This document shows positions 1-64,000 of a stretch of 64,000 nt of DNA, in pieces. Each line of letters opens with the position of its first letter. Position 1 is the stretch's first letter. The DNA lies in the IMG/VR virus record IMGVR_UViG_3300029286_001586, positions 1 through 64,000 of that record. One strand, given 5' to 3'. The notes beneath the pieces were generated by a model. That model saw only the letters and a program-made list of their open reading frames with translations. It made no database searches and was not told the DNA's origin. This DNA comes from a virus. The position numbers and the translations under genes were made by a program.

Positions 1-440
1 ATAGGGGATATACAGCGTTCTACACTGGTAGGGATTATCTCATACAAACACACTGCATAGCGATTTTATGAGTAAATTGAACATGATGTTCAAAGTCAAT
101 TTGCATGATATCACTCTCTGTTATCGTCATTGGTTAAGTCTTGTAAGTGGTCTGGATATCGTCTATCATGTGATGATATCCGCTCTGCTATGCTCTCAGA
201 ATGACCGAGTACATAACCTATCAAACAAAATAAAAATGCCTATAATGTCAAATAATGCGCTCTGACAGCACGCTATATATAGCGGTATGTTTATCCGCTC
301 TCAGACCATGCAAAGTAAACATCTGTTTACCTAATTGATATACCCCTATGGGGTACTAAAAACACCGTAAATCATCTATGCTCATTCTTTGACATAACAT
401 GTATTATGCGACATTAATTTTGACCTATGCTATTAGAGGT

Positions 441-470
441 CGATTTTAGGCGATTATAGGCACTTTAGGC
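441..470. repeat. Three 10-bp iteron-like direct repeats
   Basis: Three adjacent 10-bp units, CGATTTTAGG, CGATTATAGG and CACTTTAGG(C), repeat with exact 10-bp (one helical turn) phasing. Such phased repeats are typical of initiator-protein binding arrays at origins or of operators. No cognate protein is identified in the window. Confidence 0.45.
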
Positions 471-596
471 ATATAGAGCCAAAGGACACTCAAACCACTT
501 CAAACGCTTGTAAAAATAGGCAAATTTGACGGCTAATAGCATTGTAGCAAGCAACTGTAATGCCGTACCCCCCCCCCGTTTTTAATTATACACAGG

Positions 597-605
597 TTAT
601 CCACA
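597..605 (+). promoter_or_regulatory. DnaA-box-like site
   Basis: Perfect TTATCCACA, the consensus bacterial DnaA box, in a non-coding region and next to a 10-C run. Two more perfect copies in inverted orientation lie about 720 bp to the right, supporting a role in host DnaA recruitment; binding is inferred. Confidence 0.5.
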
Positions 606-1321
606 GGCACGACAGGGGGGCTAATCATTCTCTCGGCACACACCAAGTTGTTCAAAAATCGAGGATGCGTAAACACCCATTCTCTCCCCGCACACCAAAG
701 GTTTACTTAATCGAGATAAGTCACAAACAACATTCCTGCGCCACACAAGTTAGCATCACTTTAATCCCCTCATACGGCCTTCGATTTAACTACTACTGAT
801 GATAACTTTGGTTAGTTCTTTAAAGCGGGTTGTAATTTTTCTCTTGTATATTATGCTATACTACTAACCCCTATTACTAATCTGTTATAATATACTAGAA
901 GTGGTTGGCTATTTAAGTGGGCGATTCTTTTTTGTCTGACTAAAAAACGTAGTCATATGACTACTTTTCCGACACCGAAACGGGGTCACATGACACGCTT
1001 TTTCATGTACCCGATAGGGTACGAATACGACCTTTTAGGTATGAAATAGGTCTAAAATGGGTCCAATTATACCCGTTCGGGAACACCAATTTCGTGCCAT
1101 CACGAACATGGTTTGTGCCGAAATTTCTGTAAATATCCCCTGGAACAACTGTTGTGAAAGCGAGTACAACTGTACTCAAAACGAGCTATCTGGAAAAACG
1201 GGATAACTAAATACAACTTATAAGTTGTATATTCGGGTCCCAAATATAACCAATGTGTTATATTCGACGCTGTAAAAAACGACCGCAATACTGTTACCTT
1301 ATTTTGATGAAGAAAAAATAG

Positions 1322-1353
1322 TTATCCACAGGATATGCACAGGTTGTGGATAA
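1322..1353. promoter_or_regulatory. Inverted pair of DnaA-box-like sites
   Basis: TTATCCACA at 1322-1330 and its reverse complement TGTGGATAA at 1345-1353, 14 bp apart. Perfect consensus boxes in inverted orientation, 240 bp before a 65-bp A/T-only tract, resemble the DnaA-box plus unwinding-element layout of bacterial origins. Confidence 0.55.
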
Positions 1354-1401
1354 TTTATAGCGAAATATTTGGCTCAAATATAACAAAAACACAAATTGTA
1401 G

Positions 1402-1430
1402 GACACTTTTGAGCACAAATATGGTATAAT
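1402..1430 (+). promoter_or_regulatory. Early-type promoter, rightward (class: xACACT-N17-TATAAT)
   Basis: -35-like GACACT (1402-1407), 17-bp spacer ending in TGG, and -10 TATAAT (1425-1430), i.e. an extended -10 TGGTATAAT. The same architecture occurs at five leftward sites (42891, 49089, 54604, 57954, 61684). The only rightward copy. An ATG starts 7 nt after the -10 box, so the transcript may be leaderless. Confidence 0.8.
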
Positions 1431-1437
1431 AGAGTGT

Positions 1438-1578
1438 ATGATATATAATAAAGCTAATATAATTAATATTATAAAGTGTGGTGCATTGTTTGTCGTAGGT
1501 CTTTGGACCTACTCTTTTTGGAAAAAGAGGAACCCTGTTCCTCACTACACCAGCTTTTCCGAAAATAGTGCGTTCTAA
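1438..1578 (+). CDS. Small single-pass membrane protein, predicted leaderless
   Basis: 46-codon gene whose ATG begins 7 nt after the -10 of a strong promoter, with no ribosome site possible, so I infer leaderless translation. The protein has an N-terminal polar stretch, one hydrophobic segment at about residues 9-28 (IINIIKCGALFVVGLW...) and a following Lys-Lys-Arg, as in a type II/III membrane anchor; the short tail is polar. Its coding DNA contains four consecutive perfect hairpins (1495-1512, 1513-1528, 1527-1543, 1577-1599), so the RNA may matter as much as the peptide. No family recognised. Confidence 0.55.
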   Translation: MIYNKANIINIIKCGALFVVGLWTYSFWKKRNPVPHYTSFSENSAF

Positions 1579-1599
1579 TAACTTACGAAGTAAGTTATT
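1495..1599 (+). other. Run of four perfect RNA hairpins
   Basis: GTAGGTC-TTTG-GACCTAC (1495-1512), TCTTTTT-GG-AAAAAGA (1513-1528), GAGGAAC-CCT-GTTCCTC (1527-1543) and AATAACTTAC-GAA-GTAAGTTATT (1577-1599). The second and third share bases 1527-1528 and so compete slightly. All lie on the transcript of the promoter at 1402-1430, inside and just past the small membrane-protein gene. The last one, followed by an A/T-only run, could end transcription, though its stem is A/T-rich. Confidence 0.6.
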
Positions 1600-1659
1600 T
1601 ATTAATTAATATTATTATTATATTAATTAATATTATATAATTAATATATTATATTAATT
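1595..1659. other. 65-bp A/T-only tract (candidate unwinding element)
   Basis: Sixty-five consecutive A/T bases with repeated TTAATTAATATTA-type units. Lying 240 bp from the inverted DnaA-box pair, it fits a DNA unwinding element. It could also simply be a spacer or promoter-upstream element. Confidence 0.5.
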
Positions 1660-1676
1660 CCTTGCAAAAATAAAAA

Positions 1677-1904
1677 ATGAAAATTTTAATTCAAATATTT
1701 AGTTTCTTCGTATTTCACCTGGCAATCTATTGTGAAGATTACAAATCGGAGTTTTTGACTTTTATTGACTATTTTGTTTTGCGGGTGGGTTTTGGTAGGG
1801 GAGTTTGTATTTACTGGAACAATGTTGCTTGCGGGATAGGTATTGGAAAATATGTTTGGTACAAAAAACTTTACAAAGAAAGAGGGTGTTTAAAAAATGG
1901 CTGA
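1677..1904 (+). CDS. Doubtful hypothetical protein
   Basis: 75-codon open frame with a hydrophobic start (residues 1-18) but no ribosome-binding site before its ATG, and its last 8 bases overlap the better-supported next gene. It is rich in Gly, Tyr and Trp in its second half and matches nothing I recognise. It may be only the leader of the next gene. Confidence 0.25.
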   Translation: MKILIQIFSFFVFHLAIYCEDYKSEFLTFIDYFVLRVGFGRGVCIYWNNVACGIGIGKYVWYKKLYKERGCLKNG

Positions 1905-2163
1905 CGAAAGTAAGAAGTTCCTGGGATTTATAATCGCTGGAGATGTCGATAAGAAAAAGTTCATGAGTGATATCGAGTTTACAAAAAATGCCTACAAAGA
2001 CACTTACGGTGTTGCTCCTATGAGTTTGTTCATGAACTACTCAACTTCAGCAAAAATAAAATTGGTGATGGGAATAGATGGGGATGAGTTGAATGGTGTT
2101 GGGGGGTTGAAGCCTGTGTACGATTCTGCGGTTCGTGATGATTATGTTCTGGTAGGAAATTAA
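1897..2163 (+). CDS. Hypothetical protein, first gene of rightward operon
   Basis: 88 aa, unknown function. The ATG follows an AGAGGG ribosome site and the stop overlaps the next ATG by one base (TAATG), so it is translationally coupled. The sequence is soluble and mixed alpha/beta in character, with no motif I can name. Confidence 0.7.
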   Translation: MADESKKFLGFIIAGDVDKKKFMSDIEFTKNAYKDTYGVAPMSLFMNYSTSAKIKLVMGIDGDELNGVGGLKPVYDSAVRDDYVLVGN

Positions 2164-2360
2164 TGGAGAATTTAATACCCTATGATAGGGCTATTAAAAT
2201 ATTAGATAGAGCAATTTCGTGGTATTCTAGAGAGTTAATAAAAGAAGGGGCTGATATTTCGGTGGTTTGTGTAGAATTTTTTACGGAGGATTTTTATAAT
2301 AAGACTGGTTGTTTAACTTGGTATAATCTGGAAAATAAAAGGAGACAGAAAAATGGATAA
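2163..2360 (+). CDS. Hypothetical protein
   Basis: 65 aa, no recognised family; acidic/aromatic, no membrane segment. Its start overlaps the stop of the upstream gene and its tail overlaps the start of the Lys/Ala-rich miniprotein gene, whose ribosome site (GGAG) lies inside it. Confidence 0.6.
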   Translation: MENLIPYDRAIKILDRAISWYSRELIKEGADISVVCVEFFTEDFYNKTGCLTWYNLENKRRQKNG

Positions 2361-2463
2361 GAAGAAAGTGACGAAGAAGGCAGCAAAGAAGACGGCGAAG
2401 AAAACAAAGAAGATAGTAAAGGCAGTTGTTCCGACGATTGATACGACAGCAGAGGAAATCTAA
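2353..2463 (+). CDS. Lys/Ala-rich basic miniprotein
   Basis: 36-codon gene with AGGAG 8 nt before its ATG and the next ATG directly after its stop. Residues 3-23 are built of K-K-x, A-A-K-K and K-T-x-K-K units, like the tails of histone H1-like or HU-like proteins, followed by a short acidic end (D-T-T-A-E-E-I). A nucleic-acid-binding role is plausible from composition only. Confidence 0.65.
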   Translation: MDKKKVTKKAAKKTAKKTKKIVKAVVPTIDTTAEEI

Positions 2464-2766
2464 ATGCAAGTAGTAGAAGAAGGACATATTTACTTACTTG
2501 ATAGTTATGAGGACACGTTTCCACAGGAGATAAGATTTATAAGTAAGAAAGACGGACAGATGGTCCATGATGGATGCACTAACGAAGAACTTTTGAGAGT
2601 GCTTATAGACCGTATGCAGTATCTAAATTTTAAGATGCCTTGTTTGGATAATATTGTTGTGATAGGGGATTTGGTGAGCGCACTAAAAACTTTAGAACAC
2701 AGAACGCTTAAAAGAACTATGCAGGGTGTTGAAGGTCTTGATGTTCCGCATAAGGAGGAAATATAG
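2464..2766 (+). CDS. Hypothetical protein
   Basis: 100 aa, unknown. Directly follows the preceding stop codon and overlaps the GTG of the next gene by one base. Mixed alpha/beta sequence without cysteine motifs or membrane segments. The AGGAGG for the next gene is inside its end, showing tight coupling. Confidence 0.65.
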   Translation: MQVVEEGHIYLLDSYEDTFPQEIRFISKKDGQMVHDGCTNEELLRVLIDRMQYLNFKMPCLDNIVVIGDLVSALKTLEHRTLKRTMQGVEGLDVPHKEEI

Positions 2767-3086
2767 TGAAGGTCAATGTAGATTTACAGTTGATTGATTT
2801 GGATGATGAGTTGATTGAAGTCCCCACAGGAAAAGAGGACCCAAAAACAGAACCACTTCTTCTGAAGAATATTCTCATTAATGCTCTTATAACAGAGCAA
2901 CCAAATTCAGGAATAGCAGGGAATGAAAAGTTCGAGAGATATAATTTAGCTAGGACAATAAAACAGGGACATGACATTGAATTGACGGCAGAAAATATAG
3001 CCTTGCTTAAAGACCTTGTAGCAAAAAATTATACTCCGCTTGTTGTAGGTGATGTGTGGAATATCCTTGAAGGAAAACGGAAATAA
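2766..3086 (+). CDS. Hypothetical phage protein
   Basis: 106 aa. GTG start supported by AGGAGGAAATATA immediately upstream. The C-terminal half (residues 58-106) is predicted helical and has the R-x-x-L-A-x-x-I...L-L-K-x-L-V pattern seen in small phage proteins that bind other structural proteins. I do not recognise a named family. Confidence 0.65.
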   Translation: MKVNVDLQLIDLDDELIEVPTGKEDPKTEPLLLKNILINALITEQPNSGIAGNEKFERYNLARTIKQGHDIELTAENIALLKDLVAKNYTPLVVGDVWNILEGKRK

Positions 3087-3096
3087 GGAGAAAAAG

Positions 3097-3240
3097 ATGA
3101 AAGCAAGATGCATGCGGTGTAGAGCGCAGATGGAAATGAAAGACATGATACAGACTAAGACAAAAAGAGGAGTCCCGATGATAAAAGGAATTTGTGTAAA
3201 ATGTGGATGTAAAATGGCAATTATAGGAAAGACTCTTTGA
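3097..3240 (+). CDS. DUF5679-like zinc-ribbon miniprotein
   Basis: 47 aa; the ATG at 3097 has AGGAG 7 nt upstream, which is why I prefer it to an earlier in-frame start. Layout is C-M-R-C, a threonine-rich middle with K-R-G-V-P-M-x-K-G, then C-V-K-C-G-C and a basic end, the arrangement of DUF5679 single-domain zinc ribbons found in phages and archaea. Probably binds Zn; function unknown. Confidence 0.8.
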   Translation: MKARCMRCRAQMEMKDMIQTKTKRGVPMIKGICVKCGCKMAIIGKTL

Positions 3241-3243
3241 TAA

Positions 3244-4518
3244 ATGAATAGACCTAAGATATTATGGATTTCCGACATCCTAGCGAAAACAGGTTTTGGG
3301 GTTGCTGCTGAAAACAATCTGAAGTATCTTCAGACTAAATATGACATAGCTGCTGCGGGTTGGAATTTCAATCCCGCAGACAAACACAGAAGACCATGGC
3401 AATGTTATTATGTTCCGAAGCAGCCAAACCCAGAACTAGGTATTACTTCCAGAAATATTTTAGAGACTCTTTATCCAATTATTGAAAAAGAAAAACCTGA
3501 CGCCATAGTAGCTTTTGCTGACCCCTGGGACTTCTTTTATGTTTCAGACGAATTCGCTGACAATGATGGTCAAGTATATTTAGGAATAAGAAAAAGATTC
3601 CCAGATATAAAAATATTTGGATATCTTACTGCTGATGCAACTCCGCTTCCAACTTATCTCAGACGCAATCTTATGTTTTATGATGCTATTGCAGTACCTA
3701 GTGAGTTCTCAAAAACAGCATTACAAATACTGCTTCCTAATACTCCAATAACAGTTATCTATCACGGCATTGACTCTGACATATTTAAAAAAATCCACCC
3801 AGAGATAGTTAATAATTGGAAAAAACAAATAGGAATTGAAGGAAAATTTGTTGTAGGATTTAATGGCAGAAATCAGTTTAGAAAAAACATACCTGGACTT
3901 TTAAGAACCTTTAAAGAATTTAGTGATAGTCACCCAGATGCAGTTCTTTTATTTCTTACTGATATTGATGCTGCTACTGCGGTGAATGATGTTAAGCGTT
4001 TAATTAATCGTATGGGTCTTACTGGTAAAGTAATTTGTCCAGAGGCGTTTGGACCGAAAGCAAATGTTGCTGATGAAAAAATGTCTTTGTATTATAACTG
4101 CATGGATGTTTATTTGACTCTTTCTTTTGCAGAAGGATTTGGATGTCCTATTCTTGAAGCTATGGCTTGCGGTGTTCCTGTTGTGACAACAGGGTATTCT
4201 GCTCCAGTTGAATTAATTGAAAAATCTGGGGGCGGAGTTCTTGTTGATGTTGCTGGTTGGGTCAATGAAAAAAGCACAGACAGAAATTTTGCGATAGCAA
4301 ATGAAACTCAGGCAGCAAACTACTTACACGCTTTATACAGCAATCCTGATTTGAGGACGAAAGTCGGAGAGAAAGCAAGGCTCTGGGCTTCTAAACAAAC
4401 ATGGTTAAAGAGCGGTAAAGAGTTCGATGCGTTCCTTGCAGAGTCGCTCAAAAAACCAAAAATAGATTTCTTTCCTATTTCGTATGGTATTGAAGTAATT
4501 GATAAGGATGTAATTTAA
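3244..4518 (+). CDS. Glycosyltransferase family 4 (GT-B fold)
   Basis: 424 aa, length normal for a GT4 enzyme. The N-terminal Rossmann domain starts with the K-x-x-W-I-S...T-G-F-G-V-A glycine loop; the C-terminal domain has the donor-binding F-N-G-R-N-Q-x-R-K-N segment (about residue 205) and the E-G-F-G...E-A-M-A-C-G motif (about residues 295-310) that holds the nucleotide sugar. Transfers a sugar from an activated donor to an unknown acceptor. First gene of an island of six sugar/methyl-transfer genes; its stop overlaps the next ATG. Acceptor may be virion protein or host glycan (inference). Confidence 0.88.
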   Translation: MNRPKILWISDILAKTGFGVAAENNLKYLQTKYDIAAAGWNFNPADKHRRPWQCYYVPKQPNPELGITSRNILETLYPIIEKEKPDAIVAFADPWDFFYVSDEFADNDGQVYLGIRKRFPDIKIFGYLTADATPLPTYLRRNLMFYDAIAVPSEFSKTALQILLPNTPITVIYHGIDSDIFKKIHPEIVNNWKKQIGIEGKFVVGFNGRNQFRKNIPGLLRTFKEFSDSHPDAVLLFLTDIDAATAVNDVKRLINRMGLTGKVICPEAFGPKANVADEKMSLYYNCMDVYLTLSFAEGFGCPILEAMACGVPVVTTGYSAPVELIEKSGGGVLVDVAGWVNEKSTDRNFAIANETQAANYLHALYSNPDLRTKVGEKARLWASKQTWLKSGKEFDAFLAESLKKPKIDFFPISYGIEVIDKDVI

Positions 4519-6431
4519 TGTCACATGTCTCAATTTGCGTCCCTTATATAGACAAGATTGATATACTAAAAAACACTATTAGTTCCATAAGAAATAAGAC
4601 TGGTGATACAGCGAAGTATAAAATATTTCTCATGGATAACGGTTCAGAAAAACAAGTAGGAGCAGGTGATGGAAACTTGGTGGTTATTAATTCTCCAGAG
4701 AATCTTGGGTTTGGCAGAGCGTTAAATCTTTTAATTACAGAGGCTCTAAAAGAAAATCCAGATACACATATTTTGGTTTGTAATGATGATATAGAGATAC
4801 TTCAATTAGGATGGCTAGATAGACTTGTTGATTGTGTTGAGACCTATCCCAAAGCTGGTGTCGTAGGTCCAGTATGTCTATATCCGAATGGTACTGTTCA
4901 ACATGCAGGAGCATATATCAACAGGATTTTTACGGGGCAGCACTTTCAAGAAATTCCAAAAGAAAGAAAAGAATTTGAGTACATACCATTTGTTGTAGTG
5001 CTTCTTCATAACAATCTTGTTAAAGATTTAATTAAAGCACAGGGAAGTGTTTTTGACGACAATATTAAAAAGGCATATAGTGAGGATGTTGACGTATGTT
5101 ATAGTGCAAGGAAATATGGTTATGTTTGTGTTCTTGAACCGACGGTAAGGATTGTACATCTTGAAGGTACGTCGCAGAAAATTGGAGTTCTTGGAAATAG
5201 AGCAAATATTTCAGAACTTCAAAATACGAACAAAGAATATGTTGCGAAAAAGTGGGAAGACTATGATTCTACCGAGGATAAGAAATATAAAGTTTGTTTT
5301 GTGTCCAGGCTCGCAGGAAATTTGAGCTACCAACAAGTGCTTAAAAACATTGCCCCAAGACTAGACAAAGATAACGAATTTGATGTGTCGCTTCTTCCAG
5401 AGGAAACCGTCTATTCTCCAGAACATCTTCCTGCGGATTGGGAACTTAGAAAACTCAGACAGAAACCCTTTGATGAAAAAAGAATTTGTATCAGGTATTC
5501 AGAAGGTCAGTTTGGATATCTTGCTTATAGCAGGGATGTAATTTACACGACTCTCGAAACATGGGGAACGCATATTCCTTTTGAGTGGAAAAATAATATA
5601 AACAAATTTAAACAATGTTGGGTAACTTGTAATAGAGTGAAAGATGTGTTTCAAGCATCTGGTATTACGATACCAATTAAAGTAGTTCCGCATGGTATTG
5701 ATTTTAAACTTTGGGATTACAATGTTGAACCTTATCACAATCCTCATCTTCCAAAGTTCTTATTTTTTATGAATGACATGTATGGTTCGAGAAAGAATAT
5801 GGATATTGTTGTTAAAGCGTTCTGTGAGATTTTTAAGGACAACAAAGAAGTCGGTTTATTTATTCAGAGTTCTGGATTAGTAACTCAACTCGAACAGATT
5901 GGTTATGCAGAAGGAGTTGAAAGAAATTTAGGGACACAATACTTTAAAACAAAAGTCATAACTAGATGGCTTTCAAATAATGGATGGGATGGCAGAACTC
6001 AGATATTTGTTTTTGATGATTGGGTGTCACAGGAAACTCTTGTTAAATTGTATGCAAGAATGAGTGTTGTTATCTGTATGGGCAATGAAGGTTTTGGGCT
6101 TGTGGGTTTACAAAGCGCAGCCATGAAGAAACCACTTATACATTTGAACGAGGGCGGATTTTTAGAATACTGTCCTCCGTCTATGACATATCCCGTTGAA
6201 GTCGGTGATTATGTTCCTTCCCGTCAGATGTGGATAATGCAGCAATACATAAATGGTTTGTGGGCAGAACCTAATTACGAGAGTCTTAAAAAACAGATGC
6301 AATTTGTATATGAACAAACTTCAGCAAACGAAACTAACGCCGAATCATTATATAATTATGTCAGGGAAAATTTTACTTGGGATAAAGTAATAGAAGGAAT
6401 AAAGGAAAATATTAAATGTTTGGATTCTTAG
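4518..6431 (+). CDS. Bifunctional GT2-GT4 glycosyltransferase
   Basis: 637 aa, two enzymes in one chain. Residues 1-about 230 are a GT2 (GT-A) domain: S-I-C-V-P-Y opening, N-L-G-F-G-R-A-L-N motif, D-D-I metal site (N-D-D-I-E-I), and an S-E-D-V-D acidic catalytic segment. From about 255 on there is a GT4-like domain with V-P-H-G-I-D and G-N-E-G-F-G-L-V-G-L-Q-S-A motifs. Two sugars could be added in sequence. Ends with TAG overlapping the next gene by 16 bases. Confidence 0.85.
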   Translation: MSHVSICVPYIDKIDILKNTISSIRNKTGDTAKYKIFLMDNGSEKQVGAGDGNLVVINSPENLGFGRALNLLITEALKENPDTHILVCNDDIEILQLGWLDRLVDCVETYPKAGVVGPVCLYPNGTVQHAGAYINRIFTGQHFQEIPKERKEFEYIPFVVVLLHNNLVKDLIKAQGSVFDDNIKKAYSEDVDVCYSARKYGYVCVLEPTVRIVHLEGTSQKIGVLGNRANISELQNTNKEYVAKKWEDYDSTEDKKYKVCFVSRLAGNLSYQQVLKNIAPRLDKDNEFDVSLLPEETVYSPEHLPADWELRKLRQKPFDEKRICIRYSEGQFGYLAYSRDVIYTTLETWGTHIPFEWKNNINKFKQCWVTCNRVKDVFQASGITIPIKVVPHGIDFKLWDYNVEPYHNPHLPKFLFFMNDMYGSRKNMDIVVKAFCEIFKDNKEVGLFIQSSGLVTQLEQIGYAEGVERNLGTQYFKTKVITRWLSNNGWDGRTQIFVFDDWVSQETLVKLYARMSVVICMGNEGFGLVGLQSAAMKKPLIHLNEGGFLEYCPPSMTYPVEVGDYVPSRQMWIMQQYINGLWAEPNYESLKKQMQFVYEQTSANETNAESLYNYVRENFTWDKVIEGIKENIKCLDS

Positions 6432-7072
6432 AACAGTTTAAAGAAGGAATAGAAGCATGTAGTTCTGAAATAGGATTACAGGTAATGCTATTTTCGCTGG
6501 CGGTAGCAATCCAGGCAGAGACTATTATAGAGATAGGAAGATTTAAAGGGAGTTCTACGCTTGCGCTTGCAGGAGCATTGCATTTTCTTGATACACAAAT
6601 GAAGTACGACGAAAAACATTGCGAGAGACCGTTTATAAATTATAAAAAACTGCACGAACTAAAAAATAGAAAAATATATTCGATAGACCCAGCCCCAAGA
6701 ACAGAAGCAGAACAAAAATTAGGAGCCAATGGGTTCAATGCCTATGTTGAGTTAATAAATAATCAATCGTGGAATGTGAACTTAGAAGTACAAGCCGATT
6801 TAATTCTTGTTGATGGAGACCATACACTGGCTTCTTGTGCTAAAGACACAGAAAAGTTTATAAACAACAATCTAAAAGTAGGAGGGTATTTTATTCTCCA
6901 CGATTATTATGGGTGGTTTGGAAATCATGCTGATAATAACTCGCCGATAAAAATGGTATGTGATAGACTTGTATCTATCGGTATTTTTGAACACATTCTC
7001 ATTGATACGAAGTACATGAGTTTTATGATTTTTAGAAAGAAACATGATATGGATTTTAAGGTGGGGCTATGA
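6416..7072 (+). CDS. SAM-dependent methyltransferase (class I, Methyltransf_24-like)
   Basis: 218 aa. Motif I is E-I-G-R-F-K-G-S-S-T (residues 39-48); an acidic D-P segment follows, and L-V-D-G-D-H (about 136-141) then G-G-Y-F-I-L-H-D-Y-Y match the metal-dependent O-methyltransferase/CmcI-like group often clustered with glycosyltransferases. Likely methylates a sugar hydroxyl. Overlaps both neighbours, so part of the same operon. Confidence 0.8.
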   Translation: MFGFLEQFKEGIEACSSEIGLQVMLFSLAVAIQAETIIEIGRFKGSSTLALAGALHFLDTQMKYDEKHCERPFINYKKLHELKNRKIYSIDPAPRTEAEQKLGANGFNAYVELINNQSWNVNLEVQADLILVDGDHTLASCAKDTEKFINNNLKVGGYFILHDYYGWFGNHADNNSPIKMVCDRLVSIGIFEHILIDTKYMSFMIFRKKHDMDFKVGL

Positions 7073-8541
7073 ATACAATAGGATTTTTGTCTGTACAAAT
7101 TTTAGTTAAAGACAGCGAAGATAATATAAAACGTTGTTTGGATAGTCTTTTATGTTTGAGACAGTATATAAAAGACGTGGTTATTGTGAATGATGATTCA
7201 AAAGATAAAACCGTCGAGATAGTCAATACATATAAAGACATTTTCTGTATTGCTATTTATCACACGAAGAAAGACCATAGAGGATTTGCTGGTCTTCGTA
7301 ATGATGCCATTGGTATATGCAAAGGTGACTGGGTTCTTGTTCTTGATTCTGATGAAACAATCCATCAGGATATGTTTTGGGAAATTCTTCCTATGGTTCA
7401 GTCCGAACAAATATTAGCATATTTTTTCCCCAGAGTTTTATTGTTCCCAGATAGCGCAAATTACATAACAAACGCTTATCCTGATTATCAGATGAGATTA
7501 TTTAGGAAACTCCCAGGAGTTAGATTTACAAGAGAAGTCCATGAGTATCTTGAATTCGTCGATAAAGACGGAAAGATTTTTTCTTTGGGAATTAATCAGC
7601 CAAATACAAAGATAACTCATAAAATACATATCTACCATTTCCAGCTTCTTTCTTCAGAAGAAAAGTTAAAAGAAAAAGGACGGAGATGGATGGAGCAGTC
7701 CAAAGCAAGCAAACAAGCCGGGTTTGAGATAGTAGGGGAAGATGCCTATGTTTTTAATCAGTATCAGCATCAGTTCTCTCCGCTTCCAAACGACCTAGTA
7801 TTAGGAATGGAAGTAAAGAGAACCGAATGGGATATCTTAAATAAGATACGAGAAAAAATAGATGCAGAAGTTCAGTTCGATGAAAAAGGACAAGCAACTT
7901 CAAATATTAATACAAGAGAATATTGGAATGAGTTATTTAAAGAACACGAACTGTCTGATAGTGCGATAAATGGTCAGTTGCCAATAATTAATTTTGGATG
8001 CAAAGACGCTGCTCAGTTCTATAAAAAATTTATAGATGATTATGCGAAGATACCAGTTAAGAAGATTTTAGAAATTGGTTGCGGGACAAAAACAGAAGCA
8101 CTAGAGCTTCATAAAATGGGTTATGATATGACAGTTATCGATATATCTGATTATATGATTCAAAAGCAAAAGGAGAATTGTAATGGTCCTAAATATTTAC
8201 AAATGGATGCAAGGACTTTGGGATTCAGTGATAGTGAATTTGACTTTATTTATTCATCTGATGTATTGGAACATTTTCCTGAAACTGAAGAAACCATCAA
8301 AGAATGGTTACGTTGTCTTAAACCAGGGGGTCATATGCTCATTACAACCGTCGGACCCGACCATGAAAAGCTCGCTACGCATTGCAAACTTTTTACTAAA
8401 GAAAGCCTCACGAAAGAGTTAGGACTTGATGGAGACGGTCTTAAATATCATGTTTCTGTCATTAAATGTGGTGATTATGAAAATATGGGCAGGGGAGATA
8501 GGAATATAACCTTCTGGATTCATAAGGCAATAAATAAATGA
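7069..8541 (+). CDS. GT2 glycosyltransferase fused to SAM methyltransferase
   Basis: 490 aa. N-terminal GT2 domain: V-N-D-D-S-K-D (about 44), the W-V-L-V-L-D-S-D-E metal-binding DxD (about 88-96), and a conserved R-L-F-R...R-E-V-H-E segment, resembling the WaaE/beta-1,4-glucosyltransferase branch. C-terminal domain from about 320: E-I-G-C-G-T-K-T-E motif I, V-I-D-I-S motif II, S-S-D-V-L-E-H-F motif, R-C-L-K-P-G-G. The enzyme could add a sugar and methylate it. Start and stop overlap neighbours by 4 bases. Confidence 0.86.
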   Translation: MNTIGFLSVQILVKDSEDNIKRCLDSLLCLRQYIKDVVIVNDDSKDKTVEIVNTYKDIFCIAIYHTKKDHRGFAGLRNDAIGICKGDWVLVLDSDETIHQDMFWEILPMVQSEQILAYFFPRVLLFPDSANYITNAYPDYQMRLFRKLPGVRFTREVHEYLEFVDKDGKIFSLGINQPNTKITHKIHIYHFQLLSSEEKLKEKGRRWMEQSKASKQAGFEIVGEDAYVFNQYQHQFSPLPNDLVLGMEVKRTEWDILNKIREKIDAEVQFDEKGQATSNINTREYWNELFKEHELSDSAINGQLPIINFGCKDAAQFYKKFIDDYAKIPVKKILEIGCGTKTEALELHKMGYDMTVIDISDYMIQKQKENCNGPKYLQMDARTLGFSDSEFDFIYSSDVLEHFPETEETIKEWLRCLKPGGHMLITTVGPDHEKLATHCKLFTKESLTKELGLDGDGLKYHVSVIKCGDYENMGRGDRNITFWIHKAINK

Positions 8542-9179
8542 TAGATAAAAATAAAAACAAGATAGCTCAGTTGGGATGTTGTGATAGTCTTTGGGGGAGA
8601 ACATGGTATTCTGAATGGAAGAATGACGATGATAGATTGCGTCTTAAATTTATATTAACAAATCTCAAAGGAAAGTCTGTATTGGATTTAGGTTGTAGTG
8701 ACGGAATTATTTCGATAGAAGCAGCAAGACAAGGGTTATTTTCTGTTGGTGTTAATATGAATTCTAAAGAACTTGAAATGGCACACGCTTTTCTTGAAAA
8801 AGAGGACGAGTATGTAAAGAACAGGGCAACATTTCTTACACATGATATTGAAGACTTTGAAACATCTGCGTCATTTGACAATATTATTTGTGCTGAAGTA
8901 TTAGAACATCAGGTTGACCCAGAAGTTATAGTTAGAAAGATACACGAAATTGCCGACAACAGTACGAACATAATTATAACTGTTCCAAATAGAAATGTTA
9001 AAGAAGGATATAACGCAAGATGGGAACTTGCAGGAATTCATATTCAATTTTTTAATATTGATAGTTTATCTGCGTTATTGGGAAAGTATTTTAGTAACAT
9101 AACATTTTCAAGTCTTTATGATGATGGAAAAATACACGATGCTCCTTTCCTATTGGTAGTAGTTAATGGAAAAAAATAA
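8538..9179 (+). CDS. SAM-dependent methyltransferase (Methyltransf_11/23 type)
   Basis: 213 aa. V-L-D-L-G-C-S-D-G-I motif I (about residues 49-58), C-A-E-V-L-E-H-Q motif (about 118-125), and V-P-N-R-N after it, as in UbiG-like methyltransferases of polysaccharide loci. ATGA overlap with the upstream fusion. Substrate unknown; sugar or lipid-linked glycan is likely from context. Confidence 0.83.
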   Translation: MIDKNKNKIAQLGCCDSLWGRTWYSEWKNDDDRLRLKFILTNLKGKSVLDLGCSDGIISIEAARQGLFSVGVNMNSKELEMAHAFLEKEDEYVKNRATFLTHDIEDFETSASFDNIICAEVLEHQVDPEVIVRKIHEIADNSTNIIITVPNRNVKEGYNARWELAGIHIQFFNIDSLSALLGKYFSNITFSSLYDDGKIHDAPFLLVVVNGKK

Positions 9180-9570
9180 AATCAAAAATATTATATCAAA
9201 ATGGAAACCTGTTCTTGGTTTGAGTGATTGGGATATAAAACATAAGCTCATAAACCAAAAACAAAACGAATTTAAAGAACAGACGGCAATCGCATATATA
9301 AAATATGATTGTCTTAGGAAAATGGCTTGTATTTTTGTAGCGAAGTCAAAAAGGGTTGATAGATGCAAACTCGAAGAAGTCGTTTTACATGAAATCCTAC
9401 ATCTAAGATATTACGGGGTAAAGGAATGTTTCGATGAGATAGTTAATAACTATGTTAGAAGTAAAAAGACAAGAAAAATATATCAGGAACAATTATCTAC
9501 AAGAATAGAAATTCTTATAAATGATACTGCAAAAATGTTGATTAGTGGAGGAAAACAAAATGGTGTGTAA
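9166..9570 (+). CDS. Putative zinc metalloprotease-like protein
   Basis: 134 aa. V-L-H-E-I-L-H-L-R (about residues 76-84) is a His-Glu-x-x-His zinc site with flanking hydrophobic residues as in SprT/peptidase-like phage proteins, followed by E-C-F-D-E-I-V-N (candidate third ligand). The N-terminus has K-W-K-P-V-L-G-L-S-D-W, a pattern common in this phage family. No signal peptide. Position inside the sugar island is odd. Proteolytic activity is not proven by the motif. Confidence 0.6.
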   Translation: MEKNKIKNIISKWKPVLGLSDWDIKHKLINQKQNEFKEQTAIAYIKYDCLRKMACIFVAKSKRVDRCKLEEVVLHEILHLRYYGVKECFDEIVNNYVRSKKTRKIYQEQLSTRIEILINDTAKMLISGGKQNGV

Positions 9571-11965
9571 AGTTTGTGGAGGAGAAAACATAAAAGAAAA
9601 CATATTTTCATGGAATACAATTCAATATGACAAATGTGAGTGTGGTATTGTATTTAAACATGATATGACTCTTGAATCTCACTACACTAATGATGATTCA
9701 TATAGAGATTATATGTTCAGAGAGGCACAAATGTATGAAGATTTTGAGAGTAAGATACTTTATCTGAAAAGAATTAAAAAATCAGGAAGTCTTCTTGATG
9801 TCGGTTGCAATTATGGATTACTTATGAATGTTGCAAAGGATTATGGATATGAAGTGAATGGAATAGAGCCTTCTCTTTCTTGTGTTAGATATGGCAAAGA
9901 GCGATTTGGATTTAATATAATTTGGGGTGTTCTTGAAGAACCCACAAAACAGAAATATGATATCATAACATTTAATCATGTTTTAGAACATACAATAGAC
10001 CCTATAAAAGTTCTGAGAGCAGCAAATCTTTCTCTTAATGAAGACGGGATAGTTCTTATTGCGTTTCCAAATTTTGGATGTGAGGAAGCGCAAAAGAATC
10101 CTACTACTTGGCCAACGCTTTGTCCTCATACGCATAATTGGCAGTTTACATTGGAAACAGCTTCGGCGGTACTAATGGCAGCAGGGTTTGATGTTATAAG
10201 CAATCCAGAACTTACAGGCAATCTTGTGTTGATTGGGAGAAAAGCACAGGTGGGGGCTTATCCTGTTGTTGATATTAAGAGACACGAAAGAGACCATGTA
10301 GATATCATTCTTCCAATATATAACGGGGATTATACAAAGACCTTTGTAAAAGAATTATATGAAACCGCAGATTATCCTTTTAAACTTTACATAATAGACG
10401 ATTGTTCTAATGATGGTATTGCTGACTATATTAAAACAGAAGTTCTTCCTAAACACAAAGAAATTGTTTATATTAGGAACGAAGAAAATCTTGGATTTTT
10501 AAAAACAGTCAATGTTGGCATTAGAGCATCGGAAAATGATTTTGTATTGATAGCAAATAACGATTTAAGGTTTCTGAGAAAAGGATGGCTTTCAACAACG
10601 GTCAATACACTCAAAAATAATAAAGATATTGGAGCGGTGGGCATAGAATACTTACATAGTGACGTTGATTTTGTTACGATGTGTTATTTTATGACGAAAA
10701 GAAGCATCTTGGATAGAATTGGATATCTCGATGAGTCTTTTGCGCCTGGAGTATTTGAAGATGTAGAATTTTGCACTCGTTTGCAACTTATGGGATATGG
10801 TTGTGTTGCAATAGACATTCCTGTTGCTCATTTAAATAATAACGGACCGCAGCAAAACATTACCAAAGAAAAACTTACCGAAATAAATAGACAGAAGTTT
10901 CTTGCTAAATATAATTTTGTTCACAGAGATTTCAAAATAGTATTTCATATGAACAATCAGCTATGGGTTGGAGGCATTGAGGAAGTTATAAAAAATCTTA
11001 TAAAATACAAAGACGAAGGATATGAAGTTATTGTTGCGTCCCCTCAAGACGGTCGTATGGCAAAAGAAATGAGAGATTATGGAGCAACTGTTTTTATTGG
11101 AAATTTCACAAAAATATACAATTTAATAAATATAATAAAACCAGATATAATTCATACGCACACTTCTGGTTTGCTCACATATGGAAATCATTTGGCTAAT
11201 TTAATAGTTCCGAAACCTATTCGAGTTGAGACAATTCATTCTCCAGGAACGAACAATGCAACCGAAGATAAATTAGATGCTCTAGTTTCGGTTAGTAATG
11301 ATACATTTTTGAGACAGAACTTTAGTAGAACAGTTGAGATATTAAATGGCGTTGATTTTGATAAGTGTAAAAGAGAAGAAATAGGGAAACCTAAAGAAAC
11401 AAATAAAATAGTAATTGGAAAAACATGCAGAATGGCTAAAGATAAAAAGGTTCTTGATTTTATTTTGGCTGCATATTATCTGACAGAAAAATATAAAAAC
11501 ACAAAATATAATTTGGAGTTTCATTTGGTCGGAGACGATAGCACAAAAATTTATAGAGACAAATGTGTATTATTTGCAAAGCAGCTTGGACTCGGAAATC
11601 TTTTCTTCTATCCAGAAACCAGAGAAACTTCTTTTATGAATGGTTGGGATATAGGCTTAGCTCCGACATGGAGCGAGGGATTTGGTATATCAACGGCAGA
11701 GATGGTTGCATTTGGTTTGCCAGTAGTGACATATAATTGTTTTGCCAATCCAGAAATAGTTTTAGACGGAATTAATGGATTTTTAGTTGATGTTGATGAT
11801 ATAAATGGTTTGGTTGAAAAAACATCCAATCTAATCGAAAATAAAGAATTGAGACTTCAGATGGGAGAAAATGGGTTATCCCACATACAAAATTTTGATG
11901 CAAGAAATATGTCGAAAGAATATTACGATTTATATAATAAACTACTAGGAGAAAAAGTTGGGTAA
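9560..11965 (+). CDS. Trifunctional methyltransferase-GT2-GT4 protein
   Basis: 801 aa from the ATG at 9560, chosen because GGAGGA lies 7 nt upstream. Starts with a zinc finger (C-x-x-C, C-E-C) and methyltransferase (D-V-G-C-N-Y-G, H-V-L-E-H) as in Methyltransf_23 enzymes, residues 1-about 225. A GT2 domain (about 245-460) has I-D-D-C-S-N-D, N-L-G-F-L-K-T and A-N-N-D-L. A GT4 domain (about 470-790) has N-Q-L-W-V-G-G-I-E-E, G-K-T-C-R and W-S-E-G-F-G-I-S-T-A-E-M. Three catalytic domains in one chain is unusual. Confidence 0.85.
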   Translation: MVCKVCGGENIKENIFSWNTIQYDKCECGIVFKHDMTLESHYTNDDSYRDYMFREAQMYEDFESKILYLKRIKKSGSLLDVGCNYGLLMNVAKDYGYEVNGIEPSLSCVRYGKERFGFNIIWGVLEEPTKQKYDIITFNHVLEHTIDPIKVLRAANLSLNEDGIVLIAFPNFGCEEAQKNPTTWPTLCPHTHNWQFTLETASAVLMAAGFDVISNPELTGNLVLIGRKAQVGAYPVVDIKRHERDHVDIILPIYNGDYTKTFVKELYETADYPFKLYIIDDCSNDGIADYIKTEVLPKHKEIVYIRNEENLGFLKTVNVGIRASENDFVLIANNDLRFLRKGWLSTTVNTLKNNKDIGAVGIEYLHSDVDFVTMCYFMTKRSILDRIGYLDESFAPGVFEDVEFCTRLQLMGYGCVAIDIPVAHLNNNGPQQNITKEKLTEINRQKFLAKYNFVHRDFKIVFHMNNQLWVGGIEEVIKNLIKYKDEGYEVIVASPQDGRMAKEMRDYGATVFIGNFTKIYNLINIIKPDIIHTHTSGLLTYGNHLANLIVPKPIRVETIHSPGTNNATEDKLDALVSVSNDTFLRQNFSRTVEILNGVDFDKCKREEIGKPKETNKIVIGKTCRMAKDKKVLDFILAAYYLTEKYKNTKYNLEFHLVGDDSTKIYRDKCVLFAKQLGLGNLFFYPETRETSFMNGWDIGLAPTWSEGFGISTAEMVAFGLPVVTYNCFANPEIVLDGINGFLVDVDDINGLVEKTSNLIENKELRLQMGENGLSHIQNFDARNMSKEYYDLYNKLLGEKVG

Positions 11966-12668
11966 TCAACATTTATGTACGATTTGTCATAAGCTGCTTG
12001 CTAAGAGAGATTGGGTGGGAGGGATTTGTGAAAAGTGTGCTAATCCAAGTACAGAGGTTCTTTTGTATGATTCTAAAGTAATACTTCATGTCAAGAATAA
12101 AGAAGAACGGAGTTTGTTAGAGGGGTGGGCAAAAGACTACAACGAAATCGAGTTCGATGTTCCTGACCCATATAATGATATATCAGCACTTCTTCTCTAT
12201 CGTTTAGAAACATATAGGATAGGAAAATCTCTTGTCAATGTCAAAGATGAAGCAGAAAGAAAGAAACTCCACGAATCACTTAATTATTCCACAAATCAGA
12301 TAGAAGGAATTCAGAAGAAGATAGGAATAACTAGAGACAAAATTCAAAAGAGAAAAGGTTCTGCCGAAGTAATGTTCCCCCAGCTTATGAAAGAATTCGC
12401 AAAATACAGAGCGGAGCATCAACACGTTTTTAGAGGAATGGCAGTATGCACTAAGTGTAATGAGAGGATAATCGTTAAGAGCTTTCTTCCCACATTTGAA
12501 CAGTGGTCAATAAAAAAACTGGAAGACCTGGCAGTACAACACACAGACTCACAAACACTTATTAATCAGTATAGAAAACATATTGAAGCATTTGGGAACC
12601 CAGAGCAATATAGCGAAGAAATCAGGAGATTGATTGAAAATGTCACAGATGCAGATAATCAGGAATAA
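11958..12668 (+). CDS. Zinc-finger protein, candidate terminase small subunit
   Basis: 236 aa from a TTG preceded by AGGAGAAA. N-terminal C-T-I-C...C-E-K-C zinc knuckle, a long helical middle (residues 85-150, coiled-coil-like with R/K/E repeats), then a second C-T-K-C. It ends 2 bases before the large terminase gene, the usual place of the small subunit that recognises phage DNA. The family assignment is by position and by DNA-binding-like features only. Confidence 0.5.
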   Translation: MGNQHLCTICHKLLAKRDWVGGICEKCANPSTEVLLYDSKVILHVKNKEERSLLEGWAKDYNEIEFDVPDPYNDISALLLYRLETYRIGKSLVNVKDEAERKKLHESLNYSTNQIEGIQKKIGITRDKIQKRKGSAEVMFPQLMKEFAKYRAEHQHVFRGMAVCTKCNERIIVKSFLPTFEQWSIKKLEDLAVQHTDSQTLINQYRKHIEAFGNPEQYSEEIRRLIENVTDADNQE

Positions 12669-12670
12669 CA

Positions 12671-15274
12671 TTGGCAAAATATAAAACGAAAATTGACGCC
12701 GATTTCCTTTATCTGTTGTCGTGTTTTTATGACCCCGCTTCTTTCTTCGAGTTCTTTAATTCGCAGGAACATACAAAAGACGGCAAGCCATATGAGCTTA
12801 TGCAGCCGTTTCTTGATTACTCATATTCTCGTCTTATAAAAAATCATAGGTGCTTGGCTTCTTCTCGTAATTGCCAAAAAACAACATTGCTAGAGAACGA
12901 AACGCTCCAAGACGCTTTAACAAGAGTTGACCAGAAGACAGGATTTATTGTTCCTTCGGAAAAGCACATGATTGAGGTAGCAGAAAATCTTGTGAGAAAA
13001 ACCCAGACATATCCTCTACTTAAACTTTTCTTCAAAGATTGGTATGTTAAAAATAGATACATGCAGTTCCATACTGGTCACATGATTGAGTTCAGGATAA
13101 TGGGACATGATTATACAGGAGAAAAATCAGCAATCGCTTTACACTGTCTTGATGGGGACCAAGAAGTGTTGTTTTATGACGGAACCAAGATGAAGATAAA
13201 GGATGTTGTTGAGAATAAAGTTTCTAAGAGGGTTGTATCATATTCGCATCATTTAGGTAAAATTGAGGCAAGTAATATTGTTAATTGGTTTAAATTCAAG
13301 AATCATAAAGACGTTTCTGAAGAAGTAATTGAAATTGTTTTAGATAATAACGAAAAAATTGTTTGTACGAATGAACACATGTTTCAAACTGCAAGAACAA
13401 GCAAGACTTTTATTCCTGCAAAATATCTTTATATTAACGACAAACTATACAAAAATATTTCATTTAATTGTAAAGTAGTCGAATGGTGGAATGACAACAA
13501 AAGAACAGATGAATATATAAGAGGCTTGCTCTTAGGAGACGGAAGCATTTCTCGTCACAAATCGACGCATAATGCAAGAATTAAAGTGTGTCATTGTTCT
13601 AAACAAAAAGAATATTTGGATTTACAGAAAAACATGTTTTCTGATGTGGGTTATAGTGAGTATAATAGCATTACAGAATACAAGTCTCATGTATTTTCGG
13701 TGCAGAGTCGATGCTCAGAGAAGTTTAATAAATATCATGATGAACTGATAATCGGCGGTAAAAAGACGGTAACACAGAAATATCTTAATAAACTTACCCC
13801 GCTTTCTATTGCTGTATGGTATATGGATGATGGGAGCCTATCTGGAGATTCTTTGAGGTTAGCCACTCACGGATTTTCAAAGGAAGAAAATGATTTAATT
13901 TCTGAATATTTCAAAGATAAATGGGATATAGATAATGCAGTAATGGAAGATAAAAGAAAAAATTTGTTTTTTATCTATTTAAAAGATATTGATAAATTTT
14001 TGAAACTCATTGGTCCGTATATACCAACATGTATGCGATATAAACTTAGCAGAATTGTTTATGTTGGAATAAAATCATTAAATCGAATAAAATATGATAA
14101 GCCAGTTTATGATATAGAAGTTGAGACAAATCATAACTATTTCATTAATGGAATTCTTTGCCATAATTGCCAAAAAAATGTAGTTGACGAATCACAGAAT
14201 ATCCCAAAAGAATATTTACAGCAGTTGACCCCAGGTTCGACACAAGGTTTTGAATATTTAATAGCGGGAGTTTCAAACAACATACGAACAACCGCTTTAT
14301 GGTATGGCGTAGCAGACCCTATGTTTGTTTATCTACGCTATGCAATGTATGAGGGACCAAACTGGTCAGATGATATGGATAAGATGATGCAAGAGCAGAC
14401 TGGTGGCAAAGAAACACAGGGATGGAAGACGCTTGTTGAGGGCAGATGGGGTGAGAGAGCCTTTAATGTGTTTCCGATGAACAAGATTTGGGAAGCATCA
14501 ATGATGTTTCAAAAAAACAAACATCTATATTCAAACCAGATATTCCATGACATGACTACAAACGAACTTCTATCTAAATTGGTTCTTCCTGCGTTAGATG
14601 GAAAATTTTGCGAATATATTTTGGGAGTTGATGTGGGAGGAAATTCAAATAATTCTCCTTCTGAAATTGAAGTTTGGGGTCTTAAAATTAGGGGAGATAA
14701 GTTGGGTTGGATTCTTGTTTATAAATTGTCATTATACAACATAGGTACTGTTATTCAGTCTGAAATAGTTGATTATATAGCATCTTATTTTAATGTAAAT
14801 GGATTAGGTATTGATGCTCAAACAGTGGGTTCTGATTTATATAGAAACCTTACTGAAGGCAAAGTAATTTCGGACCCAGCCAAAGTAGAACGATATAAGA
14901 ATATATGCAAACCATTTATCATGAACTCAATGGTAGTTGTCGATAAATTATTTAACAAGCAGAAGCAAAAAGACGAAGAACTAAAACAACCTGTTAAGAT
15001 GAAAGCGACAATACTACTTCAAGAGTTGTTCAGACAAAATCTTATAGAGCTTCCTGGCGTAAAAGAGATAATGGAGTCATTTCAGGCAGAAACATGGCAG
15101 TCTAATAGGCAAAGAATAGGCGGAATGACATATATGAACGATAAGAACGAACATTTAGTAGATGCTGCTAGAATGGCTGTTATGGCTAGATGGACAATAG
15201 AGCAAGAAGGACTGCTACCACAGGAAGCAGAAGCAAGAGATATCCCAGGACCAAATATCAGGAGAATGAAATGA
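12671..15274 (+). CDS. terL: Terminase large subunit with intein
   Basis: 867 aa precursor; 526 aa after removal of the intein at residues 159-499. Motor that packages DNA: ATPase domain with a degenerate P-loop S-R-N-C-Q-K-T-T (65-72; Gln where Gly is usual) and Walker B V-V-D-E (D506, E507) six to seven residues after the splice point; nuclease domain with G-V-D-V-G-G, G-I-D-A-Q-T and H-L-V-D-A-A-R acidic positions. TTG start. Overlaps the next small zinc-ribbon gene by ATGA. Portal follows within 450 bp. Confidence 0.93.
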   Translation: MAKYKTKIDADFLYLLSCFYDPASFFEFFNSQEHTKDGKPYELMQPFLDYSYSRLIKNHRCLASSRNCQKTTLLENETLQDALTRVDQKTGFIVPSEKHMIEVAENLVRKTQTYPLLKLFFKDWYVKNRYMQFHTGHMIEFRIMGHDYTGEKSAIALHCLDGDQEVLFYDGTKMKIKDVVENKVSKRVVSYSHHLGKIEASNIVNWFKFKNHKDVSEEVIEIVLDNNEKIVCTNEHMFQTARTSKTFIPAKYLYINDKLYKNISFNCKVVEWWNDNKRTDEYIRGLLLGDGSISRHKSTHNARIKVCHCSKQKEYLDLQKNMFSDVGYSEYNSITEYKSHVFSVQSRCSEKFNKYHDELIIGGKKTVTQKYLNKLTPLSIAVWYMDDGSLSGDSLRLATHGFSKEENDLISEYFKDKWDIDNAVMEDKRKNLFFIYLKDIDKFLKLIGPYIPTCMRYKLSRIVYVGIKSLNRIKYDKPVYDIEVETNHNYFINGILCHNCQKNVVDESQNIPKEYLQQLTPGSTQGFEYLIAGVSNNIRTTALWYGVADPMFVYLRYAMYEGPNWSDDMDKMMQEQTGGKETQGWKTLVEGRWGERAFNVFPMNKIWEASMMFQKNKHLYSNQIFHDMTTNELLSKLVLPALDGKFCEYILGVDVGGNSNNSPSEIEVWGLKIRGDKLGWILVYKLSLYNIGTVIQSEIVDYIASYFNVNGLGIDAQTVGSDLYRNLTEGKVISDPAKVERYKNICKPFIMNSMVVVDKLFNKQKQKDEELKQPVKMKATILLQELFRQNLIELPGVKEIMESFQAETWQSNRQRIGGMTYMNDKNEHLVDAARMAVMARWTIEQEGLLPQEAEARDIPGPNIRRMK
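13145..14167 (+). mobile_element. Intein with LAGLIDADG homing endonuclease (in TerL)
   Basis: 341 aa, precursor residues 159-499. Begins with Cys (C-L-D-G-D-Q-E-V, block A), has the block B C-T-N-E-H motif, two LAGLIDADG-type motifs (L-L-L-G-D-G-S and V-W-Y-M-D-D-G), then block F V-Y-D-I-E-V and block G ending in His-Asn before Cys+1. All splicing residues are present, so it should splice. Inserted just before Walker B of the ATPase. Confidence 0.93.
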
Positions 15275-15384
15275 TTTCGTTGTGTAAAAAGTGCTGGTGT
15301 ATGACAAAGAATAAAAAAGTAAAAGGGACAAAGAATGATTGGGTTTGCGGTAAATGCGGAGCAAAGAAAGATAGGATAAAATGA
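15271..15384 (+). CDS. Zinc-ribbon miniprotein
   Basis: 37 aa; ATG at 15271 overlaps the terminase stop (ATGA) and has AGGAG upstream. C-K-K-C-W-C near the start and C-G-K-C-G-A near the end make a small zinc ribbon with a basic linker. Too small for an enzyme; DNA- or protein-binding is a guess. Confidence 0.65.
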   Translation: MISLCKKCWCMTKNKKVKGTKNDWVCGKCGAKKDRIK

Positions 15385-15650
15385 GACCAAAAAGTGACTG
15401 GAGACCAGACTATGACAAGGAATTGATTGAAACATATAGAAAAGAACACCCCGAACTTATTAAACAAATGGAAAAAGAAGTTCTTCAAGAGAATAAAAAA
15501 ACAACAAAAGAACACTTAAAAATTATAATAGATAAAATGATTTTGCCACCAGTATTAGAGCGTTCAGAAAGGGATGATACATGGAATGGTCGTAATGTAA
15601 TACCTCTTTCTCAGGTTTCTGAAAATATAATAATTAATAAAATAGCGTAA
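15381..15650 (+). CDS. Hypothetical protein
   Basis: 89 aa, unknown. Highly charged (many Lys/Glu), predicted helical from residue 15 to 55, with an E-R-S-E-R-D-D-T-W-N motif after it. Overlaps the upstream zinc ribbon by 4 bases. Located between terminase and portal. Confidence 0.6.
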   Translation: MRPKSDWRPDYDKELIETYRKEHPELIKQMEKEVLQENKKTTKEHLKIIIDKMILPPVLERSERDDTWNGRNVIPLSQVSENIIINKIA

Positions 15651-15705
15651 GGACGCCAAAAATTGTAAATAAATTTGGCTTTATGTGGGCATAATATGAG
15701 AAGCA

Positions 15706-17319
15706 ATGACTAAAACAAATAACTTGAAACAAAATGGTCCAGGCTTCGTTCGTAAAACAAATTCTCAATATGATAAACAAATGGATGCTTTCCGAAGCTC
15801 CATAGGTAATCTATTTACTTCAAATGACCCCACGCTATCTTCACAAGGCAAAGTCGAAAAGCTCATGCAGCAAGGATATTGGGGAGATGTAATAAAATCT
15901 CTCAAAATATACGAATCCGACGCTGTTATTAAAAAACTAATAGATGAAAGCACTTACTGTGCAAACACAAAAGTAATGTTTTCATCTACTGATGATGAGA
16001 AAACCAAAGAAGTATATGAGGAATGGGCAAAACGAATAAACGAAGATGTCCCTAATGTAATTCCTGGTATTAATACTGTTGCTGAATGGATATTACTTTC
16101 TTTACTTAAAACAGGAATGGCTGTTCCTGATTTTGAATGGCAAGACATTGATATCAATGGCGAAATATATACGCTTCCAATGAAACTCAATGTTCATCCT
16201 ACCCTTGCAGTTAAATTAAAATCAAGTCCTCTTAAATTTGGTTATGAAGAAGTATGGCTTGGTTTAAATATTACTTCAGATGATTTCAAGAAAGAAACAG
16301 CAAATGCAGACCAATCATATTTAGTAAAATATGTCGAAATGGTCCCAGGAAATTCCCCTTATGGCGGAAAAGTTCTTAATGAAGTATGGCACGATAAAGC
16401 ACAAACAAAAAACACAATACTTTGTGTTAAGAAGCCCAACGCCTTTGCCCTAAAGTATAAATGGTCAGCACAAGACACGACATATTATCCTATTCCTCCT
16501 CTTAAAGCGTTGTTTGCTCCTATTGCAATGAAGCACAAGCTCCAAGAAGCGGATATGTCCTTACTTCAGAGAGTAATCAGTAGGATTATACATGTCAAAG
16601 TTGGCGATAAGGACAATCCTCCGAAACCAGACATCGTTGATAAAGACGGAAATGTGACTAAAAAAGGAACACTCACACTTTATTCAGAAATGTGGCAAGA
16701 AGGCGAAGGCACACAAATATTCACTACTGATTATACAGTGTCAATTGAAGATAAAATACCAGACTTGGAGTTAGTTCTAAATCAGGCAAAGTATATACCC
16801 TCTCTTATGGAAATAATGGGAGCTTTTGGTATCATGCAAGACCCAGACTCTAAAGTGGGGTCTGCTCCTCATGCACAACTTAATTTGACTAAATATGAGA
16901 AATATCTCGAAGACTTGCAAAAAATAGTTATCGGATATATTAAATGGTTATGCAAAGAAATAGATAAAAAGAATCCGAAGATAAAAAAACCGTCTAATAT
17001 AGTAATGAATCCCCCCTATATCGATACTGCAACACAGAAATCTCTAGCTGATTTATTTAAAATGGGAGCAGTAGATATTTATACCCTTCTTGAATCTATT
17101 GATTTGGACCCGACACAGATTAAAGCCAGGAAAGAAAAACAGCTTGGTGATAATATGACGAACGGAGAGAATGTTTGGAGTCCGCCAACATCTCTTGTTC
17201 AAATCGCAAAAGACAAAAATGGTTCTATGAAAGAAGAATTTTCTGAAGATTCGGAACCAGGACGCCCCACGAAAAAAGAAAAAACAGACGAAATGCAGTC
17301 AGAAGAAATAAAACAGTAG
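15706..17319 (+). CDS. Portal protein
   Basis: 537 aa, typical length. The dodecameric portal is the DNA channel at one capsid vertex. Seen: an E-W-I-L-L-S-L-L-K-T-G and D-F-E-W-Q-D segment early, a P-I-P-P-L-K-A-L-F-A-P-I stretch before the long stem-helix region, a T-L-T-L-Y-S-E-M-W segment, and the S-A-P-H-A-Q-L-N-L-T near the C-terminal helix, as in DUF935/Mu gp29-type portals. Stop is TAG, then GGAGATAACAATG for the next gene. Confidence 0.85.
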   Translation: MTKTNNLKQNGPGFVRKTNSQYDKQMDAFRSSIGNLFTSNDPTLSSQGKVEKLMQQGYWGDVIKSLKIYESDAVIKKLIDESTYCANTKVMFSSTDDEKTKEVYEEWAKRINEDVPNVIPGINTVAEWILLSLLKTGMAVPDFEWQDIDINGEIYTLPMKLNVHPTLAVKLKSSPLKFGYEEVWLGLNITSDDFKKETANADQSYLVKYVEMVPGNSPYGGKVLNEVWHDKAQTKNTILCVKKPNAFALKYKWSAQDTTYYPIPPLKALFAPIAMKHKLQEADMSLLQRVISRIIHVKVGDKDNPPKPDIVDKDGNVTKKGTLTLYSEMWQEGEGTQIFTTDYTVSIEDKIPDLELVLNQAKYIPSLMEIMGAFGIMQDPDSKVGSAPHAQLNLTKYEKYLEDLQKIVIGYIKWLCKEIDKKNPKIKKPSNIVMNPPYIDTATQKSLADLFKMGAVDIYTLLESIDLDPTQIKARKEKQLGDNMTNGENVWSPPTSLVQIAKDKNGSMKEEFSEDSEPGRPTKKEKTDEMQSEEIKQ

Positions 17320-17329
17320 GGAGATAACA

Positions 17330-17749
17330 ATGCCAGGATATCCGAAGAATTTTTTAGCTAATTGGGTTGCACAGGCTTCACCAAAAGCCATGATTGACCA
17401 ACTGGAAGACAATATAGAAGTTGTTGTTGATGAACTCGCTTCTGGTCTGCTGGGTTACGAACCTGATATAACAACGAATAGTTTAAGTGGAAGCATGATA
17501 CTCAATGCTACTATTGGTTCATCAAAAATTGTCGTAGCAGATTGGGCGACGAAACAGAACGCAATAGCTCTCAGTTCATTGTCTGGTGTTTATTTGGCAG
17601 ATGGAAGCGTTCTTGCAAGAAAAACAGATTTTTTGACTGTTGGCGTGTCTGGGTTATCTTTAGGAAAATTCGGTCCATTAAGGGACGCTGATGGAGTAAA
17701 TGTTTATTTATATATTAGTGGAGGGGCAGTACAAACAAGTAGGACATAA
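17330..17749 (+). CDS. Hypothetical structural protein
   Basis: 139 aa, strong ribosome site (GGGAG). First 35 residues are helical; the remainder is Ser/Gly/Val-rich beta-type (S-L-S-G-S-M-I, S-G-V-Y-L-A-D-G-S) like decoration or adaptor domains. Between portal and protease/scaffold. No family recognised. Confidence 0.6.
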   Translation: MPGYPKNFLANWVAQASPKAMIDQLEDNIEVVVDELASGLLGYEPDITTNSLSGSMILNATIGSSKIVVADWATKQNAIALSSLSGVYLADGSVLARKTDFLTVGVSGLSLGKFGPLRDADGVNVYLYISGGAVQTSRT

Positions 17750-17752
17750 AAT

Positions 17753-18916
17753 ATGAAACAGATTACATATTCAAACGAAAAAATATCTAATACCTCATTT
17801 CAACTAATCAAAGAATTGGGTCGTGATGAAGTTAATGCAAGATTTCCTTATCTCGCTGGTAGAGAAAATGCAAGAGTTATAAAACTTAGTTTTCCTGTAG
17901 GTATAGAATCACATGATGGAGGAACTAAAAGAATTTTAGACGCTTCTACTGCAAAAGATAAAGCGAAATCTTTAAAAGATATGCCTATTCATTTTGCATT
18001 TGACGAAGCAGGTCTTCCGTCTTTACATCATGACGGAGACGAACAGAATAGACCAGAAGTGGGACATATATTAGAAGCGGAGATGATAGGCGATAATGTT
18101 GTTTGTTATGCTTTGCTTCATCCAGTAACACAAAAAAGAGCTACCGAACTCATACAAGCTAATAGAGCAAAACTGGGAAATTCCTGGGAAATAATAGCAA
18201 GAGACGGTATTCTTGATGAAGCAAACAATACCGAAACGATTACAGATTGGGAATGGGTTGGTTTGGCAATTTTGGATAAGGAAGCAGCAGCTTATCCTGA
18301 ATCAAAAGTTCTTGTTGCAAATAAACAGGTACAGGAGGTTAGGTCAATGGGAGAAGTAGAGGTTAAGACAGGGATTATAAAGGTAGTTGATGAGACAGTT
18401 GCTAGGGAAAACGCAGAACTTAAAGCGAAGATGGCTGAGGTGGATAAAGCGAAATTGGAAGCGGAAAAGAAAGATATCGCTGACAAGGCTGCTGAAAAGG
18501 CTACTGCCGAAGCAGAAATAAAAATAAAAGAAATAGAGAAAAAAGCCAATGAAGCGCAAGAAGCATTGGATAAAATAACTAAACAAGTTGATGAGGAGAC
18601 AAAAAAAAGAAATGACGAAACTCAAATTGCCGAAGATAAAGCTCGAAAAGATAAAGCAGTTGTTAGGACTACCGAGCTTAAAGAGTTTATGGACACGGTT
18701 AAGAAAGAAGAAGATAAAACCAAAATCTTAACAATGCTGGAGAAAATGTCAGATGAAGAATATGATATTTTCAAACTTGGTAAGATAAAGACAAAAACAA
18801 AAGATAATGAAATGCTTACATCAATGGGACCTGTAATTCCTTCGTTTGCCAGCAAAACATTGGGTGAAGTAACACCCGAAGATTTACAGAAAACATATGG
18901 TAAGTGGGCAAAATAG
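17753..18916 (+). CDS. Prohead protease-scaffold fusion
   Basis: 387 aa. N-terminal half (1-about 175) resembles phage prohead serine proteases: L-P-S-L-H-H-D-G (catalytic His candidate), N-S-W-E (Ser candidate) and V-G-H-I-L-E-A-E. From about 200 to 305 there is a long Ala/Lys/Glu coiled coil, typical of an internal scaffold, then a conserved C-terminal helix ending in W-A-K that may bind capsid protein. It would direct shell assembly and then cut the scaffold out. Position, before the capsid gene, agrees. Confidence 0.78.
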   Translation: MKQITYSNEKISNTSFQLIKELGRDEVNARFPYLAGRENARVIKLSFPVGIESHDGGTKRILDASTAKDKAKSLKDMPIHFAFDEAGLPSLHHDGDEQNRPEVGHILEAEMIGDNVVCYALLHPVTQKRATELIQANRAKLGNSWEIIARDGILDEANNTETITDWEWVGLAILDKEAAAYPESKVLVANKQVQEVRSMGEVEVKTGIIKVVDETVARENAELKAKMAEVDKAKLEAEKKDIADKAAEKATAEAEIKIKEIEKKANEAQEALDKITKQVDEETKKRNDETQIAEDKARKDKAVVRTTELKEFMDTVKKEEDKTKILTMLEKMSDEEYDIFKLGKIKTKTKDNEMLTSMGPVIPSFASKTLGEVTPEDLQKTYGKWAK

Positions 18917-18933
18917 AAGGGAGGGGAAATTAA

Positions 18934-19317
18934 ATGGTTTATAGTACGGTTTTTCAGACGAGAGCTGGTTCCAATGATAGAATCATAAATGATTTGAGGA
19001 CGGGGGTTGCTTTGTCTGGCGGTCTTGCGGTTGCTATGTCAGGTGACAGTCTGTGTCTCGCAACTATTAATGATGTTCCGCTTGGTTGGGTAGGAAACTA
19101 TTACAATTCAGGGGAAGTTGTTACGGTTATTAGAGACGGCAGAGTTACAGTTCAGTGTGCGGAAGCTGTTAGTGCTGGTGTAGATGTTTGCGCTGGTGTT
19201 AATGGAACAGTAGAAATATTTTCTGTGACTAGGCACAAAACTGGCGGAGCTACTGCTTGCGGAAAAATGATTGAAGTTACGGCATCTGGTCTGTATGGAC
19301 AGATGGAAATTATATAA
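18934..19317 (+). CDS. Capsid decoration/cement-like protein (DUF2190-like)
   Basis: 127 aa. Beta-rich Gly/Ala/Val sequence with D-V-P-L-G-W-V-G-N and G-E-V-V-T-V-I-R-D-G-R-V-T-V-Q, which matches the small beta-barrel cement proteins (DUF2190 group) encoded between protease and capsid in many siphoviruses. Its strong ribosome site (AGGGAGGGGAAA) suggests high expression. Confidence 0.72.
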   Translation: MVYSTVFQTRAGSNDRIINDLRTGVALSGGLAVAMSGDSLCLATINDVPLGWVGNYYNSGEVVTVIRDGRVTVQCAEAVSAGVDVCAGVNGTVEIFSVTRHKTGGATACGKMIEVTASGLYGQMEII

Positions 19318-19336
19318 GAAGGGAAGGTGAATTCTA

Positions 19337-20230
19337 ATGGCTCAAGTTATTGATTTATCATCTTATTTAGATAATACGGCGTTACAGCCCGAATATCTAA
19401 CAGGATTGATTACAAGGATTGCACAGGGTAAAATGGTTGCTGAAACTATTATGCCCATTGAATCTGTTCCTACTCAGGATTTCGGTTATCATGTAGAAGT
19501 CGATTACGCACAGTTCGGTATTCCTACTGAAAAGGGCGAAAAAGGCGGACCTACACTGGTACAGGCAGAGTTTACGAAAGCATACGGTTCTACTGTAAAG
19601 TATTACGAGGGTGCTGAGCTTACTGCCGACTATCTCAGACAGCGTTCATATGGTTGGGTTGACAAAATTGGAGAGCTTGTAAATCGTATAGCTTCCAAAA
19701 TACAGCTTGGTGTTGAGAATGACATTCTTACCGCACTTCAGAATACCACAAGTGTTCAGATTCAGGCTGCGACTGGCTCATGGGTAAATAAATCTGCTGC
19801 AAAACCTCTCGATGATATCATAGCTGCTTCTGAAAAGATTCAGCTTGAGGAAGCAATGGACCCAGATTCTCTGCTTCTGTATGTTCAGGACTATAATCGA
19901 CTGATTATGACTGACCAGATAAGGGCAACTTCTCAGTATATCAAAAATGTTAATTCAGGTAAAGACCTGTTTATCACTGATATAGCCAATGGTATTAGAC
20001 TTATGCCGATGCTGGCAAGGTACAATGCTGCTGGTACTCTGACCCCGCTTCTGCAACATTCTGGAATTCTTCTTCCCGCAAACATGGTAGGAAAACTCTA
20101 TGAGTTTGAACCTTATGTTGGCGATTCGATAGAAGACAAAAAGAACCAGCTTATTCTGCTTACTGGTAAAAGACAAGCGAAATGCGTAATCACGAACCCT
20201 AAACGCATCACAAAAATAACGGGTATATAG
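19337..20230 (+). CDS. Major capsid protein, HK97 type
   Basis: 297 aa, highly codon-biased with a strong AAGGGAAGGTGA ribosome site. Sequence pattern (Y-L-T-G-L-I-T-R-I, P-I-E-S-V-P-T-Q, E-K-G-G-P-T-L, A-I-A-S-K-like helix with G-E-L-V-N-R-I-A-S-K) and the downstream hairpins support a major capsid protein that forms the icosahedral shell. Next gene begins after a structured 80-bp gap. Confidence 0.87.
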   Translation: MAQVIDLSSYLDNTALQPEYLTGLITRIAQGKMVAETIMPIESVPTQDFGYHVEVDYAQFGIPTEKGEKGGPTLVQAEFTKAYGSTVKYYEGAELTADYLRQRSYGWVDKIGELVNRIASKIQLGVENDILTALQNTTSVQIQAATGSWVNKSAAKPLDDIIAASEKIQLEEAMDPDSLLLYVQDYNRLIMTDQIRATSQYIKNVNSGKDLFITDIANGIRLMPMLARYNAAGTLTPLLQHSGILLPANMVGKLYEFEPYVGDSIEDKKNQLILLTGKRQAKCVITNPKRITKITGI

Positions 20231-20240
20231 AGCAGTGAGC

Positions 20241-20300
20241 GTGTAGGTAACCCCTACACTCTCTTATGGGGGCGAAGGGTAAAACTGAGACCCCCCATAA
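20241..20300 (+). terminator. Two hairpins after capsid gene
   Basis: GTGTAGG-TAACC-CCTACAC (20241-20259) and TTATGGGGG (20264-20272) with CCCCCATAA (20292-20300), nine base pairs around a 19-nt loop. No T-run follows, so they may act as a partial terminator or protect the upstream mRNA end, which would raise capsid relative to connector expression. Confidence 0.65.
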
Positions 20301-20312
20301 AAGAGGAAAAAA

Positions 20313-20786
20313 ATGGAAAAAATAACATCATGTGAATTGTCTGGAGTAAGAAGGGCGATAAACGACCCTGCTGCTGTTACTTATTCTGATGCGAGTTTAT
20401 ATGGATATGTAGGAGATGCTATTTTAGAACTTAGTACAAAATACACATGTCAAGAATTTGAAATAAGTGGCGGTGTTATTAATCCTGCTCCATCATATGC
20501 CGAACAATCTATTCTTGATTTACAGACCAAAATTTGTATCATGAATAGTAATTTATTTTCTTCAAGTCTTAATGGTGGCATTTCTTATTCTGACCCCGTT
20601 AAAAAAATTGATACAACCGGGTTGTCTCAAAACATTAGTGTCGGGATAAATAAAGAAGAACAAAAACTAGAAAAACTCATTAGGTCATTAATGATGGACA
20701 AAGTTGACCCTGTTGGTAAACCTAGTTGGCAATCAAGCACTTCAAATGAAGATGATAGTATAAGTTTAAATATTTTGGAGACATAA
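20313..20786 (+). CDS. Head-tail connector protein (gp6-like)
   Basis: 157 aa. Short N-terminal stretch with V-R-R-A-I-N-D-P then helices (A-I-L-E-L-S-T-K-Y and a D-L-Q-T-K-I-C-I helix), the pattern of the alpha-helical adaptor that docks under the portal. One-base overlap with the next gene. Identification is mostly by position and helical pattern. Confidence 0.6.
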   Translation: MEKITSCELSGVRRAINDPAAVTYSDASLYGYVGDAILELSTKYTCQEFEISGGVINPAPSYAEQSILDLQTKICIMNSNLFSSSLNGGISYSDPVKKIDTTGLSQNISVGINKEEQKLEKLIRSLMMDKVDPVGKPSWQSSTSNEDDSISLNILET

Positions 20787-21256
20787 TGAGCCAGTTACCG
20801 CTTTCTGCTACTCAATGGAATTATATAAAAGGAATAAAGGATGATATTAGAAATTATTCTTTAAATACAAGCTATGTCGTACTTAGAACCAAAACAAGGG
20901 GCGGGTTGGTTTCTGGATTTAATGCTGACATTTGGGACACAAATTATGCGTCAGATAGTATTGTTGATGAAGTCATAAGTGGTGAGTTTTTTGATACGGC
21001 AGGAAAAAATTACCAGTATGTTGAAGGCGGAAGATTTCAAGGTACTGATGCACAGTTTCTAACGCTTTTTAATTATAAAAATTCTTTTCAAAATTGTAAT
21101 GAAGTTTGGAAGAATGTTACATTTAGTGGGGGCTTGATACCAGTATATGTAAGTGGGACAAACAATTTTGTTAGTGGCGATGCTTATCAAGTATTAGGAA
21201 TTCGAGAGCTTCCTTATTCGTACGAGCTGAATTTGTATCTCAAATTAAAAATATAG
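20786..21256 (+). CDS. Head closure/stopper-like protein
   Basis: 156 aa, beta-rich; starts with an S-A-T-Q-W-N-Y-I-K-G helix and ends L-N-L-Y-L-K-L-K-I. In this gene order it would be the second connector ring. No direct motif; the call is from position. Confidence 0.45.
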   Translation: MSQLPLSATQWNYIKGIKDDIRNYSLNTSYVVLRTKTRGGLVSGFNADIWDTNYASDSIVDEVISGEFFDTAGKNYQYVEGGRFQGTDAQFLTLFNYKNSFQNCNEVWKNVTFSGGLIPVYVSGTNNFVSGDAYQVLGIRELPYSYELNLYLKLKI

Positions 21257-21287
21257 CCGAAGGCAAGAAAAATAAAGGGGAACCAAA

Positions 21288-22721
21288 ATGACAGCATTTC
21301 AAGATATAAGTTCATTTAATAGTTATTACAATGTTACGAAGAAGCTAGGATTGCCTGGAGATACCGAGGTATTAGCATCTGGGATAGAAAGAATTTGGAC
21401 AAATTCGGTTTTTGCCAAACTTGATATTATAAATTCAGGTATTCAAAATATTGATTTAGCAATAGATGTCACTCTTGCTGGAGCAGTTTGGGCTGATGGC
21501 TTTGAGGTTTCTGGAAGTATGTTAGCAGCAACTGTTCCTTTTATAAGCGGTAAATTATCAACTCTCCAAACTCAAATGGGTGCGAACACTAAATCAATAA
21601 CTGACAAAATAGATGCGGTTGTATTGGGGCAGATTTGGCAAGACGGATTTGAACCTTCAGGAAGTTTGTTAAATGCGTCTATTTCTTCAAGGGCAACACA
21701 AACATCTGTTGATTTAATTTCAGGAATGATTGGAATTCTTCCTGGGGATTTGAATAGCATAAATTTGGCAGATGTTTCTACGATGTCGGGATTTATGGTT
21801 CCTAATATAAAAAGCGATATTTTACAAAATTTTAATTATTTAAGTGGTATGTTAGGAATTCTTCCTACTGAATTTAGTGTTACTTTAGATTTGTCGGGAC
21901 AAACAATTGCAGTAACTTTAGACCCAGAAGGAACATGGGATGATAGGTTCTTACCTAGTGGTTCATTGCTTCCGACAATTGACACGAAGATAGATGTTCT
22001 GTCTGGATTGATTGGTATTTTACCAGGAGACATTTCTGCATTAGCTCTTGAAAATAGTGTTGGTATTGTTTCTGGACTATTAGGAATTATTCCTACTGAT
22101 TTAAGTTCACTATCTTCTCAGTCTTCTCTTGATGATTTGTCTGGAATTGTCGGATTATTGCCAAATGATTTAACGGATATATATGATTTTGTTCAATATG
22201 TTTCAACAGACCCAGCGACAGAATCAGCAGCTACAACTAATTATGAAAACCTTTCGGGAATGATAGGGATATTACCGACAGATAATGCAGCAGTTCAGTC
22301 CTCTTTGGATTTGATATCTGGTCTTGTTTCCGCAATTCCAGCAATAGAAACACCATTGGTTCTTACTAAAGGAACATATTTTAAAACTAAGACAGCATCG
22401 GCAGCCAATTATGGTTCTGGTATATTTGTAGGGCTTTATTCTGGTCTTGCAAATGCAGATATGACAATAAATGCTTTTACTATTTCAGACGCTTCAGCAA
22501 CTATGGGTTCTAACAAAGTTAAAATATTAGATAAAGATGGGATAAGAATATTTCCTTATACAGACGGAGTTTCATATACACCAGGAACAGAAAACGTTCT
22601 TACTGACCAAATAGGTCTTGTATCTGGAATGTCTTATTTCATGCAAGTTTATTGTGAAAGTATTAGTGGTGGAACAGGAACAGCAACGCTTTCTTCGATG
22701 AAAATAATAGAAAGAATTTAA
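21288..22721 (+). CDS. Repeat-containing structural protein (fibre-like)
   Basis: 477 aa. Carries seven related units beginning S-G-(M/L/I)-(I/L/V)-G-I-(L/I)-P-(G/T/N)-D at residues 145, 186, 239, 262, 285, 323 and a looser one at 344, plus three W-x-D-G-F-E-x-S-G-S-L-L units at 68, 117 and 217. The C-terminal ~130 residues are a non-repetitive beta domain. This looks like a trimeric or elongated spike/whisker protein attached near the head-tail joint, with a terminal receptor or sugar-binding domain. Function inferred. Confidence 0.65.
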   Translation: MTAFQDISSFNSYYNVTKKLGLPGDTEVLASGIERIWTNSVFAKLDIINSGIQNIDLAIDVTLAGAVWADGFEVSGSMLAATVPFISGKLSTLQTQMGANTKSITDKIDAVVLGQIWQDGFEPSGSLLNASISSRATQTSVDLISGMIGILPGDLNSINLADVSTMSGFMVPNIKSDILQNFNYLSGMLGILPTEFSVTLDLSGQTIAVTLDPEGTWDDRFLPSGSLLPTIDTKIDVLSGLIGILPGDISALALENSVGIVSGLLGIIPTDLSSLSSQSSLDDLSGIVGLLPNDLTDIYDFVQYVSTDPATESAATTNYENLSGMIGILPTDNAAVQSSLDLISGLVSAIPAIETPLVLTKGTYFKTKTASAANYGSGIFVGLYSGLANADMTINAFTISDASATMGSNKVKILDKDGIRIFPYTDGVSYTPGTENVLTDQIGLVSGMSYFMQVYCESISGGTGTATLSSMKIIERI

Positions 22722-22722
22722 T

Positions 22723-23001
22723 ATGTCAGAATTCTATTATAAAGTTCCGACAACAATGACGGGCGGAGAAGATGACCCCGTTGTGCGATTTCTTAAAAAG
22801 TACAACCAAGAAGGGGCAGAGGTCAGGATATCTTACGGTGACGGCGTGGCGGTTGTTCAGATAACTGCCGAGAAAGAACCTGTGATAGAGGATGCAAAAA
22901 CTTGTGAGAAGATTACTGATATTAAAACTTACTCTGATGTGAAGTTACCAGGGTTTAGTGCAACCAACTTTACTGCTGATGCTGTGCGGAAGGACAAATA
23001 A
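22723..23001 (+). CDS. Hypothetical protein
   Basis: 92 aa, unknown; acidic with V-R-I-S-Y-G-D-G-V-A-V-V-Q-I-T beta hairpin. Begins 1 base after the repeat protein stop and overlaps the next ATG by one base. Possibly an attachment or chaperone factor for the neighbouring spike proteins. Confidence 0.55.
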   Translation: MSEFYYKVPTTMTGGEDDPVVRFLKKYNQEGAEVRISYGDGVAVVQITAEKEPVIEDAKTCEKITDIKTYSDVKLPGFSATNFTADAVRKDK

Positions 23002-24071
23002 TGGCAACAGTAACAATAGGGCATAGTAAAACATATGATTGGAGTAAAGGCGCATTAGTAAATCTTCAGCATACCAATATCACCACAAATAGTGGGGCGG
23101 ATGGCTGGATGGTTTTGGCTTTTGAAGCGTCTACCACGGAGAAAGCATGGAGTAATTTAACCGATTGGACTGTTTCTGCTAATGGGACGGCAACGGCGAC
23201 ATCTGATGGAACCGAGCTTACCCTTACTAATCCGACAGGTGTTGTGAATATTAGCAAGACATCCTTTTTGGATGCCGATGTTACCCATACTGTATTGAAT
23301 TTAATCAAGTTCGATTCGTATGGGACAACCGCAGCTCAGTGGAACGGTTTCACCTTGTATGGAGGGGACGGAACTCGCAGACGAGCCTACAACTGGCATT
23401 CAGATGGGACATATGAAGACTTATATAATTACAGTCCTCCAGTAGGCGATGCTGTAAAGTATGATACAACATACCCAATAGACACATCTAGATACCATAT
23501 AAGAGGGTATTACAATGCTGATGGTGCTGATGCAGATGTAATGGTAATTGATGGCGAAGAAATTCTCACAGGAATTGACACCTACACATCCAGTTCTGAC
23601 TCCCGTAAGTTGATGTTAGAAAATGGCGGGAATCCTGTAACCGTTAAAGTATTATGGACGAAGCATTGGAACACACCGACACCGTGGGAAACGACGGACG
23701 CAACATGGACTTCAACTTACGACGATGCCATATTTGATGCGGGTTCAGGCAATCAGTGGAAGAAGCTGGACTGGACAGCAGTAACCGCCAACTCAACTGG
23801 TTTAGTTATGAAAGTCAGATGTGCTGCAACTTCAGGAGGACTAAGCTCTGCAACTTATGAAACCGTCACAAGCGGGACAGACTTCACAACAAAAGACCGC
23901 TACATACAGATCGAGTGTACAATGAGCGACGCCTCAAGCGGGCGGTTCACCCCCGTACTGAAGGACTTAACTATGACGGATGAGGAAGGTTCAGGTCCAG
24001 TAACACCGACAGTAAATAAGTCTGGAAATATACTAAGAAAATTTATTAGGATGTGTAGGGCAACTTTATGA
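23001..24071 (+). CDS. Beta-rich spike/lectin-like protein
   Basis: 356 aa, Thr/Ser/Trp-rich. Residues 50-235 resemble a jelly-roll sugar-binding fold (alternating hydrophobic Thr/Ser strands) and from about 236 a repeat-like W-K-x-L-D-W and I-Q-I-E-C-T-M-S-D segment. The gene looks richer in G+C (about 48-52% in lines I counted) than neighbours (near 30%), which suggests later acquisition. Likely a surface-exposed, exchangeable binding protein. Confidence 0.55.
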   Translation: MATVTIGHSKTYDWSKGALVNLQHTNITTNSGADGWMVLAFEASTTEKAWSNLTDWTVSANGTATATSDGTELTLTNPTGVVNISKTSFLDADVTHTVLNLIKFDSYGTTAAQWNGFTLYGGDGTRRRAYNWHSDGTYEDLYNYSPPVGDAVKYDTTYPIDTSRYHIRGYYNADGADADVMVIDGEEILTGIDTYTSSSDSRKLMLENGGNPVTVKVLWTKHWNTPTPWETTDATWTSTYDDAIFDAGSGNQWKKLDWTAVTANSTGLVMKVRCAATSGGLSSATYETVTSGTDFTTKDRYIQIECTMSDASSGRFTPVLKDLTMTDEEGSGPVTPTVNKSGNILRKFIRMCRATL

Positions 24072-25042
24072 GTGCAGAATTTGTATCAACAAACGACCAA
24101 GTAAAACTAATTGATAACTACGGATGGAATGTTGAATGTACTCCTATGGATGAATTAAGAACAGTAGAACCTGTTCGTTTAGTTGGTGCTACATTTGTTG
24201 GAACATCTATTGATTCAAATTTTTGGACTGCAACACTAACATATAGCGGAACTGCTACACAAGCAAATAATCAGATAATTTTAAATAACAACACTACAAT
24301 AACGGGAGGAACTGCGGTTCTTCAATCATTTAGAACAGCAAGATATATTGGAGGTTCCGCAAATAGGTATCGGGCGCAGATACAATTAGGTAATACTGGT
24401 GTGGTTAATAACGTGCGTAAATGGGGAGCATATGATGGGACAGATGGAGCATATTTTAAATTATCAGGAACAGAACTCGCTGTTTGCACTTTAAAAGGAG
24501 GGGTAGAATCTCCCGTAGCTTCGTCTTCTTGGAACAATAATCAAACAATTCCTACGGTGTCTGATGTTAATTCTTATGAAATATATTGGACAAATGCCAA
24601 AGTATATTTTGTTATTGGCGGAGTTTTAAAACACACCGCTTCATTTTTAACTACAACGTGGTCTAATACGACAAATCTTCCAGTACGGATGGAAACAATT
24701 AATACTGATATTAATAGTAATAATACTATTATGGCAAGAGTATCTACTATATATAGATTGGGGCAGTTGAAAACGCTTCCCACATATAAGCACATATCAG
24801 GAGCAGCTTATACTCAATGTAAAAATTCTCAGGGAAGTTTGCATCAAATTGTGATAAATAATCCCGCCACTGGAGACATATCAGTTTATGACAATCTGAG
24901 TGGTTTCTTTTCAAATGTTATAGCGAGAGTGAATTCTGCTAATAATACCCAGCCTTATAATTTATTATTTGATTGCCCGTTTTTTAATGGACTTATGATT
25001 GAATCGTTAGCCAATCAAGACCTAACAATTGTTTATGAGTAA
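24068..25042 (+). CDS. Concanavalin/lectin-like virion protein
   Basis: 324 aa. Long beta-rich Asn/Thr/Ser sequence with W-N-N-N-Q-T-I and Y-F-V-I-G-G-V-L-K-H-T-A-S-F segments typical of LamG/concanavalin-type beta-sandwich domains in phage fibres. Overlaps the previous gene by 4 bases. G+C is back to the local low value. Confidence 0.5.
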   Translation: MSAEFVSTNDQVKLIDNYGWNVECTPMDELRTVEPVRLVGATFVGTSIDSNFWTATLTYSGTATQANNQIILNNNTTITGGTAVLQSFRTARYIGGSANRYRAQIQLGNTGVVNNVRKWGAYDGTDGAYFKLSGTELAVCTLKGGVESPVASSSWNNNQTIPTVSDVNSYEIYWTNAKVYFVIGGVLKHTASFLTTTWSNTTNLPVRMETINTDINSNNTIMARVSTIYRLGQLKTLPTYKHISGAAYTQCKNSQGSLHQIVINNPATGDISVYDNLSGFFSNVIARVNSANNTQPYNLLFDCPFFNGLMIESLANQDLTIVYE

Positions 25043-25045
25043 TAT

Positions 25046-25552
25046 ATGGTAAATTCAATTACAGAAGAAGATTATATAAAGAACATGACAAGTTCTTTGA
25101 TAGACTATACCAAATCTGGTGTTGGTACTACAATAACTATTAATAATGTCACTTATAATTTGACATATGATTATAACTTTCCAAAATACACAAAAGATTT
25201 TGAAAATTTATTACCAATCATTATTTTTGACCATATAGGAACTGACCAAGACACTGATTTTGGTCTGGGCAATACAAAGAAATATATGTCAACAATAAGG
25301 ATTTATGGATTTTGTGGAGGGACCAAACCAAATGACGAAAGACATGACGAAGAAATGAGAGTCAAACTTATGTCACTTATAATGAAAAATTTAAGCGACA
25401 AATATGCAATACCGTTTAAGGAGGGTGCAGTAGTAAAAGGCAGGATGGAAACAAAGGCAAGTATCAAAAAACTGGAAGCAACATCTTTGAGTGTAGTCGA
25501 TAGACACCGATGGGTTGCTGACGTTTTTGTAAAAATGGCATACAAGAGATAA
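25046..25552 (+). CDS. Tail terminator/completion-like protein
   Basis: 168 aa. Immediately upstream of the tail tube gene, where the tail-terminator gene usually lies. Early helix, then beta strands (P-I-I-I-F-D-H-I-G, M-S-T-I-R-I-Y-G-F) and end V-V-D-R-H-R-W-V-A-D-V-F-V-K, similar to the tail-completion fold. Assignment by position. Confidence 0.55.
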   Translation: MVNSITEEDYIKNMTSSLIDYTKSGVGTTITINNVTYNLTYDYNFPKYTKDFENLLPIIIFDHIGTDQDTDFGLGNTKKYMSTIRIYGFCGGTKPNDERHDEEMRVKLMSLIMKNLSDKYAIPFKEGAVVKGRMETKASIKKLEATSLSVVDRHRWVADVFVKMAYKR

Positions 25553-25567
25553 CAAAGGAGAAATTAA

Positions 25568-27169
25568 ATGGCGAATCTGACATACACTGACTCAATCACG
25601 CTTCCTTCCGATAGATACCAAGTTTATGCTGCAACAAAATTTGGTAGGTTTGTAAATATAGAGGCTTTGCAGAGCGTTGGTATTAATCCAACAAGACCGA
25701 ATGAAGTCAAAGACCAAATAGGAGATGTAAGTCACAGAGGAACGAGCCTTAAACAGCCCATAGTCGCTGTACCACTTAATTCTCTTTTAGTTGATGCAAC
25801 AATGCCACAGCTTTTAAGCGATAAAATGGGATGGGTGAATATAACACCCGCAGACCTGAATGGAACAACGCTTTCTGGTACGTCAAAAGTATATGCTAAA
25901 GTAGTTGCTCCTATTCTTAATTCTGGAGTATATGAAATTAGGGCGATAGCACAGGACAAAGTAAGTATTGCTGTTTCTGGTGGTGCAGTTAAAATTGCAT
26001 CTCTTATCGTAGGTGCTGGCACTGACGCAAAACAAAGTAGCGTCGGAGTTCTTGATAATGGAATTGAAGTCGCTATAACTGATTTGTCTGGACTTCTGAG
26101 AGCAGGAGATACGGCTAAATTCGGAGTGGCTACGATAAACCATTGGGACGCAGAAGTTGATTTTAAACTTGCAAGCGTTGACATGCGGGTAGTTGTGAAA
26201 GACGGTATTGGAAACATACACAAAACTTTCTATCTTCCCGATATGGCTGCTATGAATCTAAATCAGAGCTTTACTGCTGACGGTGATGCGACTGAAGCTG
26301 TTGATTTTGAGACCGAGATATTCCAGCAATATGACGGATATCTTCTAAAGAGACAGGTTGTAGTCGGAACTGCAATGGCTGCTGCGAAACAGATAACATT
26401 TGATAATATATTTCCTAGTGAGTCTGGTATTGTAACTCCACAAGTTCACAAAACAGGTTCTCCTTATGCAGGAAAATATTTTACGAGAATAACAAAGACT
26501 TCAAGTGCTAATGTTGATACGGTTTATACCGAGCAGTCTGGGCTTCAGGCAACTGCTGCTGCAACTGTAAAAGTAGATGCTCCTACAAAGAAACTTGATT
26601 TCGATGCTCTTGCTGTTGGTGACAGGATTGAACTTACATTCTTTTCTATGAAGTCGGGTTCAGCCACAGAAACATTCAATGAAACATTTCTTGATAATCC
26701 TATTTCAGTACCAGGTGATTATATCCCTGTATCAATAGGAGCCAATGCTTATGACAGGGCAACTGCACTTTCAATAAGTACGGCGTTTAAGAGAGAAAGA
26801 AAACCGTATCTGGGTCAGACTGATGTTAAATATTCTCTTGGAAAAACTCCAGACATAACTGGTTCTGTTTCGGCGAGCGATGAAGACCTAGCACTTATAA
26901 GACTGCTTTCTAAAGGTTCTACGACCGACGGTGGCGTTGAATACTATGTAAAAGAAACAGGCGATTACACGAACATGAGCGGAGTAAATCTCCAGCTTGT
27001 TGCCAATGTAAAAAGTCCTGCCGATAATACAACGACTGTTGTAAAGTACACCATACCTACGATAGTAGTAACTGGATTTGACCAGAGTATAAGCGTTAGT
27101 GCTGACACGACTAGGAATTTCAACTGGATAAATAAATACGGAACCATGGACATCGACCGTAATCTTTGA
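25568..27169 (+). CDS. Major tail (tube) protein
   Basis: 533 aa with a strong AAAGGAGAAATTAAATG start. Long for a tail tube, with a beta-rich N-terminal domain and Ig-like additional domains in the middle (S-G-V-Y-E-I-R-A, T-V-K-V-D-A-P-T). No sheath protein is seen, so the tail is probably non-contractile. Followed by a transcription hairpin, as often for the highly expressed tube protein. Confidence 0.72.
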   Translation: MANLTYTDSITLPSDRYQVYAATKFGRFVNIEALQSVGINPTRPNEVKDQIGDVSHRGTSLKQPIVAVPLNSLLVDATMPQLLSDKMGWVNITPADLNGTTLSGTSKVYAKVVAPILNSGVYEIRAIAQDKVSIAVSGGAVKIASLIVGAGTDAKQSSVGVLDNGIEVAITDLSGLLRAGDTAKFGVATINHWDAEVDFKLASVDMRVVVKDGIGNIHKTFYLPDMAAMNLNQSFTADGDATEAVDFETEIFQQYDGYLLKRQVVVGTAMAAAKQITFDNIFPSESGIVTPQVHKTGSPYAGKYFTRITKTSSANVDTVYTEQSGLQATAAATVKVDAPTKKLDFDALAVGDRIELTFFSMKSGSATETFNETFLDNPISVPGDYIPVSIGANAYDRATALSISTAFKRERKPYLGQTDVKYSLGKTPDITGSVSASDEDLALIRLLSKGSTTDGGVEYYVKETGDYTNMSGVNLQLVANVKSPADNTTTVVKYTIPTIVVTGFDQSISVSADTTRNFNWINKYGTMDIDRNL

Positions 27170-27183
27170 TGATATAGCTTCTT

Positions 27184-27207
27184 GGGGCTGAGCTTTTAAT
27201 CAGCCCC
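27184..27207 (+). terminator. Hairpin after tail tube gene
   Basis: GGGGCTGA-GCTTTTAA-TCAGCCCC, an 8-bp perfect stem 15 nt after the tube gene stop. No clean T-run follows, so probably an incomplete terminator that lowers downstream expression. Confidence 0.6.
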
Positions 27208-27266
27208 TATTGACCCCTCTTTAGGAACAGGTTGGACACGGAAAAGGACAGGAAAGGATTATTTAT

Positions 27267-27692
27267 ATGAAAGAATCACTTTTAGACTCGATTGTATATA
27301 GAAACATGTTCGACATAACGGAGCTTTTGCTCGACCTTTGTAATATAAACATAGGTAATGCGGAAAAAAGGAATAGAATAAAACAAGCGTTCTTGATGAT
27401 AACCCGCAGACAGAAAAACAGAGTTATTACAGGTTTCCTTCAAATAAACAATACAAAAAGATTAGATTTTCTTACAGGCTGTTTTAGAGAAAATACAGAC
27501 CTACTTAAAAAACGAGTAGCCATAATAGAAGATTTGAGTGAAGATTTGAGAACCAAAATTTGCGAGGAGACAGATAAATACACAAACGAAGTAATCGCTA
27601 AAGTTGAAAGTATATGGAAAGAAAAAGGATTGGATTTGCTGACCGAAACACAAATGAAAGAAGAAATTTCGTGTTGGAAATCCTGGAAATAG
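27267..27692 (+). CDS. Hypothetical protein, tail region
   Basis: 141 aa, helical and charged, unknown. Between the tube gene and the tail chaperone; a role in tail assembly is inferred from position. Ribosome site AAAGGA, though 12 nt from the start. Confidence 0.55.
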   Translation: MKESLLDSIVYRNMFDITELLLDLCNINIGNAEKRNRIKQAFLMITRRQKNRVITGFLQINNTKRLDFLTGCFRENTDLLKKRVAIIEDLSEDLRTKICEETDKYTNEVIAKVESIWKEKGLDLLTETQMKEEISCWKSWK

Positions 27693-27707
27693 GAAAAGGA
27701 GAAGAAA

Positions 27708-28346
27708 ATGTTTAAGAAAGCCGAAAAGTTCAATTTTGAAATCATGCTCAATGGCAAGTATGATGCCGAAGGAAAAGCAGCCGTAACAAAGATATGCTTT
27801 ATTCCAAAGAGCATTAGGGTGGAGACTAATGAAAAAGAAACATACCAAAAAGAAGTAGAGAAGATACTTCCAGAAGAAAGAACCAAGATAAACAAGATGT
27901 TTTATGATGCTATTTTGGTTCTACCACAAGAAGATATCATAGCTACATATATAGCTGAGAACGAAAATAAATATGTAGAAATAGCTCGTTCTTCTGTTAT
28001 TGCTGATGGAAAAACTGATGATGAATTTAAACAAGCAATCAAAATGAAAGTTGATAAAATAAAGGAATCAGAAAAAGAAAAACTCGCTGGTAAAGATGTT
28101 ATTAAGCTCGTAGCAGAAATAGCAGACAGGCGCACAGATTTATATACTATGACTAAAGCAATAACAAAAACTTTGCTTTATGTATTTAGCGAGTGCATTA
28201 GATATCAGGACGATACCAGTAAAAAAGTATTTAAAAATGCAGATGATGTTGAGGATTCGATAACAGAGAACGATATGACCATGCTCATAGACAAGTGGAG
28301 AGAATTTCGTGAGGGTATGGAAGAAGCTGACGCAAAAAACTCGTAA
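27708..28346 (+). CDS. Tail assembly chaperone, G-type (short form)
   Basis: 212 aa, strong AAAAGGAGAAGAAAATG start. Helical acidic protein with position and partner frame typical of the lambda G/GT chaperone that coats the tape measure. Its last codons GCA-AAA-AAC-TCG-TAA contain a classical slippery site (see next feature) that lets a share of ribosomes continue into the -1 frame. Confidence 0.75.
   Translation: MFKKAEKFNFEIMLNGKYDAEGKAAVTKICFIPKSIRVETNEKETYQKEVEKILPEERTKINKMFYDAILVLPQEDIIATYIAENENKYVEIARSSVIADGKTDDEFKQAIKMKVDKIKESEKEKLAGKDVIKLVAEIADRRTDLYTMTKAITKTLLYVFSECIRYQDDTSKKVFKNADDVEDSITENDMTMLIDKWREFREGMEEADAKNS
28334..28340 (+). promoter_or_regulatory. -1 ribosomal frameshift slippery heptamer A-AAA-AAC
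   Basis: Zero-frame GCA AAA AAC TCG TAA contains A-AAA-AAC, the best-known -1 slippery heptamer. After slipping, reading proceeds CTC GTA AGG GAG, an open -1 frame of 99 codons. Two stop codons in other frames bracket the site, as in tail chaperone frameshift cassettes. Confidence 0.85.
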
Positions 28347-28639
28347 GGGAGTCTGGTTATGTTAGACAGGCTGAATTGTATGCACAAAGATATGGGATTG
28401 GACTTCAAGAACTGTTCTTTGGCAACGATTGGATTCCCGACGGCGAAATCGATGCTTTTTTCGTCCACATGGCGTATTGGTATAGGTACGCCGAATATGT
28501 TTCTGAACAAATGTCGTATAATGATATTGATGAGCTTGATGAAGATGTTAAATGGAATCCCGTTCAGTTCAACGCACTTATAGAGAAGATAAAGAAGCAA
28601 AAAGAGCAGGAAAAGAAACGTAAAAGTAAGAAAAAATGA
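28340..28639 (+). CDS. Tail assembly chaperone, T-part (made only by -1 frameshift)
   Basis: 99 aa appended to the first 211 residues of the short chaperone, giving a 310-aa form. Reads L-V-R-E-S-G-Y-V...E-L-F-F...W-Y-R-Y-A-E-Y and ends in a long Lys/Glu tail. The frame is closed by a TGA 12 bases before the slip and no good independent start or ribosome site exists, which supports frameshifting rather than a separate gene. Tape measure follows after one gene. Confidence 0.8.
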   Translation, partial: LVRESGYVRQAELYAQRYGIGLQELFFGNDWIPDGEIDAFFVHMAYWYRYAEYVSEQMSYNDIDELDEDVKWNPVQFNALIEKIKKQKEQEKKRKSKKK

Positions 28640-29274
28640 CGACACATTTTGAATTAGTAGCAACACCACAATGGGCTAAACGCTTTCAATTACTAAAAGA
28701 TAGTATAAAAGTTCGTTTAGCCGATAAAGCAACAAACGCTGTTCAAATGGCTTTAGATACTGCTGCGGGTGCTGCTCCTGAATTTAATGAAGGTGAATAC
28801 GATACTCGTATGTGGAAATGGATTTTTGAAAATAATCCAAATTACAAACCCAAAGCTGGTGCGATTAAAGGCGCACTGGTTTTTGATAGTACAAAAGACA
28901 GAAAGTATAATGCAGTTGAAGGATATATTGTAGGATATGGAAACATATCAAGATTGAATGAAGCCACTGATGGTTTCGGTGATTTTATTTATATTGGTGG
29001 TCCTCATGCAAATCAACCCGAAAAATGGGCGAGGAATATGGTAAGACCAAATCCAAATCATGGTATGGCATACCCTGGGGGGGTATTCCAGCCCAAGTCA
29101 TTATTTGATTATGGGTTTTGGTATGCAATGGAATATGGTATGCAAGGAAAAAAACACACAGTAACACCAAGAAATTTTATGGGAAAAGGCACTCAAATAA
29201 TTACAAAATTTTGGGAAATGTATATTAAAAAAGATGCTCTTAAATTAATAGCTAAAGACTGGAACGGAGTATAG
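28636..29274 (+). CDS. Minor tail/tail-completion-like protein
   Basis: 212 aa, unknown. Overlaps the chaperone by 4 bases and is followed by the tape measure gene after two bases. Has an N-terminal helix with W-A-K-R-F...I-K-V-R-L-A-D-K and a Gly-Pro/Trp-rich beta C-terminus. Could be an HK97 gp10-like protein displaced to this place. Confidence 0.5.
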   Translation: MTTHFELVATPQWAKRFQLLKDSIKVRLADKATNAVQMALDTAAGAAPEFNEGEYDTRMWKWIFENNPNYKPKAGAIKGALVFDSTKDRKYNAVEGYIVGYGNISRLNEATDGFGDFIYIGGPHANQPEKWARNMVRPNPNHGMAYPGGVFQPKSLFDYGFWYAMEYGMQGKKHTVTPRNFMGKGTQIITKFWEMYIKKDALKLIAKDWNGV

Positions 29275-29276
29275 AA

Positions 29277-32200
29277 ATGGTATTCAGCGAAGATTTTTTT
29301 GTCAAACTAAGAATAGACGATACACAACTTAAAAATGATTTTAAGAAAGTAACTAATAGCATAACTGCATCCAGTTCGTCTTCGTCTGGTGCTAATGTTT
29401 TTGGTGCGCTTGATAAAGGAGCAATGTCTAATCTCGCTTCTATAAAAAATCTTGTCTCAAAAGGGTATCTTCCTCTCAATGAGGGCATTGCTCAAAGCAA
29501 AAAAATTATTGATGGAATGAATCTTGGTCTTAACACTTCTGCCGAAGTAATGAAAAGACAAGAACATAATCTTGTCAGGATGGCTGGTGGATTCAAAGCA
29601 ATGGCTTCTGACATAGTTCATGCTACTTCCAAAATGTTGCTTTGGGGTGCTGCTGCGACACTTATTTATATGCCTATTCGTGCATTTACTTCGCTAAATG
29701 AAGCTGGAGAAAAATGGGTAAATACATTAGAAGATATTCAGGCACTCACAAATCTTTCAATAGAACAAACACAAAAACTCGCTTATATTACTAAGTCACA
29801 AGGTATTGACGAACAAGCTGTTTATAAAGGCATAGCAACACTTCAATCCAAACTTCAAACTGCTGGCGGTCGTGGAAAACTAATGGATATTCTGGGAATA
29901 TCTGACCCACAAGAACTTAAAAGAGTAATGTCTGATATCCCATTACTATTTGATAAACTAAGAGAATCTGTTGCTAAAGGAGGAAACGCTGGTAATTGGA
30001 TAAAAGACCTATTTGGTATGAAGGGCTTTGAATTTGCAAAACTCTTTAAGATGAGCCAATCCGATGTTGATGAATTGATGAATAAATATAAAGAGTTTGT
30101 TGGTGTAGTTTCTCAGGAAAGGTTTGAACATCTTGATAAAATGGCAGACCAGTTAAAAGTCAATGAAGCTCTTATGTCTATTATGGCTTTGACAATGAGA
30201 GAGCAATGGCTGCCTGTGTTAATAGCATTATCAGAAGCATCTATTACTTTGATGAAAAATTCGGGATGGGCTTTAGATATATCCAAAATTGTTTATCAAA
30301 GCTCTCTCAATTCCCAGGTATTAAAATGGCAAGACGAATACAAAAACAAAACAGACGAAATGGCTGATGCTATAAAACGATTTGGACTGAATTCTGATGA
30401 AGCAAAAAAGAAACAAAAAGAACTTTTAAGTATTCAAAAAGAAATGATGGCAGCGACAAATATGGCAGACCCGAACTTTCCTTATAATAAAAAACCTTTA
30501 CTAAAACCCTCTCCCGATAAAGATATGCCCGATATAGGGACAACCTCTTATGCAGCAGCATATGTAAAACAAGTCAGAGATGAAACTACCGAAGTAGATA
30601 AATTTAACAAGATAATAGCCAAGAACACTTACTTCATGTCCCAGAACGGACTTGAATTTAATAACTCATATAAACAAGCGCAGATTTATAGAGAACAATT
30701 GCTAGGACTTACAGAAGAATATAAAAAGCTAGACGCACAATTACAAAATTTTGCAAAACCAAATAAATTTGGAAATACTACCTATCAACAAGCATTAAAG
30801 GACATAAATGCTGCCAAAGCTAGTAAGGCTGCACTCGATTTAAAAAACGAAGACAAAACACTTTCTCAGCAAGAAAAAGATGCTAATAAAGTAAAGATAA
30901 GAGAAGCCGAGTCTATGTTAGCCCATGCTTTAGAACAAAAAGAAATGGTAGAACATACTAATTCTGAATATATTAAAATGCTCGGAATTCTTTCTCAGAT
31001 AAACAAAGAACTTTATGGATATGATAGTTCTTTGATGAAGATATTTGACCAAGTAAGTGCGGGTAAAGCCGATTTTGCCGATATATTTTCTATATTAGGA
31101 AATAAGTCAGGTAATAGTATGCTTAGTAATATAGGTACTAGAATAGGTCAAACTGGAGATATTGGAAAGGGGATTGGTTCTGCTATCGGAAGCGTGTTTG
31201 GTCCGATAGGAAGTGTTGTTGGTAGTTTATTTGGCGGAATGATAGGTGGTTTATTTGGACCAGGAAAAGGTCCCGATACAAGTGCAATAGAAAAAGAAAA
31301 TACTGACAGGATTAATGCCAATACTGCTGCACTAAAAGTATTTGAAGACGCATTAAAAAATTCAAGCAATGCTTTAGATGATTTGCCCGAACAAGTAGCC
31401 TCTATCCAATCAAATTTAGATATTGCAACAGGTAAAGCGGGAAAACTTCCTACTATTGACGCAACGAGTAGGAAACTGGATGATTTCGGCGATGCCATAA
31501 CTAAAGTAACATATAATAACGGAAAAGTTGCATGGGAATATGATGGTACAATTGTAGCACTTACTAAAAGCGCAAAGGATGCCAATGATGCAGTTACGGA
31601 ATGGGCAGATAAATTAGCTGCAACAAATACATGGCTGGCAAGAGCAAACGCTTCAACAGCAACAACAGGATTTAATATTGCTATGGGCAACACGGGTGGG
31701 CTAAGTGCAGCACAATATGAAAAGAATCAAATACTCGCTATGATGGGACCAGGAGGGGAATCTTCTTCTTGGACCACAGAGTATTTAAGAAACATGCAGA
31801 TAAAGTTAAAAGAACTTGATGCAACAATGGCGGATTCCAAAGTAACGAGTTTCATGGATAGTTTCAATCAACAGTTGAATATTCAATCTAATTTATACGA
31901 TACAACTTCAGAAAAGGTTGCATTTTACAATCAACTTATAGCCGATATGGGTTCTAGTTTAGACCCTGCGAAATTAGCGGAATTTAATAATGAAATACAG
32001 AGATTACTTTCTCCTTCCCAAACTGTAACAGACCAAGAGGGGGAAATAAGACACGGCGCAGCAGCACTCAGACACAGCTTAATTGCTGGGGGAACAATGA
32101 CTCCCGCAGAAGTAGAAGAAAAAATAAGACAATACAATATAGACGCTTATAAAGTATTATATGAAATGGTTAAAGACACAAATATCTCTCAGGCTATTTT

Positions 32201-32369
32201 AGATGGGTTACAGGAAACAGTCTGGACTTTGGAAGACGCAACATTTACACAGAACAATGAGATAAATAATCAGTTCAGTGGTGATATTGCTAATAATCTC
32301 GATTTTGATTACTTTGTACGAAGAATAGCTCAGGAAATGAGCAGACAGGGGCGGTCATACGCTTTTTAA
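29277..32369 (+). CDS. Tape measure protein
   Basis: 1030 aa. Largest gene after the chaperone, long alpha-helical regions, an early hydrophobic segment (M-L-L-W-G-A-A-A-T-L-I-Y-M, about residues 122-135) and a central Gly-rich hydrophobic run (about residues 625-665, G-S-V-F-G-P-I-G-S-V-V-G-S-L-F-G-G) as in proteins that fix tail length and are ejected into the host envelope. From the usual ~0.15 nm per residue the tail would be roughly 150 nm. Confidence 0.88.
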   Translation: MVFSEDFFVKLRIDDTQLKNDFKKVTNSITASSSSSSGANVFGALDKGAMSNLASIKNLVSKGYLPLNEGIAQSKKIIDGMNLGLNTSAEVMKRQEHNLVRMAGGFKAMASDIVHATSKMLLWGAAATLIYMPIRAFTSLNEAGEKWVNTLEDIQALTNLSIEQTQKLAYITKSQGIDEQAVYKGIATLQSKLQTAGGRGKLMDILGISDPQELKRVMSDIPLLFDKLRESVAKGGNAGNWIKDLFGMKGFEFAKLFKMSQSDVDELMNKYKEFVGVVSQERFEHLDKMADQLKVNEALMSIMALTMREQWLPVLIALSEASITLMKNSGWALDISKIVYQSSLNSQVLKWQDEYKNKTDEMADAIKRFGLNSDEAKKKQKELLSIQKEMMAATNMADPNFPYNKKPLLKPSPDKDMPDIGTTSYAAAYVKQVRDETTEVDKFNKIIAKNTYFMSQNGLEFNNSYKQAQIYREQLLGLTEEYKKLDAQLQNFAKPNKFGNTTYQQALKDINAAKASKAALDLKNEDKTLSQQEKDANKVKIREAESMLAHALEQKEMVEHTNSEYIKMLGILSQINKELYGYDSSLMKIFDQVSAGKADFADIFSILGNKSGNSMLSNIGTRIGQTGDIGKGIGSAIGSVFGPIGSVVGSLFGGMIGGLFGPGKGPDTSAIEKENTDRINANTAALKVFEDALKNSSNALDDLPEQVASIQSNLDIATGKAGKLPTIDATSRKLDDFGDAITKVTYNNGKVAWEYDGTIVALTKSAKDANDAVTEWADKLAATNTWLARANASTATTGFNIAMGNTGGLSAAQYEKNQILAMMGPGGESSSWTTEYLRNMQIKLKELDATMADSKVTSFMDSFNQQLNIQSNLYDTTSEKVAFYNQLIADMGSSLDPAKLAEFNNEIQRLLSPSQTVTDQEGEIRHGAAALRHSLIAGGTMTPAEVEEKIRQYNIDAYKVLYEMVKDTNISQAILDGLQETVWTLEDATFTQNNEINNQFSGDIANNLDFDYFVRRIAQEMSRQGRSYAF

Positions 32370-32372
32370 ACT

Positions 32373-33239
32373 ATGGCAGACATAATAAGACTTAGAAATC
32401 CTTTAGATACAAGTAAATACATAGACATTAATAACTCGACTTTAAGTGGGTGTTTTCTTGGGGTGGAACAATGTGATTTTGGAAAGTTCACTGGTTATCG
32501 AAAAGCAATACACGAATTCCCAGGACAGGATATTGCTAAGTATCAGAAGATAGGGCTTAATCCAAGAGACGGAAAGATAAACTTTTATCTCATGGCTCAA
32601 AATTCCGCAACTACTTATAGAACTGACCTACACAACGCTTTAAATGATTTATATAATTACATGTTCATTCAAGATGTTCAATTATATCTTAATCCCCCAA
32701 ATAGATACGTGGTCGTGAATTGTGTTGGTGCAAATGTAACTGATGACGTTAAAGACGATAGTGTATTGAATATTGAAACTAATTTTATTGCAGTTGACCC
32801 ATTTTCATATGAGGACTCTCTTACAGTGCAGTCTTCTTATATGGGGAGTGTGTCGGGAAAGAACCAATCTTTTCATGTTTCTGGTATGTTATATGTTGAC
32901 CCGATAATTAAATGGAGTAATTATGGTGGAGGACTTGCAAGTGGTTTCTATCGCCAGGAAAATTTCATGATTTACAACGACACTAACGGGACATATTATG
33001 AATTCAATAGCCAGACCCCCCTTGTAAGCGGTTGGTATCTTGAAATAGATTGCACTAATGCAACTGTGATAAGCAATAATATAGCCGATTCATTAACAGA
33101 TATCAATAAAATTGGTTATACAAATAGTCCGTCATTCATGCGTCTTGAAGGCAATAGGTCTAATAATTTGAGAGTTATCGATTCATTACAGAATAGTGGA
33201 AAACTTGAAATTACATATAGGAATAGGTGGTTTGTATAA
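32373..33239 (+). CDS. Distal tail protein (Dit-like)
   Basis: 288 aa, directly after the tape measure. Beta-rich with Y-R-K-A-I-H-E-F-P-G-Q-D and Y-V-V-V-N-C-V-G-A-N-V-T-D segments like the N-terminal ring domain of Dit, and a galectin-like C-terminal half. Expected to form the tail-tip hexamer on which the hub assembles. Confidence 0.65.
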   Translation: MADIIRLRNPLDTSKYIDINNSTLSGCFLGVEQCDFGKFTGYRKAIHEFPGQDIAKYQKIGLNPRDGKINFYLMAQNSATTYRTDLHNALNDLYNYMFIQDVQLYLNPPNRYVVVNCVGANVTDDVKDDSVLNIETNFIAVDPFSYEDSLTVQSSYMGSVSGKNQSFHVSGMLYVDPIIKWSNYGGGLASGFYRQENFMIYNDTNGTYYEFNSQTPLVSGWYLEIDCTNATVISNNIADSLTDINKIGYTNSPSFMRLEGNRSNNLRVIDSLQNSGKLEITYRNRWFV

Positions 33240-34475
33240 ATGCTTGATTTAAGCAAAATAACAGTACATATTTTTAAGAACTTACTTCTTACTGAAATAT
33301 TTACAACATTAGTTTCTGTTGAATGGACGCTTACTAAAGGTAATGAGGCGGGAACATTCAAGGTTGTATTAAATAAATCATCAAACAATATTGAAAACAT
33401 TCATTATAATGATGAAATAAAAATTTATTATGATAACTCGCTTAAATTCGGGGGTAGAATACAAACCAAAGACATAGATGACGATAATGATACCATTACA
33501 ATAGGAGGATATTCATACACATTTGAATTATTGAATAAGCAAGTAAACTGGAAATATACAAATGAATATGCACATAAAATAGTCGAGTCTCTTGTGGACT
33601 TGCATAACAGTGACGGTGAAATAAGTTATGTGTCAGGATTAGGAGTTGATACTTTTAGTGTATTTATAGATGAAGTTCTTTTTCAGCAAGACATGCTCAG
33701 TAATGCAGTTCAAAAAATGGCAGATGTAACAAATGCTTCTTATTGGGTAGATGCTAATAAAAAATTATATTTCAAAAAAGACGAATATGTTAGTGGTGAT
33801 ATTACAAACATGTACATGAAGAATGTTAATGTTTCTAATATGAGGGTTACCAAAGATTCGTCTACAATAAAAAATAGAGGATTTCTTTTCGGAGGGGCTT
33901 ATTCTGGTCAGGCAGTTCAGGTAGTTGAAACCATACAAAACTCGAATTCTGTTGATTTATTTGGTCCCAGAGATTTTTGTATATATGATACATCGGTAAC
34001 TACCAGCGGGTATGCCCAATATAAATTAATATCCGAAATAACAAAATATTCGGACCCTAAAGTGTACGGAAGTTTTGATGTTCCTGGTGGTGATATAAAT
34101 CTGAATTATGACAGTTATATAAATCTTAAAAATTTCGGCAATGAAATCGATGATATATATCTTACTAAATCAGTCGGATATAAAATCGATTTAAAGGGAG
34201 CTACTACAAGCATTAATTTTGAAAGCAGAGTCCCGAATATTGAAAAAATTACAAAAGAACTAGATGAGCGAATATCACGGCTTGAAAAATCGCAGATAAC
34301 AGCGAATTTTATATTTAATATTTTGGATAGATTTGGATTAAGCGATTTTAACCCAGGCAATCAACCAGAGAATATTTGTTTGTATGATAGCGGAGTATTT
34401 GATAATCAAGTCTTTTGTTATGAACCATATTTGTTTTTGTACAATTCCGATACATTAGAATATTGGATTAATTAG
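33240..34475 (+). CDS. Tail-tip hub protein (Tal/gp27-like)
   Basis: 411 aa, starts directly after the Dit stop. N-terminal ~330 residues have the hub pattern (V-V-L-N-K-S...D-E-I-K-I-Y-Y-D...F-G-G-R-I, then Y-V-S-G-L-G-V-D, V-Q-K-M-A-D-V-T-N-A-S-Y-W-V-D-A-N-K-K-L-Y-F-K), the fold of baseplate hubs; a helix (T-K-E-L-D-E-R-I-S-R-L) follows. No lysozyme domain is attached. Confidence 0.68.
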   Translation: MLDLSKITVHIFKNLLLTEIFTTLVSVEWTLTKGNEAGTFKVVLNKSSNNIENIHYNDEIKIYYDNSLKFGGRIQTKDIDDDNDTITIGGYSYTFELLNKQVNWKYTNEYAHKIVESLVDLHNSDGEISYVSGLGVDTFSVFIDEVLFQQDMLSNAVQKMADVTNASYWVDANKKLYFKKDEYVSGDITNMYMKNVNVSNMRVTKDSSTIKNRGFLFGGAYSGQAVQVVETIQNSNSVDLFGPRDFCIYDTSVTTSGYAQYKLISEITKYSDPKVYGSFDVPGGDINLNYDSYINLKNFGNEIDDIYLTKSVGYKIDLKGATTSINFESRVPNIEKITKELDERISRLEKSQITANFIFNILDRFGLSDFNPGNQPENICLYDSGVFDNQVFCYEPYLFLYNSDTLEYWIN

Positions 34476-34484
34476 GAGAAATAA

Positions 34485-34874
34485 ATGAACGAAAATCTGC
34501 AACGCTTACGAGAACTGACGCACAAATTAACAACATATAAAGAAATACCTCAATTTGTTTATGATAAAAGTGTAGAAGTTGATTTAGAAAAGGGGCACTG
34601 CACTGGTTGGAAAGTTCTGGTTGAAGAAGATATGGGAGTCCATAAATGGTTTATGACCGCTGGTTCGGAATTCCCAAATCATAAACACGAATGTATGGAA
34701 CTTTTGGTAGTATATAAAGGTCATATGAGCGTAATTGTGGACGGAGAAAGATACAAACTCGGCAGAGGCGATAGCTTAAAAATAGAAGCTGGGAAAGAAC
34801 ATGCTCTTATATATGAGGAAGATACATGGGCATTGACAATAACTATTCCTTTGGAAGAAGGTTTTCCTAAATGA
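34485..34874 (+). CDS. Cupin-domain protein
   Basis: 129 aa. Contains the two cupin motifs: G-S-E-F-P-N-H-K-H-E-C-M-E (about 63-75) and G-D-S-L-K-I-E-A-G-K-E-H (about 95-106), giving a 2 His/Glu plus His metal site. Small cupins include sugar isomerases/epimerases and sensors; here between hub and fibre genes it may be a structural or sugar-modifying protein. Catalytic role not shown by sequence. Confidence 0.8.
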   Translation: MNENLQRLRELTHKLTTYKEIPQFVYDKSVEVDLEKGHCTGWKVLVEEDMGVHKWFMTAGSEFPNHKHECMELLVVYKGHMSVIVDGERYKLGRGDSLKIEAGKEHALIYEEDTWALTITIPLEEGFPK

Positions 34875-35209
34875 TGGTAGAATTAAAAGAACCCAATACT
34901 TCGGGATGGGATGCGTGGGCAAATTATGTGTTAAAGGAACTAGAAAGACTTAATCATTGTATTGAAGAACTCACACGAACACTAACAGAATTAAGAGAAT
35001 CCATTAATAAATATACGGGAGACTTAAAAGCAGATACAAAAGACCTCTCTCAAAATTTAAAAGTTGACCATGCCAAAGAAATAGGACGAGTGTGGGCAGA
35101 AATAAAATTACTCAATTTCAAATCTGGGTTGTGGGGTCTTGTCGGCGGACTTATTCCCGCAGCAGTTGTTGCATTTTATTTTATAGCTAGATGGTTTTTG
35201 AGTAATTAG
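34871..35209 (+). CDS. XhlA-like coiled-coil membrane protein
   Basis: 112 aa (ATG at 34871 or 34874). Charged coiled coil (E-R-L-N-H-C-I-E-E-L-T-R-T-L-T-E-L) followed by one C-terminal membrane helix (about residues 88-108, ending in W-F-L-S-N). This is the layout of hemolysin XhlA-like lysis accessory proteins of Gram-positive phages; could equally be a tail-tip accessory. Confidence 0.6.
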   Translation: MMVELKEPNTSGWDAWANYVLKELERLNHCIEELTRTLTELRESINKYTGDLKADTKDLSQNLKVDHAKEIGRVWAEIKLLNFKSGLWGLVGGLIPAAVVAFYFIARWFLSN

Positions 35210-35218
35210 GAGAGAAAT

Positions 35219-35662
35219 ATGCAAGAAGGATTTGTTTTAAAGGGGCAGGTAGAATTAGAAATCATACGGGAAGATGGCAGCATTGAAATAATAAAGAATA
35301 ATAATACTATTATGGATGTATCAAGACAAAATGTAGCGAATATTCTTTTAGGAAATGATACTTCTGGGGTAATACCCATGTTTTTTGGAGTTGGCACAGA
35401 CCCAACAATATCAAATGTAAATATGTCAGAATTAGTCGTTCCTCTTGGTGCAAGAAAGTTTTTGGTATCAAAAGACAAGTCTTATTCTTCATTAGTGTAT
35501 CAATTTCAAAGTGCTGCTGGAGAGCACACAGGAACTTGGAAAGAGGCTGGGCTGTTTTCGTCATATAATGACACAGGAACTCTTTTTTGTAGGGCAAATA
35601 TTTCTCCAGTCAATAAAGCTGCGGGCGATACAATAAATGGAACATGGAGGATTATATTCTAA
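35219..35662 (+). CDS. Tail fibre/accessory protein
   Basis: 147 aa, ribosome site AGGAGAG. Pattern R-Q-N-V-A-N-I-L-L-G-N, F-F-G-V-G-T-D and W-K-E-A-G-L-F is common to small tail proteins that precede fibres. Overlaps the next fibre gene by one base (TAATG). Confidence 0.55.
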   Translation: MQEGFVLKGQVELEIIREDGSIEIIKNNNTIMDVSRQNVANILLGNDTSGVIPMFFGVGTDPTISNVNMSELVVPLGARKFLVSKDKSYSSLVYQFQSAAGEHTGTWKEAGLFSSYNDTGTLFCRANISPVNKAAGDTINGTWRIIF

Positions 35663-36681
35663 TGGCTACTTATGTAAATCTTATAACATCAACGATGCAA
35701 CCGATACAACCCGTATCGAGTTCTGATATGAAAAATAATTTTTTGCAAATAAAATCTGCTCTTGTTGATGGAACTTTGGATTTAAATACAAAATCGGTAA
35801 CAATAAACGGAACTAATACTACTGTATTATCTAACGAAGTAACTGGTGGAGGACTCAGATTAAAAACTGATAGTGCATGTACAGGCGGATTTGAATTACA
35901 GACATATAATGCAGGACCAGGATATACAAACAAATTAACACTTTCTAATGATGGAGATTTAAACATTCTTTCATCTGCTGCGGTATCTGCATTTTCTGTT
36001 ACAAACGCAACAAGGGCTGTTTCTACTGGAACACTGTCTTTGACTGGACCAAGTGTTGATAGTCTTGGTGGGAATATATTTTCTGGGTCTTCATCAGGGG
36101 CATTATCAATAACTGCTGGTGCAACTAATCAAGGCGGAAGAATAGAACTTTATGGCGGAACTCATGCAACACTTCCAGGTCAAATCCTTATTAAAACAGG
36201 AACAACTGGAGGAGCAACTACCGCAATCACAATAGCGAATACAGGAGTAGTAACCTTTGCTCAACCAATCGTAGCAACAATTACTACGGCAGCGCAAACA
36301 AACATAACATCTGTTGGAACTTTAGTGTCCCTTACTGTCTCAGGAGCAGTAACAGCAGGGACTTCTTCTACTGGCGTTATGTGGAAAGTATTAAATATTG
36401 GGGATTGGGATATGGTAGCAAGTGATAATTGTGCAGTTGCTCACGGATTAGGAGATAGTTTTAAAAAGATTGTGAGTGTTTTTGCAGTAATTAGAACAGA
36501 TAATGATGCTGCTTATTATAATTTGTCTTCGTATATTGGCGGAGTAGCTATGGGAGGAGTTTATTCGTTTTCTAATACAAATATTAATTTGGCAAGGGAA
36601 ACGGGAGGAATTTTTAATCATACGGATTTTAATGCAACTTCTTTCAATAGAGGATTTGTTTATGTCGCTTATACAGCATAG
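35662..36681 (+). CDS. Tail fibre protein
   Basis: 339 aa; start at 35662 chosen for GGAGG upstream and TAATG coupling. Repetitive Thr/Gly/Ala-rich beta sequence (T-G-G-G-L-R-L-K-T, S-G-S-S-S-G-A-L-S-I-T-A-G, S-V-G-T-L-V-S-L-T-V-S-G-A-V) typical of a fibre shaft, with a globular C-terminal ~110 residues as a candidate receptor-binding tip. Confidence 0.7.
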   Translation: MATYVNLITSTMQPIQPVSSSDMKNNFLQIKSALVDGTLDLNTKSVTINGTNTTVLSNEVTGGGLRLKTDSACTGGFELQTYNAGPGYTNKLTLSNDGDLNILSSAAVSAFSVTNATRAVSTGTLSLTGPSVDSLGGNIFSGSSSGALSITAGATNQGGRIELYGGTHATLPGQILIKTGTTGGATTAITIANTGVVTFAQPIVATITTAAQTNITSVGTLVSLTVSGAVTAGTSSTGVMWKVLNIGDWDMVASDNCAVAHGLGDSFKKIVSVFAVIRTDNDAAYYNLSSYIGGVAMGGVYSFSNTNINLARETGGIFNHTDFNATSFNRGFVYVAYTA

Positions 36682-36690
36682 GAGAAAACA

Positions 36691-36930
36691 ATGAAAAAAA
36701 TAATTGAATGGATTTCGGCTCATAATGATAAAGTATTACATTTTTTATTTGGGTACTTAATTTGTACTGTATTTCCTGTTTATTGGACATATGGTTTAGT
36801 GTTAAGTATTGTAGCGGGTTCTGTTAAAGAATATTGGGATAGTAAAGGAAATGGTTGCGTTGATACTTGGGATTTCGTAGCAACTGTTTGTGGAGGTATT
36901 GTAGGAGCAATTGCTCTTTCAATAAAATAA
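36691..36930 (+). CDS. Small membrane protein (VanZ/YfiM-like)
   Basis: 79 aa; ribosome site AGGAGAAA. H-N-D-K-V-L-H-F-L-F-G-Y-L-I opening, central G-S-V-K-E-Y-W-D-S-K-G and D-T-W-D-F-V-A-T, with two or three membrane segments. This pattern occurs in phage and bacterial VanZ/YfiM-like proteins. In the lysis cassette it may be a holin or accessory. Confidence 0.65.
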   Translation: MKKIIEWISAHNDKVLHFLFGYLICTVFPVYWTYGLVLSIVAGSVKEYWDSKGNGCVDTWDFVATVCGGIVGAIALSIK

Positions 36931-36931
36931 T

Positions 36932-37162
36932 ATGAAAAAACGATTTAGTTTTGGGTTAAATATATTTCTTACATCAACAAAATTTGCTGGTTATATGTGT
37001 ATTATATATTCAATGTTAATGCCTTTATTTAAAGTCATTGATGTAACAGCGTTTCTTGCAGCGGGGGTGACGCTTCTGGTAGGAAAAACTGCCGTCGATG
37101 CAGGAAAAGAAGCATTTGAAACTAAAAAGAAAGATGGTAAACCAAATAGTGATTCAATATGA
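36932..37162 (+). CDS. Candidate holin-like membrane protein
   Basis: 76 aa. Two hydrophobic segments (about 17-37 and 41-52), a basic N-terminus (M-K-K-R-F) and a Lys-rich C-terminal tail (K-K-K-D-G-K). Between two other membrane proteins and the amidase, so a holin is plausible, but no family match is evident. Confidence 0.5.
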   Translation: MKKRFSFGLNIFLTSTKFAGYMCIIYSMLMPLFKVIDVTAFLAAGVTLLVGKTAVDAGKEAFETKKKDGKPNSDSI

Positions 37163-37698
37163 TTAATCAGATAAAGACTTATATAATTTATTTTCTTTCT
37201 GCTCTTGTTGTTGCAATGGGATTATGGATGTATATTACTAAACCCATTGCTCCTGAGAAACCTCTAACACTAAAACCAGATGAAATAACTAAGACAGTTA
37301 TTTCTGGAACAAAGATACAAACGCTTAATAAAATATCAAGTAATGAAGCAAGTTATGTCAGCAAAGATATTAGTCCTAGAGATAAAGATATCAAGATAAT
37401 AGTTAAAGATAATGGAAGTGTTGTTGTAGAAAATCATGACCTTGTTTTTCTGCCATTGAATATTTCCATCGGGCTTCAATATCCCCAAGAACCGACTCCA
37501 GTTATAGAGATTTCTCTTTTAAGATATAAACAGTATTCTCTACATGCGGGAGTGAGTCAACTAGGACTTTCTTTATCAGCTAACAGGGATTTATATGATA
37601 TATTTTCTTTTGCGCCGAATACTTATATAGGAATTTTCATAAGAAAGAACTACAATGCTTCTACGAATTACGGTTTACAGGGAGGCATTTATTTTTAA
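37159..37698 (+). CDS. Single-anchor exported protein in lysis cassette
   Basis: 179 aa. N-terminal membrane anchor (residues 7-27), then a polar domain of about 150 residues ending in beta-rich G-V-S-Q-L-G-L-S-L-S and Y-G-L-Q-G-G-I-Y-F. This resembles anchored periplasmic/spanin-like accessories but lacks a lipobox. Overlaps both neighbours by 1-4 bases. Confidence 0.55.
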   Translation: MINQIKTYIIYFLSALVVAMGLWMYITKPIAPEKPLTLKPDEITKTVISGTKIQTLNKISSNEASYVSKDISPRDKDIKIIVKDNGSVVVENHDLVFLPLNISIGLQYPQEPTPVIEISLLRYKQYSLHAGVSQLGLSLSANRDLYDIFSFAPNTYIGIFIRKNYNASTNYGLQGGIYF

Positions 37699-38246
37699 TG
37701 CAAATTATAGATGTGAGAAAAACACTTAAAACAAATACAAAAGTGAAATGGCCAGATTTTAATGCTCCCCGTCATATTAGTTCAATTAAACTTGGTGTAA
37801 TCCATCACACCAGTGATTATATTGTAGATTTGAACAAACTTAATGATATAGAAATTCGGGAAACCCGAATATACAAAGATGGTTGCGAGAGAGTTCCATA
37901 TCATTATTGGATAAATTTGCAGGGCGTAATTTATTGGTGCAACGATTTGGAGCAAATCACATGGACATGTAATAACGCTAACCCCATTGCGCTAAGCATT
38001 GCTTTATGTGGTAATTTTCAACAAAACGGACCCCGCCCAAATCAAGTCAAAGCACTTAAAGAACTTTTGGATTGGCTGTGTAAAAAGCGTCCAGACATAC
38101 CTAATTTGACCCAGGAGACAGTTTACGGTCATGGAGAAGAATATATGCGGAGTTTTGGGAATCGAACAAGTTGCCCTGGCAAATACCTTCAACCTTTGAT
38201 AACGAATTACCGAAAATTTGGCGATTTTAATGCAAAAACTGCCTAG
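37698..38246 (+). CDS. Endolysin: N-acetylmuramoyl-L-alanine amidase (PGRP/Amidase_2)
   Basis: 182 aa, single catalytic domain. V-I-H-H-T-S (first zinc His, about 35-36), P-Y-H-Y-W-I-N (about 66-72), S-I-A-L-C-G-N-F substrate loop, and the G-H-G-E...T-S-C-P-G-K end with His/Cys zinc ligands (H-G, C-P-G-K). Cleaves amide between muramic acid and L-Ala in peptidoglycan. No signal peptide or binding domain. Confidence 0.9.
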   Translation: MQIIDVRKTLKTNTKVKWPDFNAPRHISSIKLGVIHHTSDYIVDLNKLNDIEIRETRIYKDGCERVPYHYWINLQGVIYWCNDLEQITWTCNNANPIALSIALCGNFQQNGPRPNQVKALKELLDWLCKKRPDIPNLTQETVYGHGEEYMRSFGNRTSCPGKYLQPLITNYRKFGDFNAKTA

Positions 38247-38409
38247 TAAAGAGTATATATTGGATTTAAAGAAGCGTTATGAGCTTAATTATCCGCTTTC
38301 AAAAGAGGAATGGATAGCACTATGTGGGGCATATAAAACACTGTGTAGTGACCATTTTAATGCTGATGGGAGCCTAAAGACAGTAAAAGAGCTTGAAAAA
38401 TATGAGTAG
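38230..38409 (+). CDS. Hypothetical protein
   Basis: 59 aa from ATG at 38230, overlapping the amidase end by 17 bases. Helical, charged; no motif. Overlaps the HNH gene start. The lack of a strong ribosome site suggests coupling to the amidase. Confidence 0.5.
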   Translation: MQKLPSKEYILDLKKRYELNYPLSKEEWIALCGAYKTLCSDHFNADGSLKTVKELEKYE

Positions 38410-38770
38410 ACATTATAAAAGGAAACTAATACTAAAAACAACTTCTGCCACAGGTTGGAAAAAAGCCAAAGATATTTATATATATGGAAAAGATATCTCC
38501 GAAAAATATAGAGCAACAAAATGGGGAGCTAAAACGAGAAATCTAAAATTCAATATAACTTTGGACGAGTTTGCTGATATTATAAGACTTCCTTGTTTCT
38601 ATTGTGCGACAACAGTTTACAAACGAGGACTTGATAGATTAGATAATAATGATGGTTATTATCTAAGTAATGTTGTTTCGTGCTGTTGGACATGTAATCG
38701 TATGAAAAGCGACATGTCATTAGATGATTTCTGGTATCATATTAGAAAAATAGCTCGTATTTTGGAATAG
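38402..38770 (+). CDS. HNH-type endonuclease
   Basis: 122 aa. Has C-F-Y-C...G-L-D-R-L-D-N-N-D-G-Y-Y-L-S-N-V-V-S-C-C-W-T-C-N-R-M-K, i.e. two zinc Cys pairs around the His-substituted HNH core (D-R-x-D-N with conserved Asn), the class of small phage homing/nicking HNH proteins. Last rightward gene; next 45 bp convergent with leftward genes. Confidence 0.78.
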   Translation: MSRHYKRKLILKTTSATGWKKAKDIYIYGKDISEKYRATKWGAKTRNLKFNITLDEFADIIRLPCFYCATTVYKRGLDRLDNNDGYYLSNVVSCCWTCNRMKSDMSLDDFWYHIRKIARILE

Positions 38771-38814
38771 TTTGTCGCTAGAATAGCCTGTAAGCTCGAA
38801 ATCTATTGTATTAT

Positions 38815-39048
38815 TCAATGAGTTTTCTTGGAACGAGCCTTATGTAGTCTATCTGCCACTGCCTTCTTTTCGGCTTCGGAAAACGCCCTTTTTTTACGAG
38901 CAGAAGTAGGATTGGTCCCAAATCTGAGTAAGTATAGTGGACAGGTAGGAATAGGACATTCAGTTACTTCTTTTCTTTGACCCCCACCACACTCCAAACA
39001 ATGCTTTTTAATCTGCTTTAACGGACTTATTTTTTCGTGTTTAATCAT
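38815..39048 (-). CDS. Cys-rich zinc-binding protein, common phage family
   Basis: 77 aa. H-C-L-E-C-G-G-G-Q-R-K-E-V-T-E-C-P-I-P-T-C-P-L-Y matches the widely distributed phage proteins with the C-L-E-C...C...C-P/A-L-Y pattern and R-F-G-T-N-P tail. Ribosome site AAAGGAGGTG. Ends the leftward operon. Function unknown; probably DNA or RNA binding. Confidence 0.75.
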   Translation of the reverse strand: MIKHEKISPLKQIKKHCLECGGGQRKEVTECPIPTCPLYLLRFGTNPTSARKKRAFSEAEKKAVADRLHKARSKKTH

Positions 39049-39070
39049 AGTAAATCCTTTTTCACCTCCT

Positions 39071-39166
39071 TTATAATCGACCTTGACATATAGGACTTAT
39101 TCCTGACATCAATTTTCCACACTCCATGCAATTATGTAATTCTGCATGACACTCAGGACACTTCAT
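39071..39166 (-). CDS. Zinc-ribbon miniprotein (31 aa)
   Basis: 31 codons: M-K-C-P-E-C near the start and C-M-E-C-G, then C-Q-G-R-L. AAGGTG ribosome site 5 nt upstream and the AGGAGG of the next gene directly after its stop. Four to five cysteines in 31 residues indicate a single zinc knuckle. Confidence 0.6.
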   Translation of the reverse strand: MKCPECHAELHNCMECGKLMSGISPICQGRL

Positions 39167-39168
39167 AT

Positions 39169-39543
39169 TCACCTTCCCCCTTTCTGTGGTTTGTTGGCTA
39201 CTTCATCGGCTTTGGCGAGGATGGCAGAACGGCAAGCGTTCCAATAGTGTAAGCCACAAGCGCAAGACGCTCTTGACCTGTGTATTCTTCCGTCTGCGAA
39301 CTTCTTAAATGCCTGACAAGGGTAATAGTGGTCATCCCTCTCATCAGGCACACACTCCCTTATCTTCTGCGCTGTGTAGAGGGAGAGGTCGGCTTCAAAT
39401 TCTTTCTTCATATCGACGATGCTATTCACACGCTTATCAGTAGCTTTTTCATACGCTCTTGCCTTTTTAACAAGCTCATAAAACATCTTGAAACCTCTTG
39501 TCTTAGCCGTCATCGCTTTGTTATCTGTCATTTGTTCTGTCAT
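39169..39543 (-). CDS. Hypothetical protein with Cys-His pair
   Basis: 124 aa from ATG 39543 (TAATG overlap with upstream gene). Contains conserved-looking D-D-H-Y-Y-P-C-Q-A-F and S-C-A-C-G-L-H-Y-W-N-A-C segments which could bind a metal. Lys/Arg-rich helical front half. Function unknown. Confidence 0.6.
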   Translation of the reverse strand: MTEQMTDNKAMTAKTRGFKMFYELVKKARAYEKATDKRVNSIVDMKKEFEADLSLYTAQKIRECVPDERDDHYYPCQAFKKFADGRIHRSRASCACGLHYWNACRSAILAKADEVANKPQKGGR

Positions 39544-39884
39544 TATTTTTGCTCCGTAGGTAGCGCGTGTTTCCACGGGCAGAAGTCAGTAACTGTTTCC
39601 ATGTTAAGGAACATCTGCCCTACCGGTTCTACCTCGTTTAGTTTTCCTTCTTTAATGGCGTTCATAAACCTTCCGCTATCTGCAATCCATGCAGCTTTTT
39701 CAAGTTCCAATACTCTACCAATAACATTCTTTACTTTGCCTGTAAAATGATAGGTTACGGTGCGGAAGTAAAAGCTCTTGCCTATCAAGTCTTCGTAGCT
39801 CCCTATCTCGACTTTTTCATCTTCAAGCAACTGATTTTTAATCTTCTCATAGGTTTCGTCAGATATTTCAAGCGTCTTTACCAT
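39543..39884 (-). CDS. Hypothetical protein
   Basis: 113 aa, ribosome site AAGGAG. N-terminal K-T-L-E-I-S-D-E-T-Y-E-K-I-K-N-Q is like the ribbon-helix of antitoxin/regulator proteins; a beta segment (F-R-T-V-T-Y-H-F-T-G-K-V) follows. Family not identified. Confidence 0.55.
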   Translation of the reverse strand: MVKTLEISDETYEKIKNQLLEDEKVEIGSYEDLIGKSFYFRTVTYHFTGKVKNVIGRVLELEKAAWIADSGRFMNAIKEGKLNEVEPVGQMFLNMETVTDFCPWKHALPTEQK

Positions 39885-39902
39885 TGTTTTCTCCTTGTTT
39901 TT

Positions 39903-40070
<168 letters not shown>

Positions 40071-40097
40071 ATTGCTTGACCTCCTTTTGCAGTTCTG

Positions 40098-40292
40098 TCA
40101 TTTGGTTCGCTTCTTTCCTAATTCAAAAATCGCTTGCTCGTATTCGGTGTGCATCAAAATAAGATACTCGTCTAATCCTCTTGCAATAATTTCCATATCT
40201 GGAACGGTATTGTTTTTATCTGCTTCTGTCTGCTCTATTTCCTGCAATATCCACCACAACTCACTCCAACTCAGCTCGTTAGGGTTTGTCAT
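40098..40292 (-). CDS. Hypothetical protein
   Basis: 64 aa from ATG 40292, with GGAGG 9 nt upstream inside the previous gene. Acidic, Trp-rich helix (S-W-S-E-L-W-W-I-L-Q-E-I), then helical. No family recognised. Confidence 0.55.
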   Translation of the reverse strand: MTNPNELSWSELWWILQEIEQTEADKNNTVPDMEIIARGLDEYLILMHTEYEQAIFELGKKRTK

Positions 40293-40536
40293 TGAGGGAG
40301 TCCTCCCCATAAGTGGCTTCAAAGATGTCTGGTTTGCAGGGGTAAAGTTCACCCTTAACCCCACGAATAATATAATCATCGAGATTAGCAGTATGATTTC
40401 CTTCGAGCGTATAAATAGTCAGGGTCAGGTCTTGATTTAGACAGAATCCGTTACCAAGTTCGGAAATCTCTTGAACATTATCTCCTATCCACTGAACAGC
40501 GTCGATAACAACAGGCAATTTTCTAAATTTGCTCAT
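40279..40536 (-). CDS. Conserved phage protein (P-V-V-I-D-A-V-Q-W family)
   Basis: 85 aa from ATG 40536 (overlap ATGA type with upstream stop). K-L-P-V-V-I-D-A-V-Q-W opening and L-D-D-Y-I-I-R-G-V-K-G-E-L-Y-P-C-K-P-D-I-F-E-x-T-Y end are highly characteristic of a small protein family found in very many phages of diverse hosts; function not established. Confidence 0.8.
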   Translation of the reverse strand: MSKFRKLPVVIDAVQWIGDNVQEISELGNGFCLNQDLTLTIYTLEGNHTANLDDYIIRGVKGELYPCKPDIFEATYGEDSLNDKP

Positions 40537-40889
40537 CAAACCCCCTCCTTTAGTAGCGACGGATTTTCGTGGGCATAAACTACTTGTAAATCTGACCCGA
40601 CAAGCCCTCTGTAATAATCCATTTTTTCAGGTGTGTATCGCCGTAGCGTTGTGAAAAGATTGTCGGCAGATATCCCCGTTCCTTCTTTCGGCTTCTTAAA
40701 CACCAACATTAAATATTTGCCCTTCGGGGGAAGGATAAATTTTCCTCCGTCCGTATCGTAGTCAAGGAACGCCCTTGAACACTCCGACAATTCAACGGGA
40801 ATAACATCGAGAAGCGTTGCTGTGTCAATCATGTCGTTATGCTCGTCCAAGAGCTTTTGATACAGGTGCGAAAACTTTATCTCTCTCAT
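40536..40889 (-). CDS. Hypothetical protein
   Basis: 117 aa, unknown. Helical N-terminus, acidic D-Y-D-T-D-G region, then D-N-L-F-T-T-L-R-R-Y-T and Y-Y-R-G-L-V-G-S-D-L pattern. Ends exactly where the next gene begins (overlap). GC content of this block is near 42%, against about 30% further right. Confidence 0.6.
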   Translation of the reverse strand: MREIKFSHLYQKLLDEHNDMIDTATLLDVIPVELSECSRAFLDYDTDGGKFILPPKGKYLMLVFKKPKEGTGISADNLFTTLRRYTPEKMDYYRGLVGSDLQVVYAHENPSLLKEGV

Positions 40890-40891
40890 CT

Positions 40892-41107
40892 TCAGTCCTC
40901 CTTTACTTCAACGAGCTTAAATTTGCGACATTCGCCTTTTTTGAGACGAATTTGGTCTGAGGTTATCTCTGTCCAATTTCCGCTCCTATTGAACCATCTA
41001 CCCTCACCATCCATATAAGGTTTCTGACTAAAGAATATAAATGTTCTATCCTCAAACTCGTTCGCTTTATCCCTCGCCACCCATACAAACACGTCTTTCT
41101 TAGCCAT
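40892..41107 (-). CDS. Hypothetical protein
   Basis: 71 aa, unknown; F-V-W-V-A-R-D-K-A and W-F-N-R-S-G-N-W-T-E-I segments suggest a small beta protein. One-base overlap with upstream gene. Possibly a regulator or inhibitor. Confidence 0.6.
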   Translation of the reverse strand: MAKKDVFVWVARDKANEFEDRTFIFFSQKPYMDGEGRWFNRSGNWTEITSDQIRLKKGECRKFKLVEVKED

Positions 41108-41433
41108 TAGCGGATTCCTTTCAGGAGCGGTTTCAATGCCAGATACAAATCCTTGACGAACTGCTGAAATTCTTTGTGGTCGAAGCTGAATAGATAGTCT
41201 CCGTTTCCTGGCTTGGAATACAAGTGATACCGCATTTCTCTTTCTGCTAAAATCGTCTCGCAGACCTCATGAAGTAGCACTTCCCAGATGCCTTCTTTGG
41301 TTATAGGGGGCTTTGTCCCCAGAACAATAGTCTGGTCAAGGTTACGGAACCATCCTCCCGTGAGTTTATCGTCAAACTTTATTTTGTAGGTCTTGCCAGA
41401 AATAATAAGCGTGTCTTTAATTTTCTTATTCAT
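41107..41433 (-). CDS. Putative HExxE-type metalloprotein
   Basis: 108 aa. Front half beta (I-S-G-K-T-Y-K-I-K-F-D), then L-L-H-E-V-C-E-T-I-L, a motif like the H-E-x-x-E of the small phage proteins often annotated as putative peptidases, and a Tyr-rich helical tail. Likely binds a metal; peptidase activity is unproven. Confidence 0.6.
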   Translation of the reverse strand: MNKKIKDTLIISGKTYKIKFDDKLTGGWFRNLDQTIVLGTKPPITKEGIWEVLLHEVCETILAEREMRYHLYSKPGNGDYLFSFDHKEFQQFVKDLYLALKPLLKGIR

Positions 41434-41746
41434 TCCCGTCCTCCTTCACTTCTCCAAGCAATGCGGTGCGGAGGGCTTTATATTCGCCTACCACATTGTA
41501 AAAAGTCGCTTCGATTTCCGTAAAAAACCCATAACGCCAAACCATTGCCTTATCAAACGCTTCCTCACGGGTGATGTAGTCTGATAACGCTACTTTTGCA
41601 AGGGCAAGTTTATCTCGTTCTCTCTCCCTATCAATCACCTTCTCGATGGCTGTGAGGGCAGATGATTTCCTGTTGGACAACTTAGAATCTTCCGGAAAGT
41701 GCATTGATATAATTTCGTCAAGCCTACCCCTCACGCTGTTAGTCAT
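41426..41746 (-). CDS. Hypothetical protein
   Basis: 106 aa, helical and charged throughout; no motif. Overlaps its neighbours by 8 bases. Part of the same small-gene operon. Confidence 0.55.
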   Translation of the reverse strand: MTNSVRGRLDEIISMHFPEDSKLSNRKSSALTAIEKVIDRERERDKLALAKVALSDYITREEAFDKAMVWRYGFFTEIEATFYNVVGEYKALRTALLGEVKEDGNE

Positions 41747-41963
41747 GGGTGCGGGTTCCTTTCTTTACTAAAAACCTTTCACGGTCAAAACCTCCCTTGC
41801 CTAGTTGTTTGGCGGTTTCTATCTGTTCCTTGTAAAAAGAATACTGACCCCTACTTCTTCTAAGTGCTATCTCGGCTTCTTGCACTCTAATCATTTCCCT
41901 ATCAATGGTTGCTTTCATGTTTTCTATGCAACCTTCATGCCACTTTATGTTCATTACACTCAT
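41739..41963 (-). CDS. Coiled-coil phage protein
   Basis: 74 aa. K-W-H-E-G-C...M-K-A-T-I-D-R-E and Y-K-E-Q-I-E-T-A...G-F-D-R-E-R-F matches a frequently seen small phage protein family, a two-helix coiled coil. Function unknown. Confidence 0.65.
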   Translation of the reverse strand: MSVMNIKWHEGCIENMKATIDREMIRVQEAEIALRRSRGQYSFYKEQIETAKQLGKGGFDRERFLVKKGTRTHD

Positions 41964-41967
41964 TTCC

Positions 41968-42270
41968 CTATTCTCCTTTGCCGATTAGATTGATGAGGGC
42001 GTCTGCTTGTTTCCTCCACCATTCCTTGCAGTCTGGGTGAAGTTCACATACTTCTTCCCATGAAGCGTGGTCTTCATCACTATCACGCTTAAACAGCCAT
42101 TTCGCCACTCGCTCCCTCAACCCTCCATCCGCTTTTAAGATATCGGATAGGGTGAGGGTTTCGCTTTCTTTGAACACCCCTTCGTCGCCAGTAATCCACA
42201 GGTCTTGATTTCCGCTATTTAACACACTTTCCTTTGGTAGAAACTCAACCTCTATATACCGCTTTGTCAT
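41968..42270 (-). CDS. Hypothetical protein
   Basis: 100 aa, ribosome site AGGAGGT. Acidic N-terminus, then W-E-E-V-C-E-L-H-P-D-C-K-E-W-W-R-K-Q-A-D motif with several Trp/Cys. Rightmost gene of the higher-GC block. No family recognised. Confidence 0.55.
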   Translation of the reverse strand: MTKRYIEVEFLPKESVLNSGNQDLWITGDEGVFKESETLTLSDILKADGGLRERVAKWLFKRDSDEDHASWEEVCELHPDCKEWWRKQADALINLIGKGE

Positions 42271-42282
42271 TATGATACCTCC

Positions 42283-42513
42283 TTAATTTGATTCATGATA
42301 TGTTTCCTCTTTATATAAATAACCACAACTAGGACAGTAAAAATTTGTATCGTATTCACTGTTTATTTCTGAACCTGTTCTTATATGACTATTACAATAG
42401 ATACATTTTCTTTCTTCATAATAAGTCTCTTGATTGTCTTTTGGGCTTTGGTCGCAAGCATCTCTGTACTCATCATATCTCCAATCGAACATCATCTGTT
42501 CTTCATTTGTCAT
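42283..42513 (-). CDS. Zinc-ribbon protein
   Basis: 76 aa. C-I-Y-C-N-S-H and C-P-S-C-G-Y form a classical zinc ribbon after an acidic helical start (M-T-N-E-E-Q-M-M-F-D-W-R). Upstream of it lies the gene transcribed from the promoter at 42891. Confidence 0.65.
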   Translation of the reverse strand: MTNEEQMMFDWRYDEYRDACDQSPKDNQETYYEERKCIYCNSHIRTGSEINSEYDTNFYCPSCGYLYKEETYHESN

Positions 42514-42883
42514 AAATTATTTCTCCCCATTTGTGTGACGAATCAATTTCCTTACTTTGGTTTCCAGAATTGGTCATGGCTCTACACCATAGTTCTTTCG
42601 GCAAATGAACATCGGTTCTAAAATTAGAACTTATCGTGGGCATTACCAGTTTATCATTGGATTTTTTGCCCCATAGTTCTTGTATTTGGGCTTCATTTAG
42701 ATTTCTATATTGCGACACTTTGTAATCAAAAAATATGCAGTCTTTAGTGAGTTCTCTATTGATTAATTGAAAGCGATATATCTTAGGGATTTGAAATTTA
42801 GTTCCCAGACCTTTTTCGTACTTGATTTCTTTCGTATAATAGAGGTCGAATTTGGAACTGGTATAAATGCGTGTGTATCTCAT
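42503..42883 (-). CDS. Hypothetical protein, predicted leaderless
   Basis: 126 aa from the ATG at 42883, 7 nt after TATAAT, so the mRNA would have no leader and no ribosome site. (An earlier ATG right at the -10 gives a short out-of-frame peptide.) Basic beta-rich protein, R-Y-T-R-I-Y-T-S-S-K-F-D, with I-S-S-N-F-R-T-D-V-H-L-P-K-E-L-W-C-R; no known family. First gene of a leftward operon. Confidence 0.6.
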   Translation of the reverse strand: MRYTRIYTSSKFDLYYTKEIKYEKGLGTKFQIPKIYRFQLINRELTKDCIFFDYKVSQYRNLNEAQIQELWGKKSNDKLVMPTISSNFRTDVHLPKELWCRAMTNSGNQSKEIDSSHKWGEIIYDK

Positions 42884-42890
42884 ATAACAT

Positions 42891-42919
42891 ATTATACCAT
42901 TTGTGAGGTTAAAAGTTGA
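42891..42919 (-). promoter_or_regulatory. Early promoter, leftward
   Basis: -35-like TCAACT (42914-42919), 17-bp spacer, -10 TATAAT (42891-42896) preceded by TGG. Same class as five other sites; reads into the gene ending at 42503 and the accessory block. ATG 7 nt past the -10. Confidence 0.85.
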
Positions 42920-43051
42920 CCTATTTTTCTTGTAATTTAAGCGTGAGCGTATCGGGGCAAATATATAGAGTGTATTGATTAAATGGCACATAAATACCGT
43001 GTCTATTCGTCCATATATACCATAAAAATTTAAGTGTGTTGAACAATGGTT

Positions 43052-43318
43052 TCATTTCTGCGTTTTCTTTGCTATTTCTTTTTCTACGGGACTTGTTTTA
43101 CTGGTCCTGAATTTTGTCTTTATTATTTCGAGTGATTTATGATTACAAATAGGGCATTTTATATCACCAATTCCCGTGACCTTTTCTATTTTAAAAGACT
43201 CAAAATATCTGTGGCATTTCTTGCAATTCACCTGGGCAACGATAGCTTTCTTCATATAATCCACTTTCTCATATAGTTTTTTCAGTTCTCTATATTTTTT
43301 AAGTAATCTAATTTTCAT
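43052..43318 (-). CDS. Zinc-finger protein
   Basis: 88 aa from ATG 43318 (ATGA overlap with the Cas4-like gene). N-terminal basic helix, then C-K-K-C-H-R-Y-F and C-P-I-C-N-H. Coupled to the nuclease gene and could be an accessory subunit; function unknown. Confidence 0.6.
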   Translation of the reverse strand: MKIRLLKKYRELKKLYEKVDYMKKAIVAQVNCKKCHRYFESFKIEKVTGIGDIKCPICNHKSLEIIKTKFRTSKTSPVEKEIAKKTQK

Positions 43319-44025
43319 ACGGAATACTGCGATTCCCAGCACGTTTCTTCATATGGACAGAAATTACAATCCATGCTACCCTTCTTGCACTCCCTTTTAG
43401 GAAGTTTGTTGGTCTTATTACATTTTTCTATATACTTTATTTTGCTTTTTATTTCATTGAATACTTCTTCAGTTAGTTCAAAATGGAACTCATATTGGTC
43501 ATGTGTATTTTTATTTTCATAAATCAGACATCCATTTGGAACACCCTTGATATAACAATAAATAAGAACCTGTTTCATATGACCTTCGTATGGAATATGG
43601 GACTTTCCATAATCACTATCTTTCATGGATTTGATATCGGTAAGATATTTAATTCCATTGACTTCTATTATTTTATCGAGTTCGCCTTTGACATCGAGTT
43701 CTTTATCTGACAAGAATGTATTCTTTTCAATCAGCTTAAAGCCGTTGAATGTTCCTGGTTTTTTCTTTTCCCAAGCATCCATTGCGTCAAACCAATCATC
43801 ATACATGCCTTCAATAGCATGACCAGTTTTAAACTTGCGCTCATCTATTGCAGTGGGAAATTTATTTGGCAAATACTGTTGCATAGCAAATGCAATCCTG
43901 CGAGAACAATATCCGATAGAAGACGGATGAAATCCTTTACTTCGCTTATGTTCGGGTTTAGTAATTAAGTATTGGTCAATTAAACTCGTTATGATAGGGT
44001 CTTTTCTTACTTTTATGGCTGACAT
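43315..44025 (-). CDS. Cas4/RecB-like PD-(D/E)XK exonuclease with Fe-S cysteines
   Basis: 236 aa. S-S-I-G-Y-C-S-R-R (Cys40) with C213, C220, C223 and C229 near the end fit the four-Cys iron-sulfur clasp of Cas4/AddB-type nucleases. Active-site motif: G-E-L-D...Y-L-T-D-I-K-S (Asp and Glu/Lys), then Q-V-L-I-Y-C-Y-I-K-G. Such enzymes resect DNA ends for recombination. Not CRISPR related here; adjoins RecA region. Tight overlap with neighbours. Confidence 0.82.
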   Translation of the reverse strand: MSAIKVRKDPIITSLIDQYLITKPEHKRSKGFHPSSIGYCSRRIAFAMQQYLPNKFPTAIDERKFKTGHAIEGMYDDWFDAMDAWEKKKPGTFNGFKLIEKNTFLSDKELDVKGELDKIIEVNGIKYLTDIKSMKDSDYGKSHIPYEGHMKQVLIYCYIKGVPNGCLIYENKNTHDQYEFHFELTEEVFNEIKSKIKYIEKCNKTNKLPKRECKKGSMDCNFCPYEETCWESQYSV

Positions 44026-44333
44026 TCGTTGTTTTTATTCTCCAGTTCTGTTATTTTCTTTTTAAGTGTCTTGATTATCATGGTCTTGCCTTTTATGTTT
44101 CCTTTTCTCTTTTCTTCCTTTTCAAAAAGAGTAGTAAGTCTTTTTATCTCGTCGAGTGTTGAAATTGATGTCTGTTGTTTCAGGAATGGATATTTCTTTG
44201 ACAGCCATATTGTAAACGGGGCTTCAAAAGGCGAAGCCAAAACAACAGCAACCCAAACAGCCAACACTTCTAATGGTATAATTATAGCATACTTTATCAT
44301 TTCTACAACAACTTCGGGTAATGTAATTAGCAT
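44013..44333 (-). CDS. Membrane-anchored coiled-coil protein
   Basis: 106 aa. N-terminal hydrophobic segment (residues 13-35, I-I-I-P-L-E-V-L-A-V-W-V-A-V-V-L-A), then a charged coiled coil. Overlaps the Cas4-like gene by 13 bases. May localise replication or host-takeover proteins at the membrane. Confidence 0.55.
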   Translation of the reverse strand: MLITLPEVVVEMIKYAIIIPLEVLAVWVAVVLASPFEAPFTIWLSKKYPFLKQQTSISTLDEIKRLTTLFEKEEKRKGNIKGKTMIIKTLKKKITELENKNNECQP

Positions 44334-44569
44334 TAATGTTCCTCAGTTTCCATATCTATTTGTACTTGAAGCATGAGTTTTCTGTTTGATTTCAGTATAC
44401 ATTCGTCCATTTCTTCATTAGATACATTATTTAAATAGTCCAAAGAAAAGACTGTAATATATTTTAAATCATTACTATAAGAAATAACATGTTTATAAAG
44501 TCCTGATTTTGGGATATCTTCAGTCAATCCATATTTTTCTATTAGTTTCTGTGCGTGTTTTGTTATCAT
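44333..44569 (-). CDS. Hypothetical protein
   Basis: 78 aa, unknown. Shares one base with its upstream neighbour; mixed alpha/beta, D-Y-L-N-N-V-S-N-E-E-M and K-L-M-L-Q-V-Q-I-D-M-E segments. Confidence 0.5.
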   Translation of the reverse strand: MITKHAQKLIEKYGLTEDIPKSGLYKHVISYSNDLKYITVFSLDYLNNVSNEEMDECILKSNRKLMLQVQIDMETEEH

Positions 44570-44904
44570 ATAATGTTATTCTTTATGAAACGATAGCATT
44601 TATCATCCCAAGCCAAATTTTTGTTGTCTGGTATTTTCTTATACTTAATCACAAGCAAAAGCAAAAAGAAATTAAACATGAAAGTTAATACAGCAAGAAC
44701 AATCAATATCCATTTCTGAATAGCAATCGCATAAAAAAGAGCAGCACTTTCACGGACCAAAGACAATACAAAGAACTTCCTGGCAATTACATCGGTTTTT
44801 TTCTTTTTGAATATGGTTTTCATTTGGAACAGATATTTACTCATAGAGATAATATCAGCAGTAAAGTAAACTATTCCAGCAATATATTCAAGGTCGTATA
44901 TCAA
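44566..44904 (-). CDS. Small membrane protein
   Basis: 112 aa with two membrane helices (about residues 46-62 and 66-88, F-Y-A-I-A-I-Q-K-W-I-L-I-V-L-A-V-L-T-F). Polar N- and C-termini. Inferred host-membrane modulator; unknown. Confidence 0.5.
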   Translation of the reverse strand: MIYDLEYIAGIVYFTADIISMSKYLFQMKTIFKKKKTDVIARKFFVLSLVRESAALFYAIAIQKWILIVLAVLTFMFNFFLLLLVIKYKKIPDNKNLAWDDKCYRFIKNNII

Positions 44905-45089
44905 TTTATTGCCCTATCTGAATAGTAGTCATATAAAGCATCTGTATATCCTTGTTTGGCTCCTGCGGTATAACCGTCTCTAAACGAAATTCTTCTGACT
45001 TCTTCAATTAAGACAACATTCATATCAGTATATTTATCGTGCCAAATAAGTTTAGCTACCATCCATATATGTTTGAGTTTTTTAATCAT
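44901..45089 (-). CDS. Hypothetical protein
   Basis: 62 aa, unknown. Basic and aromatic N-terminus (K-K-L-K-H-I-W-M-V), and Y-T-A-G-A-K-Q-G-Y-T-D-A near the end. Overlaps both neighbours. Confidence 0.5.
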   Translation of the reverse strand: MIKKLKHIWMVAKLIWHDKYTDMNVVLIEEVRRISFRDGYTAGAKQGYTDALYDYYSDRAIN

Positions 45090-45264
45090 TTTTGAGCATT
45101 TTCTTTAGATATTTTATTCTTGTATTAACAAGGTCCAAGTCGCATTTATAGCTAAGTTTTTCGGCTTCGGTTGTCGGTTTATATTTAATTATTCGTTTTT
45201 TCCATTCGGTAGCCCTGACTAAATCTTCCATTATGAATTTTTTGTCAAATTTTAATACTTTCAT
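45082..45264 (-). CDS. Hypothetical protein
   Basis: 60 aa, lysine-rich helical, unknown. Its start overlaps the RecA-like gene's end by 4 bases. Confidence 0.5.
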   Translation of the reverse strand: MKVLKFDKKFIMEDLVRATEWKKRIIKYKPTTEAEKLSYKCDLDLVNTRIKYLKKMLKND

Positions 45265-46109
45265 TTCTTTTTCTTTTCTTTCTTTGGTTCTTCTTTTGTA
45301 GTAGTAAGTCCTTCGCTGAAATTAAGTATTATCTCTGCTTTTTTAAATGGGGGAAATGTTTTATTCTTCTTGGTTTCGAGTTTAGTCTTTTGTCCTGTAA
45401 CAATATCTTTACCTGATTTGGTATGTTTTTCTTTTCCCAGATAAGTAACTTCAAGTCGAATCGAAGAATAAAATTTTAAAGCGTTTCCCCCTGGGGTAAC
45501 TGAAGTTGGACCGAACATAACACCTACTTTTTGTCTCAACTGATTTATAAATATAACTATTGTTCCTGTTTTGGATGTTATAGCAACCAGTTTTCTCAAT
45601 GCTTGCCCCATCATGCGGGCTTGTCTTCCTATGTGTTGGGATTCCATTTCTCCTTCTATTTCGGCTTTAGGAGTTAAAGCAGCGACACTATCTACAATAA
45701 CGACACTAACGTCCCCGCTTCTTATAAATTCCTCAACTATATCCAAAGTTTGTTCTCCGTAATCGGGCTGAGCAATTAGCATTTCATCTAGATTAATACC
45801 AACAACTTTTTTGGCGAAATCTGGATTAAGGCTGTGTTCTGCGTCCGCAAACAAAACTTTTTTGTTTTTAAAATATTTCTGAGCAGCTTTGGCAATATAG
45901 AGCGATATTGTAGTTTTTCCTCCACCAGCAACTCCATATATTTCTATTATTCTTCCAAATGGAATTCCGCCACCCAGAATTTCATCGAGTTCAGGAATAT
46001 CTGTTTTGAGTCTTCCCATTTCAAGAGGTTTATCAGAGAGTTTCATCACACTACCAACGCCGTATTTTTTATTTACGTTGCTCCAGGCTTGATTTAATCC
46101 TTCACTCAT
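45261..46109 (-). CDS. recA: RecA-family recombinase (short, C-terminal domain missing)
   Basis: 282 aa against about 340-350 for bacterial RecA. Core retained: Walker A G-V-A-G-G-G-K-T-T (59-67; usual G-P-E-S-S-G-K-T), D-A-E-H-S-L, Walker B V-V-I-V-D-S-V-A-A-L, and the L2-region F-I-N-Q-L-R-Q-K-V-G-V-M-F-G-P-T-S-V-T-P-G-G-N style motif (written here in parts). C-terminal regulatory domain is replaced by a short Lys-rich tail. Would pair DNA strands during recombination-driven replication. Confidence 0.9.
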   Translation of the reverse strand: MSEGLNQAWSNVNKKYGVGSVMKLSDKPLEMGRLKTDIPELDEILGGGIPFGRIIEIYGVAGGGKTTISLYIAKAAQKYFKNKKVLFADAEHSLNPDFAKKVVGINLDEMLIAQPDYGEQTLDIVEEFIRSGDVSVVIVDSVAALTPKAEIEGEMESQHIGRQARMMGQALRKLVAITSKTGTIVIFINQLRQKVGVMFGPTSVTPGGNALKFYSSIRLEVTYLGKEKHTKSGKDIVTGQKTKLETKKNKTFPPFKKAEIILNFSEGLTTTKEEPKKEKKKK

Positions 46110-46480
46110 TTTAACACCTCATGATTATATTTTGATTCTAATTCGTTGTCTTTCCATTGTTCTATTCTTATAATAGGAGAAAGCATTTTTTCTAGTTGTT
46201 TTTCTGCGCTTTCTAAATCTATCTTTAAGCATGTTATGCGTAATTTTAGTTTCTCTGCTTGTTCTCTTTTCATGCGCTGTACTTCATTAATCAAAGTGTC
46301 TAAATTTTTAGAGCATGTTTTGGAATCTATTTGCCCCAAAACTGTGGTATAATAACTACCATTATTCATATCATAATCATCCCCGTAGGGTTCACTTTTG
46401 AATACCGCCAAATCGTATAGTTTTATTTCTGGAGTGTATTCCAAAATTCTATGATGTAATACTCGTTGTTCAATTTTCAT
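46106..46480 (-). CDS. Coiled-coil protein
   Basis: 124 aa; residues 62-100 form a leucine/lysine-rich heptad coiled coil (L-I-N-E-V-Q-R-M...E-K-L-K-L-R-I). Acidic Y-G-D-D-Y-D-M-N-N stretch before it. Overlaps RecA start; maybe a RecA partner. Unknown. Confidence 0.55.
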   Translation of the reverse strand: MKIEQRVLHHRILEYTPEIKLYDLAVFKSEPYGDDYDMNNGSYYTTVLGQIDSKTCSKNLDTLINEVQRMKREQAEKLKLRITCLKIDLESAEKQLEKMLSPIIRIEQWKDNELESKYNHEVLK

Positions 46481-46643
46481 TTTTGTTTCCCTTCAACTCC
46501 ATCATATGTTCTATTGATATCTGAAGGATTCCATAATTCGGACATATAGGATTATCACAAACCGACGCAATAGCTAAACTAGCAAGTTTATTTCCTGCAT
46601 AAATTGTCATTTGTTCTTTACATTGATTACATGTATTGCTCAT
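46470..46643 (-). CDS. Zinc-finger miniprotein (57 aa)
   Basis: C-N-Q-C-K near the start and C-D-N-P-I-C-P in the middle form one zinc site; the rest is helical. Start overlaps the next upstream stop as TAATG. No ribosome-site novelty. Function unknown. Confidence 0.55.
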   Translation of the reverse strand: MSNTCNQCKEQMTIYAGNKLASLAIASVCDNPICPNYGILQISIEHMMELKGNKNEN

Positions 46644-46807
46644 TATATTACCTCAACTTTCTCTAAATCTATTTCAAATTTTTTAAGTAGGTCCTGGGCT
46701 TCCCTACTATCCTTTTTCATATAAGCATAGTAATAGTTCTTCCCTCTTTGATAGCAAGCAATAAGTTCTTCTTTGGTCTTATCATATTCGAGTTTATATA
46801 TCTTCAT
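46643..46807 (-). CDS. Hypothetical protein (54 aa)
   Basis: Lys/Tyr-rich helical miniprotein, K-I-Y-K-L-E-Y-D-K-T...Y-Y-Y-A-Y-M-K-K. Overlaps both neighbours by a few bases, with ordinary operon spacing. Unknown. Confidence 0.55.
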   Translation of the reverse strand: MKIYKLEYDKTKEELIACYQRGKNYYYAYMKKDSREAQDLLKKFEIDLEKVEVI

Positions 46808-47165
46808 TTATAATACAACCCCATTTCTTTTCTTCTAATTTATTAAATATAATCATTAAATCATCAAATGGAATCGCAGCCCATTTTTCGTTGTTGCTAT
46901 CGAATGAAATAATCCTGCCTTTATTCGGAACCACGGACCTTGCTTGTGTATTGATTTTCTTAATCCATTTATGGAGTAAAAGAACTTTATACCCATGCTT
47001 GTTTTCAATTATAAAATTATCTAACTCAAAATCTCCGTCATTATTAACCGCACCAGAATTAAGTGTTGGTTTAAGTTTGTATTTCTTTGCCAAAGATTTT
47101 TCTTCCTTGCGCCCCTTGTTTGGGAGATTAGAATTGAGTTGTTGTGATTTACTAATGTATTTCAT
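46794..47165 (-). CDS. PD-(D/E)XK nuclease, Holliday-junction-resolvase-like
   Basis: 123 aa from ATG 47165 (ATGA with upstream gene). E-E-K-S-L-A-K-K-Y-K-L-K-P-T-L-N-S-G-A, then D-G-D-F-E-L and I-I-E-N-K-H fit the GxGxD...ExK core of archaeal Hjc-like and phage resolvases, followed by W-I-K-K-I-N-T-Q-A. Would cut branched DNA made by RecA. The call is by motif spacing. Confidence 0.7.
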   Translation of the reverse strand: MKYISKSQQLNSNLPNKGRKEEKSLAKKYKLKPTLNSGAVNNDGDFELDNFIIENKHGYKVLLLHKWIKKINTQARSVVPNKGRIISFDSNNEKWAAIPFDDLMIIFNKLEEKKWGCIINEDI

Positions 47166-47317
47166 TTTACTGCTGTTGTTGTCCAATCTTCTATTGTTGC
47201 GTAGTTGAGCTTTTTGAGTATAAGTGCTAACAACCTAGCTTTAACGCTGTAATCAGTAGTAGTTGAACCATCATATTCAACGATTTCAACACAGTTTTCA
47301 CATAGTTTTATTTTCAT
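47162..47317 (-). CDS. Hypothetical protein (51 aa)
   Basis: C-E-N-C-V at the N-terminus, then helical; Y-S-V-K-A-R-L-L-A-L-I-L-K-K-L. ATGA-coupled to the resolvase-like gene. Unknown. Confidence 0.5.
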   Translation of the reverse strand: MKIKLCENCVEIVEYDGSTTTDYSVKARLLALILKKLNYATIEDWTTTAVK

Positions 47318-47634
47318 TTTGTAAATCCACATCCTTTCTTACAACACAATTTTCCGTTATCTTTTCCGTAATACTTTTTCAATCTAAAAAATCCATGGTC
47401 ATGCTTACAACAAAATTCACATATCTTGCTATGATTATGGTCGTATTGATACCAACCAGTTCCATTACATTTAGGACAAAAATTAACTTCTGAACCATGC
47501 ACAAAAAATCTCTTTTTATCGCAACGATAACAGAACATCACTATAATATGTTCTTCTTTGGGATAACTAAAATACCAATCACAAGAAAATAATCTGCATA
47601 TTATACGATTTATTAGTCCTTTAATCTTTTCCAT
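47314..47634 (-). CDS. Zinc-rich protein
   Basis: 106 aa with nine or so cysteines and several histidines: C-Y-R-C-D, C-P-K-C-N-G-T-G, C-E-F-C-C-K-H-D-H and C-C-K-K-G-C-G. The second half resembles DnaJ/zinc-hand type CxxCxGxG pieces. Likely binds several zinc ions. Confidence 0.6.
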   Translation of the reverse strand: MEKIKGLINRIICRLFSCDWYFSYPKEEHIIVMFCYRCDKKRFFVHGSEVNFCPKCNGTGWYQYDHNHSKICEFCCKHDHGFFRLKKYYGKDNGKLCCKKGCGFTK

Positions 47635-47912
47635 ATATTTCCCTTCTTAACGACCTTACCATTATGTACATCTTTCCAGAATTGTGGTGTAGGAAGTTCT
47701 TCGCTATAATTAGCATCTTTAAGAACTTGTGTTTGTTTTTTTGTCATGCCTGGGTTCATAAGATTGTCAATGTATTCGGGAACAGAAAAAATCCTACCAG
47801 CTTCACTGCCACATACAGGACAAATAGCTGTACTTAAATTCTCAGAAGTCATGGGTCTTTCTTCGTCAAAATATATATCACACATCTTACAACCAAACTC
47901 ATATGTAACCAT
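47613..47912 (-). CDS. FmdB-like zinc-ribbon protein
   Basis: 99 aa. Y-E-F-G-C-K-M-C...I-C-P-V-C-G-S-E-A is the FmdB-type putative regulatory zinc ribbon (Y-x-Y-x-C-x-x-C...C-P-x-C-G); a W-K-D-V-H-N-G-K-V tail follows. A second FmdB-like gene is at 60330. Possibly a transcription factor partner. Confidence 0.72.
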   Translation of the reverse strand: MVTYEFGCKMCDIYFDEERPMTSENLSTAICPVCGSEAGRIFSVPEYIDNLMNPGMTKKQTQVLKDANYSEELPTPQFWKDVHNGKVVKKGNIWKRLKD

Positions 47913-48325
47913 TATTCAATGATTTCCTTTGTTTTCTTTTGGTCATTATAAGTTTGTAAGCGGGTTTCGTGGGTTCTTATATCATCAAGTATGCTAGGCA
48001 GAAACTCAGTAAAAATTTTTCTGAATGTTCTGAGGTCAGTTATTACCAAACTGTCTTCATATGTTTGCCCTGGAAGCCCGAATACAATCAGCCCTGGTTT
48101 TTTAGAAAGCTCGGCTTCGTAAAGCAGTTTTGGCAGTATGTCTTCAATAATTGCATTGAGTGATGGCGGTGATTTCCATTTTTTCATTTCTAAACAGAAA
48201 GGGCTGCCAATAGCATCTCCATATCCCCCGCCCTGAGATATGCCCGATAATGGTCTGCGTCTTATTCCCCACAAAAGCAAGGAAATTTTTCGCTCAAAAT
48301 TCTTCCAACAGGACGAACTAACCAT
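47912..48325 (-). CDS. Putative PD-(D/E)XK/VRR-NUC-type nuclease
   Basis: 137 aa. R-P-L-S-G...G-G-G-Y-G-D-A-I-G and F-C-L-E-M-K-K-W give the G-D...E-x-K core of small single-domain restriction-fold nucleases. Third nuclease near RecA. Weak evidence: the Asp and Glu-Met-Lys spacing only. Confidence 0.55.
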   Translation of the reverse strand: MVSSSCWKNFERKISLLLWGIRRRPLSGISQGGGYGDAIGSPFCLEMKKWKSPPSLNAIIEDILPKLLYEAELSKKPGLIVFGLPGQTYEDSLVITDLRTFRKIFTEFLPSILDDIRTHETRLQTYNDQKKTKEIIE

Positions 48326-48437
48326 TGTATTTCCTCATTTTTTCAATTTGGTAATGACTTACCAAACTTGCAACAAACACCCCTGGTAATAGGCAAAAAC
48401 TTACGAACAATATCACAAACAAAATATCTGTTATCAT
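48318..48437 (-). CDS. Membrane micropeptide (39 aa)
   Basis: One membrane helix (residues 4-26, I-L-F-V-I-L-F-V-S-F-C-L-L-P-G-V-F-V-A) with a short basic C-terminus. Start overlaps the upstream stop (TAAATG). Overlaps the nuclease start by 8 bases. Unknown. Confidence 0.5.
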   Translation of the reverse strand: MITDILFVILFVSFCLLPGVFVASLVSHYQIEKMRKYNG

Positions 48438-48623
48438 TTATTCCTCTGTTCTTTTGGTTTTATCTTTAGTAAATATCCCCTTCAAATCGGTATAGATATT
48501 ACTAATAACTTGATTGAGTCTATCTATTTCACTAACAAGTTCATTAGTGCAGTTCTCGCAGCAAACATAATCAAGAACCTCCCCCTGACATCTCATACAC
48601 TTTACTTCTTTAATTTCTTTCAT
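48438..48623 (-). CDS. Zinc-binding small protein
   Basis: 61 aa: C-M-R-C-Q-G and C-C-E-N-C-T at the front, then a helix (E-I-D-R-L-N-Q-V-I-S-N-I). Overlaps its neighbours. Unknown. Confidence 0.55.
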   Translation of the reverse strand: MKEIKEVKCMRCQGEVLDYVCCENCTNELVSEIDRLNQVISNIYTDLKGIFTKDKTKRTEE

Positions 48624-49069
48624 AGAAGCGGGTTTCCTTCCTTATCGGCTTTTTCAATCAATTTAGTTATTTCGGAGAAAGTATCTTCGTCACCAATCCA
48701 CGGACCGAGAGGATTTCCGTCTTCATCTAATCTACAATCTGGATTAAGTTGAATTTCGAATTCTTTATCTTCGGTAGTAACAGCAACAACATTATACCGT
48801 CTTTGTTCACACCATTCAATAAACGCTTCAAGGTCGTGAGTAAATGATTTAATCTTTCTTCTTAGTCCTTCTTCAAGGTCAGAACAATTAATTCTTATGA
48901 TACTAAGTTCATATTTTAGGTCGGTCAAATCCAGAGCATGATACCTTCCAAACAAACAAGCATGATTAACTTTATAGTCATTCAAATCTGTCAACAACCA
49001 ATTCGGTATTTCAATTGTTTTAATCGGTGTCTGTGTAGAATCCGTCATTGCGTTCCAAACTAATTTCAT
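48620..49069 (-). CDS. Hypothetical protein, first gene after promoter at 49.1 kb
   Basis: 149 aa from ATG 49069, chosen because GGAGGG lies 7 nt before it. An in-frame ATG at 49084 lies 4 nt after the -10 and would be leaderless, giving five more residues (M-E-G-K-K). Acidic and aromatic, with R-L-D-E-D-G-N-P-L-G-P-W-I-G-D and a C-terminal helix. Unknown. Confidence 0.6.
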   Translation of the reverse strand: MKLVWNAMTDSTQTPIKTIEIPNWLLTDLNDYKVNHACLFGRYHALDLTDLKYELSIIRINCSDLEEGLRRKIKSFTHDLEAFIEWCEQRRYNVVAVTTEDKEFEIQLNPDCRLDEDGNPLGPWIGDEDTFSEITKLIEKADKEGNPLL

Positions 49070-49088
49070 TTTCTTGCCCTCCATATAT

Positions 49089-49117
49089 ATTATACCATTT
49101 ATCTGCACCAAAGTTTA
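49089..49117 (-). promoter_or_regulatory. Early promoter, leftward
   Basis: -35-like TAAACT (49112-49117), 17-bp spacer ending TGG, -10 TATAAT (49089-49094). Lies between two genes and drives the 48.6 kb gene set and RecA region. Confidence 0.85.
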
Positions 49118-49567
49118 CCTCAATTTTTCATGTTTAAGCATATAGACTGTTGCTCGTTTAAGTCCTCCTATCTTACTGTTCTTTTTAACAAGCAAATCAA
49201 TAATAGCGACATTATTGTAACGACTATTTAAGCGGTCTCGGCATGTCCACACAATAGTGGGACTTATATCAGGAATAATAATTTGCGTACCAAAATCCAT
49301 TTGATTATTTGCAAACCAATATCCAGTGGGAACTCCATTGATAGCCACCCTGCCTCCCGCTCCGAAATCAGGACTGGCATCGGTCTCGGCAGGAACAGCA
49401 TGATAAGTTGTGACCCTGTACTTACCAATGTTGACTTTGATTATTTTGTCATAATTAAATGCAGTAACTTTTACTATCGTTGTTCCTATAATAATTCCTA
49501 CAATTAATCCCAAAATAAAAGACCCAAACCAAGTACCTAGAAAAAACTGCTTAATTTCTGTTACCAT
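49115..49567 (-). CDS. Membrane-anchored 3D-domain protein
   Basis: 150 aa. N-terminal membrane anchor (residues 7-33, F-G-S-F-I-L-G-L-I-V-G-I-I-I-G), then a double-psi beta-barrel 3D-type domain with H-A-V-P-A-E, W-T-C-R-D-R-L-N-S-R and V-A-I-I-D-L acidic positions, as in MltA/RlpA-like peptidoglycan-binding or lytic transglycosylase domains. Unexpected among replication genes. Confidence 0.65.
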   Translation of the reverse strand: MVTEIKQFFLGTWFGSFILGLIVGIIIGTTIVKVTAFNYDKIIKVNIGKYRVTTYHAVPAETDASPDFGAGGRVAINGVPTGYWFANNQMDFGTQIIIPDISPTIVWTCRDRLNSRYNNVAIIDLLVKKNSKIGGLKRATVYMLKHEKLR

Positions 49568-49800
49568 TATTTATGCTCGAAGGTAAAGCAACGGCAACTC
49601 CTACAAGAATATATAGTCCATTCACTTCGTTTTATTTTATACCAGTCCTCCATTGCGGAATATATACTATCAAATACTTCATACTTATCTGGATATTCGC
49701 AACACGGTTTCTGTGGTTGCTTTAATTTTTCGCTGAAATGAAACTTAACTATCGGTTCTTCTGTTTTAGATATTGTTTTAACTGCTACTTTCTTTTTCAT
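49567..49800 (-). CDS. Hypothetical protein
   Basis: 77 aa, C-terminal C-C-E-Y and C-R-S-C-R-C Cys pattern, possibly one zinc site. Overlaps the next gene by one base. Unknown. Confidence 0.55.
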   Translation of the reverse strand: MKKKVAVKTISKTEEPIVKFHFSEKLKQPQKPCCEYPDKYEVFDSIYSAMEDWYKIKRSEWTIYSCRSCRCFTFEHK

Positions 49801-49870
49801 TGTAATTTGCCCTTTCTAAATTATTTAGCCATGTTAATTCGTTAGGAAATTTTTTCCTTGTTAGTTGCAT
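49778..49870 (-). CDS. Hypothetical peptide (30 aa)
   Basis: Start ATG has GAGGAAAT upstream and overlaps the previous stop; its end overlaps the following gene by 22 bases. Basic with R-K-K-F-P-N-E-L-T-W; weak evidence of being a real gene. Confidence 0.4.
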   Translation of the reverse strand: MQLTRKKFPNELTWLNNLERANYNEKESSS

Positions 49871-50049
49871 TTATTTCCTCTCATCCTATAAATAACACTG
49901 GCTTGTTCTTCTAATTCAACAAGATATTTGCTTTGCTGCTTGTTAAATCCAATGCTCTCAAGAAAATTTCTCCTTTTAACAACAACTTTTTGATGCCTTC
50001 TGTCGCTTTCGATTCTATCAGATTCGTAGCAACTATCATAATGTCCCAT
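49861..50049 (-). CDS. Hypothetical protein
   Basis: 62 aa from ATG 50049, overlapping the stop of the primase gene as TAATG and with AGGAGG upstream. Charged Arg/Ser/Asp N-terminus, R-R-N-F-L-E-S-I-G-F-N-K-Q-Q-S-K-Y-L helix. Unknown, possibly DNA-binding. Confidence 0.55.
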   Translation of the reverse strand: MGHYDSCYESDRIESDRRHQKVVVKRRNFLESIGFNKQQSKYLVELEEQASVIYRMRGNKCN

Positions 50050-52742
50050 TATTTTCCTCCTTTTAATTTGCATTTATCACTACACTTAATTTTCCATCCC
50101 AAACTTTTTATGAACGGACAAGCAAAGTGGTAAGCATCTCCGCTATAAACGGTTTTTACACAACTTTCAAGACCAAGTAAAAGATTTCCGTTCCTAGTAG
50201 ATGTTAATTTGGGGTCAATATTCTGGGTCCACTTAGTCAATAATTCAACACAGTCTTCTTCAGATACTTCCTGGTCTTTGTAGTACCCCGCCAAAACAAG
50301 AGTTGCCCTGTTTCTCGAACCCTTGACTTTTATTCCGTTCTCCAGTAAGTCCTTGACACAAACAGGAACGTAATCAGGTACGATTTTAAGCGTTGTTCTT
50401 TTATATTCTTTGGTCTTGTAATCTCTGAGCATATCATTAGCCCACTTTTCAGCCACGTCTATTTTAGACGCTACTCCAATTTTCTCCTTTTTCTTGGGCG
50501 AAACTGCGAGAGCCAAAATGTTGGTAATGTCTTCTCCTATCATTTTAATAGGAATAGTTATTTTAAATAGCCCCGATTTCATATTGGGGGTATTTTGAAT
50601 CCTGAGCATCTTTCTATTACCTGTTGCATTACAAAGGGTCTGTAACTTGAATTTGGTTCTTAATTTATTGTGGATATGTTCTATTTTCTTATGAAGGTCT
50701 GAAGATGGCTTAAAACCAAACACAGCTTCATCAACTATAATATGGAAACCCTTTGAATTTCCGCACCACATAGGTTTTCCGTTTCTTCTAACAAATATTA
50801 CACCAGTAGAAACTTCGCAACAATATACATTGTCATTATAAGGAACAAGTCCATATCCCCATCCAGTTCCAAGCGTGTTTTTTATATTATATTGATGTTT
50901 TGTTGATTTATTATAGGTTACTAACCACATATTTCCATCTTTTGTGACATTAGAAGCATATCCTAATCGCAAACATAGTTCATTTATATTATCAGCTAGT
51001 TCTTTTTGTATTCCTGGATATAAAACATTTTTGTTTTTGTCTCCATCCCCTAAATAAAAAGCATCGAAAAGTATTTTGAGCTGTCTTTTGGAAAGATTTA
51101 ATATATTTCTATCTATTTTTTTACACAAAACATTACAAAGCTGTTTATCATAAATCATTAAATAATTACAACCATTCGGATGCTTACTATATTTTACTTT
51201 ACTTCCAAAAATTCTTTTGGCTGAATTCCAAATTTTTTTAAAATTTTTCGTGTCTTTTTGACATATTGTTATTTCACAACTTCCTGCGTTTTTCCCTCTC
51301 TTACTTTTTCTCTTTCTGCTATATCCTTCGGATAACCAATATCCCAAAAATTCAAGCCAATCATCCATTTTAATTTTTTTGGCTGGTATTTTATATTTAA
51401 TTTTTCCTCCCCCGCATATTTTATAAGTTTCGGGCAAAACAAAATATTTTTGTTCTTTCCCTGTATGTTCTATTCCTCTATTAAAAATTAAATTAGACCT
51501 ATTTATTAGTTCTTTTATTGGTCGAAGTTCAAATTCTTTTTTATTATCTTTTTGGATTTGATGGTACATATTATGGTCTGGAGTAACTAGAATATCTATA
51601 AAACTAGATTTAAGATTATATAAATGTCCTTTGTATGGGAATTTTTGTATTGTTTGGGGGTATTCGTATTTTGTTGTGTTTTTGTGTTTAACAGCAACTT
51701 TATCTGTCGTTTGTAAATCTTTAAAATATTTCCACCCATTTTGAGTTAAAATTTCTGTGTCTTTGCTATAACATCCAGAAAATGATAGGTGTATCATATT
51801 ATCGGGAATATTGAGTCTAAACAGTTCATCTAGTATGTAGATAGCTTCTGCTTGTGCCTGACTTAAATCATCGACATCATCAACATCGAGGTCAAAGAAC
51901 AAGGGCATGAGGAAATCTTCGCCATATACTTTTTCAGCGTTCCTGAATTTCTGGACTGACATATATAACTCAGACCCACTATGTTCCCTAACAAAATGAG
52001 GAATTTGATTAGTCTTTAGTCTTAACCATTTACTCCACTTTTTCTCATTTTCAGAGTTCATGTAGGAGAAACATACTTCTTTATACATATAGTCTTTATT
52101 GTCTATTTCGTCCTGGGGCTTAGAAAACAGAGTATAAAACAAATCATCACTAAGAAGCGGTTTAATCCTGTCAGTGAACGCTTTTAGTCTTTCAAGCAAG
52201 TATTCAATATCGTAGTCTTCGGCATAGTCTTCCTTCAATTTGCATATCTTTTTCTTCTCGGTCGGCTTTGCAAAGTAGTAACCAACTTTGTTCCCAATCG
52301 GCACATTCTTATTTTTAGCAAGCAATACTTCATAAACTTGGTCTGATTTTATCTTATTAGCCTGATATGCGTTTAGTGAGCGATTTATTTCCCTGTGCTG
52401 AATGAATTCATTGAGTTCCATTTTACCACTCATGATAAGTTCTCTGAGAGTGAGATATCGTTCTCTTATTTTGTCATATTCCTTATTAAGAATGTCCCAA
52501 ATAGAGTCCCTGATAAAATCTTTACCAAACTTTTCAATCCCCCTGCTTCTAAAACTTACACCAGACATTTTAATCTTATTATCTTCAGTAACACGAATGT
52601 AATTCTTAGGCAAAATATTACAAAAGAATTTATAGTAAGCTAGGTCACAGTCTATTCCTTTTGGTAAAAAAGCGTTTATCTCTTTAAGCAAAGATTCGCC
52701 CTCTAGTTTATACTTTTTTATGTTTTTTTCTGTATTCAGCAT
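50049..52742 (-). CDS. DNA polymerase thumb fused to archaeo-eukaryotic primase, with intein
   Basis: 897 aa precursor, 558 after intein removal. Residues 1-about 210 match the family B polymerase palm-end/thumb (L-L-K-E-I-N-A-F-L-P-K-G; I-R-V-T-E-D-N-K-I; I-Q-H-R-E-I-N-R-S-L; V-P-I-G-N-K-V-G-Y-Y). Then an AEP primase: D-L-D-V-D-D (284-289), S-G-S-K-G-F-H (with the intein cut between G323 and S663), M-L-R-I-Q-N-T-P (R714), and C861/C875/C887/C891, a possible Fe-S/zinc end. It lies in the same frame as the upstream polymerase gene, separated only by TAG and 13 codons; a weak ribosome site precedes its ATG. Confidence 0.88.
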   Translation of the reverse strand: MLNTEKNIKKYKLEGESLLKEINAFLPKGIDCDLAYYKFFCNILPKNYIRVTEDNKIKMSGVSFRSRGIEKFGKDFIRDSIWDILNKEYDKIRERYLTLRELIMSGKMELNEFIQHREINRSLNAYQANKIKSDQVYEVLLAKNKNVPIGNKVGYYFAKPTEKKKICKLKEDYAEDYDIEYLLERLKAFTDRIKPLLSDDLFYTLFSKPQDEIDNKDYMYKEVCFSYMNSENEKKWSKWLRLKTNQIPHFVREHSGSELYMSVQKFRNAEKVYGEDFLMPLFFDLDVDDVDDLSQAQAEAIYILDELFRLNIPDNMIHLSFSGCYSKDTEILTQNGWKYFKDLQTTDKVAVKHKNTTKYEYPQTIQKFPYKGHLYNLKSSFIDILVTPDHNMYHQIQKDNKKEFELRPIKELINRSNLIFNRGIEHTGKEQKYFVLPETYKICGGGKIKYKIPAKKIKMDDWLEFLGYWLSEGYSRKRKSKRGKNAGSCEITICQKDTKNFKKIWNSAKRIFGSKVKYSKHPNGCNYLMIYDKQLCNVLCKKIDRNILNLSKRQLKILFDAFYLGDGDKNKNVLYPGIQKELADNINELCLRLGYASNVTKDGNMWLVTYNKSTKHQYNIKNTLGTGWGYGLVPYNDNVYCCEVSTGVIFVRRNGKPMWCGNSKGFHIIVDEAVFGFKPSSDLHKKIEHIHNKLRTKFKLQTLCNATGNRKMLRIQNTPNMKSGLFKITIPIKMIGEDITNILALAVSPKKKEKIGVASKIDVAEKWANDMLRDYKTKEYKRTTLKIVPDYVPVCVKDLLENGIKVKGSRNRATLVLAGYYKDQEVSEEDCVELLTKWTQNIDPKLTSTRNGNLLLGLESCVKTVYSGDAYHFACPFIKSLGWKIKCSDKCKLKGGK
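50757..51773 (-). mobile_element. Intein with LAGLIDADG-type endonuclease (in primase)
   Basis: 339 aa, precursor residues 324-662. Starts with Cys (C-Y-S-K-D-T-E-I), block B D-I-L-V-T-P-D-H-N, endonuclease motifs L-G-Y-W-L-S-E-G and F-Y-L-G-D-G-D, and ends in C-G-N before Ser+1. The next-to-last residue is Gly rather than the usual His. Placed exactly inside the S-G-S-K-G-F-H primase motif, so splicing is needed for activity. Confidence 0.9.
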
Positions 52743-52781
52743 GATATTGCTTATACCTTTTAAGTTGTTTTTTATTTGGAA

Positions 52782-54308
52782 CTATTTTTCCTGTGATTGC
52801 CATGATTCTTTTGTTATATATACCCCGTCCGTGTCCCGCTCCAGTGTTATATATCCTTTCTTTGTTAGAAAATCGCACATTGTTTGCAGCGTTTCTCGTC
52901 CTATCTTTGTGACTCTGCTTGCTTCTTCCATGTCGTTCCATTGAAACACATTACTGCCCAACAGTCCATAGAGTGAGTTGATTAATATTTTAGTTGATTG
53001 TTCCTCTGCTTTATATCTCTCTAGTCCTGTTTCTTTGGCTTGCGCTTTCATACTGAATCTTAGGTCTGTAAGAGTTTTAAGCAGTTTAGGAAACACTTTG
53101 AATTTGTCTGATTTGGGACAGACATTATAATTCAACATGACTGATGGATAAAGCGAATTAACATCTAAATGATAGACATGTTCAAATATTCCTCTCTGTT
53201 CGGCTCCGACCATAGCACCTTCAAAATCTATTTTTTCCTGCTTGATAGGGATTGCATGTCCTTGTCTGTAATATTCCCTGACAAACATTCCTGTCATTTT
53301 CGTGGAAGAACTAGCAATACACACTTTCTCATAGTTCATAGGAAGCATTTGTGTCTGGTAGAAGTCTTTTTGTGTCAGTAATTTTGATAGATGGTCAACT
53401 GCCAAACAATCGTCCATACAATGCTTTATAATCAACTGCTTATCTGTTTTAAGAAATTCTGCTATCTTAGTTTTATCAATATTCATATCCTCGAACTTCT
53501 TACCAAATCGCTCTGATACATCATCGAGTTTATATGTTTCAAGTTCTCTGTAAATAGCATCCCAGGCACGAACAGAATAATATAGGTCAACACAATGCCG
53601 ACCCCAAATCTTAGGGACCATTATTTCCACGCTTTGATTATCACCCATACGAATATGGGTCTGGAACATATACATGTCGGAATTATTGCGTCCGATATTC
53701 GGTCTGATATCATGAACTGCTGCTCTATTCATGAGTAATTGAAAGTCGAAACTGAATCCATTATAGCTTTCAATAACATCAGGATTCAATCTCTTAATAA
53801 CTTCAAAAAAATGCTCGATGATAAAATTCTCATCACCGATTATGTAATCGCTTTTATCTCCGCAAGTATAACAGATAATTAATATCTCTGAATCAGTAAG
53901 CGATAGACCCGTTGACTCAATATTGAATTGTAAGCGTTTCAGGTCTTCATATTCCATTCCCTTGAATAGAGTCTTTCCTGTTTGAATCATGTACTGAGTA
54001 TTCATATCCGAAATTGTAAAGTGTTGGGGTTGTGCCAAACCATTGTTCTGTCTCAATGTTTTCATCAGGGGAAAAAACAATCGGGGTTCAATATAAGCCA
54101 AGATGTTATATCCGTCTCCCTGAAGTTCTTCATATTCTTTTTGTCCAATACGACTTAGCTGATTTTTAGAAGAAAGATAAAGAAATGGCTTAAACGCTTC
54201 TTTAAAAGTTTTACCATTCCTAAAGATAGTAGTTGCAGTTCCATTATTTACTTCAATAGATACTATATCCGTGGTCTCATTTTTTCCGTATATTAAAATA
54301 TCGTTCAG
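52782..54308 (-). CDS. Family B DNA polymerase, N-terminal part (stops after motif C)
   Basis: 508 aa from a probable CTG at 54308, because no ATG/GTG/TTG exists in the first 69 codons; TGGAG precedes it and it overlaps the upstream stop as CTGA. Exonuclease motifs are decayed: Exo I N-I-E (N129 in place of D), Exo II Y-N-G-F-S-F-D normal, Exo III H-C-M-D-D (H296 for Tyr). Polymerase motifs: D-V-N-S-L-Y-P-S (D382), K-I-L-I-N-S-L-Y-G, D-T-D-G-V-Y-I (D492, D494). TAG at 52782 then same-frame continuation into the thumb-primase gene. Confidence 0.88.
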   Translation of the reverse strand: MNDILIYGKNETTDIVSIEVNNGTATTIFRNGKTFKEAFKPFLYLSSKNQLSRIGQKEYEELQGDGYNILAYIEPRLFFPLMKTLRQNNGLAQPQHFTISDMNTQYMIQTGKTLFKGMEYEDLKRLQFNIESTGLSLTDSEILIICYTCGDKSDYIIGDENFIIEHFFEVIKRLNPDVIESYNGFSFDFQLLMNRAAVHDIRPNIGRNNSDMYMFQTHIRMGDNQSVEIMVPKIWGRHCVDLYYSVRAWDAIYRELETYKLDDVSERFGKKFEDMNIDKTKIAEFLKTDKQLIIKHCMDDCLAVDHLSKLLTQKDFYQTQMLPMNYEKVCIASSSTKMTGMFVREYYRQGHAIPIKQEKIDFEGAMVGAEQRGIFEHVYHLDVNSLYPSVMLNYNVCPKSDKFKVFPKLLKTLTDLRFSMKAQAKETGLERYKAEEQSTKILINSLYGLLGSNVFQWNDMEEASRVTKIGRETLQTMCDFLTKKGYITLERDTDGVYITKESWQSQEK

Positions 54309-54598
54309 AATTTTACTCCATAACTTATTAAAGATTTTGTGTAATTATTTCGTGGATTGGAATCAACTCGATGGAAACACTCATGATAAAAATTTAGATT
54401 ATCAGAACCCAAATATATAGAATAAAGAACTTTATCTGGATTAAAACCTTGTAATGATGCTCTGCTTATATAAGACATTACATCGCATTTTATCTTTATA
54501 TCAGAACCAACTTCACCACGAACTCCAGATATGAACTGACCATTATCTTCCCCAATATAAAGGGCTATTAAGAATATAATCAATAGTATGTGCTTCAT
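54305..54598 (-). CDS. Secreted/anchored hypothetical protein, leaderless
   Basis: 97 aa. ATG 5 nt after TATAAT, so predicted leaderless. Strong N-terminal hydrophobic signal (residues 4-15, I-L-L-I-I-F-L-I-A-L-Y-I) followed by polar sequence with G-V-R-G-E-V-G-S. Its TGA overlaps the polymerase start. Could be an early host-envelope-directed protein. Unknown. Confidence 0.6.
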   Translation of the reverse strand: MKHILLIIFLIALYIGEDNGQFISGVRGEVGSDIKIKCDVMSYISRASLQGFNPDKVLYSIYLGSDNLNFYHECFHRVDSNPRNNYTKSLISYGVKF

Positions 54599-54603
54599 AT
54601 ATC

Positions 54604-54632
54604 ATTATACCACATAATAGCCCCAAAGTTGA
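54604..54632 (-). promoter_or_regulatory. Early promoter, leftward
   Basis: -35-like TCAACT (54627-54632), 17-bp spacer, TGG plus -10 TATAAT (54604-54609). ATG of the next gene 5 nt beyond. Drives polymerase-primase. Confidence 0.85.
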
Positions 54633-55403
54633 CTACAAATTAGTCGATGGTTTTAATATCTGGAGATTTTTACCGACTTTGCACCAACCACCACAGTCCT
54701 GACATTGCGCTCTCTTATATTTCGTGGTGGCATTAATTGAAAATCCTCTTGATTGCATATTACCAGACCCGCACTTGGGACATACTAATTTATTAGTGTA
54801 CATTCCTAAATTTGGGTGAGTATTCATCCAGGGAAGAAGTCTGAGATATATCTTTTCAAGAAGAATAACATCATTTGCGTTATACTGCTTCATCTTTTTC
54901 CACGCTTCGAGTTTTCCAGCCATACAATCCAGCCATAACTTAAATCCGCCAGTTTCGACTTTAACTCCCAAATCTAAATACTTGCCGAGGTCATTTAAGC
55001 TGTTGCTATTAAAAGCAAAGTTTTTTTTTGCTACTATCTTAGTATCAACTGTTTTGAATGGGGCTGGAGGTTTCATTTTATGAAATGAAAATCTTGAATT
55101 ACTTTTTTTAATATCAAAATCTGCCCCGTTATGAGCAACTACAATATCTGCTTCATCAAAGAGCTTCCAAATGTCCTCTACCAACGCTTTATCGCTTTCT
55201 TTGTCTTTTTTATAAAGCGGATAATCACAGAGTCCTTTGGAAAACACTTTCTCTCCCAACCACTTCGCACTGAAACTCAAAATATGCCATTCGTCTTTAT
55301 TCTCAATAATATGGGTTTCCCAGGGATGCGACCACCAATAGCCGAGATTAGGACTGGTCTCAATATCGAATATCAATATTTTGGACTCATTATCTTTCTT
55401 CAT
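54633..55403 (-). CDS. DnaQ-like 3'-5' exonuclease (DEDDy) with zinc ribbon
   Basis: 256 aa. Exo I D-I-E-T (D13, E15), Exo II H-N-G-A-D-F-D (D95/D97 region), Exo III Y-N-A-N-D (Y174, D178). C-terminal zinc ribbon C208, C211, C234, C237. Because the polymerase has lost its own exonuclease residues, this protein probably provides proofreading or maturation of ends. Two genes upstream of the polymerase in the leftward direction. Confidence 0.85.
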   Translation of the reverse strand: MKKDNESKILIFDIETSPNLGYWWSHPWETHIIENKDEWHILSFSAKWLGEKVFSKGLCDYPLYKKDKESDKALVEDIWKLFDEADIVVAHNGADFDIKKSNSRFSFHKMKPPAPFKTVDTKIVAKKNFAFNSNSLNDLGKYLDLGVKVETGGFKLWLDCMAGKLEAWKKMKQYNANDVILLEKIYLRLLPWMNTHPNLGMYTNKLVCPKCGSGNMQSRGFSINATTKYKRAQCQDCGGWCKVGKNLQILKPSTNL

Positions 55404-55961
55404 TTATTCCTCCTCTTTATTTAATCTAACTGAAACAATAGTGTCTTCATAAATCTCGACACCAGGAATTTTTGTATTCGGGTCCTGAAGTATTGCTCCT
55501 TGTATTTTCTTTGGGTCAATGACTTCCGAATAAAAAATATGAGGCACTTTTTCTTCATCAACAATGTTATATTTTATTTTACTTGACCTAGATATTCCTT
55601 CTATATATTCAGGCACGAATTCTATGCCGTTCTTTTTAGCTTCCGCTTTTTCCATATTATCAAATTGAACAATGGCATTTTTAATGACAGTCTCGGCTAT
55701 TTCTCCCTTTTCAATCAAAGGTTTAAATATTTTCTGCGCTGCTTTTATTGCTACTTTTGAGGGTTGAATAATGCTATCAAGAGCATCTTCTGCATCTTTT
55801 GCATACTGTTTAGCTTTCTTTACTAAATCCGCTCCTTCAAATAACTGTTTTACCGTAGTTATTTTATATTCTTTTATGGGGAACTGTATTTCTTGCGCTC
55901 TTTTTATTAGAGCAATTGCTTGCGGATTTACTACTGCGACTTCTTCTTTCTTTTTAGCCAT
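55404..55961 (-). CDS. Conserved phage protein, early region
   Basis: 185 aa. Long helical front (D-L-V-K-K-A-K-Q-Y-A-K-D-A-E-D-A-L-D) and the end I-P-G-V-E-I-Y-E-D-T-I-V-S-V-R, which matches a widespread phage family with a G-V-R-I-Y-x-x-x-x-V-S-V-R tail that lies near recombination/replication genes (Gam/DUF-like). Function not certain. Confidence 0.65.
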   Translation of the reverse strand: MAKKKEEVAVVNPQAIALIKRAQEIQFPIKEYKITTVKQLFEGADLVKKAKQYAKDAEDALDSIIQPSKVAIKAAQKIFKPLIEKGEIAETVIKNAIVQFDNMEKAEAKKNGIEFVPEYIEGISRSSKIKYNIVDEEKVPHIFYSEVIDPKKIQGAILQDPNTKIPGVEIYEDTIVSVRLNKEEE

Positions 55962-56073
55962 TATTTATCTCCTTGTTAAACGCATATAAAAATAATCCTA
56001 TTATTACGGTCCAACTTCCAATCAAAGCCCAAAATGCACACCATAACCAAAATATTACATCATGATTCGTCAT
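55954..56073 (-). CDS. Membrane micropeptide (39 aa)
   Basis: One hydrophobic helix (residues 8-31, W-L-W-C-A-F-W-A-L-I-G-S-W-T-V-I-I-G-L-F-L). Overlaps the next gene by 8 bases; ribosome site for that gene is at its end. Unknown. Confidence 0.5.
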   Translation of the reverse strand: MTNHDVIFWLWCAFWALIGSWTVIIGLFLYAFNKEINNG

Positions 56074-56135
56074 TCATTTGTCCTTTCTAATTCGTCGTCA
56101 TAAAAATAGCCAAATTTTATTCAGTTTAATCATTT

Positions 56136-56735
56136 TCATTTGTATTTTTCTTTCAAAAAGTCTATCAATTGTCCGACGCATTTAAAAACTCCTCCCCCAC
56201 TTGGTCTAACCATTCCATGAATCATTGAACCGTTTATTCTTGTCTTTGAAGCTGTTATTAGGTACACTGGTTTTGTCCTGAAACCAAGTTTTTTTAGTCC
56301 TGGTCTGACTGTTGTTTCATAAAATTCTCTATCTTCTCCGCACCAATTATCTTTTATCAAATCAAACGATGTCAATACTGTTGCAATAGTTATCTCTCTT
56401 GTAGTACCAACATAATGTGTTCCTGGCGGAATATTTGCTATTATAATATCAGCTTTTCTTACGTTCTCAATATCGACTTCCCAAATATTCCGATAAATAT
56501 TATCAACTTCATCATCTTTTCCAAGCATACGCAGTTTTTTAATTTGCTTATTGCTATCTATAACATCGAATCCTGTTTTCTTTGTTTCTTGTTTACATGG
56601 ATTAAATATTTGCACAATTGGAATTCCTGAAGCGATTAAAGCGTTTTCAATCTTAATGAATTCTGAGTCTGCTTCATCGTCGCCTTCCATCGGACCGACA
56701 ATATAAACAGTTAAATTTTCATATTTTTTGTTCAT
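56136..56735 (-). CDS. Nucleoside 2-deoxyribosyltransferase-like protein (DUF4406-type)
   Basis: 199 aa. Y-I-V-G-P-M-E-G opening, V-R-K-A-D-I-I-I-A-N-I and Y-V-G-T-T-R-E-I-T-I-A motifs of the Rossmann-like nucleoside deoxyribosyltransferase group. Could hydrolyse or exchange bases on nucleotides, or modify nucleotides used in phage DNA; substrate unknown. Confidence 0.72.
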   Translation of the reverse strand: MNKKYENLTVYIVGPMEGDDEADSEFIKIENALIASGIPIVQIFNPCKQETKKTGFDVIDSNKQIKKLRMLGKDDEVDNIYRNIWEVDIENVRKADIIIANIPPGTHYVGTTREITIATVLTSFDLIKDNWCGEDREFYETTVRPGLKKLGFRTKPVYLITASKTRINGSMIHGMVRPSGGGVFKCVGQLIDFLKEKYK

Positions 56736-56847
56736 ATTTTAACTCTATTATTCCTGTTTCGTCATTTATATCTTCTGGGTCATCAAGACCATCGCCTATC
56801 ATTTCTTCTGGACCGACTTTAGATACAATAATATTCTTATCTGACAT
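56719..56847 (-). CDS. Acidic miniprotein (42 aa)
   Basis: Strong ribosome site GGAG 6-7 nt upstream. Very acidic (D-G-L-D-D-P-E-D-I-N-D-E-T). May be a DNA mimic-like inhibitor; this is only composition. Overlaps the next gene by 17 bases. Confidence 0.55.
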   Translation of the reverse strand: MSDKNIIVSKVGPEEMIGDGLDDPEDINDETGIIELKYEQKI

Positions 56848-56858
56848 ATGTATCTCCT

Positions 56859-57056
56859 TCAATTTTTGTTCGTTCTATTCTTTGAAGTAAATTCTGTCAT
56901 TAATCTATCCATAAAATTTGCCATTCTATCTCTTGCCCATTCAACGGGAACTTTTTCATCAAGCTGTCCTGCCATATACATTCTCAGTCCTACCATATCA
57001 ATCCAATGCATAAAATCACTAATATTATCAATCATTTTGTCTAAATCTTTGCCCAT
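56859..57056 (-). CDS. Hypothetical protein
   Basis: 65 aa, helical, Met- and Asp-rich, unknown. Ribosome site AGGAGA. Coupled to the micropeptide before it. Confidence 0.55.
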   Translation of the reverse strand: MGKDLDKMIDNISDFMHWIDMVGLRMYMAGQLDEKVPVEWARDRMANFMDRLMTEFTSKNRTNKN

Positions 57057-57065
57057 TATTTTCTC

Positions 57066-57125
57066 CTAATGAGTTATTGCGACAAGAATCATGAATATGG
57101 CTGTACCTATGAATAATGCTTCCAT
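57066..57125 (-). CDS. Membrane micropeptide (19 aa)
   Basis: Starts directly after the helicase stop (TAAATG) with AAAGGA upstream; nearly all residues are hydrophobic (A-L-F-I-G-T-A-I-F-M-I-L-V-A-I-T). Very small, but coupling and ribosome site favour a real gene. Confidence 0.4.
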   Translation of the reverse strand: MEALFIGTAIFMILVAITH

Positions 57126-57947
57126 TTATAAATCCTTTATTAGATGATATTGTTTCTGGAAATTATGTTCCATTTGCAGTCCTGATGGTCCGTTCCTATT
57201 CTTTTTAACATCAACAGTAAGCACATCATCAACACTCCAGATAAAAAAGACTCTATGTGCGTCATATTCTTTGCTCCCACTTCCCTTTAGGTCCGATAGT
57301 TTGAAGTTCAATATAGTACGTTTTGATGCTTCTCTATTCATTGCAGTAACTGCGACAACAGGAATATTATATGTTTTTGTTATTTGCAACAAACCTCTCA
57401 TAATAGACGACAGTGCTTCATGAGTATTTTCTGAAGAACTCATTTCGGGCATAATATCAATATAATCTAACATTAATATGTTTGGTTTAAGTTCTTCAAT
57501 GACGAGTTCTATCTTTTCCATAGGAATATTTTCGTCAATAACAAACAGAGGAAGCTCTATTAGTTCAGCTTTCGCTTTTTTTATTTTGGCTTTATCTATA
57601 TCTTTAGTTATTTTTTTCGTCTTAAATATCATTGAATTGAGTTGTGTTTTATTTGAGAGCATATTAATACCAATTTCGTCCTGAAACACTTCATAAGTAA
57701 TTAAAAGAACTTTTTTGTTCTGCTCGGCGATATTCATAGCGAGTTGCAATAAAAACGTCGATTTTCCGCTGCCAGGCGAACCCGCAATTAACGTCAATTC
57801 TCTATTACCAAATCCTCCCAGCATGGTATCAATCTGTTTAAACCCGCTTTTAAGACCGACTTCTCCTGACTCAACACGTTTCATAACTCCTTCAGCAGAA
57901 GTTAATATCGAATTCATATTTTTTAGATAATTTGGTTCCTTGTTCAT
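57126..57947 (-). CDS. DnaB-type replicative helicase (C-terminal domain only), predicted leaderless
   Basis: 273 aa, lacking the N-terminal primase-binding domain of full DnaB (about 450 aa). Walker A A-G-S-P-G-S-G-K-S-T (55-64), Walker B I-L-M-L-D-Y-I-D-I-M, and a C-terminal K-N-R-N-G-P-S-G motif. Unwinds DNA at the fork. ATG is 6 nt after TATAAT, with no ribosome site. First gene of a leftward operon. Confidence 0.88.
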   Translation of the reverse strand: MNKEPNYLKNMNSILTSAEGVMKRVESGEVGLKSGFKQIDTMLGGFGNRELTLIAGSPGSGKSTFLLQLAMNIAEQNKKVLLITYEVFQDEIGINMLSNKTQLNSMIFKTKKITKDIDKAKIKKAKAELIELPLFVIDENIPMEKIELVIEELKPNILMLDYIDIMPEMSSSENTHEALSSIMRGLLQITKTYNIPVVAVTAMNREASKRTILNFKLSDLKGSGSKEYDAHRVFFIWSVDDVLTVDVKKNRNGPSGLQMEHNFQKQYHLIKDL

Positions 57948-57953
57948 TACTCT

Positions 57954-57982
57954 ATTATACCACTTTCAAGAGGAAAAGTTTA
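57954..57982 (-). promoter_or_regulatory. Early promoter, leftward
   Basis: -35-like TAAACT (57977-57982), 17-bp spacer, TGG plus TATAAT (57954-57959). The helicase ATG lies 6 nt downstream, exactly where transcription should start. Inside the end of the upstream gene's region. Confidence 0.85.
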
Positions 57983-58477
57983 CTCATAATCTATAAAATC
58001 CTGTATAAGTGTTTGATTGGTCTTTTTTTGTTTGACAACTTCTTTGACTTCCCGCTCTGTCTTGTCTCTTATTTTTTTAAGAACCGCTTTGACATAACGA
58101 ACATCATAAACTCCATTATCTAATGCAACTCCAATGGCTTCGCTCTTTTGTTCTTCGTTGCCTTCCAGAGCATCGAGTTCTTCCAGTGCCATAAACTGAC
58201 ACTTTGCAGAGCGATTCATTTTGGTAATAAAATAAGTAATGTATTGATTTCTTCCGTCCAATAATTCTTTCAGTCTTTTGACCCAATCAACTTTTTCATG
58301 TCCCTTGCTTTTAATCGAGAGATGAAAATTCCTGCGCTTTTGAAAAAGAGCTTTTACCAACGCTTCCTGAATATCAGCTTTAATATACTTCTCTTTATTC
58401 ATTTCATAGATTTCTTCTTCGGAATACTCTTTATCTATTATAATCGTACAGCTTGGTATTTTACAACTTAGCTTCAC
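57980..58477 (-). CDS. Hypothetical protein upstream of helicase
   Basis: 165 aa, helical and Lys/Glu-rich, unknown; may be a helicase loader or fork accessory by position. Its stop is within the promoter for the helicase. C-S-C-type front: M-K-L-S-C-K-I-P-S-C-T. Confidence 0.55.
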   Translation of the reverse strand: MKLSCKIPSCTIIIDKEYSEEEIYEMNKEKYIKADIQEALVKALFQKRRNFHLSIKSKGHEKVDWVKRLKELLDGRNQYITYFITKMNRSAKCQFMALEELDALEGNEEQKSEAIGVALDNGVYDVRYVKAVLKKIRDKTEREVKEVVKQKKTNQTLIQDFIDYE

Positions 58478-58764
58478 TGATTAGGACTCCTTGACCATCT
58501 TTGTTCTGAAGGTACATTTGCAAATTTAATTTCAATTTGAGAAAATGTATCAGGAATTGAATTACTATCCATAACACTTGCCCATGTTATTGCTGGCATT
58601 ATTGCAATTTTATGTCGTTCTGATGGTGTCATAACTCTATAATGGTCATGATTGCAATTTGGGCAAAAGAACACTTGTTTTCCTTCTAATTCCATATCCC
58701 ATTCAAATGTTTGATATGAGTCACAATTATGACAATAAAGCTGTTCTTTAATTGTTCTTGACAT
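58474..58764 (-). CDS. Zinc-ribbon protein
   Basis: 96 aa: C-H-N-C-D near the start and C-P-N-C-N-H-D-H about 23 residues later, a zinc ribbon; then a beta-helical region. Overlaps the next by 4 bases. Confidence 0.6.
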   Translation of the reverse strand: MSRTIKEQLYCHNCDSYQTFEWDMELEGKQVFFCPNCNHDHYRVMTPSERHKIAIMPAITWASVMDSNSIPDTFSQIEIKFANVPSEQRWSRSPNQ

Positions 58765-58946
58765 TAATCATCTTCCTTTTCTTCGTCTTTGTACATAACT
58801 ATTAAAGCTACTGTTTCTCCCTTTAGTCCCAAAAATGTTTTTATTTCAAGCAATTTCCACCCATATTCAACATCGTTATTGATGTCCTTATCAATAAAAC
58901 TCATATTTGAAACCTTCGTCTTATAAACTCGTCTTGATTCTGTCAT
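58764..58946 (-). CDS. Hypothetical protein
   Basis: 60 aa, I-D-K-D-I-N-N-D-V-E-Y-G-W-K-L-L-E-I-K-T-F front, acidic end. One-base overlap. Small beta-barrel-like; unknown. Confidence 0.5.
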   Translation of the reverse strand: MTESRRVYKTKVSNMSFIDKDINNDVEYGWKLLEIKTFLGLKGETVALIVMYKDEEKEDD

Positions 58947-59464
58947 TTCTTTCTCCCTTTTAATAGTGTAGCAAGTTTTACTGGCTGATAATTATTTAGT
59001 TCTGGACTAATCAAAATATGTCTATCATCTGTCGGAACGTATTCATCTGGATATGATTTGAGTATGTCCCTGTCCAGATTATGCAAGTGTCCGTGTATAT
59101 TTATCTCATCGTCTTTAACTGGTATTGGTCTATGCGAGAACACTATTTTATGACCCATGAATCGCATTGAAATTGTATCGGCAACAAAATCCCAACCATG
59201 CTTCATATACCACTCATTCGATTTGGTATCATGGTTTCCTCTTATGAGCCATCTTTTTTTTGCGACAGAAAAACTATTTAACGATTCGTGTGTTTTTTCG
59301 TCATTTCCCATAGATACATCACCAAGATGAAGTAATATAGAGTCTCTAGGAAGAAGGTGCAATGCTTTCCATTGTAGTTCTTCGTGGTCCAATGGTCTAT
59401 GACAATACTTTATTATTGCATCATGATTAAAATGTGTATCACTAACTATCCAAAGATTGTTCAT
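58943..59464 (-). CDS. Metallophosphoesterase
   Basis: 173 aa from ATG 59464, which is coupled (ATGA) and has GGAG upstream. Signature: S-D-T-H-F (D, H), L-G-D-V-S, R-G-N-H-D, F-S-H-R-P and H-G-H-L-H, the complete metal-binding set of the calcineurin-like superfamily. Hydrolyses phosphoesters; phage roles include nucleotide or 5'-end processing. Substrate unknown. Confidence 0.88.
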   Translation of the reverse strand: MNNLWIVSDTHFNHDAIIKYCHRPLDHEELQWKALHLLPRDSILLHLGDVSMGNDEKTHESLNSFSVAKKRWLIRGNHDTKSNEWYMKHGWDFVADTISMRFMGHKIVFSHRPIPVKDDEINIHGHLHNLDRDILKSYPDEYVPTDDRHILISPELNNYQPVKLATLLKGRKK

Positions 59465-59667
59465 AGTGTTCTCCAATCTCCGTGAACATGGTAGCACGAA
59501 TGGTTGGTATTATAAGCATGTGCGATAGTATAAATATCAGATATAGATTGCGATAAAGCAACTAGCTTTTTATCATATCTTTCGGGATGTATTAAATAAG
59601 TTTCGTTATCAGATTGGTAACAAAGTTCTTCAATTTTATCTAGTATTTGATTTGTTGTGGGTTCCAT
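59461..59667 (-). CDS. Hypothetical protein
   Basis: 68 aa, unknown. Helical, with H-S-C-Y-H-V-H-G at the end, which could bind a metal. Overlaps the phosphoesterase start. Confidence 0.5.
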   Translation of the reverse strand: MEPTTNQILDKIEELCYQSDNETYLIHPERYDKKLVALSQSISDIYTIAHAYNTNHSCYHVHGDWRTL

Positions 59668-59668
59668 A

Positions 59669-59815
59669 TTATCCTTTCATAAATATAAATGTAATTATAT
59701 TTGCCACTAAATAAAGAGAAGCTAGTAAAGTTTTTAGTAGGCTTGCTTCTCGAATACATCCAACAAAAATCAATAAACAACCTCCAATAATTAAAGTGTT
59801 ATTGAGATAGTTCAT
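59669..59815 (-). CDS. Two-helix membrane micropeptide (48 aa)
   Basis: Two membrane helices (residues 7-21 and 27-45), R-E in the short loop between, K-G at the end. AAGGGA ribosome site. Could be a holin-like or host-membrane modulator in the early region. Confidence 0.55.
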   Translation of the reverse strand: MNYLNNTLIIGGCLLIFVGCIREASLLKTLLASLYLVANIITFIFMKG

Positions 59816-60200
59816 TAGATTTCCCTTTTTTAATAATAGATTGTGCCAAAGAAATTCGTTGACCGATGGCTTTAGCCATGTTCTCCATCATATCCCTGAG
59901 TTCCCTGTATTCACTTGCCTTGTCATTGATATAAATTTCTTTTTCATAGTCAGTTCCTTTAAGTCCTTTTGAAACAGCTTCTTTTTTATAAGACTCTAAA
60001 AGTTTTGCTTGTTCTTTTCGATAATATTTCTCAGCAATGGGAAGTAGATAAAGAACATTACTATACCATGCTTCTATCTCTTTTGCCTGTGCTTCAACTA
60101 CATCAGCTTCTTCAGCAAGGGGACACTGAAAAAGTGTACCAATAGCTGTCAACACTTCTTTTGCTTGTGTTTCTAGGTCTTTATATGAAAGTAATATCAT
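59799..60200 (-). CDS. Hypothetical coiled-coil protein
   Basis: 133 aa; helical with Glu/Lys/Ala and Y-Y-R-K-E-Q-A-K-L-L-E-S-Y-K-K-E-A heptads. Unknown. Ribosome site AAGGAG. Confidence 0.55.
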   Translation of the reverse strand: MILLSYKDLETQAKEVLTAIGTLFQCPLAEEADVVEAQAKEIEAWYSNVLYLLPIAEKYYRKEQAKLLESYKKEAVSKGLKGTDYEKEIYINDKASEYRELRDMMENMAKAIGQRISLAQSIIKKGKSNELSQ

Positions 60201-60210
60201 GCAATTCTCC

Positions 60211-60288
60211 TTATATTTCGTTTACTTCTGGGACCAAAAAATAATGAATATTGCAACTCATTCCATAACTACTTGTCAATGTTGTCAT
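60211..60288 (-). CDS. Doubtful peptide (25 aa)
   Basis: Only weak evidence: an ATG-to-TAA frame with no ribosome site. Upstream in the same frame the sequence continues without a normal start codon, so the real gene, if any, is unclear. The rest of the 130-bp gap between 60200 and 60330 shows nothing else I can support. Confidence 0.2.
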   Translation of the reverse strand: MTTLTSSYGMSCNIHYFLVPEVNEI

Positions 60289-60329
60289 ATATATGCTTCC
60301 AAGAGGAACAATTTCATTGATATGTTCTC

Positions 60330-60512
60330 CTAATGTTTATTATTATCAGACGAATAAAATCCTGGGCTATTGAACTGAATACCTCCTAATTTATAAACTC
60401 TTGAAGCGGGTTTACCGCATTTTTTACAAAGTATAATCGGCAGCTCATTCATAGAATGAAACTCCTCCCAAACTATTTTACAATCCTTACATTCATAATC
60501 ATATGCTGGCAT
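60330..60512 (-). CDS. FmdB-like zinc-ribbon protein (second copy)
   Basis: 60 aa from ATG 60512. P-A-Y-D-Y-E-C-K-D-C-K-I-V-W-E-E-F and L-C-K-K-C-G-K-P-A-S-R-V-Y are the FmdB signature. A longer in-frame start exists but would lie inside the tRNA-like region, so I prefer this one. No clear ribosome site. Confidence 0.65.
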   Translation of the reverse strand: MPAYDYECKDCKIVWEEFHSMNELPIILCKKCGKPASRVYKLGGIQFNSPGFYSSDNNKH

Positions 60513-60545
60513 AAATTTTAGAGAGCGTCTATGGCTTTGCAAAGT

Positions 60546-60630
60546 TGCGTCTCTGTGGAGTCGAACCACTGAAACTGCTTTGATAGCCCCCAAAACAACC
60601 CAGACCTTGCTGAGTCCTCACCATAAACGC
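60546..60630 (-). tRNA. tRNA-like sequence, degenerate
   Basis: The 5' GCGTTT pairs with the 3' AGACGC (6 bp, one more mismatch beyond) and the T-arm GTGG-TTCGACT-CCAC is excellent. The anticodon arm does not fold cleanly (possible but weak loop with T-G-G), and the variable region looks long, so this may be a decayed or unusual tRNA. About 85 nt. Confidence 0.35.
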
Positions 60631-60645
60631 TCTTTAAAATTGTCG

Positions 60646-60716
60646 AAGCGGAGGGCGGATTTGCACCGCCGTCTCAGGGATATGAACCCCGCAAGGAACT
60701 ACTCCTCCACTCCGCT
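60646..60716 (-). tRNA. tRNA-Met/Ile(CAT)
   Basis: Full cloverleaf on the leftward strand: acceptor AGCGGAG/CTCCGCT (7 bp), D-stem GAGG/CCTT, anticodon stem CGGGG/CCCTG with loop TTCATAT (T33, anticodon CAT), T-arm GGCGG-TGCAAAT-CCGCC. T55 is G, the D-loop lacks the GG pair, and no CCA is encoded. CAT could be initiator or elongator Met, or Ile if lysidine-modified. Confidence 0.82.
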
Positions 60717-61047
60717 ATGGTGCTTGGATTTTTTAAAAGAACCCTAGCATAAAACTTTAATAGAGCATTGATACAAGACCAACACAACTTTTAAGACCCC
60801 CCTCTACTCAGAGACCCTCGTTGTCTCATATCAAGATGGCTGCCGATACTTGTCTTTTACTGTCCTTTAGGCACAAGTCCTATCAGAAGGGCTAAGTATC
60901 ATACCTCACATTTTTAAATCATGTCTGTCACATGTGGGTTTAATTCTCACAGGAGTAATTACTTCCTGCCTAACAAGTTCCCCGACACCAGACACAAATA
61001 AATGCTGTCTTGGTTGCATTTAAGGAGCCACCCCACCACAGCATCAA
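60717..61047. other. Structured non-coding region between tRNA and 61.0-kb gene
   Basis: No gene is supported here. At 60845-60900 three stems make a compact three-way junction: GATACTT/AAGTATC (60845-60851/60894-60900), TGTCC/GGCACA (60861-60865/60870-60875) and AGTCC/GGGCT (60876-60880/60889-60893), the last two adjacent. There is also a hairpin TGCTGT/ACAGCA (61003-61008/61038-61043) near the stop of the next gene, and a T-arm-like element at 60932-60952. May hold further small RNAs. Confidence 0.5.
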
Positions 61048-61623
61048 CTAACCTTCAAACGAATTGTCCCACCAGTTGTTGCCGTCCTTCGGACATGTAA
61101 CTACTCTTTTGGTCCCATTTGAAACTTCTTTTGCAAACATCTTGGACCCGCAATCAGGACAAACTGTTGGCTCCTCATCTCCGAGTTCTTTGTTAAGCGT
61201 TCTTCCTTTTTTGTACTTGGAAGCTCCTCCCGCAGATTTCTTCGCACCTGACCATGCTTTCTTCGCTGGGGGCGGTGGAGGCGTCGGTTCCTCGTCTTCA
61301 ACTGGTTCTTGTTCAACAGGAGTTGCTACAACAGCACCAAGACCCTCTATTGCGTCATTGAGAACCTTTATTACCTCTTTAACGCTGCTACCTCTGATAA
61401 CAACTCTTGTTCTTGCCTTTGCCGTATCATCAACATCCAACCATTTCTCTATCTCAACTGCGTTTGTTTCTACCACTTCTACACCTTCTTTCTTTGTTAT
61501 TTTAGCTCCAGGGTCGGCAAAAAATTCCTTGCTCTCTTTTTCCATTTCCTCATCAAATTTCGCTTGGTCCTCAACATTTACTTCTTTCTTGGTCTTCTTT
61601 TTCGTGCTAAATCCTTCAGCCAT
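61048..61623 (-). CDS. Acidic protein with Pro-rich linker and zinc ribbon
   Basis: 191 aa. N-terminal half Lys/Glu-rich, a V-V-I-R-G-S-S-V-K-E-V-I-K-V-L-N-D beta-alpha unit, a Pro-rich linker (about 110-120) and a C-terminal zinc ribbon C-P-D-C-G-S-K-M...C-P-K-D-G-N-N-W-W. Codon bias and G+C are higher than nearby genes. May be an ssDNA-binding or transcription-related protein. Ribosome site GAAGGTG. Confidence 0.6.
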   Translation of the reverse strand: MAEGFSTKKKTKKEVNVEDQAKFDEEMEKESKEFFADPGAKITKKEGVEVVETNAVEIEKWLDVDDTAKARTRVVIRGSSVKEVIKVLNDAIEGLGAVVATPVEQEPVEDEEPTPPPPPAKKAWSGAKKSAGGASKYKKGRTLNKELGDEEPTVCPDCGSKMFAKEVSNGTKRVVTCPKDGNNWWDNSFEG

Positions 61624-61643
61624 ATTTCACCTTCTTTCTTAAA

Positions 61644-61859
61644 TTATCTTACACCCAATATAAATTGTTCAACTACCTGTAATATTATACCATTTAATGT
61701 CTTATAAGTGTCCTTATCTTTAAAGAATTTTTGGTAAGTCCTGGGCGGGACTATTAAAATCGTCGGGTCTTTTTCTTCAAGAATAATATAGGTATGAACC
61801 AATTTATCTATTGTTGATTGTAAATAACATTTGTGCATATCTTTAAGTATATCTGTCAT
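61644..61859 (-). CDS. Hypothetical protein
   Basis: 71 aa, helical, unknown. Holds the promoter for the next gene in its last codons. Four-base overlap with the upstream gene. Confidence 0.55.
   Translation of the reverse strand: MTDILKDMHKCYLQSTIDKLVHTYIILEEKDPTILIVPPRTYQKFFKDKDTYKTLNGIILQVVEQFILGVR
61684..61712 (-). promoter_or_regulatory. Early promoter, leftward (with leader)
   Basis: -35-like GACACT (61707-61712), 17-bp spacer ending TGG, -10 TATAAT (61684-61689). Inside the end of the 61.6 kb gene. Unlike the others there is a leader of roughly 55-60 nt with a normal ribosome site before the 61.0 kb gene. Confidence 0.8.
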
Positions 61860-62200
61860 ATTTTTGTTATTTCAACATTTTCAGAATAGTAGCCATTTGA
61901 AGCTCCGTACCATGATATTGTGACTGCTCCTTTTATCGTTGCAAATTTATAAAATGTCCATGTGTTCGTTCCATCATCTTCATCAAATTTGTTGGATGTT
62001 TCTTCCGCCATAAGCAAAGGTGACCCGATTAAATCTGCCAAATCACCAACTATTTCTTTTATATAAACACTCTCACAACACTCCTGGTCATGATACATTT
62101 TCCATGATGGTCCATTGACTTCTTGAAAAACAATCTCGTCATTTTCTTTATTTACTGTTATGTTTTCTAATATTTTTTCTGCCAATGCTTCAATTTTCAT
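61856..62200 (-). CDS. Hypothetical protein
   Basis: 114 aa, alpha/beta with K-I-E-A-L-A-E-K-I-L-E-N front and T-I-S-W-Y-G-A-S-N-G-Y-Y strand. Ribosome site GGAGG upstream. Just downstream of RtcB; unknown. Confidence 0.55.
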   Translation of the reverse strand: MKIEALAEKILENITVNKENDEIVFQEVNGPSWKMYHDQECCESVYIKEIVGDLADLIGSPLLMAEETSNKFDEDDGTNTWTFYKFATIKGAVTISWYGASNGYYSENVEITKI

Positions 62201-62209
62201 AATTTCCTC

Positions 62210-63430
62210 CTATCCTTTTATTACTGCCATTGGAATTAATTCGTGCAAAATATCGACCAAATCTTCTTGTTCTTTCATAACAACATCAATATCTTTATAT
62301 GCACTTGCAGATTCGTCCAAATCTTTTTTATGTCTCATTCCATGTATTATTCCTTGTTCATTCATTTTATTTATTTCGTCTTCAAGATTAAGTTCTGCAA
62401 TAGCTTTTGTTCTGCCCATCCTTCTTCCTGCACCATGAGAACAACTCATAAAGCTATCTGGGTTTCCTTTCCCACTAACAATATAACTTTTTGTTCCTTG
62501 TGAACCAGGAATTATTCCTATCGTATTCTCTCTCGCAAGCGTTGCTCCTTTTCTATGAATCATTACGTTCTTTCCAAAATGATTTTCTAAAGAAGCATAA
62601 TTATGGGCTATATTTATCATATTTGTTGAATATGCCACAGGTTTGTACTTATCTGGATTATCATCATTAAAACAATCTATAATTCTATCCATCATCAATC
62701 TTCTGTTAGCAAACGCAAAATCCACACAATACTGCATTTCTCGTAAATATGATTGCCCTTCTTCGCTATCTAATGGTAAAAATGCAAGTTCCCATTTCTT
62801 AGGTACTGATGTATGCCATTTTGTGTTTAAATCAACAGCAAGTTTATTATAATGATTTGCAACTTTGAATCCCAGATTTCTGCTTCCGCTATGTATCATT
62901 ATCCAGACATATCCGTCTTGGTCTTTCTGGATTTCTATGAAGTGATTGCCCCCACCAAGCGTACCTATCTGTTTTAATGCGGATTCGTATTCTTGTTTTA
63001 CAATAGGAAAATATTTTTCGTCCCGTTCATCGTGATACATACTAGGCATCAAACTTTCACCCTGTTTTTTCGAGTGGTGACTAAAACCAACAGGAACAAC
63101 GCTTCTAATGCCCCCGTGATAATCTTTTGAACCCCCGAATATCTTCTTAATGGTTTCTTTGTCTAACATTTCTGCTTCGAGCGATGTCTTGACCGCACAC
63201 ATGCCACAGCCTATATCAACTCCAACAGCATTAGGAATAACAACACCTTCGGTAGCTATAACGCCCCCTATTGGCATCCCATATCCTTGATGAGTATCGG
63301 GCATAAGACATACTTGCTTAAACACAAAAGGAAGTCTTGCAAGATTTTTCGCTTGCTCCCACGCTCCTGCTTCTGGTTCATTACACCAAGACTTTATAAC
63401 AACACCGTTTTCCACTTGTTCATATTTCAT
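62210..63430 (-). CDS. rtcB: RtcB-type RNA ligase
   Basis: 406 aa from ATG 63430 (TAATG coupling). All hallmarks present: V-D-I-G-C-G-M-C (D72, C75 metal site), G-G-G-N-H-F-I-E, H-S-G-S-R-N-L-G, and S-C-S-H-G-A-G-R with the His that carries GMP. Joins 2',3'-cyclic phosphate and 5'-OH RNA ends, so it can repair cleaved tRNA. tRNA genes lie about 1.5 kb further left, which fits tRNA repair against host nucleases (inference). Confidence 0.93.
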   Translation of the reverse strand: MKYEQVENGVVIKSWCNEPEAGAWEQAKNLARLPFVFKQVCLMPDTHQGYGMPIGGVIATEGVVIPNAVGVDIGCGMCAVKTSLEAEMLDKETIKKIFGGSKDYHGGIRSVVPVGFSHHSKKQGESLMPSMYHDERDEKYFPIVKQEYESALKQIGTLGGGNHFIEIQKDQDGYVWIMIHSGSRNLGFKVANHYNKLAVDLNTKWHTSVPKKWELAFLPLDSEEGQSYLREMQYCVDFAFANRRLMMDRIIDCFNDDNPDKYKPVAYSTNMINIAHNYASLENHFGKNVMIHRKGATLARENTIGIIPGSQGTKSYIVSGKGNPDSFMSCSHGAGRRMGRTKAIAELNLEDEINKMNEQGIIHGMRHKKDLDESASAYKDIDVVMKEQEDLVDILHELIPMAVIKG

Positions 63431-63678
63431 TACCACACATCTCCATTTTCGTTTATTTTTTTATCCTCGTAATTCCCTATCTTGCGTCTCTCTAATTCCA
63501 TTATAGCACAGTTTCCTGCGCCGACAATATCATTGTATGTTTGATATGATTCTCCTTTTACTCCAAGATATTGCTGAAATAAGCGGGTGATTTTATAGTT
63601 GAGTTCTCCACAATTTACAGCCAAAGCTTCGTTATCAAGTTCTAATCGTCTATTATTATCGTCTTTTATATATGGCAT
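63430..63678 (-). CDS. Hypothetical protein coupled to RtcB
   Basis: 82 aa, TAA overlaps the RtcB ATG. N-terminus P-Y-I-K-D-D-N-N-R-R-L-E-L-D-N-E-A, then a helical region with N-Y-K-I-T-R-L-F-Q-Q-Y-L-G. Possibly a small RtcB partner by position; unknown. Confidence 0.6.
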   Translation of the reverse strand: MPYIKDDNNRRLELDNEALAVNCGELNYKITRLFQQYLGVKGESYQTYNDIVGAGNCAIMELERRKIGNYEDKKINENGDVW

Positions 63679-63977
63679 TATTTTATCTCCCTTGTATAAG
63701 TTTCATCATAATCTTGCATTTCTTCCCAACGAACAATTTTTGAAAATGAATATAATCCAATATCATTTTTTGATAAATAATAATCTGTCCAAAATCTTCT
63801 TGCTGGTCTTGAACAAAGTGATTTTCCGCCTGCTGATATCTCAATTAATGCTCTATACCAAATTGTAGGTTTAATAATATTAAAACAGTTCTTGCATCGT
63901 ACTGTTCCAGAAGACCAGTAACGAAAATAACTACTACAATTAGGACATTCTTTATTACAACTAAAAATATTACACAT
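63678..63977 (-). CDS. Zinc-ribbon protein
   Basis: 99 aa. C-P-N-C-S-S-Y-F and C-K-N-C-F-N-I-I form a ribbon; several Trp. At the window edge; complete with GGAGG before its ATG, so it is not cut. Function unknown. Confidence 0.65.
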   Translation of the reverse strand: MCNIFSCNKECPNCSSYFRYWSSGTVRCKNCFNIIKPTIWYRALIEISAGGKSLCSRPARRFWTDYYLSKNDIGLYSFSKIVRWEEMQDYDETYTREIK

Positions 63978-64000
63978 AATTATTATCCCTCCTTTTCAAT

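Follow-up and report, generated by a model that had tools for sequence, protein, structure and literature searches.

The window, a 64,000-nucleotide stretch of a 74,052-base virus contig (IMG/VR record IMGVR_UViG_3300029286_001586), carries a family B DNA polymerase (PolB) that is divided by an in-frame TAG into an N-piece and a C-piece. The C-piece continues in frame into an AEP primase that holds an intein, and a separate exonuclease gene lies just upstream of the polymerase in the same gene run. All of the following features are on the minus strand.

54633..55403, minus: separate 3'-5' exonuclease (PHROG 403, DNA polymerase exonuclease subunit, 2.6e-83)
52782..54308, minus: PolB N-piece, 508 aa from a CTG start, with the N-terminal and exonuclease-like domains, palm motifs A and C and fingers motif B
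53916-53933 and 53409-53423, minus: degenerate ExoI and ExoIII sites of the PolB
52782..52784, minus: in-frame stop TAG that ends the N-piece, codon 509
52704..52784, minus: insert or intercistronic segment of about 81 nt (27 codons) with the TAG as its first codon, missing from the closest relatives; boundaries approximate
52708..52803, minus: 31-codon ORF MAITGKIVPNKKQLKRYKQYHAEYRKKHKKV* in another frame, overlapping the end of the N-piece; coding-like codon usage
50049..52742, minus: C-piece if started at ATG 52742, 897 aa; end of the palm, thumb, and AEP primase with intein
50049..52691, minus: C-piece if started at TTG 52691, the start preferred by ribosome-binding site
52119..52703, minus: PolB C-terminal half (end of the palm, thumb), residues 536-730
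50052..52088, minus: AEP primase domain, residues 741-1419, fused in frame to the PolB C-half (PHROG 16345, primase)
50757..51773, minus: intein, 339 aa, in the primase between FSG and SKGFH; LAGLIDADG-like motifs

One polymerase domain on both sides of a TAG

The frame 54308-50049 comprises 1420 codons, of which 1418 are sense codons (1419 with the TAG); one stop is internal, and the last codon is TAA. The first-pass annotation had described a single frame broken by a lone TAG at 52784-52782, and this is what we found. As a control, we considered same-strand adjacent gene pairs: 13 of 52 lie in a common frame, and 11 of the 52 have a single stop between them and no other. Since so many neighbors share a frame with one stop, frame continuity is no evidence for readthrough, and we rejected it as evidence. 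What is informative here is the division of a single protein domain; the continuation of the frame is not.

TAG is the stop codon of 18 of 81 main-strand genes. We found no suppressor tRNA in the 74-kb record, in which the sole tRNA found is Met-CAT. General reassignment of TAG is thus unsupported, and we rejected whole-genome recoding, as had already been argued from TAG-ended genes before this analysis. An Rfam search of the region matched only the tRNA and hence no known intron family. Searches by DNA or by single proteins found no close relatives of the window. Elsewhere in the window, the C-terminal half of the gene at 4518-6431 (plus strand) is weakly similar to Streptomyces phage glycosyltransferases. 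Outside the window, an ORF at record positions 67653-68438 (L002 7653-8438, minus strand) has a long (VRAS/VWDS)n tandem repeat and is open in two frames across the repeat.

With the TAG read through, residues 1-735 form a complete family B polymerase. Motif A (DVNSLYPS, residue 382), motif B (INSLYG, 443) and motif C (DTDG, 492) precede the TAG, while the remaining palm, KNY (568) and the thumb come after it. The protein thus has the family's motifs A (DxxSLYP), B (KxxxNSxYG) and C (DTD) and the KNY palm-thumb continuation. The N-piece ends 11 codons past DTDGVY, about 16 codons 3' of motif C, and these positions confirm the first-pass claim that the polymerase part stops after motif C with the thumb downstream. 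The Pfam DNA_pol_B match covers residues 405-695 and spans the TAG in the read-through frame. An AlphaFold2 model of the read-through form had a pLDDT of 89 and a pTM of 0.86, and its best PDB match was KOD polymerase (E 5.5e-38).

By tblastn, the nearest proteins are Salinibacter phage polymerases (28% over residues 1-730). Contigs from Chlorobi, Armatimonadetes and Bacteroidetes genomes encode other related PolBs, with 27-32% identity. The PolB is unbroken in 80 of 80 bacterial relatives and in the nearest phage relatives. The gene apparently starts at CTG 54308, which overlaps the upstream stop (cTGA) and aligns with Met1 of the Salinibacter phage PolB; its Shine-Dalgarno energy of -5.9 is matched by 6% of internal start codons. 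The 74-kb record yielded no further DNA polymerase of families A, B or C, and the PolB is the phage's only recognizable DNA-copying enzyme.

The 3'-5' exonuclease residues DxE (ExoI), D (ExoII) and YxxxD (ExoIII) are common in family B but are not required for membership. In the window PolB, two of the catalytic residues are replaced (ExoI D129N and ExoIII Y296H); all 80 bacterial relatives keep the ExoI D and the ExoIII Y. The separate exonuclease has intact DIET, NGADFD and YNAND motifs and could supply proofreading in trans, a function that may have been transferred to it from the PolB. It also has a Cys-rich C-terminal end.

The segment that begins at the TAG

We built a profile of the loop after motif C from 102 relatives and scored 504 simulated in-frame deletions of the window sequence against it. 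The best deletion removed residues 509-535, starting exactly at the TAG, and raised the score from 42.9 to 53.3 bits. The boundary is approximate because neighboring deletions score within 1-2 bits. Consistently with an insert, the window has 71 residues between motif C and KNY; the 80 bacterial relatives have 45-48 (one 56), and the nearest phage relatives have 41-54. More distant T4-like relatives naturally have 63-65 residues here, so a long loop alone is no proof of an insert; we accordingly softened the statement that the insertion is unique to the window among all relatives. In the read-through model, the only internal stretch with pLDDT below 50 is at about residues 508-524, and the TAG is residue 509.

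Codon usage was compared with that of in-frame windows of matched length. The 13 codons from the TAG to ATG 52742 have non-coding-like usage (2.7th percentile of in-frame windows), and the 17 codons past ATG 52742 have coding-like usage (29th percentile). The codon score of the 31-codon off-frame ORF was equaled by 1 of 51 control off-frame ORFs. This ORF had no Pfam or PHROG match, and tblastn gave only E=5. Its similarity to one HNH protein and one endonuclease VII protein was no better than that of shuffles, which gives no support for an endonuclease remnant; that it is a remnant of some kind is possible and unproven. The segment of about 81 nt itself is plausibly the scar of mobile-element activity.

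Start, primase and intein of the second piece

Restart at ATG 52742, as proposed in the first-pass annotation, is possible, but the stronger ribosome-binding site is at TTG 52691. There, GAGGG lies 7 nt upstream, and the Shine-Dalgarno energy of -6.3 is equaled by 4.6% of internal start codons; the weaker Shine-Dalgarno sequence of ATG 52742 is equaled by 16%. Counting against the TTG start, a predicted hairpin of -12 kcal/mol covers it.

The downstream protein had been read as thumb plus primase. We found both, and also an intein inside the primase that had been missed. The primase has the DxD and SxH motifs of the AEP group (FDLD at 805 and SKGFH at 1185) and is 34% identical to the primase of Bacillus phage vB_BboS-125, with which it is contiguous once the intein is removed. 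The intein (CYSKDTE...CGN|SKGFH) lies within the primase catalytic motif, begins with Cys, ends with Asn and is followed by Ser, and it has an exact junction against the intein-free homologue. At its penultimate position, which is usually H, it has G (CGN|S). An intein is also present at motif C of a related PolB (L014 7944-11912, the same locus as L025).

Looking for the same join without a stop had been suggested as a check. In the bacterial and nearest phage relatives the PolB is whole. Fusion of a PolB to this primase was seen in none of the relatives examined; three of them (L027, L029 and L030) have a primase-like match some 2-4 kb upstream of the polymerase.

Splits in other phages and explanations of the break

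We scanned 42 PolB loci from IMG/VR phages of a more distant clade. Nine of these PolBs are split beside motif C, all at the same place (L186, which is the same as L031, and L188, L191, L196, L200, L208, L220, L222 and L224). Four of the nine gaps hold an endonuclease-like ORF: GIY-YIG in L188, HNH in L186, and I-HmuI-NUMOD-like in L220 and L222. The other five have other ORFs or none, and in two of these five the pieces overlap. In L031, the HNH-like ORF divides the PolB just 5' of motif C, and its 56%-identical sister L027 has an intact PolB. In a tree built from PolB N-parts, the split PolBs are dispersed, and four of them (L188, L196, L200 and L208) form a well-supported clade in which every member is split. 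Only one of these four has a recognizable endonuclease, which suggests that a split can persist without one.

The window PolB groups with the Salinibacter phage and Armatimonadetes PolBs (99/85, long branch). Its split is therefore most likely an event separate from those in the split clade. In both cases, the PolB is interrupted in the region of motif C, and both of the resulting ORFs are retained. In the split clade, the break is just 5' of motif C, which is on the C-piece, whereas in the window it is 3' of motif C. The split-clade C-pieces, at 225-286 aa, are too short for a primase, whereas the window C-piece carries one.

We think that the window most probably encodes a natural two-piece PolB, with the second piece restarted at TTG 52691 or ATG 52742. 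A stop and an intercistronic segment separate the two ORFs, which together make up a single PolB. Of the three options in the first-pass annotation, namely, readthrough, a natural two-piece polymerase and a recent stop, the second is now favored and the other two are less supported. It is favored because the TAG begins an insert of about 27 codons in a disordered loop, because the codons after the TAG are non-coding-like and those after ATG 52742 are coding-like, and because splits beside motif C recur in another phage clade. Polymerase motifs kept in both pieces, the lack of a second polymerase in the record and the Shine-Dalgarno sequence at TTG 52691 also speak for it. Counting against it, no close relative has the exact same split, the break is 3' of motif C and not 5' as in the split clade, and the off-frame ORF resembles endonucleases no more than its composition would predict.

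A recent nonsense mutation, or a base or assembly error, would mean that the polymerase-primase is, or recently was, continuous in the population. One base change is enough to make a TAG, the frame is otherwise open, and the source is a metagenomic-type virus record. However, this TAG stands at the start of a segment missing from the closest relatives and within the only internal disordered stretch, where a random error would be unlikely to fall across 735 codons. The 13 codons after it look non-coding, and a point error does not explain a lineage-specific 27-codon insert; we consider this explanation unlikely. Programmed or leaky readthrough in some passes would give the short N-piece plus a full polymerase-primase. 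It would fit with the open frame on both sides, with a small hairpin around the TAG (-3 kcal/mol) and with the placement of the insert in a loop that is predicted to be disordered and tolerant. Against this, a single stop between same-frame neighbors is common (the 11 pairs above), TAG is an ordinary stop in this phage, whose only detected tRNA is Met-CAT, and the first 13 codons past the TAG look non-coding. Because the short product would lack the thumb, polymerase could be supplied only by efficient readthrough. We regard it as improbable.

Translational bypassing, as in T4 gene 60, would take off at the AAA before the TAG and land at an AAA about 75 nt downstream. The UAG directly follows the take-off AAA, landing on the in-frame AAA at codon 534 would shorten the loop to 45 residues, the family norm, and a hairpin lies 3' of the landing site. 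But in a Lys-rich stretch a matching AAA near the right distance is likely by chance, and the AAA/AAA join scores 48.8 bits, compared with 53.3 for the best deletion. The take-off hairpin is weak, and the 75-nt gap is longer than 56 nt, above which T4 gene 60 constructs become less processive (PMC11194080). We regard bypassing as very improbable here.

If the PolB is made naturally as two pieces, the 508-aa N-piece would be translated from CTG 54308 to the TAG at 52782, and the C-piece separately from TTG 52691 or ATG 52742, as start sites and codon usage suggest. The C-piece would then lose its intein by splicing, and both pieces may fold together into one active polymerase, by analogy with 43A/43B of Aeromonas phage 25. 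More tentatively, we raise the possibility that polymerase forms only with the primase attached, through fusion of the C-half and fragment complementation, so that the primase would dock onto the replicative polymerase, with proofreading moved to the separate exonuclease gene.

A PolB split just after motif C, with its second piece fused to a primase, was seen in none of the relatives examined. From this comparison, breaks beside motif C seem to recur in phage PolBs, with or without a homing endonuclease, and to be able to persist when no endonuclease is present. The tolerance and retention of fragmentation in essential replication enzymes thereby become directly testable.

Known systems share parts of this arrangement. 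The PolB of Methanothermobacter thermautotrophicus consists of two polypeptides (PMC7776575), as in the window, but is an archaeal chromosomal enzyme. The GP55 replicase of lactococcal phage 1706 has an AEP-like primase and PolB sequence in one polypeptide (PMC12205980). Its order is helicase-primase-PolB with an intact phi29-like PolB, whereas in the window only the PolB C-half is joined, and it precedes the primase. Pseudomonas phage MIJ3 has a split PolB with a split intein and an HNH endonuclease (PMC6892783). There, too, the PolB occupies two ORFs, and a mobile element separates them, but protein splicing is thought to join the MIJ3 pieces, and we saw no intein halves at the window break. 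In Aeromonas phages 44RR2.8t and 25, gene 43 likewise encodes a family B replicative polymerase in two ORFs, and in phage 25 the 43A and 43B pieces copurify and polymerase activity is present (PMC2988022). The 44RR gene has a short untranslated intercistronic segment of about 49 nt, and the window has a similarly short segment. However, the 44RR break lies between motifs A and B and the window break after motif C, 43B has no primase fusion, and the window PolB is only distantly related to the T4 type.
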